From positions 1 to 46,110 of IMG/VR virus record IMGVR_UViG_3300031886_000007: DNA of 46,110 nt. One strand, given 5' to 3'. The stretch is from a virus. Made by a program: the position numbers and the translations under genes. The notes beneath the pieces were generated by a model. That model did no database searches and was not told the origin of the DNA. It saw only the letters and a list, made by a program, of their open reading frames with translations. Every line of letters starts with the position of its first letter. The stretch's first letter is position 1. Of this stretch, positions 1 to 46,110 are shown in pieces.

Positions 1-2
1 TA

Positions 3-467
3 ATGAGACAGTGGTATAAACATGTTGTTGGTATTGAAACTACATCTAATTCATCTACTAAGGATCATGCGTGGAATGAGATCTCTGGAAGATACACTCC
101 TGTTATAGATTACTATGTACCTACGGAATATCGTGCACAGTCAGATGATAATAAGCAAGCTAGCGAAGGATTGATAGCAAAACAAGTAACGGCTGAATAT
201 GTGTGGGAAGATGCAGTACTATATGCAAAGGAAGCATACACCAAATTATTAGATTTGGATGTAGCTAAGGAACAGGCAAGAGCCATATTACCATTGAGCC
301 AATATACTGAAGTTTACTGGACGGCAAGCTTTCAGGCCATAATGAATTTTATAGAGCTTAGGTATGAGAAGACTGCACAGTGGGAAATACAAGAGTATGC
401 TCGCGTTATGTTAGAACAGGTACATGAACTATTTCCGGAAACAACTAAAGCATGGGTAGATAAATGA
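3..467 (+). CDS. thyX: ThyX, flavin-dependent thymidylate synthase, C-terminal part (truncated by window edge)
   Basis: ThyX makes dTMP from dUMP with methylene-tetrahydrofolate, FAD and NADPH. The visible 154 residues match the family's second half: an RQWYKH segment, then NEISGRY and YRAQSDDNKQASEG (the dUMP/FAD-binding region), and near the C-terminus ILPLSQYTEVYWTASF followed by FIELRYEKTAQWEI, the region holding the catalytic Ser/Arg cluster. Family members are about 210-250 residues, so the N-terminus lies upstream; the Met at base 3 is probably internal. Odd: between KH and NEIS, where ThyX normally has only a few residues (RHR-x7-S), there is an insertion of about ten residues rich in Ser and Thr. 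The stop overlaps the ATG of the next gene (ATGA), implying coupled translation. Confidence 0.88.
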   Translation: MRQWYKHVVGIETTSNSSTKDHAWNEISGRYTPVIDYYVPTEYRAQSDDNKQASEGLIAKQVTAEYVWEDAVLYAKEAYTKLLDLDVAKEQARAILPLSQYTEVYWTASFQAIMNFIELRYEKTAQWEIQEYARVMLEQVHELFPETTKAWVDK

Positions 468-1630
468 ATATTGAACCAACTAAGTATTACGATAACTATT
501 TAAAGTATCATCAGCTAGCAGAGAAGCAGCAGAAGGATTGTAATTTAGGTCATACCCTACATGAGGAATGGGACGGTGATGATGATCTACTTAAACAAGT
601 ACAACTGTATGATGTTGTAGAAAGAAAGTATGCAGGCTTTAGTCAGATGATTAATGACATCTTCTACGCAGATACTGATGATCATCCTTACATAGATAAG
701 ATACGAAGAGGTACAGCTTCGAAGCAAAGATTAGCTTTAGCTCCGATGTGGCGAGGTAAGCATGCAGATTTTAAACTACCAGAATGGTTATACATCTTCA
801 TGGTACATAGGTTATGCGGTTCAGCAATTAACTATGCACAGAAACCTTCAGGTTATCATAACTCTATTGTACCTCATTTCTATAAAGATTATACTATAGA
901 GAATATGGTAGAAAGAATTAACAGTGGAGAACACGATCCGTTCTACACATCAATAGGCTATCAGTTTCCTGCATTTCCAAAACCACCAGCAGGATCTAGC
1001 TATAAACGTAACGGTGATTACTTCATGTCTGAAATGTTACCTGGTATGATAAGAGAATTTGCTAATTGGTTAGAGCAAGGTGGTAAGAGAGAGATACGAG
1101 AAATAGGAGATTGGTTATTTGATTGGAACGTGAAAAATGAATGTCGAAAGTTCAAATTTCAATATGCTGCGTTCATATCTGACATAGCAGATTGGTATCC
1201 ACAGTACGTTGTTAGGGAGTCGATGTTCTACTATGGCTCTAATGCAGTAGAGTGCATAAAGTATATGGCTAAGCCCACTTCTAGAATGAATAAGATGCAG
1301 TTTATGGACGAAGTAATGGAAATGGTTTATAGAGATACTGGTGCAGTTCCTTATAATGCAGAAGATGTGATGTGTGATAGCATTAGGTGGATAGAGAACT
1401 ACATTAGACCCGGTGAAATGTACGATCATTTAGATTTTAATAAAGTATGGGGTTCATCAAATATAATAGATCATCCGTGTGGTAGACAGAAGATGATGTT
1501 AGAACTAGGGTTGGTAAAGGATTTTAATGAATTCAAGTCATTCCCATCAGATACAAAAGTATTAGACATGAATGGCGTAACGGTAAAACAATATAAGGAT
1601 ATGGTTATAGATCACTTATATGAAGGATAG
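464..1630 (+). CDS. Uncharacterised 388-aa protein coupled to thyX
   Basis: I do not recognise this family with confidence. The protein is mostly helical and rich in aromatic residues (many Trp, Tyr and Phe). A compact conserved-looking block around residues 110-135 contains HRLCGSAINY followed by GYHNSIVPHF, and a later stretch has KFKFQYAAFISDIADWYP. It starts inside the thyX stop codon (ATGA overlap), so the two are translated together, which hints at nucleotide or DNA-base metabolism. One speculative option is the glycosylase-fold proteins of phage thymine hypermodification (aGPT-Pplase/amino acid:DNA transferase clades), which share a Gly-Ser...His-Gly...Asn type block; I could not verify this. 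No signal peptide or membrane segment is seen. Confidence 0.8.
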   Translation: MNIEPTKYYDNYLKYHQLAEKQQKDCNLGHTLHEEWDGDDDLLKQVQLYDVVERKYAGFSQMINDIFYADTDDHPYIDKIRRGTASKQRLALAPMWRGKHADFKLPEWLYIFMVHRLCGSAINYAQKPSGYHNSIVPHFYKDYTIENMVERINSGEHDPFYTSIGYQFPAFPKPPAGSSYKRNGDYFMSEMLPGMIREFANWLEQGGKREIREIGDWLFDWNVKNECRKFKFQYAAFISDIADWYPQYVVRESMFYYGSNAVECIKYMAKPTSRMNKMQFMDEVMEMVYRDTGAVPYNAEDVMCDSIRWIENYIRPGEMYDHLDFNKVWGSSNIIDHPCGRQKMMLELGLVKDFNEFKSFPSDTKVLDMNGVTVKQYKDMVIDHLYEG

Positions 1631-1632
1631 AC

Positions 1633-1779
1633 ATGGATTGGATAATGAATCTACTTGGTCATTGGATGTGCCTAAGCCTTGGAGCAATGTTAGGAATGCT
1701 GGTTATGGCATTATTCTGTGCTTCAGGCCGGAGCAATGATCATTTAGATAAGGTATTAAGAAATATAGATCACCATTAG
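1633..1779 (+). CDS. Small membrane protein, 48 aa
   Basis: Begins 2 nt after the upstream stop with ATG and ends just before the next Shine-Dalgarno. The translation has one strongly hydrophobic segment (residues about 12-31, containing CLSLGAMLGMLVMALFCA) followed by a short charged tail ending in HH. One transmembrane helix is likely, with the C-terminal tail in the cytoplasm. The packing fits the neighbouring operon style. No family recognised; function unknown. Confidence 0.55.
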   Translation: MDWIMNLLGHWMCLSLGAMLGMLVMALFCASGRSNDHLDKVLRNIDHH

Positions 1780-1803
1780 TATTTATTGCTAAAGGAGTTG
1801 TAC

Positions 1804-2046
1804 ATGATAGATTTAGTAACCATTGTTGGAACAGTAGGAATATCATTGGTTTTAGTTATAGTCGGATATGTACTAGCAACGTTTGCTCAGAGAGGACTAT
1901 TATTAGAGATGAAGGAACAGATACTAGATAAGAATGAAGAAATTCAATATCTTAAAGTTAAGCTCGGTCTTGAAGAAGTAGACTTTGATTATAATGGTTG
2001 GTCAGATGATTTGATACCGTTAGATAATAAACCGGTGAAGAACTAG
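1804..2046 (+). CDS. Small single-pass membrane protein with coiled-coil tail, 80 aa
   Basis: I chose the ATG at 1804 because AAAGGAG lies 7 nt upstream; an in-frame TTG at 1786 lacks such a site. Residues about 3-28 form one transmembrane helix (LVTIVGTVGISLVLVIVGYV). Residues 30-58 are a charged helix with heptad character (EMKEQILDKNEEIQYLKVKL), and the tail is acidic. The stop overlaps the GTG of the next gene. A TATTTATT element lies at 1780-1787, just upstream, and could be a promoter. Function unknown; single-pass helices with coiled coils are common accessory proteins in phages of this type. Confidence 0.7.
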   Translation: MIDLVTIVGTVGISLVLVIVGYVLATFAQRGLLLEMKEQILDKNEEIQYLKVKLGLEEVDFDYNGWSDDLIPLDNKPVKN

Positions 2047-2345
2047 TGGAAGCTGAAAAAACAGGATCAGTTGAAGTTGAAATGAATGGTGGATCTCATG
2101 ATCACATGAAACCCGATGCCATATACAATAAACCTGAAAACCTAGTATATGTTAAAACTGCTGGAAATACTATTTATGTTGTCTGCGACAGAGAAGATCA
2201 GATGGATGTCGTAGTTAAAAAGTTAACAACTCCACAATGCAAGTTAGCTGGTTACGAAGAGTGGGATAAAGATGCAGATAAGAAATGGATACTTACATTT
2301 TACTGTATAGATGATAGTCATGAAATTCAACCGGAGTTAAACTAA
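2046..2345 (+). CDS. Hypothetical small acidic protein, 99 aa
   Basis: Starts with GTG overlapping the preceding stop (TAGTG), a coupling seen repeatedly in this genome; an internal ATG (codon 13) is an alternative. From residue about 35 on, alternating hydrophobic and polar residues (NLVYVKTAGNTIYVVCD, then KKWILTFYCIDD) suggest a small beta-rich domain. No metal-binding or catalytic motif is recognisable. No family recognised. Confidence 0.7.
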   Translation: MEAEKTGSVEVEMNGGSHDHMKPDAIYNKPENLVYVKTAGNTIYVVCDREDQMDVVVKKLTTPQCKLAGYEEWDKDADKKWILTFYCIDDSHEIQPELN

Positions 2346-2497
2346 TGCCTAATAGAAAGGCTAAGGATCGTAAGCGAAAGAGATTAAATCTAAATGCAAG
2401 ATTGAACAAAGAAGGAAGAACAGCTAAGCAAATAGCAAAATACAAAGCTAAAAATCCTGATGCGAATAAAAATAAATTTGGAATAAGTTATAGGTAG
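2345..2497 (+). CDS. Very basic 50-aa protein
   Basis: ATG overlaps the upstream stop (TAATG), and the reading frame is open for 50 codons. About 40 percent of residues are Lys or Arg (MPNRKAKDRKRKRLNLNARL at the start, then GRTAKQIAKYKAK). This composition suggests binding to nucleic acid or RNA. Similar short basic proteins beginning PNRKAKDRKRK occur, from memory, in T4-like cyanophages as uncharacterised genes. Function is inferred from composition only. Confidence 0.7.
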   Translation: MPNRKAKDRKRKRLNLNARLNKEGRTAKQIAKYKAKNPDANKNKFGISYR

Positions 2498-2500
2498 CAA

Positions 2501-3301
2501 ATGAAAGCGTACGTTATCTATTTGCCGAAATCACCTAAGAGTGTTGAAGCGGCAAATGTAACTATACAAACTGGTCGAGACATTGCAAAAATCGATGTTG
2601 AGTTATGGGAAGGTTTTGATAGGGTTACTGGACCAGAGAAGATGAAAGAAATCGGGTATCTAGAATATGATAGCAGTATGTCATGGGGATACTCAGATGT
2701 TGAGGCGGCTATAGGTACATTCTTTAGTCATCATTCTCTATGGGAAACAAGTGTTAGAACAAATGAACACATCTTAATACTAGAACACGATGCACATTTT
2801 AAATCTCCTTTAAACCATTTAGACCTGTACAAGAATCATACAGGTGTTATTAATATTGGTAAGCCACAGAGAGGATTACCAAACATTAAAGTATCAGAAA
2901 AATGGTATGCAAACAATAAGAAACCATTATTAGATAGGTCTAATTACGAAAGGCCGGCACCGTTCAAAACTTCAGCTCGCGGAATTCGTAATACTAAACC
3001 GATTAGGATATGTTGTTTATTTGGAGCTCATGCTTACATCGTATCTCCAAATGCAGCGAAGATATTAATAAGAAAGGCTCGTGAAAGAGGAATGCAACCA
3101 GCTGATCTTCACATACAATGTTTTGGATACGATTTAAAACAAGAGCACACGGTTGAAATAGATGATTGTATACCCTTTACCGTACATGAACGGAGTTCGT
3201 TCTCACTAATACAAAAGATTGGTCACCCATTTTTTAGATCTGGTTCTAAGTGGGGAAACAAGACTCACTCAGCTGAAACTGCATGGGATGATTATGGATA
3301 A
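2501..3301 (+). CDS. Glycosyltransferase, GT25-like (LPS-biosynthesis type)
   Basis: 266 aa. The features expected of family 25 are visible: an N-terminal YVIYLPKSPKSVEAA strand and helix with a reaction-like WEGFDRV segment, an ILILEHDAHF strand at about residue 92 carrying the acidic/His metal-site residues, and GAHAYIVSPNAAKILI near residue 174, the equivalent of the family's G-[TA]-x-A-Y-x-x-[ST] segment. GT25 enzymes transfer Gal, Glc or similar sugars to lipooligosaccharide or protein acceptors in the cytoplasm. It opens a run of sugar- and oxygenase-type genes (2501-9100). The family's usual ED/DD pair is replaced by EHD, so the metal ligand set may differ. The donor and acceptor cannot be read from the sequence. 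Confidence 0.75.
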   Translation: MKAYVIYLPKSPKSVEAANVTIQTGRDIAKIDVELWEGFDRVTGPEKMKEIGYLEYDSSMSWGYSDVEAAIGTFFSHHSLWETSVRTNEHILILEHDAHFKSPLNHLDLYKNHTGVINIGKPQRGLPNIKVSEKWYANNKKPLLDRSNYERPAPFKTSARGIRNTKPIRICCLFGAHAYIVSPNAAKILIRKARERGMQPADLHIQCFGYDLKQEHTVEIDDCIPFTVHERSSFSLIQKIGHPFFRSGSKWGNKTHSAETAWDDYG

Positions 3302-3953
3302 ATTTGCAGATGAACTAGGAAAGCACGTAAAGGAGATTCCACAGAAAGTAGCAAACGTAAATGTACGGTATAAGAAAGTATGGTCGCAAACTATATTGGA
3401 CGAACATGGTTATGCTCATTTTCTAAAAGTGGCACAGGATACAAATTTAAAGTATCTGCATTACTATGCTAAGAAAAAGAAGAACAGGATAGAGGCCGAT
3501 GATGTTAAACGACTGTATAATTTCTATACGTGTACAGTACTGTGGAGTATTTGTGCCTCGTTCATGAAGGGTTATGATCATTTTTATTTACTAAAAAATA
3601 AGTGCATATCAGTAGAACCCGATATAGGACCTAAACGTAGATGGGAACTTAAGTTCAATTATCCAAAAGCTAAAGATGATTACTATATGCACGTATTAAT
3701 TTGTTTAAACGAAGCATCCATACGGGTCTTTGATGTAAACAAAAAAAAGTGGATTGATAAGCAATTAAAGGTTTGGCCTGGAGATGCAATAGTAATGCCA
3801 AATGGTGCACAATTGTGCGGAGAGTTGGGTCAGACAGAATACGAAAAACCATTAAGATTTTATCTTGCTTCATATAGCACTAAAGAAAACAAATATACTA
3901 CAGCAATGTGGAAAGAACCAGTTCATAACGGAATAAATAATAAAAAGTTATAA
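3294..3953 (+). CDS. Uncharacterised protein with cupin/2OG-like C-terminus
   Basis: I start at the ATG at 3294 (219 aa), which overlaps the end of the GT25-like gene by 8 nt; a longer in-frame version would overlap it far more. The N-terminal half is helical and basic. The last 100 residues read as a double-stranded beta-helix edge: HVLICLNEASIRVFD, then VWPGDAIVMPNGAQL and LRFYLASYS, a pattern typical of prolyl-hydroxylase-like or cupin folds (PGD followed by a Phe/Met-Pro turn). The usual HxD...H metal ligands are not evident, so it may be a degenerate or non-catalytic fold member. It is embedded in the tailoring island. Confidence 0.65.
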   Translation: MDKFADELGKHVKEIPQKVANVNVRYKKVWSQTILDEHGYAHFLKVAQDTNLKYLHYYAKKKKNRIEADDVKRLYNFYTCTVLWSICASFMKGYDHFYLLKNKCISVEPDIGPKRRWELKFNYPKAKDDYYMHVLICLNEASIRVFDVNKKKWIDKQLKVWPGDAIVMPNGAQLCGELGQTEYEKPLRFYLASYSTKENKYTTAMWKEPVHNGINNKKL

Positions 3954-4558
3954 TGCTTACTCAACGATTTAATCCACCAGAAGATTGGTTGGCAACTGAA
4001 CACTGGAATTATAATCAGTATTTCATGGGCCTTGTAGATATGTTACATTTTATATCTCTACATTTTAAAGTAGTAGATAGATCTAGACCGTTTAGAATGA
4101 TAGAAATAGGATCATATATGGGGGAATCCACAATGCTATTCGCAGCATCTGGAATATTTGATTCTATATGTGCCATTGATCCGTTTAAGGGAAGTGACCC
4201 ATCGATGGGTTTAGGAGAGCAAGGATTGAATTGGAAAGACGTTAAAGATGAGTACGATAATAACACAAGATACTTTAGCAACATAACCTTATATGAAGAT
4301 TACAGTTATAATGTAGTTGAGAAATTTCCAGATGGATATGCAGATTTTATTTATATAGATGGAGCCCACGATTATGAAAGTGTAGTACAGGATTTAGAGT
4401 GTTATTTACCTAAAGTTAAGAAGGGCGGACTTATAGGTGGTCATGATTATAATAAGTGGTATGAACCGTATGAGGATGTAATACGAGCAGTTAATCATGT
4501 TGTCGGTAAACCAACCAAAGTATTTTTAGATTCTAGCTTTGTAAAAATAATACGTTGA
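3953..4558 (+). CDS. Class I SAM-dependent methyltransferase (Methyltransf_24-like)
   Basis: 201 aa. A glycine-rich SAM-binding loop is seen at about residue 45 (MIEIGSYMGEST), an acidic end of strand 2 follows (AIDPFKG), and a DFIYIDGAHDYESV motif at about residue 130 is the hallmark of the Methyltransf_24/cephalosporin-hydroxylase-like group, with GGLIGGHDYN after it. These enzymes methylate sugars or small molecules, often beside glycosyltransferases, as here. The ATG overlaps the upstream stop (TAATG), and its own stop overlaps the next start. O-methylation of a glycan is the most natural inference; the substrate is unknown. Confidence 0.8.
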   Translation: MLTQRFNPPEDWLATEHWNYNQYFMGLVDMLHFISLHFKVVDRSRPFRMIEIGSYMGESTMLFAASGIFDSICAIDPFKGSDPSMGLGEQGLNWKDVKDEYDNNTRYFSNITLYEDYSYNVVEKFPDGYADFIYIDGAHDYESVVQDLECYLPKVKKGGLIGGHDYNKWYEPYEDVIRAVNHVVGKPTKVFLDSSFVKIIR

Positions 4559-5478
4559 AGATTTTATATGTAAATGACTGGTCGGTAGGATCAGAGTTTT
4601 CAGCATCAAACACTGGAAATAGTTATATGTGTGATATGATATTTCATGGTGCTAGGAGTTTATTCGGTACAGATTGTATAGATAGTACTAGGGCCTGGTA
4701 TATGTATGACGATTCATACGTTGATACAGCTAGACATAAATTATATGGACTTGGTTTTAATTATGCGGCTAAACTTCCTGTTGTAAAAATAGATAGGTCT
4801 AGTTTACGTGAGAAAATATTAGACAGATATTTTGATTTAATTATTTACGGTATGGGTAGACAACGATTGAAACCATATTGGGATGATGTAATAAAGGTTT
4901 ATAAGCGGGAACAGATTGTATTGATTGATGGAAATGATAGAGGTAATATCTTACTCAATGATTCGTTAGTAGAAAAAGCTTTATACTTTAAACGAGAGTT
5001 TGTAACTCCATCTAAGTGGCCTAAGGGAGTATTACCTCTTAGTTATTCTATACCAAAATCTCAAGTAGTAACTACACCTGTGCAGAAACTTGGTAAGGAT
5101 CAGTTCGTATCACCGCCAAATCATGGAGAATATGGTTTTAGAAATGAAGAAGAGTACAATAAAAATTATCAGAAATCTATGTTTGCGCTTACAAGACAAA
5201 AGCTCGGATGGGATTGTCTTAGACACTATGAAATTGTTGCTAATGGATGCATACCGATTTTTTACAAGTATTCGTCAATTCCTGATTCAATCATGACAAC
5301 ATGGGATAGATCACTCTTTCGCGATGCATACAAATTAATGTGGGATACAAAGAGTCAAAATACCAGGGTATTAACAAGGTATTATAGAGATTTAGCTGCC
5401 GCATTTACAGATCAAATGTTAAAAAGACAAACAACAGAGAAGGCAGTTGAATACATTCTGAATCACGTTAATATTTAA
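4555..5478 (+). CDS. Putative glycosyltransferase (exostosin/CgeB-like C-terminus)
   Basis: 307 aa with a TTG start overlapping the previous stop (TTGA); no good ribosome site is visible, so coupling is likely. Two Rossmann-like halves are suggested: an N-terminal KILYVNDWSVGSEF strand, DLIIYGMGRQR and QIVLIDGNDRG, and a C-terminal half with FALTRQKLGWDCLRHYEI and ANGCIPIFY. The latter pattern (Gly-Trp/Phe-x-x-x-R-x-x-E ... Gly-C-I-P) is the donor-sugar-binding region of exostosin- and CgeB-like GT-B enzymes. It sits between a methyltransferase and the Popeye-like gene. Assignment is moderate; donor and acceptor are unknown. Confidence 0.65.
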   Translation: MKILYVNDWSVGSEFSASNTGNSYMCDMIFHGARSLFGTDCIDSTRAWYMYDDSYVDTARHKLYGLGFNYAAKLPVVKIDRSSLREKILDRYFDLIIYGMGRQRLKPYWDDVIKVYKREQIVLIDGNDRGNILLNDSLVEKALYFKREFVTPSKWPKGVLPLSYSIPKSQVVTTPVQKLGKDQFVSPPNHGEYGFRNEEEYNKNYQKSMFALTRQKLGWDCLRHYEIVANGCIPIFYKYSSIPDSIMTTWDRSLFRDAYKLMWDTKSQNTRVLTRYYRDLAAAFTDQMLKRQTTEKAVEYILNHVNI

Positions 5479-5482
5479 TGAT

Positions 5483-6127
5483 ATGAATATCGCAGTCATA
5501 GCAGGTCATCTTGCATTTGGTTTAATAGCATTCTCGTTCTTGGTTAAAGATATAATGTGGCTTAGGGTTTTATCCATAGTAGCTAGCTTATTTTCTGTAT
5601 TTTATAATTGGGTTATTCCACCTGAACCTATGTGGATTCCAATAGGCTGGAACTTTGTATTTGTTGGTATAAATGTTTTTAACATAGGCATACTGATATA
5701 CGAAAAGAGACCAGTTTCCATGGAACCAAAATTACAGGAATTGTACGATACTATGTTTAAGTCAATGACACCAGTAGAGTTTTTAAAAATATCTAAAATA
5801 GCTGAGTGGAAGTCTATTAAACCGGGAGAGATTATTATAGAACAGGGTAAAAGGGTTTCTACTTTAAACCTTATCTACAATGGTACTATTGATGTAGCCG
5901 TTGATGGTAAATGGGTTGCAGAATTAAAAGACGGTCAGTTCGTTGGAGAAATGAGTTTCTTAACGGAAAAGAAGGCTACAGCCACTTGTATAGTTAAGCA
6001 CAGTACAGAAATGTTAATGTGGCAACAGCCTGAATTTAAAGAGTTATTGAAGAGAAATCCGTCGTTATACTATTCCATACAATCGTTATTAACATCACAG
6101 CTTGTAAAAATTAAGAGCGGAAAATAA
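5483..6127 (+). CDS. Popeye-like membrane protein with cyclic-nucleotide-binding-like domain
   Basis: 214 aa. Three hydrophobic helices occupy residues about 3-75 (HLAFGLIAFSFLVKDIMWL, then SIVASLFSVFYNWV, then WNFVFVGINVFNIGILI). A cytoplasmic cyclic-nucleotide-binding-like beta roll follows from about residue 110: IKPGEIIIEQGKRVSTLNLI, GTIDVAVDG, then the phosphate-binding cassette FVGEMSFLTEKKATATC and a C-terminal helical tail. Three transmembrane helices plus one such domain, with a WNF segment in helix 3 and a conserved linker (ELYDTMFKSM), is the architecture of Popeye-domain proteins. In the cassette the Arg that binds the cyclic phosphate in CAP-type domains is Ala, so ligand binding is uncertain. 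The start lacks a strong ribosome site and follows a 2-codon ATG ATA TGA mini-ORF. Confidence 0.75.
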   Translation: MNIAVIAGHLAFGLIAFSFLVKDIMWLRVLSIVASLFSVFYNWVIPPEPMWIPIGWNFVFVGINVFNIGILIYEKRPVSMEPKLQELYDTMFKSMTPVEFLKISKIAEWKSIKPGEIIIEQGKRVSTLNLIYNGTIDVAVDGKWVAELKDGQFVGEMSFLTEKKATATCIVKHSTEMLMWQQPEFKELLKRNPSLYYSIQSLLTSQLVKIKSGK

Positions 6128-7039
6128 ATGAAACGGATTACGATTAAAGATAAGAAAATTAGAAGATGGGATCATGGTTTACCTGGTATTGAATGGCCGC
6201 ACATACTAACAGATCACACGTTTAATGCTCCTTGGCTTATTTGGATTAAGAAAGAATTTAAGAACCTTCTAAAATCAGTAAGCAATGATAAGCTAGGAAA
6301 AGATCAAATAAACAGTGATGGTTCTTTTAAACCGGGTGTTAATACTTTTATGACACCAGATGGATTAAAGGAAGTTTCTTCGTTTAGTAAAGTATTAATG
6401 TTTCATCCGCATGGAGTAGATAGGTGGGCCGAGACTATTAGAGAATTAATACACTTAAGTCCAGATAGATCAATAATAGAACAGTTACGTAGAACGTATG
6501 TCACAATGGTTCAACTAACGCTAGTATTTCCAAATTATATTTATGGATGGCATACGGATACAGATCTTAAACGAGTTAGTGGAGTTTGTTATATCGGGAA
6601 TAATGGATCGGGTACTATTGTAAAATCTAGCAGTAATATTGTAACTGTTCCATGGAATGATAATAGAGCATTTTGGTTTTGTGGTTCGAGTACAGATAGA
6701 GAAGAGGCATCACTGTCTAGTAAACGTAGAAGTGAAGTGTATAGCAATGGAAATGATTTGTTTGAAGATGAGTGTGATCCACTGGTAACGTTTCACATGT
6801 ATAAGAATGAAACAACTTTACCCAGGAAAATATGCAATGTAAACATTATAACAGCTGCAAACGCTATAGGAATAATAGGATTGTGCGACGATGCTAGTAG
6901 ATGGGGAAATCATGGAATTCCGTTTAATGATATGTACAATCTATACGGAAGAAATGAAGCCGGCTTACAACTAAACAAATGGGATTTTAGAGTAGCTTCT
7001 GCAAAACGTAAAGATAAGAATGTAATACGTTATATATGA
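6128..7039 (+). CDS. 2OG-Fe(II)-oxygenase-like protein, copy 1
   Basis: 303 aa, paralogous to the next gene. The iron triad is visible as H142-x-D144 (in YGWHTDTDLKRVSG) and H223 (TFHMYKN). R233 lies ten residues after the distal His, the usual 2-oxoglutarate carboxylate anchor. Between them come YIGNNGSGTIV and RAFWFCGSS, the core strands of the double-stranded beta-helix. A shared GSFKPG segment occurs at about residue 62. Such enzymes hydroxylate proteins, small molecules, sugars or nucleobases. It sits between the Popeye-like gene and its paralogue, with glycosyltransferases on both sides. The fold call is inferred from the triad spacing; the substrate is unknown. Confidence 0.72.
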   Translation: MKRITIKDKKIRRWDHGLPGIEWPHILTDHTFNAPWLIWIKKEFKNLLKSVSNDKLGKDQINSDGSFKPGVNTFMTPDGLKEVSSFSKVLMFHPHGVDRWAETIRELIHLSPDRSIIEQLRRTYVTMVQLTLVFPNYIYGWHTDTDLKRVSGVCYIGNNGSGTIVKSSSNIVTVPWNDNRAFWFCGSSTDREEASLSSKRRSEVYSNGNDLFEDECDPLVTFHMYKNETTLPRKICNVNIITAANAIGIIGLCDDASRWGNHGIPFNDMYNLYGRNEAGLQLNKWDFRVASAKRKDKNVIRYI

Positions 7040-7040
7040 T

Positions 7041-7928
7041 ATGGCTAAATTAAAAAAAATAGGAAGACATCATAAAATTATGTGGCCTCATCAGGTAACA
7101 GATAATACTTGGGATGATCATTGGGAGAAATACCTTAATAAGACGTTTGAAGCTGGAAAGAAAAAAGTTATAGAAGGTTTTCCTAAACAGTTAAACGAGG
7201 ACGGATCATTTAAACCAGGACATACAGAGTTACGCGGTAAACGAGGAGCAGTTAATGGAGAAGTGATTGAAGAGTTCGAAGATCTTCCTATCAATCACAT
7301 TTCATTTTATGTTCCATTTTGTGCACCAGCTGAGGGTAGATGGTCTGAAGTAATAGATGATTTATTTTGTCACGCGTGGGATATTGGAAGTATATCTGAA
7401 ACTGAATATATGTCTAGTTGTTATATGTCATTTATACAGTTGAATATAATTCCCTCGGGATTTTCATACGGATGGCATTTGGATGCAACATATAAATACA
7501 TAAGTAGTGTTACCTATTGGGGAGAAGATGGTGAAGGTACTATTTTGAAGTCTAATCATAATCAAGCTCAAATAGAATGGAAACATAATAGAGCGTTTTG
7601 GTTTGTTAGATCACCGCTTGGTATGGAATTGAAAGACCCGTTATTAAGTAAAGAGTTATTGAATAAGGTATATGAAGATGATACGTATCCATTTCATGAA
7701 CCGTGTAACGAACAATTAACATGGCACAAGTATGTGAATACCAAATCTGCATTTAGATACTCAGTTAACATGTTTATGATTAATCAAACGGATGCATTGG
7801 GATTAATGGGTCTTGATGATCATTTACCAGGAGATATTAACCCACGTCCAAAACCAGTATCATTCGGAGAGTGGTTGATATGGAATATTCCAGACCAATC
7901 GCTGGCTAAGAAGAATGGTGAAATATAG
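7041..7928 (+). CDS. 2OG-Fe(II)-oxygenase-like protein, copy 2
   Basis: 295 aa. It keeps the same geometry as the upstream gene: H146-x-D148 (in YGWHLDATYKYISS), distal H229 (TWHKYVN) and R239 ten residues later, with GEGTILKSN and HNRAFWFVRS between. Both copies share the opening WPH followed by T(D)-N/H-T, and the GSFKPG segment, so they arose by tandem duplication and then diverged. Preserved metal and cofactor residues in both copies argue that each is active, perhaps on successive or related substrates. It begins 2 nt after the first copy and has no strong Shine-Dalgarno, so reinitiation is likely. Confidence 0.72.
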   Translation: MAKLKKIGRHHKIMWPHQVTDNTWDDHWEKYLNKTFEAGKKKVIEGFPKQLNEDGSFKPGHTELRGKRGAVNGEVIEEFEDLPINHISFYVPFCAPAEGRWSEVIDDLFCHAWDIGSISETEYMSSCYMSFIQLNIIPSGFSYGWHLDATYKYISSVTYWGEDGEGTILKSNHNQAQIEWKHNRAFWFVRSPLGMELKDPLLSKELLNKVYEDDTYPFHEPCNEQLTWHKYVNTKSAFRYSVNMFMINQTDALGLMGLDDHLPGDINPRPKPVSFGEWLIWNIPDQSLAKKNGEI

Positions 7929-7942
7929 GTAGACAAACTAAA

Positions 7943-9100
7943 ATGAAGTTAGGCGTAATGATGGTGCTTCGAAACGAGGCTGATACTATGGATGAATTTC
8001 TTCAACATTATATTGGTGAAGGTGTTGATCATTTTTATATTGTTGATAACGAAAGTACAGATAATTTATACGATGTATTGAAACCGTATAAGGATATTGT
8101 TGATGTATTTCAATGGAAAGTTGAACGTAGAAATTGGCATCAATATGTTTCGTTTAACGATAACTTTGCTTACTTTCATAGAGGAGCATTTCACTGTGAT
8201 GCGTACAAATTAATTTTGTCAAAAAGTACATTAGTAAGGAATATGGATTGGGTTATTCAGGTTAATCCCGACGAATACATGTACACAAGACACAGATATA
8301 ATAACATCAAAGATCTATTAGAACAAGAAGGAAATACATTTACAACCATAAACGTTGCATTAAAAAACTTTGGTCCTGGAAATACAGTAAAGCAGCCAAA
8401 AAGTATTGTTGAGGGTTTTACGTGGAGAGCAGGTTATCCATTAACTGGAAGAGGTAGATTGTCTTCTGTAAAATCAATTACTAAAACGGAAGTTTTTGAT
8501 ACTCAACCAAAGATAGATAAAAATATTGGAGTTCATGCTAATAGACTAATTGGAGTAGAAGAACCGGTTACTGCTAATATGAGATTACAATTATTTTCTG
8601 GAAGTTCACCAGCACATAAATTTAAAAGCTTAAGAAGTGCAAGCGAACAATGGTACGATCTAGCATTCATTCACTGTAATCATTATCAAATACAGAGTTT
8701 GGAACATTGGTGTAAACGTGCAAAAAATATAGTACAGTGGCCTAAACACGGACATCCAGACTATGCTGCAGATGGAATAAAAAGATGGTCCTTTAGGTAC
8801 GAACGTTTAAGACAACACTTGTTAACTAATGAAACAATAAGTGATAAGCTTAAAGAATCAAGCACTTTTATGGACTGGAAGGCTAAGCGTGATATTGATT
8901 CTGCACGAAATATACGTCTTGGTCAGATGAAGCCAAGGTATGTTGAGGGTGAAGGGAATTATGCTTCACTTGAGATTAATAGAAAGAACTGGAGTAGAGC
9001 AGATCTTATGTGGTTAACGAATAGATATGAAACACATTGGGCTCATCATGGTAAAGAAGATACAGAATTAAGAGACAGAAAAAAAAATGAAAAAAAGTGA
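7943..9100 (+). CDS. Glycosyltransferase, GT2/GT92-like (Glyco_tranf_2_4 type)
   Basis: 385 aa. The N-terminus reads MMVLRNEADTMDEFLQHYI and then GVDHFYIVDNESTDN, the nucleotide-sugar-binding opening of the GT-A enzymes that include GT92/DUF23 and Glyco_tranf_2_4. At about residue 105 WVIQVNPDEYMY supplies the DxD-like metal site (here NPDE). A C-terminal region contains FIHCNHYQIQSLEHWCKRAK, a segment commonly found in these proteins. It has an AGGT ribosome site and is the last gene of the tailoring island; a promoter follows its stop. Cytoplasmic enzyme; donor and acceptor unknown. Confidence 0.75.
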   Translation: MKLGVMMVLRNEADTMDEFLQHYIGEGVDHFYIVDNESTDNLYDVLKPYKDIVDVFQWKVERRNWHQYVSFNDNFAYFHRGAFHCDAYKLILSKSTLVRNMDWVIQVNPDEYMYTRHRYNNIKDLLEQEGNTFTTINVALKNFGPGNTVKQPKSIVEGFTWRAGYPLTGRGRLSSVKSITKTEVFDTQPKIDKNIGVHANRLIGVEEPVTANMRLQLFSGSSPAHKFKSLRSASEQWYDLAFIHCNHYQIQSLEHWCKRAKNIVQWPKHGHPDYAADGIKRWSFRYERLRQHLLTNETISDKLKESSTFMDWKAKRDIDSARNIRLGQMKPRYVEGEGNYASLEINRKNWSRADLMWLTNRYETHWAHHGKEDTELRDRKKNEKK

Positions 9101-9145
9101 AAATAAACATGTACATTAACCGGTTTTTACGTGTATATTCTACTA
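9090..9145 (+). promoter_or_regulatory. Recurrent phage promoter, copy A
   Basis: An A-rich tract (AAAAAAGTGAAAATAAA) is followed by CA-TGTACA (-35-like, 9110-9115), exactly 18 nt containing ACCGGTTTTT, then TATATTC (-10-like, 9134-9140). Three other copies in the window keep the same boxes and spacer. It overlaps the end of the upstream glycosyltransferase gene and would start transcription near 9147, ahead of the gene at 9183. Confidence 0.75.
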
Positions 9146-9182
9146 TAACAAATGATTAAAAAATAAGCAATAGAGGTTACCA

Positions 9183-9542
9183 ATGAAAAATTTAAACGAA
9201 ACAACATATACAAATAAAAATATCATCGCTTGGACTGATTACTCGGGTGAAAGAACCCGCATTATTGATATTCCATTTATAGATCTCATGAGAAAGACTA
9301 AACATATTGAGGCTGGAGTTGAAGCAACTGAAGGTGAAGTTAAAGAAGTTTGTGTCGTTTGGTGGTTGGATGGAGAAGATGTAATGATTGAGCAGATTTA
9401 CAATAATGATACAGGCGAAGTTTACTTTGAAGACCATACTGAGGATTGGACTGAGGATGATGAAATTCTCATTAATGGAATACTAATGTGGGCTGATATA
9501 GAAAGTTATTTAATGAGTACTGTGTATGGTGCTGGATATTAA
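9183..9542 (+). CDS. Hypothetical acidic protein, 119 aa
   Basis: First gene downstream of promoter copy A. The leader carries AGAGGTTACCA before the ATG, nearly identical to the leader of the gene at 14859, which lies behind promoter copy C. The protein is strongly acidic (for example EDHTEDWTEDDE near residue 85). It contains a repeated Thr-Asp/Trp theme (AWTDYSGERTRIIDIPFIDL) and a beta-like centre (EVCVVWWLDGEDVMIEQI). No motif of known function; acidic early proteins of phages often bind host factors, but that is only a possibility here. Confidence 0.75.
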   Translation: MKNLNETTYTNKNIIAWTDYSGERTRIIDIPFIDLMRKTKHIEAGVEATEGEVKEVCVVWWLDGEDVMIEQIYNNDTGEVYFEDHTEDWTEDDEILINGILMWADIESYLMSTVYGAGY

Positions 9543-9555
9543 TAGGGGAGAAAAT

Positions 9556-9747
9556 ATGCCGTTAACAAAAAAAGAATGGTTAAATGAAACTGTCTGGGTA
9601 GATGAGTTTGGTAGACCGTATAATCTATCAGATGTTCCAATGACTTACATGACACGGAGCGAATCATTTAAAAAACAAAAATTTGATAATAAAAAAATAA
9701 ATAAATTATTTAAAGAGGAAGTGTATGGGGGATTTCGTAGTGTTTAA
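9556..9747 (+). CDS. Hypothetical protein, 63 aa
   Basis: The ATG at 9556 is chosen because AGGGGAG lies 8 nt upstream; an in-frame ATG at 9526 would overlap the previous gene and has no such site. N-terminal sequence MPLTKKEWLNETVWVDEFGR, basic C-terminal half (KKQKFDNKKINKLFKEE). The phrase WVDEFGRPYNLSDVPMTYM loosely echoes AWTDYSGERTRIIDIPFIDL of the upstream protein, suggesting a shared small domain or an old duplication. Function unknown. Confidence 0.65.
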   Translation: MPLTKKEWLNETVWVDEFGRPYNLSDVPMTYMTRSESFKKQKFDNKKINKLFKEEVYGGFRSV

Positions 9748-9979
9748 AGATAAACAAGTAAAAGAAGTATTGGATAAATTGCAAGATGCATCTGATAATA
9801 TAGAATATGGACTAAGTGAAGTTTACAGTGCTGAATCTAATCTGTCAAGTATTGAGGGTTTAGATGAAGTATCTAGTGCTAAAGATTATGTTAGTCAAGC
9901 AGAGTCTTATTTGTATGAGGCAAAGGATCAAATGGTAGAGTTACAAACGATGATTAAAACCATTGGAGCTCTGTCATGA
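9725..9979 (+). CDS. Hypothetical helical protein, 84 aa
   Basis: The ATG at 9725 has GAGGAA upstream and overlaps the previous gene by 23 nt. Almost entirely alpha-helical with regular heptads (VKEVLDKLQDASDNIEYGL, then AKDYVSQAESYLYEAKDQMV), so probably a coiled coil or small helical bundle. Net acidic, no Cys, no membrane segment. Its stop overlaps the ATG of the nuclease-like gene. Function unknown. Confidence 0.7.
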   Translation: MGDFVVFKDKQVKEVLDKLQDASDNIEYGLSEVYSAESNLSSIEGLDEVSSAKDYVSQAESYLYEAKDQMVELQTMIKTIGALS

Positions 9980-10497
9980 AAATACCGTTAACAGATAATG
10001 ATCGAGCGCTTGCTAAAAAACATACTAGAAAGGGATTTAAAGGTCGTAAGAAATTTAACGATCCACTTAGGCAATCGTATTACCCAAACCTTTCTGAAAT
10101 AGCCGTAGCAAAATATTACGGTGTAGAATGGCAACCGTTTGATGGTGTTAGAGGACCGGATGTCTATTTAGTGGACGGAACCGGTGTTCAAGTTAAGTGT
10201 GTATTGAGTTCAGATTATTACAAAAAATTTGTAGGATATGAATTAACCAAATGGGAATGGGAACAAAAACGAGGATGTGATAGGGTTGCATTTGTTTTTG
10301 TAAACGATAAGGAAGCTGAGATAGTATCTATACTAGATTATAATACTGTTCTACAAAAGTGTATGCCAATGAATAAGTTGATGAGTGGAGATTCTGCTAA
10401 TCTCAGTGCCGATTGGACTGGTATACCAAAACAGACTTTGAAGGGCCTAGGGATTATGGAGGAATATGAAGTCACCAACTACAATGAATCTGTTTGA
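9976..10497 (+). CDS. Putative PD-(D/E)XK-superfamily nuclease-like protein
   Basis: 173 aa. The signature is NLSEIAVAKYYG (helix with Glu), then GPDVYLVDGTGVQVKCV: a PD, a short beta hairpin and a Q-V-K, the usual E...(P)D...(E/Q)xK arrangement of the restriction-endonuclease fold. A further strand follows (CDRVAFVFVNDKEAEIVSIL). Such small proteins in phages may be host-DNA-degrading nucleases, resolvases or decayed relatives. It is translationally coupled to the upstream helical protein (ATGA overlap). The fold is likely; activity is not certain. Confidence 0.65.
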   Translation: MKIPLTDNDRALAKKHTRKGFKGRKKFNDPLRQSYYPNLSEIAVAKYYGVEWQPFDGVRGPDVYLVDGTGVQVKCVLSSDYYKKFVGYELTKWEWEQKRGCDRVAFVFVNDKEAEIVSILDYNTVLQKCMPMNKLMSGDSANLSADWTGIPKQTLKGLGIMEEYEVTNYNESV

Positions 10498-10579
10498 GAT
10501 TTATGAATACATACAAAAATTAGAACGCAGAATAAAAAAAGTCGAAAAGAAACTTAGTCGAAGTCAAAGGAGAAAATAA
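10466..10579 (+). CDS. Short basic helical peptide, 37 aa (31 aa from internal ATG)
   Basis: The frame runs to a stop that overlaps the next ATG (TAATG). Two in-frame starts exist: 10466, only 3 nt after GGAGG, and 10484, with no nearby site. The peptide is a single charged amphipathic helix (EYIQKLERRIKKVEKKLSR). It overlaps the end of the nuclease-like gene. Its position between two coupled genes and its heptad pattern argue for a real gene, but it is very short. Confidence 0.5.
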   Translation: MKSPTTMNLFEIYEYIQKLERRIKKVEKKLSRSQRRK

Positions 10580-11169
10580 TGATTTTAGATAGTTTACTGG
10601 CAGGAGTTATGCTCTTTAGTTCTTTTGCCATGCGATCACCAAATGTACAGCCAAATCCAGATGACTATGAATTTAGTATTGGATTAAGTCATAGTAATTT
10701 CTATATTAATCGTCAATGGGAACGAGAACTTGGCGGAAAATATATTGATGATTTAGTTTGGGCAAAGTTAGATCACGTAGGATATTACTTTAAGCCTGAG
10801 TACATGAATAAAGAGAGTCAGAAAATTAAGTATATGAAGATGGATTGGCGTAGATCGTGGAAGGATATATCGCTTGGATTTACTACTCGTTCAACAACCG
10901 ATGCACTAGATGTGTATGATACATTTGCTTCTGTTGGTATAAGCAAGAAGAAAAAATATAAAGATGATAAGATAGAAGTAGAAGTATCATTCGATGGTTA
11001 TATGCCACCAGACGAGAGTGGAGAAAATACTACATTTGAATACGAAGATAAGTTTAAAATATCTTGGAAGTTAACAGAAAAAGTTAGACTCTATAATATG
11101 GGTGAGGTAGCAAAACTCAAAGGTAAAGAGTACTATAAAGCTAAAATAGGAATTGAGGTTTCTTTATGA
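10579..11169 (+). CDS. Putative exported or membrane-associated beta-rich protein, 196 aa
   Basis: A clear AAAGGAG precedes the ATG. Residues about 5-18 are hydrophobic (LLAGVMLFSSFAM), resembling a signal peptide ending near SSFA, although the n-region lacks the usual Lys/Arg. The remainder alternates strands and turns (EFSIGLSHSNFYI, then SWKDISLGFTTRS, KIEVEVSFDGYM, FKISWKLTEKVRLY and finally YKAKIGIEVSL), consistent with a small periplasmic beta-protein or outer-membrane barrel. It leads a run of envelope-type genes (10579-12288). No family recognised. Confidence 0.65.
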   Translation: MILDSLLAGVMLFSSFAMRSPNVQPNPDDYEFSIGLSHSNFYINRQWERELGGKYIDDLVWAKLDHVGYYFKPEYMNKESQKIKYMKMDWRRSWKDISLGFTTRSTTDALDVYDTFASVGISKKKKYKDDKIEVEVSFDGYMPPDESGENTTFEYEDKFKISWKLTEKVRLYNMGEVAKLKGKEYYKAKIGIEVSL

Positions 11170-11726
11170 AAAAATTTGCATCCACAATGATAACAGGAAT
11201 GATGTGTGCAGCTGTCACCATGTTTTTAACATACTCTATGATACACATGTCAAAGGTAAACAATAAGATAAGCGAATGGGAAGAAGCGTATGACGTAATA
11301 CATAAAGATGTGTCGACGTTTGTTAAAGTATCTGATCCAAAAACTATTCGTCTGTATGTCAAGGAATTAAATAAGATACTAGATGAAATACACTTCTTAA
11401 GTAGAATGGTTGAGAGTGGGCAATTAGCAGATGAAGGATTGACAAAGATACTAAATGAACAAGTCAAAATGAATAAGAAGATTCTAGAGATGGTAACACT
11501 GAAAGCTCATAATAAAACTAGAGATGATATTGAAGATTTATCAGATCGAACCGTAGGAGCTTTAGATCAAACGTATGAAGATATGATGGATATTGATGAC
11601 AAGCTGGATAAGACAAATAAAAAGATTCATCAACAATTAGATAATATACAAGATGAGATTGATGACATCAAAAAATTATTAAAGACAATGAATAAAAAGA
11701 AATTTATGCATACACATAAGGAATAG
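11166..11726 (+). CDS. Membrane-anchored coiled-coil protein, 186 aa
   Basis: Starts on an ATG overlapping the previous stop (ATGA). One N-terminal transmembrane helix (residues about 5-25, MITGMMCAAVTMFLTYSM) is followed by about 150 residues of charged coiled coil with several heptad blocks (SEWEEAYDVIHKDV, LDEIHFLSRMVESG, and DIDDKLDKTNKKIHQQLDNI near the end). The likely topology is an inner-membrane anchor with a periplasmic rod. An i-spanin-like or superinfection-control role is possible, but no partner lipoprotein is adjacent, so this is only a guess. Confidence 0.7.
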   Translation: MKKFASTMITGMMCAAVTMFLTYSMIHMSKVNNKISEWEEAYDVIHKDVSTFVKVSDPKTIRLYVKELNKILDEIHFLSRMVESGQLADEGLTKILNEQVKMNKKILEMVTLKAHNKTRDDIEDLSDRTVGALDQTYEDMMDIDDKLDKTNKKIHQQLDNIQDEIDDIKKLLKTMNKKKFMHTHKE

Positions 11727-11728
11727 TT

Positions 11729-11941
11729 ATGCCACGATCAAGTTGGGCCTCATTGGGCCAATCTATACAAGAACTGTTAACTACTATTTATCATACTGTG
11801 ATAGTCGATAAGTTACCAGAAAAATTAAAAAATGATGAGCCGGCTCCATACATTGATGATGTAGATGAGACGGATACTGACAAACCGATGGATTGGTCAG
11901 ATATTGAATTAGAAGAAGACGAGGAATTTTTAGGAGTATGA
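11729..11941 (+). CDS. Hypothetical acidic protein, 70 aa
   Basis: ATG 2 nt after the upstream stop, and an overlapping stop with the next ATG (GTATGA). The first 35 residues are amphipathic (SWASLGQSIQELLTTIYHTV). The rest is extremely acidic (YIDDVDETDTDKPMDWSDIE, then EEDEEF). It may be a soluble partner of the flanking membrane proteins. No known family. Confidence 0.6.
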   Translation: MPRSSWASLGQSIQELLTTIYHTVIVDKLPEKLKNDEPAPYIDDVDETDTDKPMDWSDIELEEDEEFLGV

Positions 11942-12288
11942 CTAAATTATCGTTAATGTTTACGTACATGATACTAGGAAATTTCTTAGCATGGTTTCAA
12001 TTACAAGGTCAGTTTATGAATGGTAAAATATCAGAATTGATGAAACAAGATTGGACAGTTATTATTTTAGGTGTACCGATTGGTTGGTTATTTTGGAGAT
12101 CAGCAACGTTATCTTATGAATATTTTGGTGCAGTTTGGAACATTAGACTTATTGGGTTTGGTGTTGGAACTGCAATATTTGCAGTGTTAACCATGGCTAT
12201 ATTAAAGGAGCTTCCTGGTTGGCATTCAATAATATCGATAATTTTGGCAGTCGTTATCATTATGTTACAATTTGCCAATTTAAAGTAA
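11938..12288 (+). CDS. Small multi-pass membrane protein, 116 aa
   Basis: Overlaps the previous stop (ATGA). About four hydrophobic segments: residues 3-20 (LSLMFTYMILGNFLAWF), 37-54 (TVIILGVPIGWLFWRS), 70-90 (IGFGVGTAIFAVLTMAIL) and 96-115 (IISIILAVVIIMLQF). Charged residues are few. It is an integral inner-membrane protein of unknown function in the envelope cluster starting at 10579. A holin role cannot be excluded, but a better holin candidate is at 43825. Confidence 0.7.
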   Translation: MTKLSLMFTYMILGNFLAWFQLQGQFMNGKISELMKQDWTVIILGVPIGWLFWRSATLSYEYFGAVWNIRLIGFGVGTAIFAVLTMAILKELPGWHSIISIILAVVIIMLQFANLK

Positions 12289-12308
12289 TTAATAGCAAGC
12301 GAGGAAAT

Positions 12309-12602
12309 ATGTTAATGGAGAGAAATAGATTATCTGACTATGAAAAATTTATAGTTATGGCAGATAATGTTCGTGGAAGTTTTACAGGAGGCATGCAGGC
12401 CTTTATAGGTTTTAAAGAAGTTTTAAAAGCATGTCAAGAATGTAGTAAAAGTGATTCTGATGATTTTACTTGGAATGGAAAAGTTACGGTAAAACCCGTA
12501 ACAAGAATCGATGCACAAAAAATGCTAGATGATTTCGATAATATCCGGTGGAATCCGTTATTCAGAATAGTTGCAAACAAATTAAATATAGAATTACGAT
12601 AG
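12309..12602 (+). CDS. Hypothetical protein, 97 aa
   Basis: I place the start at the ATG at 12309 behind GAGGAA (12301-12306); the longer in-frame reading from 12219 overlaps the membrane gene and lacks a ribosome site. The protein is soluble, has a helix-rich N-terminal half (LSDYEKFIVMADNVRGSF) and two Cys (KACQECSK). The C-terminus carries an amphipathic helix (ARKMLDD-like, then NPLFRIVANKLNIELR). Last gene before the Hsp20 control region. Function unknown. Confidence 0.65.
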   Translation: MLMERNRLSDYEKFIVMADNVRGSFTGGMQAFIGFKEVLKACQECSKSDSDDFTWNGKVTVKPVTRIDAQKMLDDFDNIRWNPLFRIVANKLNIELR

Positions 12603-12608
12603 TCATAG

Positions 12609-12694
12609 TGTCATATTAGTTTGCCATATATGGCTTTTAGTATGTCATGATGGCATATAAAAAAGTTTGGCATACTATTTGCACTATATACCCT
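12609..12694 (+). promoter_or_regulatory. Operator cluster and sigma54-like promoter ahead of Hsp20
   Basis: The motif TGNCAT and its complement recur: a perfect 12-bp palindrome GCCATATATGGC (12623-12634), a 17-bp near-palindrome TATGTCATGATGGCATA (12641-12657) and TGTCAT at 12609. At 12668-12683 lies TGGCATACTATTTGCA, which fits the sigma54 -24/-12 consensus (TGGCAYR-N4-TTGCW) with exactly 10 nt between GG and GC. Transcription would start near 12695. A sigma70 reading (TTGCAC, 18 nt, TAATGA) is also possible, so the polymerase is undecided. A small TACCC-T-GGGTA palindrome sits at 12689-12699. Confidence 0.55.
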
Positions 12695-12758
12695 GGGTAC
12701 GCTAATGATTTAGGTACCCCATAGTTGATTAAAATAATAACAAAAAAGGAGAACTAAA

Positions 12759-13241
12759 ATGAGTTTAGTTTTAAAACATCCCACCTTTCCCGGGATTTCA
12801 AGAGATAACTTTCTAACACCATTCGATCGTCTGTTTGATACGATGTTCGAATCTAACTTTCCAGAAATTGTTGATACTGTCGGCGTAAGACCGTTCGAAG
12901 GTACAGCATATCCAAAGGTTAATGTATATGAACACGAGGATAAAGTTGGTGTAGTTGCGGAAATACCTGGTATTTCTAAAGAAGATCTTGCAGTTGATGT
13001 AGAAGATAATGTGCTAACAATAAAGGGTTCAAAACATGGAGCTATAGGACGAGCGATGGAAGAAAATGCTACAGTACTTCGTAGAGAGTTAAAGCATTCA
13101 TCCTTTGAACGTAGGTTTACGTTAGGAGAATCTTTAGACGGTGATAATATAAAAGCACGGTTTAAAGATGGTATTTTGTCTATTGATATTCCTAAGACGG
13201 AAATCAAAGAGCCAAAAAAATCCTTTGTTAAAATCTCATAG
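12759..13241 (+). CDS. Hsp20/alpha-crystallin small heat-shock protein
   Basis: 160 aa, typical length for the family. The N-terminal arm contains TPFDRLFDTMF. The alpha-crystallin domain runs from about residue 50 to 150: YPKVNVYEHEDKVGVVAEIP, then SKEDLAVDVEDNVLTIKG, the FERRFTLGESLDGDNIKA block and the FKDGILSIDIPK signature (the A-x-x-x-n-G-v-L motif, here KARFKDGILSI). It ends in a short tail (KSFVKIS). It holds unfolding proteins in the cytoplasm without ATP. Hsp20 genes are known in T4-like marine phages, where a role in structural-protein folding has been proposed. AAAGGAG precedes the ATG. It is monocistronic: own control region upstream and a terminator downstream. Confidence 0.95.
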   Translation: MSLVLKHPTFPGISRDNFLTPFDRLFDTMFESNFPEIVDTVGVRPFEGTAYPKVNVYEHEDKVGVVAEIPGISKEDLAVDVEDNVLTIKGSKHGAIGRAMEENATVLRRELKHSSFERRFTLGESLDGDNIKARFKDGILSIDIPKTEIKEPKKSFVKIS

Positions 13242-13273
13242 CTAGTTTAACATTACGGTTACAAAAAAAGATG

Positions 13274-13303
13274 GAGCGGTGGATTATTCTGCCGCTCTAT
13301 TTT
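13274..13303 (+). terminator. Rho-independent terminator after Hsp20
   Basis: A GAGCGG...CCGCTC stem (13274-13279 with 13292-13297), extended by a U-G pair, encloses a 12-nt loop and is followed by TATTTT. It lies 32 nt after the Hsp20 stop and just before the tRNA. It is the only convincing hairpin terminator I found in the window. Confidence 0.75.
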
Positions 13304-13308
13304 GATTT

Positions 13309-13379
13309 GCGAGTATCGTATAGCGGTAATACCCCAGCCTTCCAAGCTGGTGACGTCAGTTCGATTCTGTCTACTCGCT
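13309..13379 (+). tRNA. tRNA-Gly (anticodon UCC)
   Basis: 71 nt. The acceptor stem GCGAGTA/TACTCGC is perfectly paired. The D stem is GTAT/ATAC around AGCGGTA, and the anticodon stem CCAGC/GCTGG encloses CTTCCAA with anticodon TCC at 13341-13343. The T arm GTCAG-TTCGATT-CTGTC has one U-U mismatch. U at the discriminator position and C35-C36 are the glycine identity elements in bacteria. CCA is not encoded and must be added. It reads GGA/GGG; GGA is visibly the favoured glycine codon in this phage. Confidence 0.93.
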
Positions 13380-13395
13380 CAACGGGATATTCCAA

Positions 13396-13449
13396 ATGCA
13401 GTTAATATCACTTCTTGATACTAACGGACTACATAATATAATTAAATGA
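13396..13449 (+). CDS. Possible 17-codon leader peptide
   Basis: ATG with CGGGAT upstream opens 17 codons that end in ATGA, overlapping the start of the gene at 13446, which has no ribosome site of its own. The arrangement would let ribosomes reinitiate on the downstream gene. The peptide (MQLISLLDTNGLHNIIK) has no recognisable features. It may be chance. Confidence 0.3.
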   Translation: MQLISLLDTNGLHNIIK

Positions 13450-13631
13450 AAATAATAAGAGCATCTAACGGCAAATTATATTTAGTATTATATGTATATC
13501 ATAATGGATTACCTGATGGTCTTACTAATGAAGTTGCAAAGAAACAATGGGGTTGCAATACTATTTTGAGAGGACCGGACGGTATTTATATGTGTAACGA
13601 AGTCATTGACGCAGAATTTGAGGATCTATAA
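13446..13631 (+). CDS. Hypothetical small protein, 61 aa
   Basis: No Shine-Dalgarno is visible; the start overlaps a 17-codon upstream frame (ATGA). Beta-type alternation at the N-terminus (KIIRASNGKLYLVLYVYHNG), two Cys and an acidic end. The stop overlaps the next ATG (TAATG). No family recognised. Confidence 0.6.
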   Translation: MKIIRASNGKLYLVLYVYHNGLPDGLTNEVAKKQWGCNTILRGPDGIYMCNEVIDAEFEDL

Positions 13632-13768
13632 TGTTGAACGACAGTACAAGAGAAAAGTTATTTGTGCTGTTGATAATGGTTATTATGGCTGTGTCTTTTA
13701 TATTACACATACCAAAATATATAGAAGTTTGGAATAATACTAAAAGGATCGATAATGGAATTTATTAA
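13631..13768 (+). CDS. Small single-pass membrane protein, 45 aa
   Basis: ATG overlaps the upstream stop, and the C-terminus overlaps the next start by 14 nt. One hydrophobic helix (residues about 10-27, LFVLLIMVIMAVSFIL) is flanked by charged ends. Coupled on both sides, which supports it being translated. Function unknown; it may associate with the larger membrane protein that follows. Confidence 0.5.
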   Translation: MLNDSTREKLFVLLIMVIMAVSFILHIPKYIEVWNNTKRIDNGIY

Positions 13769-14606
13769 GAGTAAAGTGTTTCCTTATATAGTTGCATTGA
13801 GTGCAGTGTTAGTTGCTTTTAGTGCGGCTTTCTTTTCTGTATTTGGATTATCAAAATTATTTGCCGGTGCACAGACGTCAGTAGTTATTATGGCTGGAAG
13901 CCTTGAATTCGCGAAACTGGTTGCGGCGTCTTTTCTTTATAGATATTGGACAAGAGTACCAGTATTCTTAAAGAACTATTTACTCATCGGCACACTTGTT
14001 CTAATTTTAATAACATCAGCAGGAATATTTGGTTTTCTGTCTAATGCGTATCAGGGTGCAACTACAGAATTTGAAAAGCAATCTACTGTACTGATGTTTA
14101 AAGAAGATCAGTTAGAGCAGTTAAAGGAAGATAAGATATTTCTTAAACAAGAATTAGAAACTGCAATCTCTGAACTACCAGAGAATTATAGAACAGCAAA
14201 GTCAAAATTGAGAGATGAGTATCAACCACAAATATCAGAAATAAATCAAACTATTCTCAATACTAAACAGGAAATAGGAGATTTAAAAACAAAGTTAGTT
14301 GATACGGGTGTAGATGTCGGACCTGCAATTTACTTGGCTAGAATATTTAATACAGAAATTGATACGGTTGTAAAGTGGTTCATATTCATATTAATATTTG
14401 TGTTTGATCCGTTAGCCGTATCTCTTGTTATCGCAGCAAATATAGCATTTGAGTTGGCGTATACGTCTCGTAAAGAAGAATTATCAGAACCTAAAAAGAA
14501 GAGTAACTGGAAATTCTGGGAGATTTATAAGGATAAAAATCCAGATGATGCTACAAAATCAGAATTCGAAGTTAAACGAGTAGATAGAGAAGATAAAAAA
14601 CTTTAA
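13755..14606 (+). CDS. Multi-pass membrane protein with a long coiled coil, 283 aa
   Basis: Two to three N-terminal helices (residues about 10-35, 42-60 and 75-97; for example IVALSAVLVAFSAAFFSVFG and LLIGTLVLILITSAGIFGF) are followed by a charged coiled coil (residues about 105-185, FKEDQLEQLKEDKIFLKQEL). A final transmembrane segment ends in FIFVFDPLAVSLVIAAN (about 205-235), then a basic cytoplasmic tail. Architecture: an inner-membrane protein with a loop of coiled coil between membrane domains. Proteins with this layout and the FDPLA signature are, from memory, frequent in T4-like marine phages but uncharacterised. AAAGGATCG precedes the ATG. Confidence 0.75.
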   Translation: MEFIKSKVFPYIVALSAVLVAFSAAFFSVFGLSKLFAGAQTSVVIMAGSLEFAKLVAASFLYRYWTRVPVFLKNYLLIGTLVLILITSAGIFGFLSNAYQGATTEFEKQSTVLMFKEDQLEQLKEDKIFLKQELETAISELPENYRTAKSKLRDEYQPQISEINQTILNTKQEIGDLKTKLVDTGVDVGPAIYLARIFNTEIDTVVKWFIFILIFVFDPLAVSLVIAANIAFELAYTSRKEELSEPKKKSNWKFWEIYKDKNPDDATKSEFEVKRVDREDKKL

Positions 14607-14662
14607 AAAAAGTGAAAATAAACATGTACATTAACCGGTTTTTGTTTGTATATTCTAATATA
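14605..14662 (+). promoter_or_regulatory. Recurrent phage promoter, copy B
   Basis: It shares an almost unbroken block with copy A, from AAAAAAAGTGAAAATAAAC through CATGTACATTAACCGG and TTTTT. TGTACA is at 14625-14630, the spacer is 18 nt, and TATATT at 14649-14654 is followed by CTAATATAATAAATGA. It begins at the stop codon of the membrane-protein gene. Its transcript would run into the 14681-14776 region. Confidence 0.72.
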
Positions 14663-14680
14663 ATAAATGAGAAATAAATA

Positions 14681-14776
14681 ATGAACTTGAATATAAATAG
14701 CCCGTGTCTTATTAGACGTAGCGATAGTGCTGAAACAAGTGGGAAAGGGCGTAAATCCACATCGAAAATTTTTTAA
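14681..14776 (+). other. Candidate small RNA or 31-codon ORF between two promoters
   Basis: The 120 nt between promoter copies B and C have GC content visibly higher than the surroundings and contain foldable elements: GTGTCT-TATT-AGACGT, GTGG...CCAC, and outer GCCC...GGGC. A frame of 31 codons (ATG at 14681, TAA at 14774-14776) also spans it (MNLNINSPCLIRRSDSAETS at the start), but only a weak GAGAA lies upstream. A TATAAATA box sits at 14692. Its own promoter argues for a function; RNA or peptide cannot be decided by eye. Confidence 0.4.
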
Positions 14777-14823
14777 AAAAAGCATGTACAAGTACCGGTT
14801 TTATCGTGTAGATTCAACCATAA
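14773..14823 (+). promoter_or_regulatory. Recurrent phage promoter, copy C
   Basis: TTTTTTAAAAAAAGCA precedes TGTACA (14785-14790). An 18-nt spacer containing TACCGGTTTTAT is followed by TAGATTC (14809-14815). The downstream leader CAATAGAGGTTAC before the ATG at 14859 matches the leader behind copy A, so promoter and leader were probably copied together. Confidence 0.72.
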
Positions 14824-14858
14824 TAAATGAATAATAAATAAACAATAGAGGTTACTAA

Positions 14859-15128
14859 ATGACACTAATCGAACAAGTTAACAACATGAATATAGACGAT
14901 CTAAGGATGCTAAATAAATTAGCTATTAGTCGTATCAATGAACTTACATCAAACTATCGCTTTAACTTTAAAGCTGGTGATAAAGTTGTAATTGATAATA
15001 ACGGTCGTGGAGATATTCCTGGAACAGTTATAAAAATTATGCGTAAGAACGTTCAGGTAAAAGCTGACAAAGGATTTGTTACCTATAACGTTACGCCAAC
15101 TCTTCTAAAACATGTAGGAGTAAAATAA
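14859..15128 (+). CDS. Small protein with KOW/SH3-like barrel, 89 aa
   Basis: AGAGGT precedes the ATG. N-terminal helices (TLIEQVNNMNIDDLRMLNKL) are followed by a compact beta barrel: FNFKAGDKVVIDNNGRGD, then GTVIKIMRKNVQVKADKG and FVTYNVTPTLLKHVG. The GDKV...G...GTV-x-K-I...V pattern is that of KOW/SH3 modules that bind RNA, ribosomes or RNA polymerase. First gene behind promoter copy C, coupled to the next gene (TAATG). A role in early transcription or translation is inferred only from the fold. Confidence 0.75.
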   Translation: MTLIEQVNNMNIDDLRMLNKLAISRINELTSNYRFNFKAGDKVVIDNNGRGDIPGTVIKIMRKNVQVKADKGFVTYNVTPTLLKHVGVK

Positions 15129-15574
15129 TGAATACTTCTGGAATAACAGTTGAATGTAATGATTGCGGTAGGTTTATGACCGTTTCAGATACTGCCACCG
15201 GTGGTACCTGTTCAACATGTACGCACAGACGATGTATAGGTTTAATGTCTGATTCTGATCGAGATAAATTATTTGGTGTTTCGCCCGAAAATAGATCTAC
15301 TAAACCACGTGGATGGAGATGGATGACTGAATTTGTTTTGGCCGATGGTACTGTTTACCATAAAGGTGTTGAGCAGCCTGATCTAAAGGGCACGCGTCCA
15401 ATTACAGACATAGACGCTTTATATAAAAAGCGTAAGAAGAACAAAGAAGCGTTGCAAAAAAAGGAACATAAGGCTCTTTTAGCCCACGCGAAGAAAGTTA
15501 AAGAAGCAAAGTCTGCTGCTGACGCTTTGAAAAAACAAAAGGATTTTTTAAACCATAAAGTAGGAGATAAGTAA
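15128..15574 (+). CDS. Zinc-ribbon protein, 148 aa
   Basis: Residues about 10-35 contain CNDCGRFMTV followed by CSTCTHRRC, two CxxC knuckles of a zinc ribbon. The middle has a GWRWMTEFVLADGTVYHKGV beta hairpin. The last third is a highly charged Lys-rich helix (KKRKKNKEALQKKEHKALLA). Such a combination suggests nucleic-acid or ribosome binding. It overlaps the stops and starts on both sides. No specific family can be named. Confidence 0.72.
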   Translation: MNTSGITVECNDCGRFMTVSDTATGGTCSTCTHRRCIGLMSDSDRDKLFGVSPENRSTKPRGWRWMTEFVLADGTVYHKGVEQPDLKGTRPITDIDALYKKRKKNKEALQKKEHKALLAHAKKVKEAKSAADALKKQKDFLNHKVGDK

Positions 15575-15729
15575 TGCCTAAGAAGAAGACTAAAGGTCAA
15601 TTCTCAAATTACAAGAAATGGAAATCCGATGAAGGTTACACATTTTTTGCGAGAGACAAGGATGATGCAAAATTGTATCTTAAAAAGATGGATCATCTTG
15701 GTAGTGGTTTCGCAGAGGTGAAGTCTTGA
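15574..15729 (+). CDS. Small basic protein, 51 aa
   Basis: ATG overlaps the upstream stop (TAATG), and the frame stays open for 51 codons to a TGA that overlaps the TTG start of the deformylase gene. Sequence starts [20 protein letters not shown], then [19 protein letters not shown]. Lys-rich and probably soluble. Coupling on both sides supports a genuine gene. Function unknown. Confidence 0.62.
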
Positions 15730-16430
15730 GACCAATTCCAAATTGTTTTATTGAAGATAATCATCTCATCAATAAAAAACTAAAAGAGGTTACAGTTGAA
15801 GAAGGATTAGAAATTGCTAAAGAACTTCTTGAAATTATGGCCACGAGAAAAGACGCTATTGGTTTAGCGGCTAATCAGGTTGGTATTGATGCTCGTGTGG
15901 CCGTTGTTAATGTTAGAGAACCTCTTATCTTAATTAATCCAGAAATTACTGAAGAGTTTGATGAAATAACATTTTATGAAGGATGCTTATCGTTTCCAAA
16001 AAAGGGCGTCTATACTAAACGTTATAGAAATGTTGTTGTTAAGACTGCTCAAGAAGAAAGTGGATGGTACTTTAGTGGTAATGAACAGAGTCATGATGGA
16101 AAGGGAAGTTGGGAAAAATCTAAGGTTGATAAAGATAATGAGTTGAGATTATTAGAAGCAGTGGCAGTTCAACACGAAATAGATCATTTAAACGGAATAA
16201 CTATTCATGACAATGCAACACCATTACAACCAATAATTGCAGAAAAGAAACCTGGTCGTAATGAAAAGTGTCCGTGTGGTAGTGGTAAGAAATATAAAAA
16301 GTGTTGTCTCAATAAACCAAAAGCTACAGATCATCAAGATAGACACTGGCAAGATATTGAATATGAAGGAGCCAGAAATGCTCCATTAGAAGAAGGCGGA
16401 TGGGCTACAAGTAATACTCAAAATGAGTAA
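15726..16430 (+). CDS. def: Peptide deformylase with C-terminal SEC-C zinc motif
   Basis: 234 aa, TTG start with AGAGGTG upstream. Removes the formyl group from the N-terminal Met of new proteins. All three motifs are present: IGLAANQVG at about residue 44, EGCLSFP at about 85 (metal Cys) and QHEIDHLNG at about 149 (two metal His and catalytic Glu). Between motifs 2 and 3 there are about 65 residues instead of about 44: an insertion rich in Gly, Ser and charged residues ([17 protein letters not shown]). After the core, [19 protein letters not shown] is a SEC-C motif, as in SecA, which binds zinc and in SecA contacts the ribosome/SecB. Phage deformylases are known; the fused SEC-C may place the enzyme at the ribosome. 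Odd but intact. Confidence 0.93.
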
Positions 16431-16641
16431 GAAAAAAAATGAAACAAAAGCTGTACCCAAAAAAGCTGCTGTCAAATCTTCTTCATCCGGAAAGGGTGAT
16501 AAACTTAGACGAGGAATAACTCAAGATGAGTGGGGAGAAAAGTGGGAAAAGGTTTTTAGATCGAAAGAGAAGTTGGAAAGAACGGAATCTAGGTCGATAC
16601 ATTCATCAAAGGTTGAAGGAAGAAAATCTAACAAGGAATGA
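16423..16641 (+). CDS. Lys-rich small protein, 72 aa
   Basis: Starts within the end of the deformylase gene (8-nt overlap). The N-terminus is Lys/Ala/Ser-rich and disordered ([20 protein letters not shown]), then [19 protein letters not shown]. The last 40 codons overlap the 16526 frame, which looks more protein-like in its later part, so the 3' end of this gene may be misread (see the finding on 16423-16759). Function unknown. Confidence 0.55.
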
Positions 16642-16759
16642 TTTAGATGAAAGTACAATTAATTTTTTCTTTCAACAGTTTAAGACAAGAGGTTGCGCAG
16701 GTCATTCAGAATGGTCAGAGAGATTTCAGAGAAATATTTGGATAGAAGATGACGAATGA
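16526..16759 (+). CDS. Hypothetical protein, up to 77 aa, overlapping the previous gene in another frame
   Basis: The frame is open from an ATG with no ribosome site to a stop that overlaps the next start (ATGA). The N-terminal 25 residues (in the overlap) look like a shadow. The rest reads as a sensible protein: [20 protein letters not shown], then STINFFFQQFKTRGCAGHSE. The real protein may start internally or be the product of a frameshift from the 16423 frame. Start uncertain. Confidence 0.5.
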   Translation: MSGEKSGKRFLDRKRSWKERNLGRYIHQRLKEENLTRNDLDESTINFFFQQFKTRGCAGHSEWSERFQRNIWIEDDE

Positions 16760-16974
16760 AATTGATTTTATTCCCGAGATTAGAAAATGGAAATGTATTA
16801 TGGGAGTGCGATAATTGTGGGAAAACGGCTCAAGTTAGTTGCTTTAATACTAGAGCTGTAGCATTAGTTTGCTCTTGCGATATGACATGTCATCCTAAAT
16901 GTAACAATAGATGGTACTATGATGGATTATATCATGAAACAAAATTAAAAGAGAAGTACGAACCAGATGAATAG
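16756..16974 (+). CDS. Cys-rich zinc-binding-like protein, 72 aa
   Basis: ATGA overlap with the previous stop. Contains WECDNCGKTAQVSC, then VCSCDMTCHPKC: seven Cys and a His in about 35 residues, enough for one or two zinc sites (CxxC knuckles plus CxC). An aromatic C-terminal part follows (RWYYDGLYHE). A small regulatory or RNA-binding protein is plausible; the family is not recognised. Confidence 0.68.
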   Translation: MKLILFPRLENGNVLWECDNCGKTAQVSCFNTRAVALVCSCDMTCHPKCNNRWYYDGLYHETKLKEKYEPDE

Positions 16975-17200
16975 ATTTATAGATGTTTTTTGGAATAAAT
17001 ATTATGGTCCGGATGAACAATATCCAGATGAAGATAACTATAGAGTTATATCTGCAATTGTTTTTAATAGATCTGTTACACTAATATGTGTATGGAAAAA
17101 ATTACATTTTTATTTGAGTATGTCAGAAAATTTGCAAACACAATGGGACGAAATGGCAGGACCACCAAAAGAACGTGTATGGGAATTTAGGATTTTATAA
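16967..17200 (+). CDS. Hypothetical protein, 77 aa
   Basis: ATG inside the end of the Cys-rich gene (8-nt overlap), and its stop overlaps the next start. N-terminus MNRFIDVFWNKYYGPDEQYP, then beta alternation YRVISAIVFNRSVTLICVWK. Soluble, no motif recognised. Confidence 0.62.
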   Translation: MNRFIDVFWNKYYGPDEQYPDEDNYRVISAIVFNRSVTLICVWKKLHFYLSMSENLQTQWDEMAGPPKERVWEFRIL

Positions 17201-17367
17201 TGGCAAGAAATATTTGGGGAAATAAAGTAATAAGAAAGGAAGATAGGTATACATCAAAATCAAAGTTTACACAATCGGATATTAGATGGGAACAATTTAA
17301 AATCGTTATTTGGTTGGTATTAGGTTATGCTTATTTTCATTTTATAGCAATGGGGTGGACATGGTAG
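17200..17367 (+). CDS. Small membrane protein, 55 aa
   Basis: TAATG overlap at the start; ends 7 nt inside the next ORF. A basic N-terminal half (MARNIWGNKVIRKEDRY) is followed by one hydrophobic helix (residues about 33-53, FKIVIWLVLGYAYFHFIAMG). Probably a single-pass protein with the N-terminus in the cytoplasm. Function unknown. Confidence 0.55.
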   Translation: MARNIWGNKVIRKEDRYTSKSKFTQSDIRWEQFKIVIWLVLGYAYFHFIAMGWTW

Positions 17368-17438
17368 AATTTACAATTATGTTTGTATTCTTTTTGAGTC
17401 TTTTTATAGTTCTGTATATGGAATCTAAAAGAAAATGA
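17361..17438 (+). CDS. Transmembrane microprotein, 25 aa
   Basis: ATG lies 4 nt before the stop of the previous gene, and its own stop overlaps the ATG of the next gene (ATGA). The peptide is one hydrophobic helix with a basic end (EFTIMFVFFLSLFIVLYMES, then KRK). The tight coupling on both sides is the main evidence; it may act as a translational bridge as much as a protein. Confidence 0.42.
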   Translation: MVEFTIMFVFFLSLFIVLYMESKRK

Positions 17439-18373
17439 ATATAACATATAAAAATACAATTAATCCAGAGTTAAATTCTAGGGGTAAACCTATTACTTCG
17501 TGGATGGAAGACTGGACTTTAAATCATCGTAAGGCGAAGTTTTTTGAGTGGTGTAAAGCATTTGATAAACGTGAAGATGAATTGCTTAGGGATGATTATC
17601 AAATATTTTCTCACAGGCTACATTGGCATGAACATCCGTATTGTGAAGATATGAAAGATGTAGATGATTTACATGCACGTATAATGTACACTATGATATT
17701 TTCATTTTCTAATGAACATTGGTTAACACATAAAACTCTTAGAAATCATGGAATCAATGGGTTAAAGGAGAGATTTGTAACTGAGCGTCATGCTAGAAAT
17801 GATTTGTTTCAAATTTATTATCCAAAGGGAACGAATGTAAAAGAGTGGTTATTAGAAGGTCCAAAAAAATGTGCTGATGATATGGTGCACGTGTTAGAAG
17901 GAAGACATAAACAATGGACGATGATGGAATTAGCAAAAGTATTTTGTAATTATTTCAAAGAAAATCAGGGATTTAGAGCTCCAATGTATCCGTGTAAAAA
18001 CTTTGCACGATATATGGCTATGACTTGGCCACAAGACTACAATCCAGAATCTGTTTTATTTGGTGGAACTGGACATTTTGATGGAATGCATCAGATATTT
18101 GGTGGTAAAAACTTAATGAATAAAGTTAAGTACGATATAGAAGATGGTGAATTTATTGCAAAAAATAAATATGGAGAATTATGGTTAGATCAAATGTACG
18201 AATTAATGGATGATAATCGTAATCCAATGAGGGAACAAAAGTTTTTAAACGTAGAAGATAAAACGTGCTTTTTTTATAAGCATATTGCTATCTCTCATGG
18301 TGTTAAAAAACCAACAAAAAGGATTCCGTACGAATGGATATTCCCAAAAGATTTTAGTTTAAGGAAAGTATAA
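17435..18373 (+). CDS. Uncharacterised 312-aa protein
   Basis: Coupled to the microprotein by ATGA. The protein is soluble, rich in His, Trp, Tyr and Phe, and largely helical. Landmarks: RLHWHEHPYCEDMKDVDDLH (residues about 62-80), RHARNDLFQIYYPKG, and a Gly-rich block PESVLFGGTGHFDGMHQIFG at about 200-220, followed by DEL-type helices. The composition resembles the 464-1630 protein, but I see no clear alignment. The Gly/His/Asp block could be an active site. No family named. Confidence 0.78.
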   Translation: MNITYKNTINPELNSRGKPITSWMEDWTLNHRKAKFFEWCKAFDKREDELLRDDYQIFSHRLHWHEHPYCEDMKDVDDLHARIMYTMIFSFSNEHWLTHKTLRNHGINGLKERFVTERHARNDLFQIYYPKGTNVKEWLLEGPKKCADDMVHVLEGRHKQWTMMELAKVFCNYFKENQGFRAPMYPCKNFARYMAMTWPQDYNPESVLFGGTGHFDGMHQIFGGKNLMNKVKYDIEDGEFIAKNKYGELWLDQMYELMDDNRNPMREQKFLNVEDKTCFFYKHIAISHGVKKPTKRIPYEWIFPKDFSLRKV

Positions 18374-18552
18374 TGAAAAAATTAATAATGACCGTATTAG
18401 AAGAAGAGTGTTGCAATAAACAAATCAACATGGATTCTATAGCGGCTAGAGAAAGTATAGCCTTAGCGATTATAAACAAAATGAGAAATAGTAGTGGCGG
18501 ATGGTTCTTGGATTTAGGATCATACCCGCCTAGAAAATCTTCTAAATCTTAA
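18373..18552 (+). CDS. Hypothetical small protein, 59 aa
   Basis: ATG overlaps the previous stop (TAATG). The N-terminal half has CC and acidic residues (KKLIMTVLEEECCNKQINMD), then a helix (IAARESIALAIINKMRNS), and the end is Gly/Pro/Ser-rich and basic. No membrane segment. Function unknown; the stop merges with the TATTTAT element at 18553. Confidence 0.55.
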   Translation: MKKLIMTVLEEECCNKQINMDSIAARESIALAIINKMRNSSGGWFLDLGSYPPRKSSKS

Positions 18553-18560
18553 TATTTATC
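18551..18560 (+). promoter_or_regulatory. Candidate late-promoter element AATATTTATC
   Basis: One of a family of TATTTAT elements in gaps before genes (also 19245, 24102, 39384, 41621, 42693). Here it ends only 4 nt before the ATG at 18565, so a transcript started from it would be nearly leaderless. Confidence 0.4.
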
Positions 18561-18564
18561 TAAT

Positions 18565-19005
18565 ATGGGTGTAATTAAAAGTAGAACAGAAGTTCGTGCT
18601 CCATACGAAATCGTAAAGAAATTATTTTTAGATCGTGAAGGAAAACTATTTAAGTTTTTAATTCCTTCGTTTTGTGAAGTAACTCATTACAAAGGGATTC
18701 GTCGAGGCGCCGTAATTAAATTGAAACTGTTCGATAAACCATGTGAATTTAAAGTGATAACATATTCTACAAATAAAAATAAAACATCGTTCAACTATAT
18801 TATTACCAAAGGAGACATCTTTAATGCAAAGTTTTGGTCGCATAGGCATTTCATTGAACGATATGAGGACAATACGGTTATAAGAGATGAATTAGCATTT
18901 ACGTCTAAAAATAAAATACGAGACGCTTTCCTTCATGCATTTTTGTTTTGTTCATTTCGAATAAGATCTTTAAAGTACAAGATCTTTTTATTTTTCAACA
19001 AGTAA
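18565..19005 (+). CDS. START/SRPBCC-like (polyketide-cyclase/ligand-binding) protein, 146 aa
   Basis: The N-terminus MGVIKSRTEVRAPYEIVKKL is the opening strand and helix of SRPBCC proteins (x-x-x-x-I-x-A-P-x-e-x-V). A helix-grip pattern follows: GAVIKLKLFDKPCEFKVITY, SFNYIITKGDIFNAKF, FIERYEDNTVIRDELAFTSK and a long C-terminal helix. The fold binds hydrophobic ligands in a cavity. No ribosome site is visible; the ATG follows a TATTTAT element by 4 nt. Its place between small unknown genes gives no hint of ligand. The fold call is moderate. Confidence 0.65.
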   Translation: MGVIKSRTEVRAPYEIVKKLFLDREGKLFKFLIPSFCEVTHYKGIRRGAVIKLKLFDKPCEFKVITYSTNKNKTSFNYIITKGDIFNAKFWSHRHFIERYEDNTVIRDELAFTSKNKIRDAFLHAFLFCSFRIRSLKYKIFLFFNK

Positions 19006-19016
19006 AGGAGATAATA

Positions 19017-19244
19017 ATGGCACAAAAATCATGGCCCGAAGAGCGGTCTGAGATAGCTATTTGGTTGTCTGGCTTTTTAGGAACGTATAAAAAATGGGTT
19101 GATAAGATTTTGGATAATGACGATCATGAAGTAACAAAAAATAAAATAGTAGATTTACTTTCAGATTGGATAGCAAAATTAGAAGAAGAAAGAACGAAGA
19201 TATTAAAGATGTCAGATACTATTCATGAATCTACAGATGAGTGA
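19017..19244 (+). CDS. Hypothetical helical protein, 75 aa
   Basis: The ATG at 19017 has AAAGGAG 8 nt upstream; a longer frame from 18948 overlaps the previous gene and has no site. Sequence starts AQKSWPEERSEIAIWLSGFL and continues as charged helices (KNKIVDLLSDWIAKLEEERT). Small helical bundle or coiled coil; function unknown. Confidence 0.68.
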   Translation: MAQKSWPEERSEIAIWLSGFLGTYKKWVDKILDNDDHEVTKNKIVDLLSDWIAKLEEERTKILKMSDTIHESTDE

Positions 19245-19252
19245 TATTTATT
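19245..19252 (+). promoter_or_regulatory. Candidate late-promoter element TATTTATT
   Basis: Lies directly after a stop and ends 4 nt before the ATG at 19257, the same spacing as at 18553-18565. Neither downstream gene has a Shine-Dalgarno, which suggests leaderless transcripts. Confidence 0.4.
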
Positions 19253-19256
19253 ATTG

Positions 19257-19589
19257 ATGAATAGAATACTTGAACAATCCTCGAATACTACTAGTTATTC
19301 AGCCGACCCGGGTGAACCGGATACTGGTTGGGTTCCAGGTGGAGAAGTTAGAATGTTAGGCTTTGAATCCGGAAAACCGGAATCATGGTTTCATCAGCTG
19401 GAATTTGAACAGGTAGAATTTCCTGTAGCAGATCATATTTATGGGAAAGGTGTTAAAGCTGTGTATAGCGTTACTAAGAACGTTCAAGTAGTAGATCTTA
19501 AAAAGATGATGAAAAGTATTGATGCTGACATTGAAGAAATTAAAAACAATACATCCGTAATGTTGGGTGATTTGAAAAAGAGAAAATAA
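19257..19589 (+). CDS. Hypothetical protein, 110 aa
   Basis: I take the ATG at 19257; a TTG directly before it (19254) is also in frame. The first half is Gly/Pro/acidic and probably extended (SADPGEPDTGWVPGGEVRML), the middle beta-like (FHQLEFEQVEFPVADHIYGK), and the end helical with DLKKMMKSIDADIEEIKNNT. No ribosome site is seen. Function unknown; the neighbouring genes (19591, 19911) are also unknown. Confidence 0.62.
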   Translation: MNRILEQSSNTTSYSADPGEPDTGWVPGGEVRMLGFESGKPESWFHQLEFEQVEFPVADHIYGKGVKAVYSVTKNVQVVDLKKMMKSIDADIEEIKNNTSVMLGDLKKRK

Positions 19590-19590
19590 G

Positions 19591-19911
19591 ATGGAAGAAA
19601 AAGATATTTTAAAGGCCATTAATCAAAAATTTAAAGACTTAGCTTTACGTGGTATTTCAATAAAAGCATTACCGCCAATTGGAAAACTCCATTCCTTAGA
19701 TAGAAAAGCTGTAGAAATAGATTTAAGTAAGGTTGGAGCTGGACTTGATGCAATATTTAAAGTAATGAAAGTTCAGATTTCAGTTGGACATGATAAATTA
19801 GGTGCGGCAATTTCTTTACAGTATGATTGGAAATTTTGGAATGGTGGACAAAACGGTCATAGAGCTAGACATATTTATTCATACAGTAAAAAGAAATGGG
19901 ATATGGGATAA
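19591..19911 (+). CDS. Hypothetical protein, 106 aa
   Basis: ATG 1 nt after the previous stop. N-terminal helix (EEKDILKAINQKFKDLALRG), then alternating strands (SIKALPPIGKLHSLDRKAVE) and a C-terminal HGRA/W-rich part with basic residues (RARHIYSYSKKKWDMG). It overlaps the next gene by one base (TAATG). Not recognised. Confidence 0.65.
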   Translation: MEEKDILKAINQKFKDLALRGISIKALPPIGKLHSLDRKAVEIDLSKVGAGLDAIFKVMKVQISVGHDKLGAAISLQYDWKFWNGGQNGHRARHIYSYSKKKWDMG

Positions 19912-20585
19912 TGCCGAAAGAGCTAGAACCAAATCAAGATTTAAAAATTAATGCTGGACTTGTGGGTATGTGGAAAAAAGCTGGCTTACGAGTAAAGAGT
20001 TTTAAGGCTACTAAAAAGGGTCACAATGAAATTTGGGCTGGAAAATTTAAAACTAAAAACGCGATACTTCAAATGAGCGTTAATAAGTTTGGTTTTGTAT
20101 TTTATCATGCTGGAAACAAATCTGTAAACATAGGAAGACTTGATAAGCAACGTAAGATAATAGATTGGATGAAAGCAATAATTAGAAATGCTCCATGGGC
20201 CGAATCCGTAAATGAGAGGAAATTAAGTTCTCAACAAAAGAAAGCAATATTGATAGCTATAGAGATGAGTGGTAATATGACTGGAGCTACCAAGAAGATT
20301 GAAAAAATTAAAAAAGGTTTATCTAAAGATAAAAAAGTAAGGGATGCTCTTCAGCTTGCAAACGAATCGGTAAATGAAGATATAGTACGCGATGAAGTTC
20401 ACGCTAAAACAAAAAGAGAACTTAAAGCGGCCATAGCAAAAAGTATGAAAGAAATATTACAGGGTAAAACACCAAAGTATGATATTATTAATGGTATGAC
20501 CGGAGAGATGATTGGTTGGAAAGATGGTCACGATTATATCTGGCAACCAAGTGCAATTCCGTATGCAGAGAGAGAATTAAAATGA
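19911..20585 (+). CDS. Hypothetical protein with SVNE and GNMT segments, 224 aa
   Basis: Start ATG at 19911 overlaps the previous stop; an in-frame ATG at 19896 is less likely. The N-terminal part is a small alpha/beta domain (FVFYHAGNKSVNIGRLDKQR). The centre contains AESVNERKLSSQQKKAILIA and then EMSGNMTGATKKIEKIKKGL, a helical segment that, from memory, recurs in several proteins of marine T4-like phages, including prohead and assembly proteins. LANESVNEDI repeats the SVNE signature, and a basic helical tail ends the protein. It may be a virion or assembly protein; the function is not established. Confidence 0.68.
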   Translation: MPKELEPNQDLKINAGLVGMWKKAGLRVKSFKATKKGHNEIWAGKFKTKNAILQMSVNKFGFVFYHAGNKSVNIGRLDKQRKIIDWMKAIIRNAPWAESVNERKLSSQQKKAILIAIEMSGNMTGATKKIEKIKKGLSKDKKVRDALQLANESVNEDIVRDEVHAKTKRELKAAIAKSMKEILQGKTPKYDIINGMTGEMIGWKDGHDYIWQPSAIPYAERELK

Positions 20586-20803
20586 TTAAAATAGATGTTA
20601 GCGTTGGCGATACAATTAAAGTAGGAAGATTTAAAAACAAATCAATCGTAGTTAAAGAGATTGGTGAAGACGATCACGGCATGCCGACAATTAATGGTCG
20701 TTCAGTGGTTACTTTTAGAAAAAATCGGGCCGGTGATATGTACAGAACTAAGGATAAAGTTGAAGCAATGCTTAAGGATATGGGCTTGCCAGATAATAAA
20801 TAA
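20582..20803 (+). CDS. Small beta-barrel-like basic protein, 73 aa
   Basis: ATG at 20582 overlaps the previous stop (ATGA); a longer frame from 20516 is a shadow of the upstream gene. VSVGDTIKVGRFKNKSIVVK, then INGRSVVTFRKN, looks like a small SH3/KOW-type barrel similar in style to the one at 14859, followed by a short helix. Possibly RNA or protein binding. No family named. Confidence 0.65.
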   Translation: MIKIDVSVGDTIKVGRFKNKSIVVKEIGEDDHGMPTINGRSVVTFRKNRAGDMYRTKDKVEAMLKDMGLPDNK

Positions 20804-20836
20804 GTTTTACGAAACTGTGAAGGTATAATTATTAGT

Positions 20837-21076
20837 ATGAATAGATTTCAAGAAATGATAGAAGATTCGTCTCCAATCTTAGATTGGGACACACTATGTA
20901 GAGAAGTACGATGGTTGTATAAGAATAATAAGGCCGTGTTAGAAACTGTTAGCGATGGGGAGTTAAACTTAGATGAGACGGCATTAGAAATTTTTCAAGC
21001 ATTAATATATGATTATGCGCTGTCTAAGTCGGATAATCCTGGTTTTAAATTAAGTTACAAATTAGCTGAGGCGTAA
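20837..21076 (+). CDS. Hypothetical acidic helical protein, 79 aa
   Basis: A 33-nt gap with TATAATTATTAG precedes the ATG, but no clear ribosome site is present. Helical and acidic (EMIEDSSPILDWDTLCREVR, then SDGELNLDETALEIFQALIY). It resembles small phage regulators in composition only. Confidence 0.62.
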   Translation: MNRFQEMIEDSSPILDWDTLCREVRWLYKNNKAVLETVSDGELNLDETALEIFQALIYDYALSKSDNPGFKLSYKLAEA

Positions 21077-21078
21077 AT

Positions 21079-21342
21079 ATGCAAGTGAATATTCCTTACC
21101 TTAATGGTGTGGATTCTGATGTAATTTCTATTACACCAATACTAGATTTTTCTGTAAAAGTACCATATATAACTTCAACCATGGAGAGCTACGAGATGAG
21201 TACTAAAGATATTATATTGAGACTAGAAGCAGCCATAGAAGATAAAGATTGGGAAGCTGTTGAGTTACTATTAGAAGATTTAAGATTAGACGGTGATTAT
21301 GATAGAGGATATGATCAATTCGGTGGAGACGAAGAATACTAA
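21079..21342 (+). CDS. Hypothetical acidic protein, 87 aa, directly upstream of the tmRNA
   Basis: GAGGCG precedes the ATG. The first 35 residues are beta-like (QVNIPYLNGVDSDVISITPI). Residues 40-87 are acidic helices (DIILRLEAAIEDKDWEAVEL) ending GGDEEY. An internal ATG at codon 40 could produce only the helical half. The stop lies 7 nt before the tmRNA 5' end, so gene and tmRNA probably share a primary transcript that is then processed. Confidence 0.62.
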   Translation: MQVNIPYLNGVDSDVISITPILDFSVKVPYITSTMESYEMSTKDIILRLEAAIEDKDWEAVELLLEDLRLDGDYDRGYDQFGGDEEY

Positions 21343-21349
21343 AAGATAT

Positions 21350-21759
21350 GGGCCCGCTGGGTATCGACGGGTGTTTTTTGACAATTGAGTGCAGCAGAGT
21401 TTGAACAAGACTCGAGACAAAAGGTTCACTAACCAAATTGGCGAATTTTCGCTAGACGGGTTGGTAATAGATTGGCATTTAGCCGATACTGATTCAGCAC
21501 CACTTGTTGGAGCTGAGCTGGCTTACCAACCGACTTACGCTTACGCTTAGGTCCTTGGGTTGTCTGACACCCGAGTATAAAATAAGTTAGACAAACAACT
21601 CTATGTGTGAGAGTATAAACACACCAGTTAATGGATATGTTCTGCAAAAGAAATCCACATGGTTGTTTGCTAGTTGCTACCAATGGAAACTAGCTAAGCT
21701 GTAACGACTCATTGTTAATAGCAGGCCGGACGGGAGTTCGAATCTCCCCGGGTCCACAA
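21350..21759 (+). ncRNA. ssrA: tmRNA (ssrA), one-piece, four pseudoknots
   Basis: tmRNA rescues stalled ribosomes. The acceptor stem GGGCCCG (21350-21356) pairs with CGGGTCC (21749-21755), followed by discriminator A; ACA is encoded, not CCA. The conserved ATCGACGGG follows the 5' stem. The T arm is GGGAG-TTCGAAT-CTCCC (21732-21748). Helix P2: 21380-21395 with 21698-21716. Four H-type pseudoknots can be drawn: pk1 21396-21428, pk2 21554-21592, pk3 21598-21624, pk4 21632-21670. The tag reading frame is unclear. One frame ends AYQPTYAYA-stop at 21548-21550 with several possible Ala/Gly resume codons from 21440 on. The other, from GCG at 21441, the usual distance after pk1, gives only ANFR-stop. 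It lies between a small gene and promoter copy D. Confidence 0.95.
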
Positions 21760-21784
21760 GATATATGAAAAAAGTTATAAAAAA

Positions 21785-21832
21785 GTGAAAAAAAGCATGT
21801 ACATGTATAGTATTTTATGTGTATATTCTAAC
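21785..21832 (+). promoter_or_regulatory. Recurrent phage promoter, copy D
   Basis: AAAAGTGAAAAAAAGCA precedes TGTACA (21798-21803), with an 18-nt spacer and TATATTC (21822-21828). The CCGGTTTTT element of copies A-C is replaced by ATAGTATTTTA, so only the boxes and the upstream A-rich tract are conserved. It drives the operon from 21854 (wall enzyme, HD hydrolase, sigma factor). Confidence 0.72.
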
Positions 21833-21853
21833 TAAATAAAACAGGAGTTCGTA

Positions 21854-22378
21854 GTGAATATGTTAAACAAGTACATTCTATCAATAATAGCCGTTACAAT
21901 GATAAATGGATACATTAGTGTTCAGTTCATGAAGAGTAATAGAGAAACATACAAGGGTTATTACGATGAATTGATGTATGAGAATCAACAATTAGGACGG
22001 GAACTGGATGAATTTTATGCTTATGGTATAAAGGTTGATGTAACAATGTATCAACCAACGCGATATCAAACAGATAGTACACCGAATATTACAGCTGATG
22101 GAACTAAAATTCGTATTAATAGTGCATCAGATTATAAGTTCGTTGCTCTTTCTAGAAATCTATTGAAACGGTGGGGTGGACCATTTGATTACGGTGATTT
22201 TATTTTAATTAAGGGTACTGGTAGTAAAGATGGAGTATATCAAGTTAGAGATACCATGAATCCAAAATGGGTTAATGTGGTAGATATTTTAGAATCAAAG
22301 GGTGTTAAACAATACAAGTATGAAAATTGTGATATTTTTAAATTACCCTGGTTAAAAAAAGAAGAGGAAAATGCATGA
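21854..22378 (+). CDS. 3D/RlpA-like peptidoglycan-acting protein with N-terminal anchor, 174 aa
   Basis: GTG start (ATG two codons later) with AGGAG 7 nt upstream. One N-terminal transmembrane or signal helix (residues about 6-24, YILSIIAVTMINGYISVQFM) and a short coil (ELMYENQQLGRELDEF) precede the domain. VTMYQPTRYQTDSTPNITAD, then GTKIR, KFVALSRNLLKRWGG, GDFILIKGTG and YQVRDTMNPKWVNVVDIL fit the double-psi beta-barrel of 3D/RlpA/MltA-type proteins (TADGT and a late D-x-M/T-N..VDI). Such domains cleave or bind peptidoglycan glycan strands. It could act in lysis from the inner membrane. First gene behind promoter copy D and directly downstream of the tmRNA. Confidence 0.72.
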   Translation: MNMLNKYILSIIAVTMINGYISVQFMKSNRETYKGYYDELMYENQQLGRELDEFYAYGIKVDVTMYQPTRYQTDSTPNITADGTKIRINSASDYKFVALSRNLLKRWGGPFDYGDFILIKGTGSKDGVYQVRDTMNPKWVNVVDILESKGVKQYKYENCDIFKLPWLKKEEENA

Positions 22379-23121
22379 AATTAGGTGCTGAACAGATAGT
22401 AGAAAATTGGCGACTACTACATGAAGTTATAGATACAACGTTTAAAGATGAACGTTTAGAAAATATAAAAAAGTTACACAATCATTTTGAAGATAGAATG
22501 CAGATAGCACCTGCTTCTGCTACAAAATGGTTTCACAACGCATTTCCAGGTGGATATACTTCTCACGTTTTAAATGTGATAAAGTGGTCTTTAGAATACT
22601 GGAAATTATTTGAAAAGATGGGAATGCATGTGGATGACTTAGATAAAGAGACGATTGTTTTTTGTGCAATGTTTCATGATCTTGGTAAGATAGGTGATAT
22701 GGATAATGATTATTATATTACACAGCCAGATGATTGGAAAGCAAAAAAATGGGGTCGACCTTATGATCATAATCCAGAATTGCATTGGATGAATATAGCT
22801 GATAGATCGTTTATGATATTAAATCAATTTGGAATAAAGTATTCTCAACAGGAATTTTATGGTATAAAGATGGCAGATGGATTATATGATGAGGCAAATA
22901 AACCGTATTTTTTTGAAGGTCAAGAATGGAAAGCAATTAAGACTAATATTGGTTTCATAATACATTATGGAGATTCTTCTGCAACTCGATGGGAAAAGGA
23001 ACAATACATGTTGTCCGGAGAAAGTGCAGTAGATTTTCCAAAAATTATGAAGGGAATAACCAAAGACGACGAGGTTTTGAAATCTCTCGATGTAGATAAA
23101 TTAGGAGATTTATTCAAATGA
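22375..23121 (+). CDS. HD-domain phosphohydrolase, 248 aa
   Basis: The metal ligands are visible: H64 (TSHVLNVIKW), H101-D102 (MFHDLGKIGD), and a distal Asp in the helix containing IIHYGDSSATRW near residue 199. These are the H...HD...D of the HD superfamily (nucleotide or cyclic-nucleotide phosphohydrolases). Aromatic loops (YDHNPELHWMNIADRSFMIL) shape the site. It overlaps the previous stop (ATGA) and the next start. It may degrade nucleotides or signalling nucleotides; the presence of a cyclic-nucleotide-binding-like protein at 5483 makes the latter worth testing. Confidence 0.8.
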   Translation: MKLGAEQIVENWRLLHEVIDTTFKDERLENIKKLHNHFEDRMQIAPASATKWFHNAFPGGYTSHVLNVIKWSLEYWKLFEKMGMHVDDLDKETIVFCAMFHDLGKIGDMDNDYYITQPDDWKAKKWGRPYDHNPELHWMNIADRSFMILNQFGIKYSQQEFYGIKMADGLYDEANKPYFFEGQEWKAIKTNIGFIIHYGDSSATRWEKEQYMLSGESAVDFPKIMKGITKDDEVLKSLDVDKLGDLFK

Positions 23122-23372
23122 TACTTGAAATAATTACAATAGTATTCGGTATAATATTAATTGTACAACTATATGTCATATACAATTTGTATCAGAAGAC
23201 AGATAGCTTGGAACAATGGGTGGATTCTACGTATATAAATATACAAGAAACATTAGCTGAATTTAGAAAAATAGACTCTACTGGTCATTTCGAAGCAGAT
23301 GATGAGATAGGTGTAATTTTCACACAATTAAAAGAAACACTAGAAAACCTAGAAAAAATTACAGAGGAATAG
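23118..23372 (+). CDS. Single-pass membrane protein, 84 aa
   Basis: ATGA overlap. Transmembrane helix at residues about 2-24 (ILEIITIVFGIILIVQLYVI), then a charged helix (KTDSLEQWVDSTYINIQETL) and the segment GHFEADDEIGVIFTQLKETL. Small proteins with a hydrophobic start and a G-x-F-E-x-D-D-E-I-G motif are, from memory, widely conserved in T4-like cyanophages next to structural genes, function unknown. Confidence 0.72.
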   Translation: MILEIITIVFGIILIVQLYVIYNLYQKTDSLEQWVDSTYINIQETLAEFRKIDSTGHFEADDEIGVIFTQLKETLENLEKITEE

Positions 23373-23374
23373 AA

Positions 23375-24094
23375 ATGCCCAGAAAACCAAGCAAAACACG
23401 AATGTATTTTCACGAAGGTACAGAACAGGGAATTATTGATTATAACAATGCAACATCTTGGAGAGAAAGAAATTTAATATATAACGAACACTTACGCGCT
23501 CCGTTTGAAAAATTAGTTGAAAGTATCATACACACGTTTAAGTTTTATTATTTTGATGTTCCAACAGAAGATGTTAAACACGAAGTCATATCGTTTATGA
23601 TTACTAGATTGGGAAAATATAAACAAGGTAAGGGAAAGGCATTTAGTTATTTTAGTGTAGTTGTAAAAAACTGGTTAATATGTCATAATAACGGCAATTA
23701 TAAAAAATTAAAAACACACAGCGATGTATTAGATCTTAAACATAAGGATGTTAAGAAAGTTACATACGTAGACGATTCAGAATCTAGACAGGCCGAATCT
23801 TACTTTTTTTCTTCGGTTAAAGATTACTGGGAAAATAATATTGATAAAGTATTTAAAAAAGATCGTGATAAAAAGATTGCATATTCTATTCTTGAATTAA
23901 TGGATAAAGTTGACTCTATTGAAATATTCAATAAAAAAGCACTTTATATTCTATTAAGAGAAATTTCTGGAGCCAAAACCCAACATATAACTAAAGTTTT
24001 AAATGTAATGAAGGGTCACTTTGCCAATTTACATAAGCAATGGATCACAACAGGCTCTATTAATACAATATCTACCCTACGTCGTTTTTCATAG
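23375..24094 (+). CDS. gp55: gp55-like late-transcription sigma factor
   Basis: 239 aa. The T4 gp55 pattern is visible: an N-terminal EKLVESIIHTFKFYYFDV helix, then ITRLGKYKQGKGKAFSYFSV and VVKNWLICHN, corresponding to sigma70 region 2 (the K-G-[KS]-A-F-x-Y-F/W-x-x-[IV] block contacts core and the -10). A basic linker and a C-terminal helix-turn-helix-like segment (LYILLREISGAKTQHITKVL) follow. gp55 directs host core polymerase to late promoters. Located just upstream of the structural module, which agrees with a late-gene role. AT-rich elements TATTTAT(A/T) before structural genes are candidates for its target. Confidence 0.8.
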   Translation: MPRKPSKTRMYFHEGTEQGIIDYNNATSWRERNLIYNEHLRAPFEKLVESIIHTFKFYYFDVPTEDVKHEVISFMITRLGKYKQGKGKAFSYFSVVVKNWLICHNNGNYKKLKTHSDVLDLKHKDVKKVTYVDDSESRQAESYFFSSVKDYWENNIDKVFKKDRDKKIAYSILELMDKVDSIEIFNKKALYILLREISGAKTQHITKVLNVMKGHFANLHKQWITTGSINTISTLRRFS

Positions 24095-24101
24095 ACTAGT
24101 A

Positions 24102-24109
24102 TATTTATA
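24102..24109 (+). promoter_or_regulatory. Candidate late-promoter element TATTTATA
   Basis: Located in the 34-nt gap between the sigma-factor gene and the first gene of the structural module, 19 nt before the ATG, with AAAAGGATG in between as ribosome site. The T4 late box TATAAATA is its exact complement, so orientation needs care. Confidence 0.45.
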
Positions 24110-24128
24110 ATCAAAAGGATGTTCTAAG

Positions 24129-24515
24129 ATGTCTGCTGATTATGAAATATACAAAGGGAAAACAATTGCCGATCTATTTAAGAAGATAGACGACAATTCC
24201 AAACGCAATAAAATTCAAATAGAATCTCTTATTCAAGAGATGATGGTCTATATTAAAGATCCACAAAGCGCTCAAACATTATTTCCAATGATTAGCGATT
24301 TCATGGAAGCTAACATCAGAAATGATGAGCTACTAGTTAAGTTAGGAGCAGTAGTTCAACGAGTTATGCAAGCAGAATCCAAAAACCAAGAGGGTGAATA
24401 TGGTCTATCAGATAAAGAGAAAGATCAAATTTTAGGAAAAATAGAAGAAGCAGCACAAAATATTCAAGGTGAAATAGACGATATTCAATTGGATATTACA
24501 AGCAAGTCCAAATAG
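24129..24515 (+). CDS. Hypothetical helical protein, 128 aa (structural-module leader)
   Basis: First gene of the structural module. Helical throughout: SADYEIYKGKTIADLFKKID, then NKIQIESLIQEMMVYIKDPQ, LLVKLGAVVQRVMQ and a coiled coil GKIEEAAQNIQGEIDDIQLD. The opening YxIYKGKTIADLFKxIxDNS is, from memory, a block conserved in T4-like cyanophages just upstream of the gp5-like hub. Suggests an assembly factor or minor tail component; function not known. Confidence 0.7.
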   Translation: MSADYEIYKGKTIADLFKKIDDNSKRNKIQIESLIQEMMVYIKDPQSAQTLFPMISDFMEANIRNDELLVKLGAVVQRVMQAESKNQEGEYGLSDKEKDQILGKIEEAAQNIQGEIDDIQLDITSKSK

Positions 24516-24523
24516 GGGACAAC

Positions 24524-25777
24524 ATGCAATCAAAAACAATCGCTGGTATCTTTGTAGATAACATTGCAGATAGTAGCAATCCAGAATTAAACCTTTCAGA
24601 TGCGTTAGCAACTGAGAAGGGTGCTAGAGACATTGCCTCTCAGATGATTGCCGCATCACAAACGGTATCTATTCAAGCAGTTCCGTGTGAAGTAGATGCA
24701 GTACTTTATAACGAAGATGATTTAGATAAATTTGGATTGAAAAGTTCAGCATTTATTGGTGGTATTAAATGTACTCCAATATATTCTGCACATGAACTTG
24801 GTAGAGGTGGATCCGGATGGGTTTTTCCAGTAGATCCTCATATAAAATATTATCCAATAATTGGTGAACTGGTTCCCGTTGTAACTTTTGGTGGACAGTC
24901 ATATTATTATCCTCCAATAAATTCAAAGAATAATGTTAATCACAATGCAATGGCAAAAATTACTGCTAAGAGCGGAACTGGAAAATATGATAAGTCTAAA
25001 ATAAAGGCATTTCTAAGTGGAGGAAGAGATAAGGATGCATTTGAAGTTTCTGAATTTCCTCGTCCAGTTAAACAATATCCAGGTGATTGGGCTATTAACG
25101 GTCGTAACGATCAATCTATACGAATAGGAAAAGCAGCAGAGCAAGACGGTACATCATATTCTGTTATGAAATTTAGAATTGCAAAAGAAGAAAAGAAAGC
25201 AAAGAATTTATTTCTTCCACTTGAAGAAAATCCGAATGAAGATGTAGCTTCAATATACATGATGAGAAATGAAGATCTTGAGTTAAATGTAATTCCAAAG
25301 GTAGATGATGAAACTACTCCAGTTAATTTTAGTGGAGAACAAATTTTAATAGATTCAAAAAAGTTAATTTTTAATTCAAAATTAGGTGGAAACATAAACA
25401 TTTTTTCAGGAAAGAATTTTAATTTTGTAGCAAGGAATACAGTTAATCTTGTTGGCGAATATATTAGGATTGGAGATGTAAATGTTGATAAAATGCAAAG
25501 TGCAGTTATGGGAGAACTTCTTTGTGAATTTTTAGCAGAACTTTTACAAGAAATTAATAGATTTGCAGGAAAGGTTAGTGGAGCAACGGGTATTGGGAAT
25601 ATCGGAATAACCGTTCCAATTCCAGCATTAATGGGTGCGGGATCAGGATTACAAGCATATATTTCAGAACATACGAAAGAGTCGTTACAAAAACGATTAT
25701 TGAGTGGTAACATTAAATTGTCAAGAAGAAAAAGAAATTTAAAAAGAGGATTAAGAGAAGGAATTGGTAATGGCTGA
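24524..25777 (+). CDS. gp5: Baseplate hub / central spike protein, gp5-like
   Basis: 417 aa. The OB-fold-like N-terminal half contains SAFIGGIKCTPIYSAHELGR, WVFPVDPHIKYYPIIGELVP and VTFGGQSYYYPPINSKNNVN, the pattern of the gp5/VgrG-type hub OB domain (G...v...yP..gE.V.v). The C-terminal region has repeated short strands (GGNINIFSGKNFNFVARNTV, NLVGEYIRIGD) like the spike beta-prism, then helices (MGELLCEFLAELLQEINRFA) and a basic tail. No lysozyme domain catalytic Glu-Asp-Thr triad is seen, as in cyanophage gp5. It punctures the outer membrane during infection. It overlaps the next gene. Confidence 0.75.
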   Translation: MQSKTIAGIFVDNIADSSNPELNLSDALATEKGARDIASQMIAASQTVSIQAVPCEVDAVLYNEDDLDKFGLKSSAFIGGIKCTPIYSAHELGRGGSGWVFPVDPHIKYYPIIGELVPVVTFGGQSYYYPPINSKNNVNHNAMAKITAKSGTGKYDKSKIKAFLSGGRDKDAFEVSEFPRPVKQYPGDWAINGRNDQSIRIGKAAEQDGTSYSVMKFRIAKEEKKAKNLFLPLEENPNEDVASIYMMRNEDLELNVIPKVDDETTPVNFSGEQILIDSKKLIFNSKLGGNINIFSGKNFNFVARNTVNLVGEYIRIGDVNVDKMQSAVMGELLCEFLAELLQEINRFAGKVSGATGIGNIGITVPIPALMGAGSGLQAYISEHTKESLQKRLLSGNIKLSRRKRNLKRGLREGIGNG

Positions 25778-27317
25778 TTTATATTGTAAAAATATTACGT
25801 CATTAAAAAGACATCTTCCTCAAAATGCTAAACTTCTATTGGGAGATCAGATTACTGGAGGTTCTGCAATTAAAGAAAGTCATGGTGATAAATCGGCTTC
25901 AGGAATAAGTGATGCGGAGTTAGAAAAAAATAAGATTGCTTCTTCCATTTATGGTCTTAGCGGAAATATGGTAGAACTGTTTCCACTTGGCAGTGTATTG
26001 GGTCCTGGAGATTTTGTTTCAGAGGATGGATTTATCGCAGGTTCGGATGGAGTAGATGTTATTCACTCTGGTTATGGTGGTGAAGCTCGAGCTTTTGCAC
26101 CTGGAACACATTTACGTGATGGAGATATTGTTATAAATGGTAAATTTAGAGATGCAGATGGTAATTTAATAGAAGCACCGGCTGTCGCATCAAATGGAAG
26201 TACAGTATCAGATGAAGGTGCCGTAGTTTCTCCAGGTGGTGCAGATCCTGAAGCGGATGAATACTGTTCACTACAAGAATTGGCTGGAAGACCAGAAGAA
26301 GGTTCGTTTTTAGATGATTTGGCTCAGGATTTAGATATTGATTTAGACATTCCTGGTTTAGACTTTGCATGGTGGGTAAAAATACAGAAAAAAATAAATG
26401 AGTTAACTGCATTACAAGGAAAATTTCTTGCTAAAACAAAGAATTTGGTTTCGTTAATAGAATTAGACCCTGAAGATGCATGCAAGTATGTTCCTGATAT
26501 TAGTAAATTATTAGAGCTCATGCAAAAAGTTCAAAGAACCATTAGCAAAATTAAAAAAATATTGAGAGCAGTTAATAAATTAATTAAAAAAATGAAAAAG
26601 GCTATTAAACTTATTAAGTGGCTGTTTGCTCCAATTAGATTGGTAGAAGCATTCCTATTTTGTTTACAAATAATAGAAGGAATGGCAATAATGTTAGATC
26701 AAGCATACAAAAATTTAACAGATACAAGCAAATTACTTCCACAATTGATTTCTTTGTTGAAAAAACTTTTAGCACAATGTGCAACAAACAGAGGAGCCGA
26801 AGCAGGATTAAGTGCAGAAGAATGTGCAAAATTGGGTGGAGTTTTGGTAGATAGAAGAGCAGGCGATATGGGACCCACCACCGGTGGAAGATTAGCGAAT
26901 GCATTAGATGAATTGGCTGATGGTCTTGGTGATGAGTATGGCGATGATGATTACATGAGACCAGGACTTGGATTAAATGTAGGAGATCAAGTTAATAGTG
27001 GATCTGTTGTTCGACATTCGAATCCACCAGTAATAATCAATATTTATGGTTCAGCTGGTGATGGAAGTGGAGATGGAAGTGGTGATGGAAGTGGAGATGG
27101 AAGTGGTGATGGAAGTGGAACATCGGTCCAAGCACCATTTATAGTTCCAGATGATGAATTAGATTATAGTGCCGGAGATGAAGGAGCCGCTGGATTATCA
27201 GATAATGCAGTATTATCAGAAGAGGAATTAGAAGCACTGTTAGATTCTCAATTAATAGATTTAAATGATTGTATGACAGAATTAGATGATATGGATAAAG
27301 CAAACAATTTTGTTTAG
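25770..27317 (+). CDS. Structural protein with GDGS repeats, 515 aa
   Basis: ATG at 25770 preceded by GAAGGA; an in-frame TTG at 25764 is also possible. Residues about 60-135 hold beta-hairpin repeats rich in Gly/Asp (SVLGPGDFVSEDGFIAGSDG, GTHLRDGDIVINGKFRD). Residues 200-350 are helical with a Lys-rich amphipathic block (RTISKIKKILRAVNKLIKKM, then LIKWLFAPIRLVEAFLFC). A flexible (DGSG)n run sits at residues about 431-449. The C-terminus is acidic. It lies between the hub and wedge genes, so a baseplate or tail role is likely; exact homologue unknown. Confidence 0.7.
   Translation: MADLYCKNITSLKRHLPQNAKLLLGDQITGGSAIKESHGDKSASGISDAELEKNKIASSIYGLSGNMVELFPLGSVLGPGDFVSEDGFIAGSDGVDVIHSGYGGEARAFAPGTHLRDGDIVINGKFRDADGNLIEAPAVASNGSTVSDEGAVVSPGGADPEADEYCSLQELAGRPEEGSFLDDLAQDLDIDLDIPGLDFAWWVKIQKKINELTALQGKFLAKTKNLVSLIELDPEDACKYVPDISKLLELMQKVQRTISKIKKILRAVNKLIKKMKKAIKLIKWLFAPIRLVEAFLFCLQIIEGMAIMLDQAYKNLTDTSKLLPQLISLLKKLLAQCATNRGAEAGLSAEECAKLGGVLVDRRAGDMGPTTGGRLANALDELADGLGDEYGDDDYMRPGLGLNVGDQVNSGSVVRHSNPPVIINIYGSAGDGSGDGSGDGSGDGSGDGSGTSVQAPFIVPDDELDYSAGDEGAAGLSDNAVLSEEELEALLDSQLIDLNDCMTELDDMDKANNFV
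27057..27116 (+). repeat. 12-bp tandem repeat (five copies) encoding Gly-Asp-Gly-Ser
   Basis: GGTGATGGAAGT and GGAGATGGAAGT alternate five times in frame inside the 25770 gene. A flexible acidic linker is encoded. Copy number could vary between isolates by slippage. Not a CRISPR array: no spacers. Confidence 0.9.
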
Positions 27318-27350
27318 TCATATATATTATTAAGAATGAAGGGTATTACC

Positions 27351-27776
27351 ATGAAAAAAGATACAACTAAAGCATTAAGGGGCATAATAAAAAAGATGGT
27401 GTCAGAGGAAGTTTCTAAACAAATAAAATATGTTATAAAGGAATTAACTGATCCAACACCAGTTGATGCAATTGGTAAAGAAGAGCATCAACCAAAGTAT
27501 ACTGAAACTAAAAAATATACTGATGATCCTATTTTAAACGAAGTTTTAAATAATACAGAGGGTGGTATATCTAATGGTGCTCCAGCTGGATTTGAAGAAT
27601 ATCCAACTTTGGGCGGTGGTGCTGTTGACAGTGTAGAAAAATTAGCAGGAATGCAATCTTCTATGCAACCAGTACAAGACACGGCTAATATGCCAGATTT
27701 TATGAAAAAAGCTTTTAGCGGACATTCAGCAAAAGTAGTTAAGGCAATAGATAATAAGCATGGCACTAGAACTTAA
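27351..27776 (+). CDS. Hypothetical baseplate-region protein, 141 aa
   Basis: The ATG at 27351 has AAGGG 7 nt upstream; an in-frame ATG at 27336 has no site. The N-terminal helix is basic (KDTTKALRGIIKKMVSEEVS, then KQIKYVIKEL), followed by a flexible middle (EEHQPKYTETKKYTDDPILN, Gly/Pro-rich) and a C-terminal DFMKKAFSGHSAKVVKAIDN. The end overlaps the next start by 17 nt. Probably a small tail or assembly protein. Confidence 0.62.
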   Translation: MKKDTTKALRGIIKKMVSEEVSKQIKYVIKELTDPTPVDAIGKEEHQPKYTETKKYTDDPILNEVLNNTEGGISNGAPAGFEEYPTLGGGAVDSVEKLAGMQSSMQPVQDTANMPDFMKKAFSGHSAKVVKAIDNKHGTRT

Positions 27777-28218
27777 ACGATTAATAAAAAATTTAGCAAA
27801 CTTAAAGCATAGACAAACTTTGAAAAATAAGTTTTTGAAGACTAAGCCTAAAATTCAAGAAATGAAACAAAATGTTGAAAAGGCTAATGAAGAAGCGATT
27901 GCATTTCATGATTATGTTAAAAGGGCAGAAGTTGGAATGGATCCTGCTGGAGTTATTCCTCCAATGGAAAAAAATTCATTTAACCCTCTTGTTGAAACAT
28001 TAACTACTTTAGTGTCCAATACATCATTGACTTCAACGCAAAGAATAGCGTTAGTTGCTTCTCTTGAATCATCGTTGGATATAGGTATTGCTGTTACAAA
28101 TAGTGGTCAACGATATTTAACTACAAGGGCACGAGCAACTGAACTTGGAGCTTCGTTTACAGAAATGAATTCAACCCTTGCTAACGTGCTTAGTGGCGGA
28201 AAAGGAACACTTAAATAA
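27760..28218 (+). CDS. Hypothetical baseplate-region protein, 152 aa
   Basis: Overlaps the previous gene by 17 nt, and the stop overlaps the gp25 start (TAATG). The N-terminal third is a basic coiled coil (ELKRLIKNLANLKHRQTLKN). The rest is mixed helix/turn (NPLVETLTTLVSNTSLTSTQ and SGQRYLTTRARATELGASFT). Unrecognised; position directly before gp25 suggests a baseplate or assembly role. Confidence 0.65.
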   Translation: MALELKRLIKNLANLKHRQTLKNKFLKTKPKIQEMKQNVEKANEEAIAFHDYVKRAEVGMDPAGVIPPMEKNSFNPLVETLTTLVSNTSLTSTQRIALVASLESSLDIGIAVTNSGQRYLTTRARATELGASFTEMNSTLANVLSGGKGTLK

Positions 28219-28655
28219 TGGCATTAGAAAATCCAAGAACAACAACAGTTAGGTTAAGAGATAAAGATCCGGATTCGAAAATAGGAATAACATTACCTAT
28301 TCAACGGGGACAAAACGGGTTTTTTCAACAATCAAGTACACTGCTAGAACAAACAAAAAGTAATTTAAAAAATTTATTATTAACGGTTAAGGGCGAAAGA
28401 TTAGCTCAACCAGAATTTGGAAGTAATATTTATAATATTTTATTTGAAAATATGGATACAGGTTTTTCTAAAAAAATAGAAGATTCTATTAGAGAAGCGG
28501 TAGCAAAATGGTTGCCGCATGTTATTCTAAATGCAGTAATTATAGATGCTTCACATAATACAAATACTGTGAATATATCTGTACAATATTCGTTAGTTAA
28601 TGATGCGTCAGCATTAGAATCATTGTCTTTAAATTTAATACGAGCTGGAGATTAA
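28218..28655 (+). CDS. gp25: Baseplate wedge protein gp25
   Basis: 145 aa, close to the T4 length (132). The family pattern is clear: LPIQRGQNGFFQQSSTLLEQ, then LLLTVKGERLAQPEFGSNIY (the T..GER...P.FG. motif of the gp25/W/GpW lysozyme-like baseplate family) and FENMDTGFSKKIEDSIREAV, ending in beta strands (TVNISVQYSLVND). gp25 builds the wedge near the sheath. TAATG coupling with the upstream gene; gp6 starts 1 nt after its stop. Confidence 0.92.
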   Translation: MALENPRTTTVRLRDKDPDSKIGITLPIQRGQNGFFQQSSTLLEQTKSNLKNLLLTVKGERLAQPEFGSNIYNILFENMDTGFSKKIEDSIREAVAKWLPHVILNAVIIDASHNTNTVNISVQYSLVNDASALESLSLNLIRAGD

Positions 28656-28656
28656 T

Positions 28657-30651
28657 ATGGCGAGTGTAAAAACTAGGCCTAAAGAGGTAAACTATTTAAG
28701 TAAAAATTTTACAGGATTCAAATCCGATTTGATGGAGTTTGCTAAAACTTACTTTCCAACTTCGTATGCAGATTTTAATGAGACGTCTCCTGGAATGATG
28801 TTTATTGAAATGGCATCGTATGTTGGTGATGTTCTTTCATTTTATATAGACGAACAGTTTAGAGAGTCGTTACTGGTATACGCAGAAGAAAGAAAAACTA
28901 TTTTTGATATTGCTCAATCGTATGGGTATAAACCAATAATGTCAACGCCGTCTGTAGCCAATCTAGATTTTTTTCAAACTGTTCCAACAACTGGTACTGG
29001 TGCAAATATAAAACCAAATTATGATTATGGTCATATTATTAAAGTTGGGTCAGTAGTAGAAAGCGAAGAATATGCTAGAACTTTTAGAACGTTAAACGAA
29101 GTTGATTTTAAACATTCAAGTTCTATGGATCTTACTACTACATCTATTTACGAGCTAGATGACGATGGTGTTACTCCAACAAAATATTTATTAAAAAAAT
29201 CGTGTAAAGCAGTTAGCGGAACAGAAAAAACAGAAACGTTTGAATTTGGAACTGCTGTTGCTTATGATCAAATTAAATTGGGAAATGGTCCAGTATTAGA
29301 AGTATTATCCGTTGAAGATGCAGATGGCAATAACTGGTACGAGGTAGAATCTTTAGCACAAGATATAATTTACGATGATGTTGAAAATACTGCAGAGTTT
29401 GATGAAAATTTAGCGGCGTATAATGAAACAGTTCCATATATTTTAAAATTAATACGAACACAAAAGAGATTTAAAACTAAATTAGATGTTGATGGAAAAA
29501 CTATATTACAGTTTGGATCTGGAACAGCTACTTCTGCAGATGAAGAAGTAATACCAAATCCAACAACAGTAGGAAATTCTTTTACTAATAGTAATTACCT
29601 AAACAATAATAGTGCACTGGATCCAGCAAATTTTTTGACTACGGCAGTATACGGAGCAGCGCCGTCTAATACAACTCTTACAATTAAGTATTCAGTTGGT
29701 GGAGGTGTAGAATCTAATGTTCCTTCTAATAGTATAACAACCAAAAGAAGCCTAATAACTGTTATTAATTCTTCTGGGTTAGACACTGCACTGGTTCAAG
29801 AATCTTTTAGATCTATTGCTGTTAATAATCCTGTTCCAGCAACCGGTGGGAGAGGAGAAGAATCTTTAGCAGAAATCAAAGAGAATACTAGACAGTATTT
29901 TCAAGCACAAAATAGAGCAGTTTCTAAAGAAGATTATATTACAAGAGTTTATAATTTACCTCCAAAGTATGGTAATATTGCAAAGGTTTATATAACGCAA
30001 GATGATCAGATCAATTCTGGAGAAGGAGTAATTCAAGAACAAACAATTACTCAAGAAACATTAGATGATTTTGGTGGAGAAATACCAATATCAAAGGTTC
30101 AGCAAAGAATGCCTAATCCAATGGCTTTGAATTTTTATGTTCTTGGATATGATCAAAATAAACAATTAACAACGGTTAATCAAGCTACAAAGAAAAATAT
30201 TAAAACGTATTTGGGGCCATACAGAATTTTAACAGATGCAGTTAATTTAAAAGATGCGTACGTTATTAATGTCGGTATTAGGTTTTCGATTTATGTCAAG
30301 AAAGGATTTAATAAGCAAGAAATTATATTAAAATGTATTGATAATGTTAGAAACTATTTTGATCCAGATCTATGGCAAATAAATCAACCCATAATATTAG
30401 CTGATATTGCATACGAAATATCTTTGGTTGAAGGAGTTAACAATGTAGTTCCTCCAATAAACAACAATCCTTCTGGGAATTTAATTGTTTTGGAAAATAA
30501 ATTTTCTCAGGCTTTAGGTTATTCGGGAAATATTTATGACATTCAATCTGCTACTAAGAATGGAATAGTTTATCCGTCTTTAGATCCAGCCATATTTGAA
30601 TTAAAATTCCCATCAATTGATATTGTTGGTAAAGTTCTAGGAGATTATTAA
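28657..30651 (+). CDS. gp6: Baseplate wedge protein gp6 (J-like)
   Basis: 664 aa, close to T4 gp6 (660). The conserved opening NYLSKNFTGFKSDLMEFAKT, YFPTSYADFNETSPGMMFIE and MASYVGDVLSFYIDEQFRES is typical, and the J-like fold continues through SIAVNNPVPATGGRGEESLA, then KENTRQYFQAQNRAVSKEDY (the P..a.GG...E......iR......RaVT..DY signature of baseplate J proteins). The C-terminal region LADIAYEISLVEGVNNVVPP is the wedge-contact part. It forms the inner ring of the baseplate. It overlaps the next gene by one base (TAATG). Confidence 0.93.
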   Translation: MASVKTRPKEVNYLSKNFTGFKSDLMEFAKTYFPTSYADFNETSPGMMFIEMASYVGDVLSFYIDEQFRESLLVYAEERKTIFDIAQSYGYKPIMSTPSVANLDFFQTVPTTGTGANIKPNYDYGHIIKVGSVVESEEYARTFRTLNEVDFKHSSSMDLTTTSIYELDDDGVTPTKYLLKKSCKAVSGTEKTETFEFGTAVAYDQIKLGNGPVLEVLSVEDADGNNWYEVESLAQDIIYDDVENTAEFDENLAAYNETVPYILKLIRTQKRFKTKLDVDGKTILQFGSGTATSADEEVIPNPTTVGNSFTNSNYLNNNSALDPANFLTTAVYGAAPSNTTLTIKYSVGGGVESNVPSNSITTKRSLITVINSSGLDTALVQESFRSIAVNNPVPATGGRGEESLAEIKENTRQYFQAQNRAVSKEDYITRVYNLPPKYGNIAKVYITQDDQINSGEGVIQEQTITQETLDDFGGEIPISKVQQRMPNPMALNFYVLGYDQNKQLTTVNQATKKNIKTYLGPYRILTDAVNLKDAYVINVGIRFSIYVKKGFNKQEIILKCIDNVRNYFDPDLWQINQPIILADIAYEISLVEGVNNVVPPINNNPSGNLIVLENKFSQALGYSGNIYDIQSATKNGIVYPSLDPAIFELKFPSIDIVGKVLGDY

Positions 30652-31757
30652 TGGCTCATTATTTTGAATATGCCGATAAAGATGCAACTATATTGAGAGG
30701 TGCAACGGAAGTTGCAACTGGTAGTTGGAAAAATACCGGAATGGATGAAATATTAGAAGTTGGTAAAAATTTTACATCTGGTACTACATCGTTTAATCAA
30801 GTTAATAGATCACTCATTAAATTTTCGACAACTATATTGTCTCAATCTGTTGCTGATGGAACTATTGGAGCAGGTGTTACATTTTATTTAAACATGTATG
30901 ATGCTGGTGCCACGGAATTAAATCGAGATAACACACTGTATACGTATGCTGTTTCACAAAGTTGGGACGAAGGTGATGGAAAAGCAACTGATCTTCCACA
31001 AACAGAAAATGGAGTAAGTTGGAGATATAGAACTGCAGATACTGGTTCTGAATGGGGACACGTTGATAGTGGTAGTTGGGGCGGAACTTACTATTCAGGA
31101 TCAGAATACACAGGTTCTCAAACATTTAACAAGAATGATTCAGTTGATATGAGAATGAATGTTACCAACATTGTAAACCATTGGATTAGTGGAAGTATTA
31201 GCAATGAAGGTTTTTTAGTACGACGAGGGTTGAGTGAAGAAACTAGTAGTGTACATAGTGGAAATTTTAAATTCTTTTCATCTGATACTCATACAGTTTT
31301 TCAACCCAGATTAGAAGCAGTATGGAATGATTCTGTTTATGATACTGGTTCATTGAGTGGATTGACTTCTACACAAATAGAAAGACTAACTATAAACATA
31401 GAAAATTTTAAACCAAAATATAAGAAAGGTACACTATCAACAATTAGAATTAAGGGAAGAGAAAAATATCCTGCCAAAACACATTCTGTAACATCATCGT
31501 ATATGGATGTAAAATATTTGCCAAGCGGATCTAGCTATTATTCTATAGTTGATAACAGAACAAGTACTACAATTATACCATTCGGATCAGGATCTATTAT
31601 TAGTTGTGATTCTAATGGGAATTATATTAATTTAAGAACTGAAGCATTAGAAGTAGAAAGAGTTTACGAAATACAGTTTAAAATAGAAAGCGGTTCGGGT
31701 ATTAATAAAACTGTACAATATTTTGATGGAAATCATCAATTCTTGGTAGTAAAATAA
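30651..31757 (+). CDS. Tail structural protein with DNRLRE-like beta-sandwich, 368 aa
   Basis: Residues about 5-225 fit a DNRLRE-type carbohydrate/adhesin-associated sandwich: ATILRGATEVATGSWKNTGM, then RSLIKFSTTIL, TLYTYAVSQSWDEGDGKATD, and MRMNVTNIVNHWISGSISNE followed by GFLVRRG (the D-V-T-x-x-V-x-x-W-x-x-G-x-x-x-x-G-h-x-[IL]-[KR] core). The C-terminal part (FKPKYKKGTLSTIRIKGREK, then SSYYSIVDNRTSTTIIPFGS) is a second beta domain. It sits between gp6 and the giant protein, so it is likely a baseplate-attached protein contacting the host surface. Assignment of the exact role is open. Confidence 0.7.
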   Translation: MAHYFEYADKDATILRGATEVATGSWKNTGMDEILEVGKNFTSGTTSFNQVNRSLIKFSTTILSQSVADGTIGAGVTFYLNMYDAGATELNRDNTLYTYAVSQSWDEGDGKATDLPQTENGVSWRYRTADTGSEWGHVDSGSWGGTYYSGSEYTGSQTFNKNDSVDMRMNVTNIVNHWISGSISNEGFLVRRGLSEETSSVHSGNFKFFSSDTHTVFQPRLEAVWNDSVYDTGSLSGLTSTQIERLTINIENFKPKYKKGTLSTIRIKGREKYPAKTHSVTSSYMDVKYLPSGSSYYSIVDNRTSTTIIPFGSGSIISCDSNGNYINLRTEALEVERVYEIQFKIESGSGINKTVQYFDGNHQFLVVK

Positions 31758-31873
31758 TGGATTTCGATTGGTTAAATAGTCTTGGATATTTTGAAGTTAT
31801 AGAAATGTCTTTTTGGATGGGTGTGATGTATTTTGGAAAATGTTGGATAGACAATTACTTTAAAGGAAAATAG
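31757..31873 (+). CDS. Small protein with hydrophobic stretch, 38 aa
   Basis: TAATG coupling with the previous gene. Sequence DFDWLNSLGYFEVIEMSFWM, then GVMYFGKCWIDNYFKGK. Aromatic, weakly hydrophobic; possibly a short membrane segment. AAAGGAAAA near its end is the ribosome site of the next gene. Real but functionally unknown. Confidence 0.48.
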   Translation: MDFDWLNSLGYFEVIEMSFWMGVMYFGKCWIDNYFKGK

Positions 31874-31876
31874 ATA

Positions 31877-32176
31877 ATGCCATATAGTCAAGAAGAATTA
31901 GAAGCAAACGAACATTATACTTCCTTAAAAGTTCGAGATGAAATAAAATATAATCAAGAATACGTATTTTCCAGAGATAAGTGGCTTGCTAAAGGTGGTG
32001 AAGCACATGATTCATTTAGAAATGAAGATGACGTTATTCAATTGTATGAAGATCCAGAAACGGGTGACTCATTTCCTACACCAAATCAACATTTACGGAT
32101 TTGGTTATACCAAGTAAGATATAGAACCAACGCAGCCACTAAGGATATACTGGATAGAGAATTTAAGGAGTTCTAA
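31877..32176 (+). CDS. Hypothetical small acidic structural-module protein, 99 aa
   Basis: AAAGGAAAA precedes the ATG. Charged protein with a short conserved-looking core: HYTSLKVRDEIKYNQEYVFS, then HLRIWLYQVRYRTNAATKDI. The stop overlaps the ATG of the giant gene, so the two are produced together. It might be a chaperone or adaptor for the giant protein; this is inferred only from position. Confidence 0.65.
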   Translation: MPYSQEELEANEHYTSLKVRDEIKYNQEYVFSRDKWLAKGGEAHDSFRNEDDVIQLYEDPETGDSFPTPNQHLRIWLYQVRYRTNAATKDILDREFKEF

Positions 32177-35100
32177 TGCCTAGCTCAAAAACACGCAGGT
32201 CAACAGATATTCCTAAAAAGTTATATGATCTAATAGCATTACCAGATGCAAATGATTATACAACATATAGGGATGGTGTACAATATCCTCAATTTTCAGG
32301 AGAAGGTTATACGTCCGTAAAGTGGCCTGATGCTCTATTCGGTTTAGATCCTAATGATATTATTAGAATAAACATTTATGGAAACAATAACGAATTAATT
32401 GCTACAGAATATGTTACCCATGATAAATTCGAATCGTTTATAAATTCAAGTATTCCGAGTCATCCAGCTATTGTTAGTTTGGATGCTGGTAAAATTTTAA
32501 GAGATCTCGGCTATCGTAGAGGAAGATTTCATTTGACTTTTGATTTTATGAGGATAGAAGCTGGAGGACCATTTCCGTTATTGGTTAATGGAGCAGAAAG
32601 GATATTTAAAGGTTCTTTTGAAGAAACTGAAGGCAGTATTTTTGCAGCGGAACCGCATATTGATTCTGAAACAAATGAAGGCGATCCACTATATGTAAAA
32701 GAAAATAAATTTATTCTTCAAGAAATATCATCTGGTAAGGATGAAGTTATAGTATCTCCGGCGTTTATTAACGATGAGAGTTATAGGGAACGATTTAGAA
32801 TGGCAGCATATAACTGTCTTAATTGGTTTCCAGAAGAAGGAATGACGGCTGGGTTTCCTGGAATAACATCAAATTTTATAACATTCAATACTGGAACAAA
32901 TTTACCAAGAAATTGGGTCAATGGAACAATAAGAATTAATGATGCTTATTTTATGGGAAAAAGAATAACCCCTGAAGAAACTGATGTTTTAGTAGTAGAA
33001 CCAGAAATTGATATAGAAAGCAGAAGACCAAATTTGCTTGGCGATATGAATATGGATAGTTTATTTGGATGGGCAGCTCATGGATCATGGCCAAATGCTG
33101 GAGTACTGCTAAGCGATAACGGTTTCGGACACAGAGCATTGTTTTTAGATGCCGTAGCCGAACCAAATCCAGCAGGTCAATTGGCAATCAGAGCAATTAT
33201 ACAGAATACTATCCACTTAGATTATGAGAGTCGCCATCCAAGTTCTCTTGTTGGAACTAACTTATCTTTTAATTTAAAATCATTCGATTGTCCAGTTGAT
33301 CTAGAAGGAGTAACCTTTACAACTAGCGCGTATGTAAATGCACCGTCTGGAAGTATTGTACGATTAAGAGCTCACTCTGGTCCATGGGGAATAAGTGGAA
33401 ATGATGCAGTGTCCGGACCATATACTGCTACTGGTGAATGGCAAAGAATTTCTCATACTTTTACTCTAACAAATACATCAACTAGGGCTTTACAAATAAG
33501 ATGTCAATGGGATCCAAGAAATGCAGGAATAGATCCCTCTCAAGAATCAAGTTTGGGTCAATATGCTACGTGGGCTGGAGCTCAGTTAGAACAGGGTTCT
33601 TCTATGACACCGTTTACTCGATCACAAGGTTTTGAAGATGGAACAGTAGAAGTTGCAATAAACGGTACTATTAAATTTCAAGATCCGGATGGGGTTTTAA
33701 TGAATGCAGTTTTTGCAGACGGTGATGATACGTTTACTCCAATTATGACTGGAGGAACTTTAAAAATTCATGATGCAATTGCGATTGATGATTTATCTGA
33801 AGTTACAATGTTTAGCGATGCAGACATAGAAACAATATTCGAACCAACAGTTATTCCGAAAGATGGTGACGAAGGAAAACCAGGTGGTTTCTCACCAGAA
33901 GGATGGGATCAAGAATTAAATGGACAAGCTATAGCTGTAAGAGATGAAAATGGTGATTTTATATGGAGTAGTGGATATAACGCATTTGGATCTGGAAACA
34001 AATGGTCTAATGCTGGTACCGCAAAACATGGATACCAAGCCCAATGGAGAAAGGGTAAGGGAGTCGATGGTGGTCCAGCTATGTTTTTCCCAGATTTAAA
34101 TTATCAAAGTTATATTTTAGAAGCTATGAGAGCGGCTGCTTTAGAGGAGTGGTCAAATCCAGCTAAGAGTTGGTATCTTACTCGGGGATTGGCTGATCCT
34201 CGTTTTGATAACAATACACAGTTGGCTAGTTGGTGGCCACATAGATGGATGGGAATTGCATGTGGATGGAATACTATTGGAGCATTGGCTGCGTATGGTG
34301 TAAAACCAGGAGATACTATTAAAGTAAGTTGGATGCAAAAATCGGCTCCGGTAAATTTTGATCAGGGTGGTAGAAAAGGTGCAATGATTGGACTAGATCA
34401 CTTTTTACTTGATGAATTAACACCTCCAGAGCCTCCAGTAGTTGAAGCAAGTGAAGTGTACGAAATGGATAAAGCAATTTACGAAGCGATGAGTGAAGTA
34501 AATGTGTTTGATATAGCTACTGATTGGTTCGATCCGGAAGAAATTGTAGAGGGTGAATACGTTAATATAAGACCAGATTCGGGTGATACACCAGAGGGTT
34601 TCTATGTAGTATCACCTTCAGATTATCCAGAAGCAAAACCTCCACCACCCGCTCATAACTCTCCAGGAGCAAGAAGTCCAAGCGGAATATGGCTAGTAAC
34701 GGATTTAGATGAGCAAGAACGTAGGGGAATATTAGATGAAATAGAAGAACTAGAACGGGAAGATTATGAATCCGGACATTTTAAAGAAGGTGCGTACATA
34801 GCTCAAAGAGCAAAATTACAACAAAGATTAAATAGCATGAATCAGGGTGGAAGTGCCAGAAAATCTTGGACATTAGATGGCGAAGTATCAAGTGATTTTG
34901 AGTGGAATCAGAGTCAGAATCAGTGGATTTTAAGAGTAGGTGTAGAGAATCGAATGGTGGGTGAGGTTAGACCAGGTTTTGTTAATATAAATGGTGCATT
35001 GGTTGAAAGTGAGGCGTTTGGTTGGAGATGGAATGGTAGTTCATGGGAATCAAACTATGTTTACTTAGGAAATTTGGGTTCCACTACAACGGGTCTTTTT

Positions 35101-38100
35101 AGAATAGTTTCACACGATGGATTTTTATTTGAAGCTTCTAATGTAAGTTTTTATCCAAGTAGGGATGATTGGGTTTCAACAAAAAATATTTCAGCAGATG
35201 AAAATTGGACTTGGAAAGGAATTGATGGATGGGTTTTAGATGATAGTGTTGAAACAGAAGAAACGGCTGATGGAAGACATATTGTAAGAGTTAAAACGAT
35301 GAGATTGGATAGAGCGCACATTAGTGGTGGTGATAATGAGGGAGATGGAACCACTATGCACTATCTTCCATGTAGTCTATACAATGAATGGGAAGAAGTA
35401 TCGTTTGATTTTGTAGTAAGTGAAGAGTTTAGTTTAGAAGATAACACGTGTTTACGAGTATACGGACATAAAGGTGATTACGGAACACTTTATGTTGATA
35501 GTATACGAATAGATTTACTTATGACTTCAGAAATGAGAGCATCAGTTGATGATACAGCATTATTGGCACCATTAGAACTAGTAATTGATGAAGTTGTTGA
35601 TTCTAATACTATTAGAGTACAGAACACTTACGAGGAAGCAGCGGAACAACAAGGATCTGTTCTTTCTAATTTTAGAGTTAATAAATATTCTACATTTGAT
35701 AGAGGATTTGAAGTCGATTATGTTAGTGTTCCAGCTAGTGAAGATAATGTCTACGCAAGATACGAGGGAAAAGTTTTAGATGTTGTTAACGATGATGCAC
35801 CAAAAAAGATTGTAGTTGATAAAACATATCAAGAATTTGGACAAGAAATAAATGCAATAATGTCAGGATCGGAAGCAGTTAACGCAACTACTGCATTTGA
35901 AGATTATTTTGTTAGATATCGAATAAATGATCCAGATAATTTATACACATATATGATTACTGGTCCTGATTCTAAAACGCTGATTACAAATTTTAAACCG
36001 GTAAATTCTGAAAATTATCCGGGATCAATAGCATATAAATTATTAGAACCACTTTCTGATGATTTTGAACCACTAGACATGGTTTATATTGCAAAAGAAG
36101 TTACACCGTCGTTAACAGAAACTGTAGATTTAATACCGTTTTTAGATGAAAAAATATCAGATACAGTATTAAGGTTACCTAGATTTCAAGATTTAGAGTC
36201 TCCAATTAGAGAACGACAAACAGAATATTTATCTCATACTGATATTGTTGGAAACGGTAAATGGGTTAGAGAACAATTAGAAAATAAATTATTAAGTGGA
36301 AGTCTTGAAACAGCAAAAATTAATGTAGATTACAGGCAATATAAAAACTTTGTACATTTTGGTTCAGCCGAAAAACGATTGTACAATATGAAAACAAAGC
36401 TTACTAATTTAGAATTGTATCAAAATTATAGTTCATCATTAACTGGAGATTTAAGTGGATCAGGATATTTAGGAAGTTCACAAGGGACTTCAGTTAGTGG
36501 ATCTGCAGTTGATATTCAAAAATGGGAGGATTCAGCTAGAGAGGTTATTAATGCTTTTGATGATTTTGAAGAATACATGTACGTTCAAAGTTCTTCATAT
36601 ATTACCAGTTCAATAGGAGAATTTTATGATAACGCTGCTCCTAAATTATCCGGTGATGGTACACTAACCAATCCGTATCAGCTGTATTCAGTTTCTAGTT
36701 CTGTATTTACTACGTGGTACAGTGCTTCTCAAGTAACTGCTAAAGTTTATGATAGAAATAATGCAAATAGATTGGTTAACTTATTACCAGAGCATATTTC
36801 TTATGATCAAACAAATAATCAATTCTTAACATTTATGGATATGATTGGTCATCATTACGATAATATTTGGTCCCATGTTGTTGCATTAACTGATGTACAT
36901 GATAGAACAGAAGATGTAACTAAAGGAATTTCTCAAGCTCTAGTAGAACCGGTTGCAAAGGGATTTGGTTTTGAAATGCAAGAAGGAAGAGATCTTGTTA
37001 GATTACCTCAATATTATTTAGGATTACAAGAGTCCGGTTCTCAAACTGGAGTATTCAATGTTAGATGGAGTAAGAAATCTCAAAAAGATGTAACAAGAGA
37101 AATATGGAATAGAATTCTTGCATCGATGCCTTACATATTAAAATCTAAAGGTACCAAACAGGGATTAAAAGCAATAATTGCAGCGTATGGTATACCAACA
37201 TCAATATTGAGAACGCAAGAATACGGTGGACCTAAGATCGCTGGAGAAAAAGATTACGAAATAAAACAAAGATTTACAAAAGCATTAGACTTTCAGGGTG
37301 GTCAATATCTTGAAGCACCGTGGTATCATACTGGATTTGGACGAACACCAGATACAATTGAAATGAGATTTAAAACACCGTATGAAGTTGATACTGTGCT
37401 AGCGCAAAAGGTTAATTCTACGGATGGAATAGATGCTTCGATTTATATTACAAACGTAACAGCATCGGATGCTAAAGGTAGAGTTGAATTTGTAATGAGT
37501 AGTAGTGGTCATGGTGAATACAGTATGAGTTTAGGGGAATACTCTGTATATAACGATGAATATTGGTCATTAATGTTAAGACGTAGAAGTACAATATCAT
37601 CGTCAATATCAAGTTCTTATGATAGTATGCATGTTCTAACTGATGCTGATCCGTTAACTCAAAGTTTTGATTTATTCTTGGGTTATTATGATTCAGGAAT
37701 AGATGAAGTTGTAGTTGCAAAATCTGCTAGCATGGATATATCAGGAAGTTTATTAGCAAATTATTATAGAACAAGTAGTGTTGCCGGAGATGATAATTGG
37801 TATTTTGGTGGTAAGCGAAACGATGCTAGAAGAGGGTCTAGATTTTCTGGTTCGATGATGGAAATAAGATATTGGGGAACACCGTTAACATCATCTGCAT
37901 TTTATAACCATGTAGCGGCTCCAAAAGCAGTAAATGGAAATCATATTAGTTCATCGTATTATGATATGTCATATAGACTTTCATTAGATGATTACATTAA
38001 TTTGAGTACTACTCCGTATGGTTTAAAAGATTATTCACTTACAGATGGTCAATTATATGCAACTGGATCTGGATTTGCAAATGAAATTAATTTTAGTAAT

Positions 38101-39369
38101 GTATCAGATAGACAGAAAGCATTTACTCCGGCAATTGGATTGGGAAAGAAATCTAATAAGATAAGAATTGAAGGTAGTATATTAAAAACTCCCGATGGAT
38201 TACCAGCAGTTTTAAGTCCTACAGAAAGAGTTGAACTTGGTTCTTACGACTTAGCAGCAAATGATTCTAATAAGTTGGGAATATTCTTTGCACCGAGCGA
38301 TGTTATAAACGAAGATATTATATTATCATTAGCAGATATGGATTTTGGTTCTTATCTTGGAGATCCTCGAGATGATTTTGAAGAAGATTACTATTATGGA
38401 AGATTTAAACGAGTAGCAGATACATATTGGCAAAAATGGACAACAAAGCAGGGATTCTGGGATTATATTAAATTGATCAAATATTATGATTTAAGTTTAT
38501 TCGATCATCTTAGAAGAGCTGCGCCAGCTAGAGCTAAGAAAAATATTGGTCTTCTTATTGAACCAACAATATTAGAACGATCTAAAGTTGTTGTGGGTGC
38601 TCCTCCATCCATGGAAGATTTAAAGAAAAGAGCCATATTAGATCTGACACATCGTTTTCCTGTTTCAGGTTCTCAGCAAAGATATAGAGGAATATTAGAT
38701 TATATAGAATCGTATCAAGTAAGTGGATCTGATGTATTACAAAGAAATGGAATTTTAGATACAGATCTTGGTGGTGAAATAACAAGTACTAAAGAAATAA
38801 GAGAGGCTTTATTTCATTGGGATTCTACTCAACCTACCGGTAGTAATTTATTGGAATACGGAACAATACCACTTCCTGGAACTGCAGTGACTGCATCTTC
38901 AGAACGTATTGATTTCGAAACTTCCGGTTCGGATGGAGTAATAGCAACAAATATTTCTAGCTTTAATTTTCAAACTTTACAGGAACCAGTAGATTCGTAC
39001 AATGATTATAGTGGTTCGTCAATATCAACTGGTGGCGGGGATACTATTTTCTTTGAAGTATTACCGCCAAATGTAACGGGTTCAAGATTGGCGAGATACA
39101 ATCAAGATACTATTCCGTATTTTTCATCCAGTTTATCAGCATCTTATAATTTATCGTATTCATCTTCTTTAGAACAGAGTGAATATGAATCCGTGTATGA
39201 TTCTCATACAGCATTAGAAAATTTAGCGTATAATGGATGTAAAGAGGATGGTTCAACTGTACCGTTTGGAGAACAATTAAGTGTTGAAATTTTCGAAACT
39301 AATCCGTATCAAGTTAAGACTGATTCTACTGGTGGCACATATCTAGACACTGAATTAAAAGGTGAATAA
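32176..39369 (+). CDS. Giant baseplate/adhesin protein, 2397 aa
   Basis: N-terminal part: beta-rich (PQFSGEGYTSVKWPDALFGL, DPNDIIRINIYG). About residue 289 on: a carbohydrate-binding-module-like sandwich (LFGWAAHGSWPNAGVLLSDN, then TFTTSAYVNAPSGSIVRLRA). About 560-720 and 840-1100: Trp/Gly-rich segments, a Pro-rich linker (YPEAKPPPPAHNSPGARSPS) and further beta modules. About 1420-1640: the baseplate-type core (HFGSAEKRLYNMKTKLTNLE, ISYDQTNNQFLTFMDMIGHH, then MPYILKSKGTKQGLKAIIAA). About 1705-1905: a LamG/ConA-like domain (LDFQGGQYLEAP, then DTIEMRFKT, MMEIRYWG). C-terminus: Ser-rich fibrous. T4 gp7 (1032 aa) occupies the corresponding position in the T4 gene order, but similarity to gp7 is not shown. 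Multidomain host-binding wedge protein is the best inference. Confidence 0.8.
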   Translation: MPSSKTRRSTDIPKKLYDLIALPDANDYTTYRDGVQYPQFSGEGYTSVKWPDALFGLDPNDIIRINIYGNNNELIATEYVTHDKFESFINSSIPSHPAIVSLDAGKILRDLGYRRGRFHLTFDFMRIEAGGPFPLLVNGAERIFKGSFEETEGSIFAAEPHIDSETNEGDPLYVKENKFILQEISSGKDEVIVSPAFINDESYRERFRMAAYNCLNWFPEEGMTAGFPGITSNFITFNTGTNLPRNWVNGTIRINDAYFMGKRITPEETDVLVVEPEIDIESRRPNLLGDMNMDSLFGWAAHGSWPNAGVLLSDNGFGHRALFLDAVAEPNPAGQLAIRAIIQNTIHLDYESRHPSSLVGTNLSFNLKSFDCPVDLEGVTFTTSAYVNAPSGSIVRLRAHSGPWGISGNDAVSGPYTATGEWQRISHTFTLTNTSTRALQIRCQWDPRNAGIDPSQESSLGQYATWAGAQLEQGSSMTPFTRSQGFEDGTVEVAINGTIKFQDPDGVLMNAVFADGDDTFTPIMTGGTLKIHDAIAIDDLSEVTMFSDADIETIFEPTVIPKDGDEGKPGGFSPEGWDQELNGQAIAVRDENGDFIWSSGYNAFGSGNKWSNAGTAKHGYQAQWRKGKGVDGGPAMFFPDLNYQSYILEAMRAAALEEWSNPAKSWYLTRGLADPRFDNNTQLASWWPHRWMGIACGWNTIGALAAYGVKPGDTIKVSWMQKSAPVNFDQGGRKGAMIGLDHFLLDELTPPEPPVVEASEVYEMDKAIYEAMSEVNVFDIATDWFDPEEIVEGEYVNIRPDSGDTPEGFYVVSPSDYPEAKPPPPAHNSPGARSPSGIWLVTDLDEQERRGILDEIEELEREDYESGHFKEGAYIAQRAKLQQRLNSMNQGGSARKSWTLDGEVSSDFEWNQSQNQWILRVGVENRMVGEVRPGFVNINGALVESEAFGWRWNGSSWESNYVYLGNLGSTTTGLFRIVSHDGFLFEASNVSFYPSRDDWVSTKNISADENWTWKGIDGWVLDDSVETEETADGRHIVRVKTMRLDRAHISGGDNEGDGTTMHYLPCSLYNEWEEVSFDFVVSEEFSLEDNTCLRVYGHKGDYGTLYVDSIRIDLLMTSEMRASVDDTALLAPLELVIDEVVDSNTIRVQNTYEEAAEQQGSVLSNFRVNKYSTFDRGFEVDYVSVPASEDNVYARYEGKVLDVVNDDAPKKIVVDKTYQEFGQEINAIMSGSEAVNATTAFEDYFVRYRINDPDNLYTYMITGPDSKTLITNFKPVNSENYPGSIAYKLLEPLSDDFEPLDMVYIAKEVTPSLTETVDLIPFLDEKISDTVLRLPRFQDLESPIRERQTEYLSHTDIVGNGKWVREQLENKLLSGSLETAKINVDYRQYKNFVHFGSAEKRLYNMKTKLTNLELYQNYSSSLTGDLSGSGYLGSSQGTSVSGSAVDIQKWEDSAREVINAFDDFEEYMYVQSSSYITSSIGEFYDNAAPKLSGDGTLTNPYQLYSVSSSVFTTWYSASQVTAKVYDRNNANRLVNLLPEHISYDQTNNQFLTFMDMIGHHYDNIWSHVVALTDVHDRTEDVTKGISQALVEPVAKGFGFEMQEGRDLVRLPQYYLGLQESGSQTGVFNVRWSKKSQKDVTREIWNRILASMPYILKSKGTKQGLKAIIAAYGIPTSILRTQEYGGPKIAGEKDYEIKQRFTKALDFQGGQYLEAPWYHTGFGRTPDTIEMRFKTPYEVDTVLAQKVNSTDGIDASIYITNVTASDAKGRVEFVMSSSGHGEYSMSLGEYSVYNDEYWSLMLRRRSTISSSISSSYDSMHVLTDADPLTQSFDLFLGYYDSGIDEVVVAKSASMDISGSLLANYYRTSSVAGDDNWYFGGKRNDARRGSRFSGSMMEIRYWGTPLTSSAFYNHVAAPKAVNGNHISSSYYDMSYRLSLDDYINLSTTPYGLKDYSLTDGQLYATGSGFANEINFSNVSDRQKAFTPAIGLGKKSNKIRIEGSILKTPDGLPAVLSPTERVELGSYDLAANDSNKLGIFFAPSDVINEDIILSLADMDFGSYLGDPRDDFEEDYYYGRFKRVADTYWQKWTTKQGFWDYIKLIKYYDLSLFDHLRRAAPARAKKNIGLLIEPTILERSKVVVGAPPSMEDLKKRAILDLTHRFPVSGSQQRYRGILDYIESYQVSGSDVLQRNGILDTDLGGEITSTKEIREALFHWDSTQPTGSNLLEYGTIPLPGTAVTASSERIDFETSGSDGVIATNISSFNFQTLQEPVDSYNDYSGSSISTGGGDTIFFEVLPPNVTGSRLARYNQDTIPYFSSSLSASYNLSYSSSLEQSEYESVYDSHTALENLAYNGCKEDGSTVPFGEQLSVEIFETNPYQVKTDSTGGTYLDTELKGE

Positions 39370-39383
39370 AATACTTAGAGTAA

Positions 39384-39391
39384 TATTTATA
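39384..39391 (+). promoter_or_regulatory. Candidate late-promoter element TATTTATA
   Basis: Lies in the 63-nt gap after the giant gene within GTAATATTTATAAACAAA; the next ATG is 41 nt further with TTTTAGGAG before it. Same core and right flank (ATATTTATAA-CAAA) as at 42693. Confidence 0.45.
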
Positions 39392-39432
39392 AACAAATGA
39401 GTTCTACGTAATAATTTTAGGAGAATATTAAA

Positions 39433-40110
39433 ATGGGATACCTCAATAATGCAACAACTGTCTTGGACGCGATCCTCACGAAAAAAGGTCGAGAGTTACT
39501 AGCTCGCGGACAAAACGAGTTTAGTATCACTAAATTTGCTTTGGCTGATGACGAAGTTGACTACAGCCTTTGGGATCCCGGACATCCATTAGGATCTGAC
39601 TACTATGGTCAGGTTATAGAAAACCTACCACTTCTGGAGCCTACTCCGGATACGAATACCATTATGCGATATAAGCTAGTAACAAGAGCTGTTGGTACAC
39701 GAAAAATGTCGACACTTCTTGGTATAGAATCTTCTTATACTGTGGAATGGAGTTCAGCGGGTAATGAAGCATCAACTGCTGGTCCGATATCACCAACTAC
39801 AACGAATGTTCCAAATGATGGAACAACAGATCCAGCTGGATATTCGTTTACTGTTCTTAATTCATCGATATCTTACTTGACATCTCCAAGTAATGATGGT
39901 GGAGTAGGTGGTGGCGGAAGCATTGATTATACAGCTTCTACACAAAATATTAGTCAAACTGTTTTTGGTAATAGTGTTACTATTCATCCAAAAGCAATTA
40001 ATGATCCAGGTGCGGCTGCCGATCCAACCACAACACTGATCGTCACTGGCCTTAGTTATGGAGCAACGTTTGCTTCAACTATCACTATAGGCTACGTAGA
40101 CGAATCATAA
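39433..40110 (+). CDS. Virion structural protein, family of 40128, 225 aa
   Basis: TTTAGGAG precedes the ATG. Signature N-terminus: YLNNATTVLDAILTKKGREL, then FSITKFALADDEVDYSLWDP and ENLPLLEPTPDTNTIMRYKL. The same block opens the next gene, so they are paralogues. Residues 90-225 form a short beta-rich domain (SFTVLNSSISYLTSPSNDGG, GNSVTIHPK, TTTLIVTGLSYGATFASTIT) that could be an Ig-like decoration. Proteins with the DAILTDKGRE block are frequent structural proteins of T4-like marine phages. Confidence 0.78.
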   Translation: MGYLNNATTVLDAILTKKGRELLARGQNEFSITKFALADDEVDYSLWDPGHPLGSDYYGQVIENLPLLEPTPDTNTIMRYKLVTRAVGTRKMSTLLGIESSYTVEWSSAGNEASTAGPISPTTTNVPNDGTTDPAGYSFTVLNSSISYLTSPSNDGGVGGGGSIDYTASTQNISQTVFGNSVTIHPKAINDPGAAADPTTTLIVTGLSYGATFASTITIGYVDES

Positions 40111-40127
40111 TATAAGGAAACTTGCCG

Positions 40128-41450
40128 ATGGCGTTTCTAGATAATACTTCACTCATAGTAGATGCGGTGCTAACAGATAAGGGACGAGAAATGTTAGCTA
40201 GTAATTCGTTCAGCATCGTTAAGTTTGCTTTGGGTGATGATGAAATTGATTATACAATGTACGATGAGTCCAACTCTAATGGACCCAATTTTTATGGTAT
40301 ATCAATTGAGAATATGCCAATATTAGAATCATCTACATATTCAGATACTGCGTTAAAGTATAAGTTAACAACCTTAAAACCAACAACAAAGCAACTTCCA
40401 GAAATGGGAGCTAGTGTTCCATTGACTATATCGTTAACTGGAGATGGAGCAGTTAGTGCAGATTATGCTATGATTTCTCCATCAACTTTAAGGTTTGATG
40501 AAGATGAAGAATATATGTTTGAACTTCAAGATGATTCATTTGTTGATTTAATACTTGGTGATTACGCAGATCAAGTTAAAAAAGTTGCTCATAAAGTAAT
40601 ATTTGAACAATTAACTATTGATGGTGATCCTGTTCCTAAAGATGCTTATCAAAGCATTTTATTTGGGGCTAAGAAAACTCCTCTACCACTGAAAAGAAGT
40701 GAGCAAGATTTATTTGCAGATTTATATAAATTTTATATTCCACCAAATAAATTTGGTGATATAACAGTTTCAGCAGTTAGAGCAGAAGGTGAACTTTATT
40801 TTAAAGGAGTTTCCGGTCCAACACAGCTTATAACATCAGAAAATTTAATCTATTCAGAAGCAGGAATTGTAGTTAGTGTTGAAGGTGCTGGTATAATTTC
40901 TCTTGGTTTAACTGATTCCAGTGGAAAGGGTACAACAGATGAAGGCGATGTACCAGCTTCCGAAGGTGAAATAGTATTTGCTACAATTTTAAAAGAGAAT
41001 AGAAAAATATTAGTTGAAAAAGAAAAGGGCGGATTTAAAGCATTAGGAATCGCAGCAAATAGTAAAGTAATTGTAACGTATACAACTAAAGGTAAAGTAC
41101 AAAGCATTACTATGTATGCACAATCAATAAATGCACAGAAAACCGTTATAACATTGAAGAAAGCATTATCAGCTTCTATTCCAGCATCAGTAACAGTTTC
41201 TACTTCTGCACCAGCAGATAAAGAATTTCAAGATGATATTCCAGATAAGACTGGAGAAGATAAAAGTCCATTCACGCCTAAAGATCCAGATGGAAAAGAT
41301 ACTGGAGAAATGAAGGATACAAAAGATAAAAGCATGGACGATGAAAAGAAATTCGAACCTGAAACAAAGAAGGATTTTGGTGGTACAAAAGGTAGTTCAG
41401 GTGGTAGCAAAAGCGGCGGCTCAAAAGGTGGTTCAAAGGGAGGATTTTAA
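40128..41450 (+). CDS. Virion structural protein with Gly/Ser/Lys-rich tail, 440 aa
   Basis: I use the ATG at 40128 (MAFLDNTSLIVDAVLTDKGR), which aligns with the start of the paralogue; the in-frame TTG at 40122 is less likely. The block FSIVKFALGDDEIDYTMYDE repeats the paralogue. The middle holds strands such as EEYMFELQDDSFVDLILGDY and EAGIVVSVEGAGIISLGL (Ig/beta-sandwich style). The C-terminal 60 residues are low-complexity (DKSPFTPKDPDGKDTGEM, then GGTKGSSGGSKSGGSKGG), a flexible basic/acidic tail. Located at the surface of the virion or tail, by analogy. Confidence 0.78.
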   Translation: MAFLDNTSLIVDAVLTDKGREMLASNSFSIVKFALGDDEIDYTMYDESNSNGPNFYGISIENMPILESSTYSDTALKYKLTTLKPTTKQLPEMGASVPLTISLTGDGAVSADYAMISPSTLRFDEDEEYMFELQDDSFVDLILGDYADQVKKVAHKVIFEQLTIDGDPVPKDAYQSILFGAKKTPLPLKRSEQDLFADLYKFYIPPNKFGDITVSAVRAEGELYFKGVSGPTQLITSENLIYSEAGIVVSVEGAGIISLGLTDSSGKGTTDEGDVPASEGEIVFATILKENRKILVEKEKGGFKALGIAANSKVIVTYTTKGKVQSITMYAQSINAQKTVITLKKALSASIPASVTVSTSAPADKEFQDDIPDKTGEDKSPFTPKDPDGKDTGEMKDTKDKSMDDEKKFEPETKKDFGGTKGSSGGSKSGGSKGGSKGGF

Positions 41451-41590
41451 TGGTTAAAACCGTTACTGGAAAAACAATTAGTTTGGTGGCAAAACAAGTT
41501 AACTCAGCAAGACAAGTAACTTTAAGAATAACCGGTGTTAAATCCGGGGTTATGAAGCTTGTTACGGTAACTATACAACCAAAGGCATAA
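41450..41590 (+). CDS. Small basic beta-rich protein, 46 aa
   Basis: TAATG coupling to the previous gene. MVKTVTGKTISLVAKQVNSA, then RQVTLRITGVKSGVMKLVTV: alternating hydrophobic strands, basic. It may be a separated or shared small domain of the neighbouring structural proteins. No further evidence. Confidence 0.55.
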   Translation: MVKTVTGKTISLVAKQVNSARQVTLRITGVKSGVMKLVTVTIQPKA

Positions 41591-41620
41591 AACATATAGA
41601 AGAAAAGTAAACATTGCCAA

Positions 41621-41628
41621 TATTTATT
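41621..41628 (+). promoter_or_regulatory. Candidate late-promoter element TATTTATT
   Basis: In the 57-nt gap before the structural gene at 41648 (CCAATATTTATTGGTG), with TTAGGAG downstream as ribosome site. CCAATATTTATTGG is also an inverted repeat (CCAATA/TATTGG). Confidence 0.45.
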
Positions 41629-41647
41629 GGTGATTAGGAGTTAATTT

Positions 41648-42652
41648 ATGAGCATATTCACAGAGTTTAATCAACAAGACGACGTAATACCAGGTCAGGT
41701 CAATACTGTTTCGTCTGGTATGTGGTCAGGTGGGTTAGGAACGTTAACAGCGTTTTACACCTCTTCTGTACAAAGTGGAAGTACCGGTGAACATTATTAT
41801 GACGCGTATAACGGAGTTGTTGGAACAAACGCAACAGCATCAGTACAGTTTTCTGTTACCTACGGAAATTATTACGGGTCTGGTTCATTAAGCGGAAACA
41901 GCAATTATCAAGCTTCTAAAGCAGTTTATAGACAGTTGAGAAATCTGTTATTACCTCAAAACCAAACGGTTTTCAAATGGGGTCCCGCAGAAGCAAGTTC
42001 ATCGTATTCAACCTTTGCAATATCGTTGAACAGATCACGACTTAAAGAGAAGATGGATCCGGGTAACTGGGAAATTCATGTATCTAGTTCAACATCAAAT
42101 GTTATTAAGTTGATCGATGATTCTGGAGCAACGAATGACCCTAACGTTAAATCTACAGTACGAGAATTTAATGTAATATCTGGTTCAATTTCAACAGGTG
42201 TTGCAGTGACAGGATCCTCAACAGTACATTTCGGAAAATTCTATCCAGAAACTGGCATAATAATACTTGACGCCGATGGACTTGGCGGACAAGCTACAAT
42301 AGCTGGATACGGAACAGAATCAAACGCGCAAAATAACAACGCAGGTGACTTTTTCGATCACATCAAGGGCGGAGCATATTTCGCTGCAAGACGTGAAGAA
42401 CAGATTAAGTCAACTCATTACTTTTGTAGGGTAAAACACGGCAAATATAATCATAGTCAGAATCCAACATATTATTCTGGTTCAGATTCAGTATTAGCTG
42501 TTCCTTCCTTTAGAACAGATCCTAAGTCATACATTACGACAGTAGGTTTGTATAACAATAATAATGAATTGTTAGCTGTGGCTAAGTTATCTAAACCAAT
42601 CTTGAAATCTACAAGTAGGGAAGCTCTCATAAAGGTAAGATTAGACTTTTAG
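41648..42652 (+). CDS. Virion structural protein, paralogue 1 of pair, 334 aa
   Basis: TTAGGAG before the ATG. The C-terminal block SYITTVGLYNNNNELLAVAK, then LSKPILKSTSREALIKVRLD, is shared with the next gene (YVTTIGLYNDHGDLLAVAKT). It is a hallmark I associate with structural proteins of T4-like marine phages. Also conserved between the pair: REEQIKSTHYFCRVKHGKYN versus LYEHEYTCLIPEGTFN, followed by N-x-S. The N-terminal part is Ser/Gly/Tyr-rich (FYTSSVQSGSTGEHYYDAYN). No enzymatic motif. Probably a capsid- or tail-surface protein. Confidence 0.75.
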   Translation: MSIFTEFNQQDDVIPGQVNTVSSGMWSGGLGTLTAFYTSSVQSGSTGEHYYDAYNGVVGTNATASVQFSVTYGNYYGSGSLSGNSNYQASKAVYRQLRNLLLPQNQTVFKWGPAEASSSYSTFAISLNRSRLKEKMDPGNWEIHVSSSTSNVIKLIDDSGATNDPNVKSTVREFNVISGSISTGVAVTGSSTVHFGKFYPETGIIILDADGLGGQATIAGYGTESNAQNNNAGDFFDHIKGGAYFAARREEQIKSTHYFCRVKHGKYNHSQNPTYYSGSDSVLAVPSFRTDPKSYITTVGLYNNNNELLAVAKLSKPILKSTSREALIKVRLDF

Positions 42653-42692
42653 TAACTGTTAATTTTAGCGAAAGCTATATGTGGGTTGCTAA

Positions 42693-42700
42693 TATTTATA
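42693..42700 (+). promoter_or_regulatory. Candidate late-promoter element TATTTATA
   Basis: In the 69-nt gap between the two paralogous structural genes (GCTAATATTTATAACAAA), 21 nt before the ATG at 42722, with GTGAGGGA as ribosome site. It shares AATATTTATAA-CAAA with the 39384 site. Confidence 0.48.
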
Positions 42701-42721
42701 ACAAACCAGTGAGGGACAACT

Positions 42722-43798
42722 ATGTTTGGTCAAATAGGTGATGAAGACAGACGCGTTACTCCATATAAGATCCATAAACGATTTAGAATTGATTATTATA
42801 ACGGAGTAGATACCGCAACACGACTTGGGGTCATTCCATTACAAGCTGTATCTGGCAGTTTGAACGGAAATCCTGGGTTTACTAGCGGGTCCGCGGATAA
42901 AATTACCTTTACTAGTGGTGGAGCAGATTATCATTACTATAAAAGACCGTTATACACTCAACTAAAATTAAATTTTTTTGAATTTGCCTTACCAGGTAAT
43001 AGACACAGTGCTACTGTACCCCAACCTCAACACCAATTAGATCTTAATTTTTTACCATTTGGGCATGGAAAAGCCTACGATGGTACTAGACAACATTGGG
43101 AAGTACTAGGTTTAAGAAAACTACATAATCAAGCAAATGTTATAAGCGTACCACAAAAAATATTCGGAGAACAAATTAAAACTGGATCAGTTGAATTAAC
43201 AGATTATTCAACTGAAAATACGTTTATTATTAAGGATGATGGGTACGGAAATTTATATGATACGACTTATGAAACACAATTTGTATCAGCAAGTTTAACA
43301 GGTAAAGGTTCCGGATCTGCAGTTGGAACTGTATCGTATAATCACGGATTAATTATACTTACGGATACTGGAAGTTATGGAACAGTAGCTGGACAATCTA
43401 GTGGTTCTGGTGGGTGGAAATTAGAATTCGAGGCTACAAAAACACTTTATGAACATGAATATACATGCTTAATTCCAGAAGGAACATTTAATAATAGTAC
43501 AAATATTAGTGTATCTTTAGGAAGAAGCGGAAGTATGGATATTCCAGGAGGTTTAGATAATAACAATTTAAGACAACTATTGTCTTCGCCAGCAGAAGGA
43601 CAATATGATAATACAAGTGGATATGCCGCTACACTTTATACTGAAAATTTTACAACGCATTCAATGTTTGCTCCCTATGTTACTACTATAGGTTTGTATA
43701 ATGATCATGGAGATTTATTAGCGGTTGCTAAAACAACTCGACCAGTCCGCAACGATCCAGAGTTAGCATTGAATTTTATTGTAAGGTTTGATATTTAA
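42722..43798 (+). CDS. Virion structural protein, paralogue 2 of pair, 358 aa
   Basis: GAGGGA before the ATG. It shares with the upstream gene the C-terminal TIGLYNDHGDLLAVAKTTRP block and a matching order of strands, such as GSAVGTVSYNHGLIILTDTG versus the upstream SSTVHFGKFYPETGIIILDA. The N-terminus differs and is beta-rich with many Tyr/His (GGADYHYYKRPLYTQLKLNF, HSATVPQPQHQLDLNFLPFG). Tandem duplication then divergence. Likely co-assembles with paralogue 1. Confidence 0.75.
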   Translation: MFGQIGDEDRRVTPYKIHKRFRIDYYNGVDTATRLGVIPLQAVSGSLNGNPGFTSGSADKITFTSGGADYHYYKRPLYTQLKLNFFEFALPGNRHSATVPQPQHQLDLNFLPFGHGKAYDGTRQHWEVLGLRKLHNQANVISVPQKIFGEQIKTGSVELTDYSTENTFIIKDDGYGNLYDTTYETQFVSASLTGKGSGSAVGTVSYNHGLIILTDTGSYGTVAGQSSGSGGWKLEFEATKTLYEHEYTCLIPEGTFNNSTNISVSLGRSGSMDIPGGLDNNNLRQLLSSPAEGQYDNTSGYAATLYTENFTTHSMFAPYVTTIGLYNDHGDLLAVAKTTRPVRNDPELALNFIVRFDI

Positions 43799-43824
43799 TA
43801 TTATAGAAATAGTAGGAGTACGTA

Positions 43825-44154
43825 ATGAATGATATTAAAAAAACAAATTCATCCGGAGGGGTAGAATTTCATGTACAAGATCAAAAACATTCTATTAATC
43901 AAGAATTGATTGGAATTATAAAATTTAGACAAGCTAAGAAATGGTTAATTAGTATAGCCGTTGTTGGTTTATTTTCAGTAATATTAGCACTTATGATTTA
44001 TTTTATGAGTCAAGGAAAAGATGTTACTGGTGGTTGGAAGGAAATATTACTACTAATGTTGGGCGGTTTTGTTGGATCATTTGCAAAGGTAATAGATTTT
44101 TGGTTTAACAATGCCGAGGATGATGTTAAGTTGTTAGAACATGCGGATGATTAA
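43825..44154 (+). CDS. Holin-like small membrane protein, 109 aa
   Basis: AGTAGGAGT before the ATG. Two transmembrane helices: residues about 39-61 (WLISIAVVGLFSVILALMIY) and about 71-93 (WKEILLLMLGGFVGSFAKVI), with a charged N-terminus and an acidic C-terminus (DDVKLLEHADD). The LLGxFVGSF-x-x-V-I-D-F-W-F segment is like the last helix of GTA/3TM-type holins. A role in membrane permeabilisation is plausible. The wall enzyme is far away at 21854, so the lysis set would be split. Confidence 0.6.
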   Translation: MNDIKKTNSSGGVEFHVQDQKHSINQELIGIIKFRQAKKWLISIAVVGLFSVILALMIYFMSQGKDVTGGWKEILLLMLGGFVGSFAKVIDFWFNNAEDDVKLLEHADD

Positions 44155-44182
44155 CGTATTAAGTATTAATTGGAGAAAACAG

Positions 44183-45469
44183 ATGTTAAAGAAGATTGTA
44201 TTGGGTCTATTATTGACCTCATCTTTGTTTGCAGAAACAGAACTTTGGAAATTTTTTAAGTATTCTACGGCTTACGCGAGTTTTAGCTTGAATGCTCCAC
44301 GGTACCAAAACGATAGATTTAGTATTATCGGTGGTTTGAGTACAGGAACGTTGGAGGTTGGTAGAGATGAAAGAGATTTAAAACCAGATTTTCAAAAATC
44401 ATTCGGGTTGAGAAAGATTGGTAGGTTTAAATACGAACCAAAACGAGGTGTTAAAAATGCTGGAGTTGGTGGAACTTGGTATGATGGTTCAGAAAATAAT
44501 GCTAATGAAAATGCGACAATAGCCCCAGTTAGTGGTTGGGAATATTTACTTAAATGGACAGAGGGTCGTCAATGGGGCCAAGAATATTTAAATCAAGAGT
44601 ATTGGTTAAGGTACACTGGTAGTTTTTGGATGGCTAAAGTTGGTTGGACAGAATTGGGATTAGAAGATCTTAATTATGGTCAAGGTGATTTAAGATTTAA
44701 ATGGTCTCCAGAATTTTTAGGCAGCGGTGTTACATTTAGTGTTGGTGCAAAACATAGACAACATCCTGTATACGGATTTGATGCTATGGTATTAGATACC
44801 ACATGGTACAGGGGTTCTTGGTGGGATTTTGCTGAAGATGCTTTTGGTGTTGATGATAATATGTGGGGCGATGGAAATGCTATTGATGAAAATGGTGACT
44901 GGATTCATCAAGAACTATTAGAATATAGAAATGGTGAATGGGTTCCTGTTGAGGGCGATGGTCCTTTTTGGAATGGCGGTGGTGAATACTGGGGACATGA
45001 TTGGTTATGGAGAGATTCTGATGGTAATGTATTCGCATATACTGATAGGGAGTTTTTTGTATATCATTTTCCAGGAATGTTAGAAACTTATATAAATGAT
45101 TTAAAGAGGGGTCTTGGTTTTCAAAGAGAAACATCACTTGTGTTGGGAATTGATTGGTATCATTATGCTGAGAATTGGTGGGTTCACGCATGGGGTAATT
45201 GGTTACCTTATCACTATGGGCACGATAAATACTCTTATCATAATGGGGCTGCATACGAAAAACATTTAGAAGATGGAAAAGAACCACATGAGTTTATGTA
45301 TATGGAACCAATGATAATGGCTTGGAATGATTATGATATTGGTACAATTGTTGGTGTGAAAATTCAAGACAATTTAGGCGTATTTGCAGAAGGCAAATAT
45401 TTATATTATTGGGAACGCCCAGCTTATGATTTTAAAATTGGATTAAATTATCAGTTTGTAGGATTTTAG
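44183..45469 (+). CDS. Secreted outer-membrane beta-barrel-like protein, 428 aa
   Basis: I use the ATG at 44183, preceded by TGGAGAAAA; a frame from 44141 adds 14 residues before the signal. Signal peptide MLKKIVLGLLLTSSLFA, cleaved before ETE. The mature part is very rich in Trp/Tyr/Gly with alternating strands (YLLKWTEGRQWGQEYLNQEY, WLRYTGSFWMAKVGWTE, SVGAKHRQHPVYGFDAMVLD) and Gly/Asp-rich loops. The last strands are TIVGVKIQDNLGVFAEGKYL and YDFKIGLNYQFVGF, ending in Phe as in BamA-inserted barrels. Phage genes that place a barrel in the host outer membrane are unusual; superinfection exclusion or receptor masking are possible roles. No family recognised. Confidence 0.75.
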   Translation: MLKKIVLGLLLTSSLFAETELWKFFKYSTAYASFSLNAPRYQNDRFSIIGGLSTGTLEVGRDERDLKPDFQKSFGLRKIGRFKYEPKRGVKNAGVGGTWYDGSENNANENATIAPVSGWEYLLKWTEGRQWGQEYLNQEYWLRYTGSFWMAKVGWTELGLEDLNYGQGDLRFKWSPEFLGSGVTFSVGAKHRQHPVYGFDAMVLDTTWYRGSWWDFAEDAFGVDDNMWGDGNAIDENGDWIHQELLEYRNGEWVPVEGDGPFWNGGGEYWGHDWLWRDSDGNVFAYTDREFFVYHFPGMLETYINDLKRGLGFQRETSLVLGIDWYHYAENWWVHAWGNWLPYHYGHDKYSYHNGAAYEKHLEDGKEPHEFMYMEPMIMAWNDYDIGTIVGVKIQDNLGVFAEGKYLYYWERPAYDFKIGLNYQFVGF

Positions 45470-45478
45470 GAGAAAAAA

Positions 45479-45715
45479 ATGATATTAGAATATATTTTAG
45501 TTGGTGTAATTGCTTTCTCTGTTGGTAATATTAGCGGTAAGCACAAATGTAATCATAATGAACAAATAGTAGTTGTTCACAAACACAAGAAACATAAGAA
45601 ATTTCGTCATACACCTTTACTAAGAAAAAAACATATTCATAAACATCATACAATTAATATGATGTGCAGATTAGGAAATATAAATGAAAAAAGAAGAGCT
45701 AAGACAATTAATTAG
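45479..45715 (+). CDS. His/Lys-rich small membrane-anchored protein, 78 aa
   Basis: TTAGGAGAAAA before the ATG. Short hydrophobic N-terminus (ILEYILVGVIAFSVGNISG), then a His/Lys-rich tail: KHKCNHNEQIVVVHKHKKHK, KFRHTPLLRKKHIHKHHTIN, with two Cys (CNH and MMCRL). About ten His in 50 residues; metal binding or a nucleic-acid/LPS-binding tail is possible. It overlaps the next gene by 32 nt. Confidence 0.62.
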   Translation: MILEYILVGVIAFSVGNISGKHKCNHNEQIVVVHKHKKHKKFRHTPLLRKKHIHKHHTINMMCRLGNINEKRRAKTIN

Positions 45716-45914
45716 AAAAGAAATTTCAAATTTACAGGAACGTTCTCCTGATCATGAACTTTTCCAAAAACTTAACGGAGTCAATAACGATATTTTTAGG
45801 CTCATAAACAAGTTTGAGGGTAAAGCAGATTTGGATGCTGCGTTTCGTAGTTGGATGATGGGTTTACATGGACATCTCAAAAAAGCAGGTATAGATATGG
45901 GAAGGATTAAGTAA
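45684..45914 (+). CDS. Hypothetical helical protein, 76 aa
   Basis: ATG 31 nt before the previous stop. Charged helices (KKEELRQLIRKEISNLQERS, then GVNNDIFRLINKFEGKADLD) with a C-terminal WMMGLHGHLKKAGIDMG. The opening (KKEELRQLIRKEISxL) resembles the start of several small phage assembly proteins. It ends with an overlap to the lipoprotein ATG. Confidence 0.6.
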   Translation: MKKEELRQLIRKEISNLQERSPDHELFQKLNGVNNDIFRLINKFEGKADLDAAFRSWMMGLHGHLKKAGIDMGRIK

Positions 45915-46110
45915 TGAAAAAATTCCTTTTATTTTTATCAATATTATTGTTCACGTTTAGCTGTGAAGATGCAAAAGTAGAAGAACCAATGTCAATGAAA
46001 TTGTGGTTGAACGGCGAAGAAGTAGACGTAGCGGCAGAATATCAACGAATTACAACGTTCGCTGAGCAAACAGAATATGTTGGATTTGATACTACAAAAA
46101 CATTTCTTAA
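45914..46110 (+). CDS. Lipoprotein, N-terminal part (truncated by window edge)
   Basis: ATG overlaps the previous stop, with GGAAGGATT upstream. Signal MKKFLLFLSILLFTFS followed by Cys at residue 17, a type II (lipobox-like) cleavage site; the residues after Cys are acidic (EDAKVEEPM). The position -2 Phe is loose for the proteobacterial lipobox, and an acidic stretch directly after Cys is reminiscent of Bacteroidota export signals, which is a weak host hint. The rest (MKLWLNGEEVDVAAEYQRIT) is incomplete. Could be a spanin or superinfection-exclusion lipoprotein. Confidence 0.7.
   Translation, partial: MKKFLLFLSILLFTFSCEDAKVEEPMSMKLWLNGEEVDVAAEYQRITTFAEQTEYVGFDTTKTFL

Follow-up and report, generated by a model that had tools for sequence, protein, structure and literature searches.

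A long and apparently phage-specific tag reading frame in a one-piece phage tmRNA

Which tag does a phage tmRNA encode when two reading frames compete for the place behind its first pseudoknot? The question is raised by positions 21350-21759 (+) of IMG/VR record IMGVR_UViG_3300031886_000007, analysed here over its 46,110 nucleotides (the window). A sequence-only reading had recognized a full-length phage tmRNA at this locus, located its novelty in the tag, and wavered between a four-codon frame starting with GCG 21441 and a long frame open to UAG 21548. The Rfam covariance model RF00023 matches the whole interval at full length (score 62.6 bits, gathering score 47, E 3e-22), and ARAGORN places the same gene at 21350-21757. 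The interval is a complete one-piece tmRNA of a phage, and the characteristic parts occur together in it: the full-length RF00023 match, an acceptor stem with the G3.U pair and a T arm, P2 with PK1, PK2 and PK4, and a tag frame with a resume codon just 3' of PK1, an A at -4 and a stop codon. A permuted two-piece tmRNA was ruled out by the standard order of the 5' and 3' parts together with the full RF00023 match, and a pseudogene by the selection acting on both structure and frame. The RNA parts of the gene are as follows.

21350..21759, + strand: whole one-piece tmRNA gene (RF00023, 62.6 bits)
21350-21356 with 21749-21755, + strand: acceptor stem P1 with a G3.U pair, all pairs formed in the window
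21756 onwards, + strand: tmRNA 3' end, discriminator A 21756 followed by CAA; CCA is not encoded
21381..21395 (5' strand) with 21698-21715, + strand: P2, two helices, 7 pairs changed on both sides
21397..21428, + strand: PK1 (21397-21400/21410-21413 and 21402-21406/21424-21428), 6 pairs changed on both sides
21554..21593, + strand: PK2 (21554-21560/21569-21575 and 21561-21568/21586-21593), 100% and 99.3% of cells paired, with compensatory changes
21598..21624, + strand: PK3 (21598-21602/21610-21614 and 21605-21609/21620-21624), paired by eye in the window alone; the region is highly variable among relatives
21661..21694, + strand: PK4 (21661-21663/21679-21681 and 21669-21675/21688-21694), 72% and 63% of cells paired, in a poorly aligned region
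21732..21748, + strand: T arm, 100% of cells paired, 3 of 5 pairs changed on both sides

The acceptor stem, P2, T arm, PK1, PK2 and PK4 pair in the window as had been described by eye, and most of them show compensatory changes in a set of 52 aligned sequences (related by descent and not independent events). Across this set, 88.7% of the cells in the textbook helices are paired and 34 of 69 pairs have changed on both sides; the covariation score of these helices is 0.262, compared with 0.123 for shuffled and less than 0.09 for slid partners. P1 shows compensatory changes as well, while its G3.U pair, the alanine identity element, is kept in 51 of the 52 sequences. PK4 has the weakest support among P2, PK1, PK2 and PK4.

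The 46-kb contig encodes gp25- and gp6-like baseplate wedge proteins and is therefore read as a fragment of a T4-like marine myovirus. Elsewhere in the window, a peptide deformylase is fused to a C-terminal SEC-C motif (15726-16430), and an Hsp20-type small heat-shock protein gene (12759-13241) is directly followed by a tRNA-Gly gene (13309-13380). A tRNA-Val called by ARAGORN at 41715-41788, inside a long ORF and without Rfam confirmation, is probably a false call. Just 3' of the tmRNA lies an A-rich element, AAAAAGCATGTACAT (21785-21830), which is also conserved upstream of the next gene in three related contigs that lack the tmRNA (L004, L005, and L008); it is possibly a phage promoter.

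Relatives were first found with the protein of the second downstream gene (HD domain, 22375-23121) as a query against viral contigs. Two non-identical relatives, L002 and L003, carry a tmRNA at the same place and keep the long frame with in-frame indels; their tags read GDESLHGLDIDWHLAEYDYSVDLPIGNAQPTYAYAA and GDNSLEGLDIDWHLAEYDVPSLPIGNDQPTYAYAA. In L004, L005, and L008 the flanking genes are the same and small ORFs occupy the locus, where no tmRNA was found even at E values up to 5, so the tmRNA gene is an accessory. A query built from the tag alignment returned 118 confirmed stretches in viral contigs, and together with a second search yielded 63 distinct full-length tmRNAs and 56 distinct tags; the long-tag layout is common to more than 100 viral contigs. 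In this layout a near-fixed core, SLxGLxIDWHLA, is followed by a variable linker and the end QP[T/S]YAYA or YAYAA (with few exceptions), usually within 34-43 residues. Nearly all tags end in Ala, and 22 of the 56, including that of the phage studied here, end at YAYA or an equivalent without a second terminal Ala. The tag region of the window and the helices that fall within it are given below.

21429..21439, + strand: linker of 11 nt between PK1 and the resume codon; A 21436, at -4, is the equivalent of E. coli A86
21440..21547, + strand: tag frame of 36 codons with resume codon GGC 21440, encoding GEFSLDGLVIDWHLADTDSAPLVGAELAYQPTYAYA, by frame, indel and pN/pS tests
21548..21550, + strand: tag stop codon UAG (mostly UAA in relatives)
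21440..21453, + strand: resume-codon hairpin, GGCGA 21440-21444 with UCGCU 21449-21453 (-7.1 kcal/mol, z -3.7, window fold)
21459-21467 with 21523-21531, + strand: 9-bp stem within the tag frame, 100% complementary in the window
21532..21553, + strand: H5-like hairpin around the last tag codons and the stop (-7.7 kcal/mol, z -2.9)

The first codon of the long frame, GGC 21440, precedes the GCG of the short reading by one base and has a spacing from PK1 that we take to be the same as in E. coli. The A at -4 is present in all 52 aligned sequences and in 77 of 80 in a wider set; in E. coli, the resume frame is determined mainly by A86 (PMC2481249). Counted among sequences that are, again, related by descent and not independent events, the frame from GGC (frame 0) is open in 56 of 56 distinct tags over 34-49 codons, and the resume codon is separated from PK2, which serves as an anchor beyond the frame, by a multiple of three nucleotides in 84 of 84 sequences, with nine different lengths. 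Several independent changes must be involved, because nine tag lengths and compensated variants of the resume-codon hairpin are found. The pN/pS ratio of the core codons is 0.235 in frame 0 compared with 0.90 and 0.81 in the other two frames, and column entropy peaks at third codon positions (0.22, 0.15, and 0.71). The openness of frame 0, its preservation through all length changes and the low pN/pS identify the long frame as the tag: very probably, the decision falls for the 36 residues from 21440 to UAG 21548, and peptide-level selection on the tag is supported by the same comparisons. A covariance-model fit and resume-codon conservation among related phage tmRNAs had been proposed as checks of the locus; the covariance fit confirms the tmRNA, and the comparison of relatives favours the long tag; relatives that preserve neither frame, which would have spoken against it, were not seen among the 56 tags. 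A de novo start codon was ruled out, as the -1 triplet is AAT, ATT, TAT or TTT and no start is conserved.

These observations bear on the other readings of the region. GCG 21441 is located near the usual distance from PK1 and is followed by in-frame stops, so that by sequence it does give ANFR and a stop; as a tag, however, it fares poorly, since the four-codon stop is kept in just 38 of 56 sequences, as a by-product of CUA-GA codons, the frame (+1, with the pN/pS of 0.90) lacks a coding signature, and the conserved A would come to lie at -5 instead of -4. It is thus extremely unlikely that the phage resumes at GCG and frees ribosomes without a degradation mark, a release without tagging that the sequence-only reading had entertained and that finds no support in the family. 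The tandem UAA-UAG (21465-21470), noted there within a 9-bp stem, corresponds to the V-I-D codons of the long frame across the family; the stem itself exists, but the UAG lies outside it. ARAGORN remains in frame 0, resuming at GAU 21485 after letters that resemble the usual resume consensus and ending up with a 21-residue tag, DTDSAPLVGAELAYQPTYAYA. This start comes 15 codons late and leaves out the most strongly conserved 15, on which selection acts at the peptide level; moreover, the program starts inconsistently among close relatives (GNAQPTYAYAA in L002, EYDYSPMV... in L145), and the short tag of a related locus, L284, begins at GGC just 3' of PK1. The program's call is very unlikely to mark the true resume codon.

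Two further explanations deny the frame a translated product. The hairpins inside the frame and the nearly invariant GGG-UUG and UCG codons of the core could mean that a structured RNA insert leaves a long open frame as a side effect, and RNA pairing does account for part of the conservation of these codons. Synonymous changes per site nevertheless exceed non-synonymous ones more than fourfold, in frame 0 alone, and length changes are all multiples of three even in the variable linker, which makes such a side effect highly improbable. The "structured insert" previously perceived between PK1 and the stop is the tag reading frame itself, and an intron or a purely structural insert was ruled out because the region is coding. 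Alternatively, the RNA might act as a decoy that titrates host SmpB or ribosomes, its tag never being translated, comparable to the TLD-only molecule encoded by phage DS6A. Such molecules are inhibitors of host tmRNA (PMC4131195), and no SmpB of their own was found in the phage records; a decoy would nonetheless have no reason to keep a complete PK1-tag-PK4 domain and a selected tag, and this role is exceedingly improbable. The reading preferred here remains that of a translated 36-residue tag.

The resume codon of this tag forms part of a hairpin that starts at GGC 21440 itself. All five pairs are formed in 76 of 80 sequences, with compensated variants GGUGA/UCACU and GACGA/UCGUU. The 9-bp stem is paired in 90% of cells among the relatives and is weak as a conserved structure, because only 2 of its 9 pairs have changed on both sides. 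The divergent sequences L127 and L128 (tag near 4992, ...NLAGLDIDWHLSDYDMPIVAPVTQYQPIYAYAA) do not fit the resume-codon hairpin, and their resume codon is ambiguous. In L139 (tag from 4998) and L142, CAA stands in place of the tag stop, and the frame runs on to 49 residues ending in SNTRT, not YAYA; the nearly identical L140 keeps the stop.

To avoid circularity, the family was also sampled with a tag-blind pattern built on the RNA's 3' part; 80 loci were analysed of 96 stretches. The whole tag region is present in 69 of the 80, and 68 of these 69 have the long core (66 recognized by script, L268 and L289 by hand). The sole exception is L284, whose tmRNA of 343 nt (4710-5052, 75 bits) has the nine-residue tag GTYSNVAYA, read from GGC just 3' of PK1. 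It lies near the same downstream gene and the same peptide deformylase gene as in the window phage (the deformylase homologue shares the SEC-C motif). L284 can be read as a tag swap that occurred naturally at this locus, and the long tag is regarded as an added module because only GTYSNVAYA is found there; a follow-up pattern search found no second copy of this short tag. A DNA pattern for the tag end matched mostly unrelated sequence, apart from the phage of the window. A profile search of the PDB gave chance matches only, and the AlphaFold model of the tag is of low confidence (mean pLDDT 61).

Outside viral contigs, a single scan for the core pattern GL[DV]IDWHL across 84,980 genomes of bacteria and archaea returned one confirmed match, in contig L145 of the MAG "bacterium TMED198". 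This contig looks like a phage contig, since it carries three tRNAs and, at its end, a partial homologue of the HD gene found in the window. The bin has an ordinary tmRNA of its own with the tag ADYGYAAAA; the match gives a weak hint of TMED198 as a host, weak since contigs can be binned wrongly. Among cultured phages, a BLAST search with the tmRNA found matches only at the conserved T-arm/acceptor end, and tblastn with two tags found neither a tag-like sequence nor the IDWHLA core. The cultured podovirus Achromobacter phage JWDelta has a permuted tmRNA (L322:670-1054, RF04321, 95.8 bits) that is unannotated in its record. A search of 20 of the larger records, almost all tag-bearing and all of them fragments, found no SmpB, so the host SmpB is probably used. 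No SspB was found in 14 phage records, and two of 14 records of this phage group (L328:1498-2127 (-) and L329) encode a ClpP-like protease; in L328 the Ser, His, and Asp of the ClpP triad are apparently in place, as judged by eye. This protease is a possible partner of the tag.

The tmRNA described here resembles standard ssrA (RF00023, e.g., E. coli with the tag ANDENYALAA) in all structural parts, in the alanine-type acceptor stem and the A at -4, in a stop codon placed within an H5-like hairpin, and in an Ala-rich hydrophobic tag end. It differs in a tag of 36 residues instead of the usual 10, in the conserved peptide core and in the position of the resume codon inside a hairpin. Tags of roughly 27-35 residues are known from bacteria, and thus the length alone is not unprecedented. 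Mycoplasma and Mesoplasma ssrA tags have about 27 residues and end in YAFA, close to the YAYA of the phage; we know of no IDWHLA core among them. Those tags are cellular and are read by Lon (PMC8138137), whereas a role of Lon for the phage tag is conjectural. The commonest tmRNA tag length is 10 residues, and a curated database holds 97,179 tmRNA sequences, including 79 bacteriophage entries from RefSeq viruses (PMC11915505). Mycobacteriophages, Bacillus phage G and Streptomyces phages are known to bear ssrA from a published list (PMC4131195) or from tmRNA annotation; these cultured-phage tmRNAs, too, are phage-encoded but are alike only at the T-arm/acceptor end, and two from Streptomyces phages, read for contrast, have tags of 11 and 13 residues. 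In published discussion, marine phages mostly have two-piece tmRNAs, such as the permuted tmRNA of Melnitz and the pelagimyophages, which are likewise marine myophages, in contrast to the one-piece form described here (PMC9004378).

It is highly likely, judging from conservation, that the gene yields a working one-piece tmRNA that adds the 36-residue tag with the help of the host SmpB, alanyl-tRNA synthetase and EF-Tu. By established tmRNA biology, alanylation, SmpB binding and the tagging of stalled chains are expected of an RNA with a G3.U acceptor pair, T arm, PK1 and resume element, and all three should take place in the cell. In the proposed course of events, the phage RNA would borrow the three host factors, a ribosome stalled on a broken mRNA would accept Ala-tmRNA and switch templates, translation would resume at GGC 21440 and proceed through 36 codons to UAG 21548, and the unfinished protein would be released with Ala plus GEFSLDGLVIDWHLADTDSAPLVGAELAYQPTYAYA at its end. 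The C-terminal YAYA(A) might then mark the protein for degradation by a ClpXP- or Lon-like AAA+ protease of the host, and the core SLxGLxIDWHLA might be a second recognition element for an adaptor, a protease or a phage partner. Against this mechanism stand the hairpin at the resume codon, the share of RNA pairing in the core conservation, and the many tags that end in YAYA and not YAYAA; for an inactive E. coli mutant, the proposed explanation was a helix formed around the resume codon (PMC2481249). Our best guess is that core and YAYA end constitute a two-part degradation signal. More tentatively, and with the balance leaning slightly against it, the core could be a phage-specific second signal and not a mere spacer, addressed to an adaptor, the host protease or the phage ClpP, or acting as an effector peptide.

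A novel degron had been foreseen in case the long frame was real; the end is indeed degron-like, but it is the conserved core upstream that is most unusual, and a single sequence does not reveal it. Three short tag strings are absent from the open-access literature searched, and we could not find there any account of a phage group that shares long tags built around a conserved core; the tag is a conserved and apparently phage-specific feature. Since ARAGORN mis-calls these long tags, wrong annotations of them are probably present in other records. The family sets at least 63 distinct full-length tmRNAs, all from viral metagenomes, beside the 79 phage tmRNAs of the curated database (PMC11915505), and the hairpin at the resume codon bears on how ribosomes locate the first tag codon. 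If the core is a second signal, the phage would set its own fate for proteins from stalled ribosomes, separately from the host tag and by means of a tmRNA that has its resume codon in a conserved hairpin. This suggests that, during infection, the phage may replace the host's "degrade me" label with a two-part label of its own.
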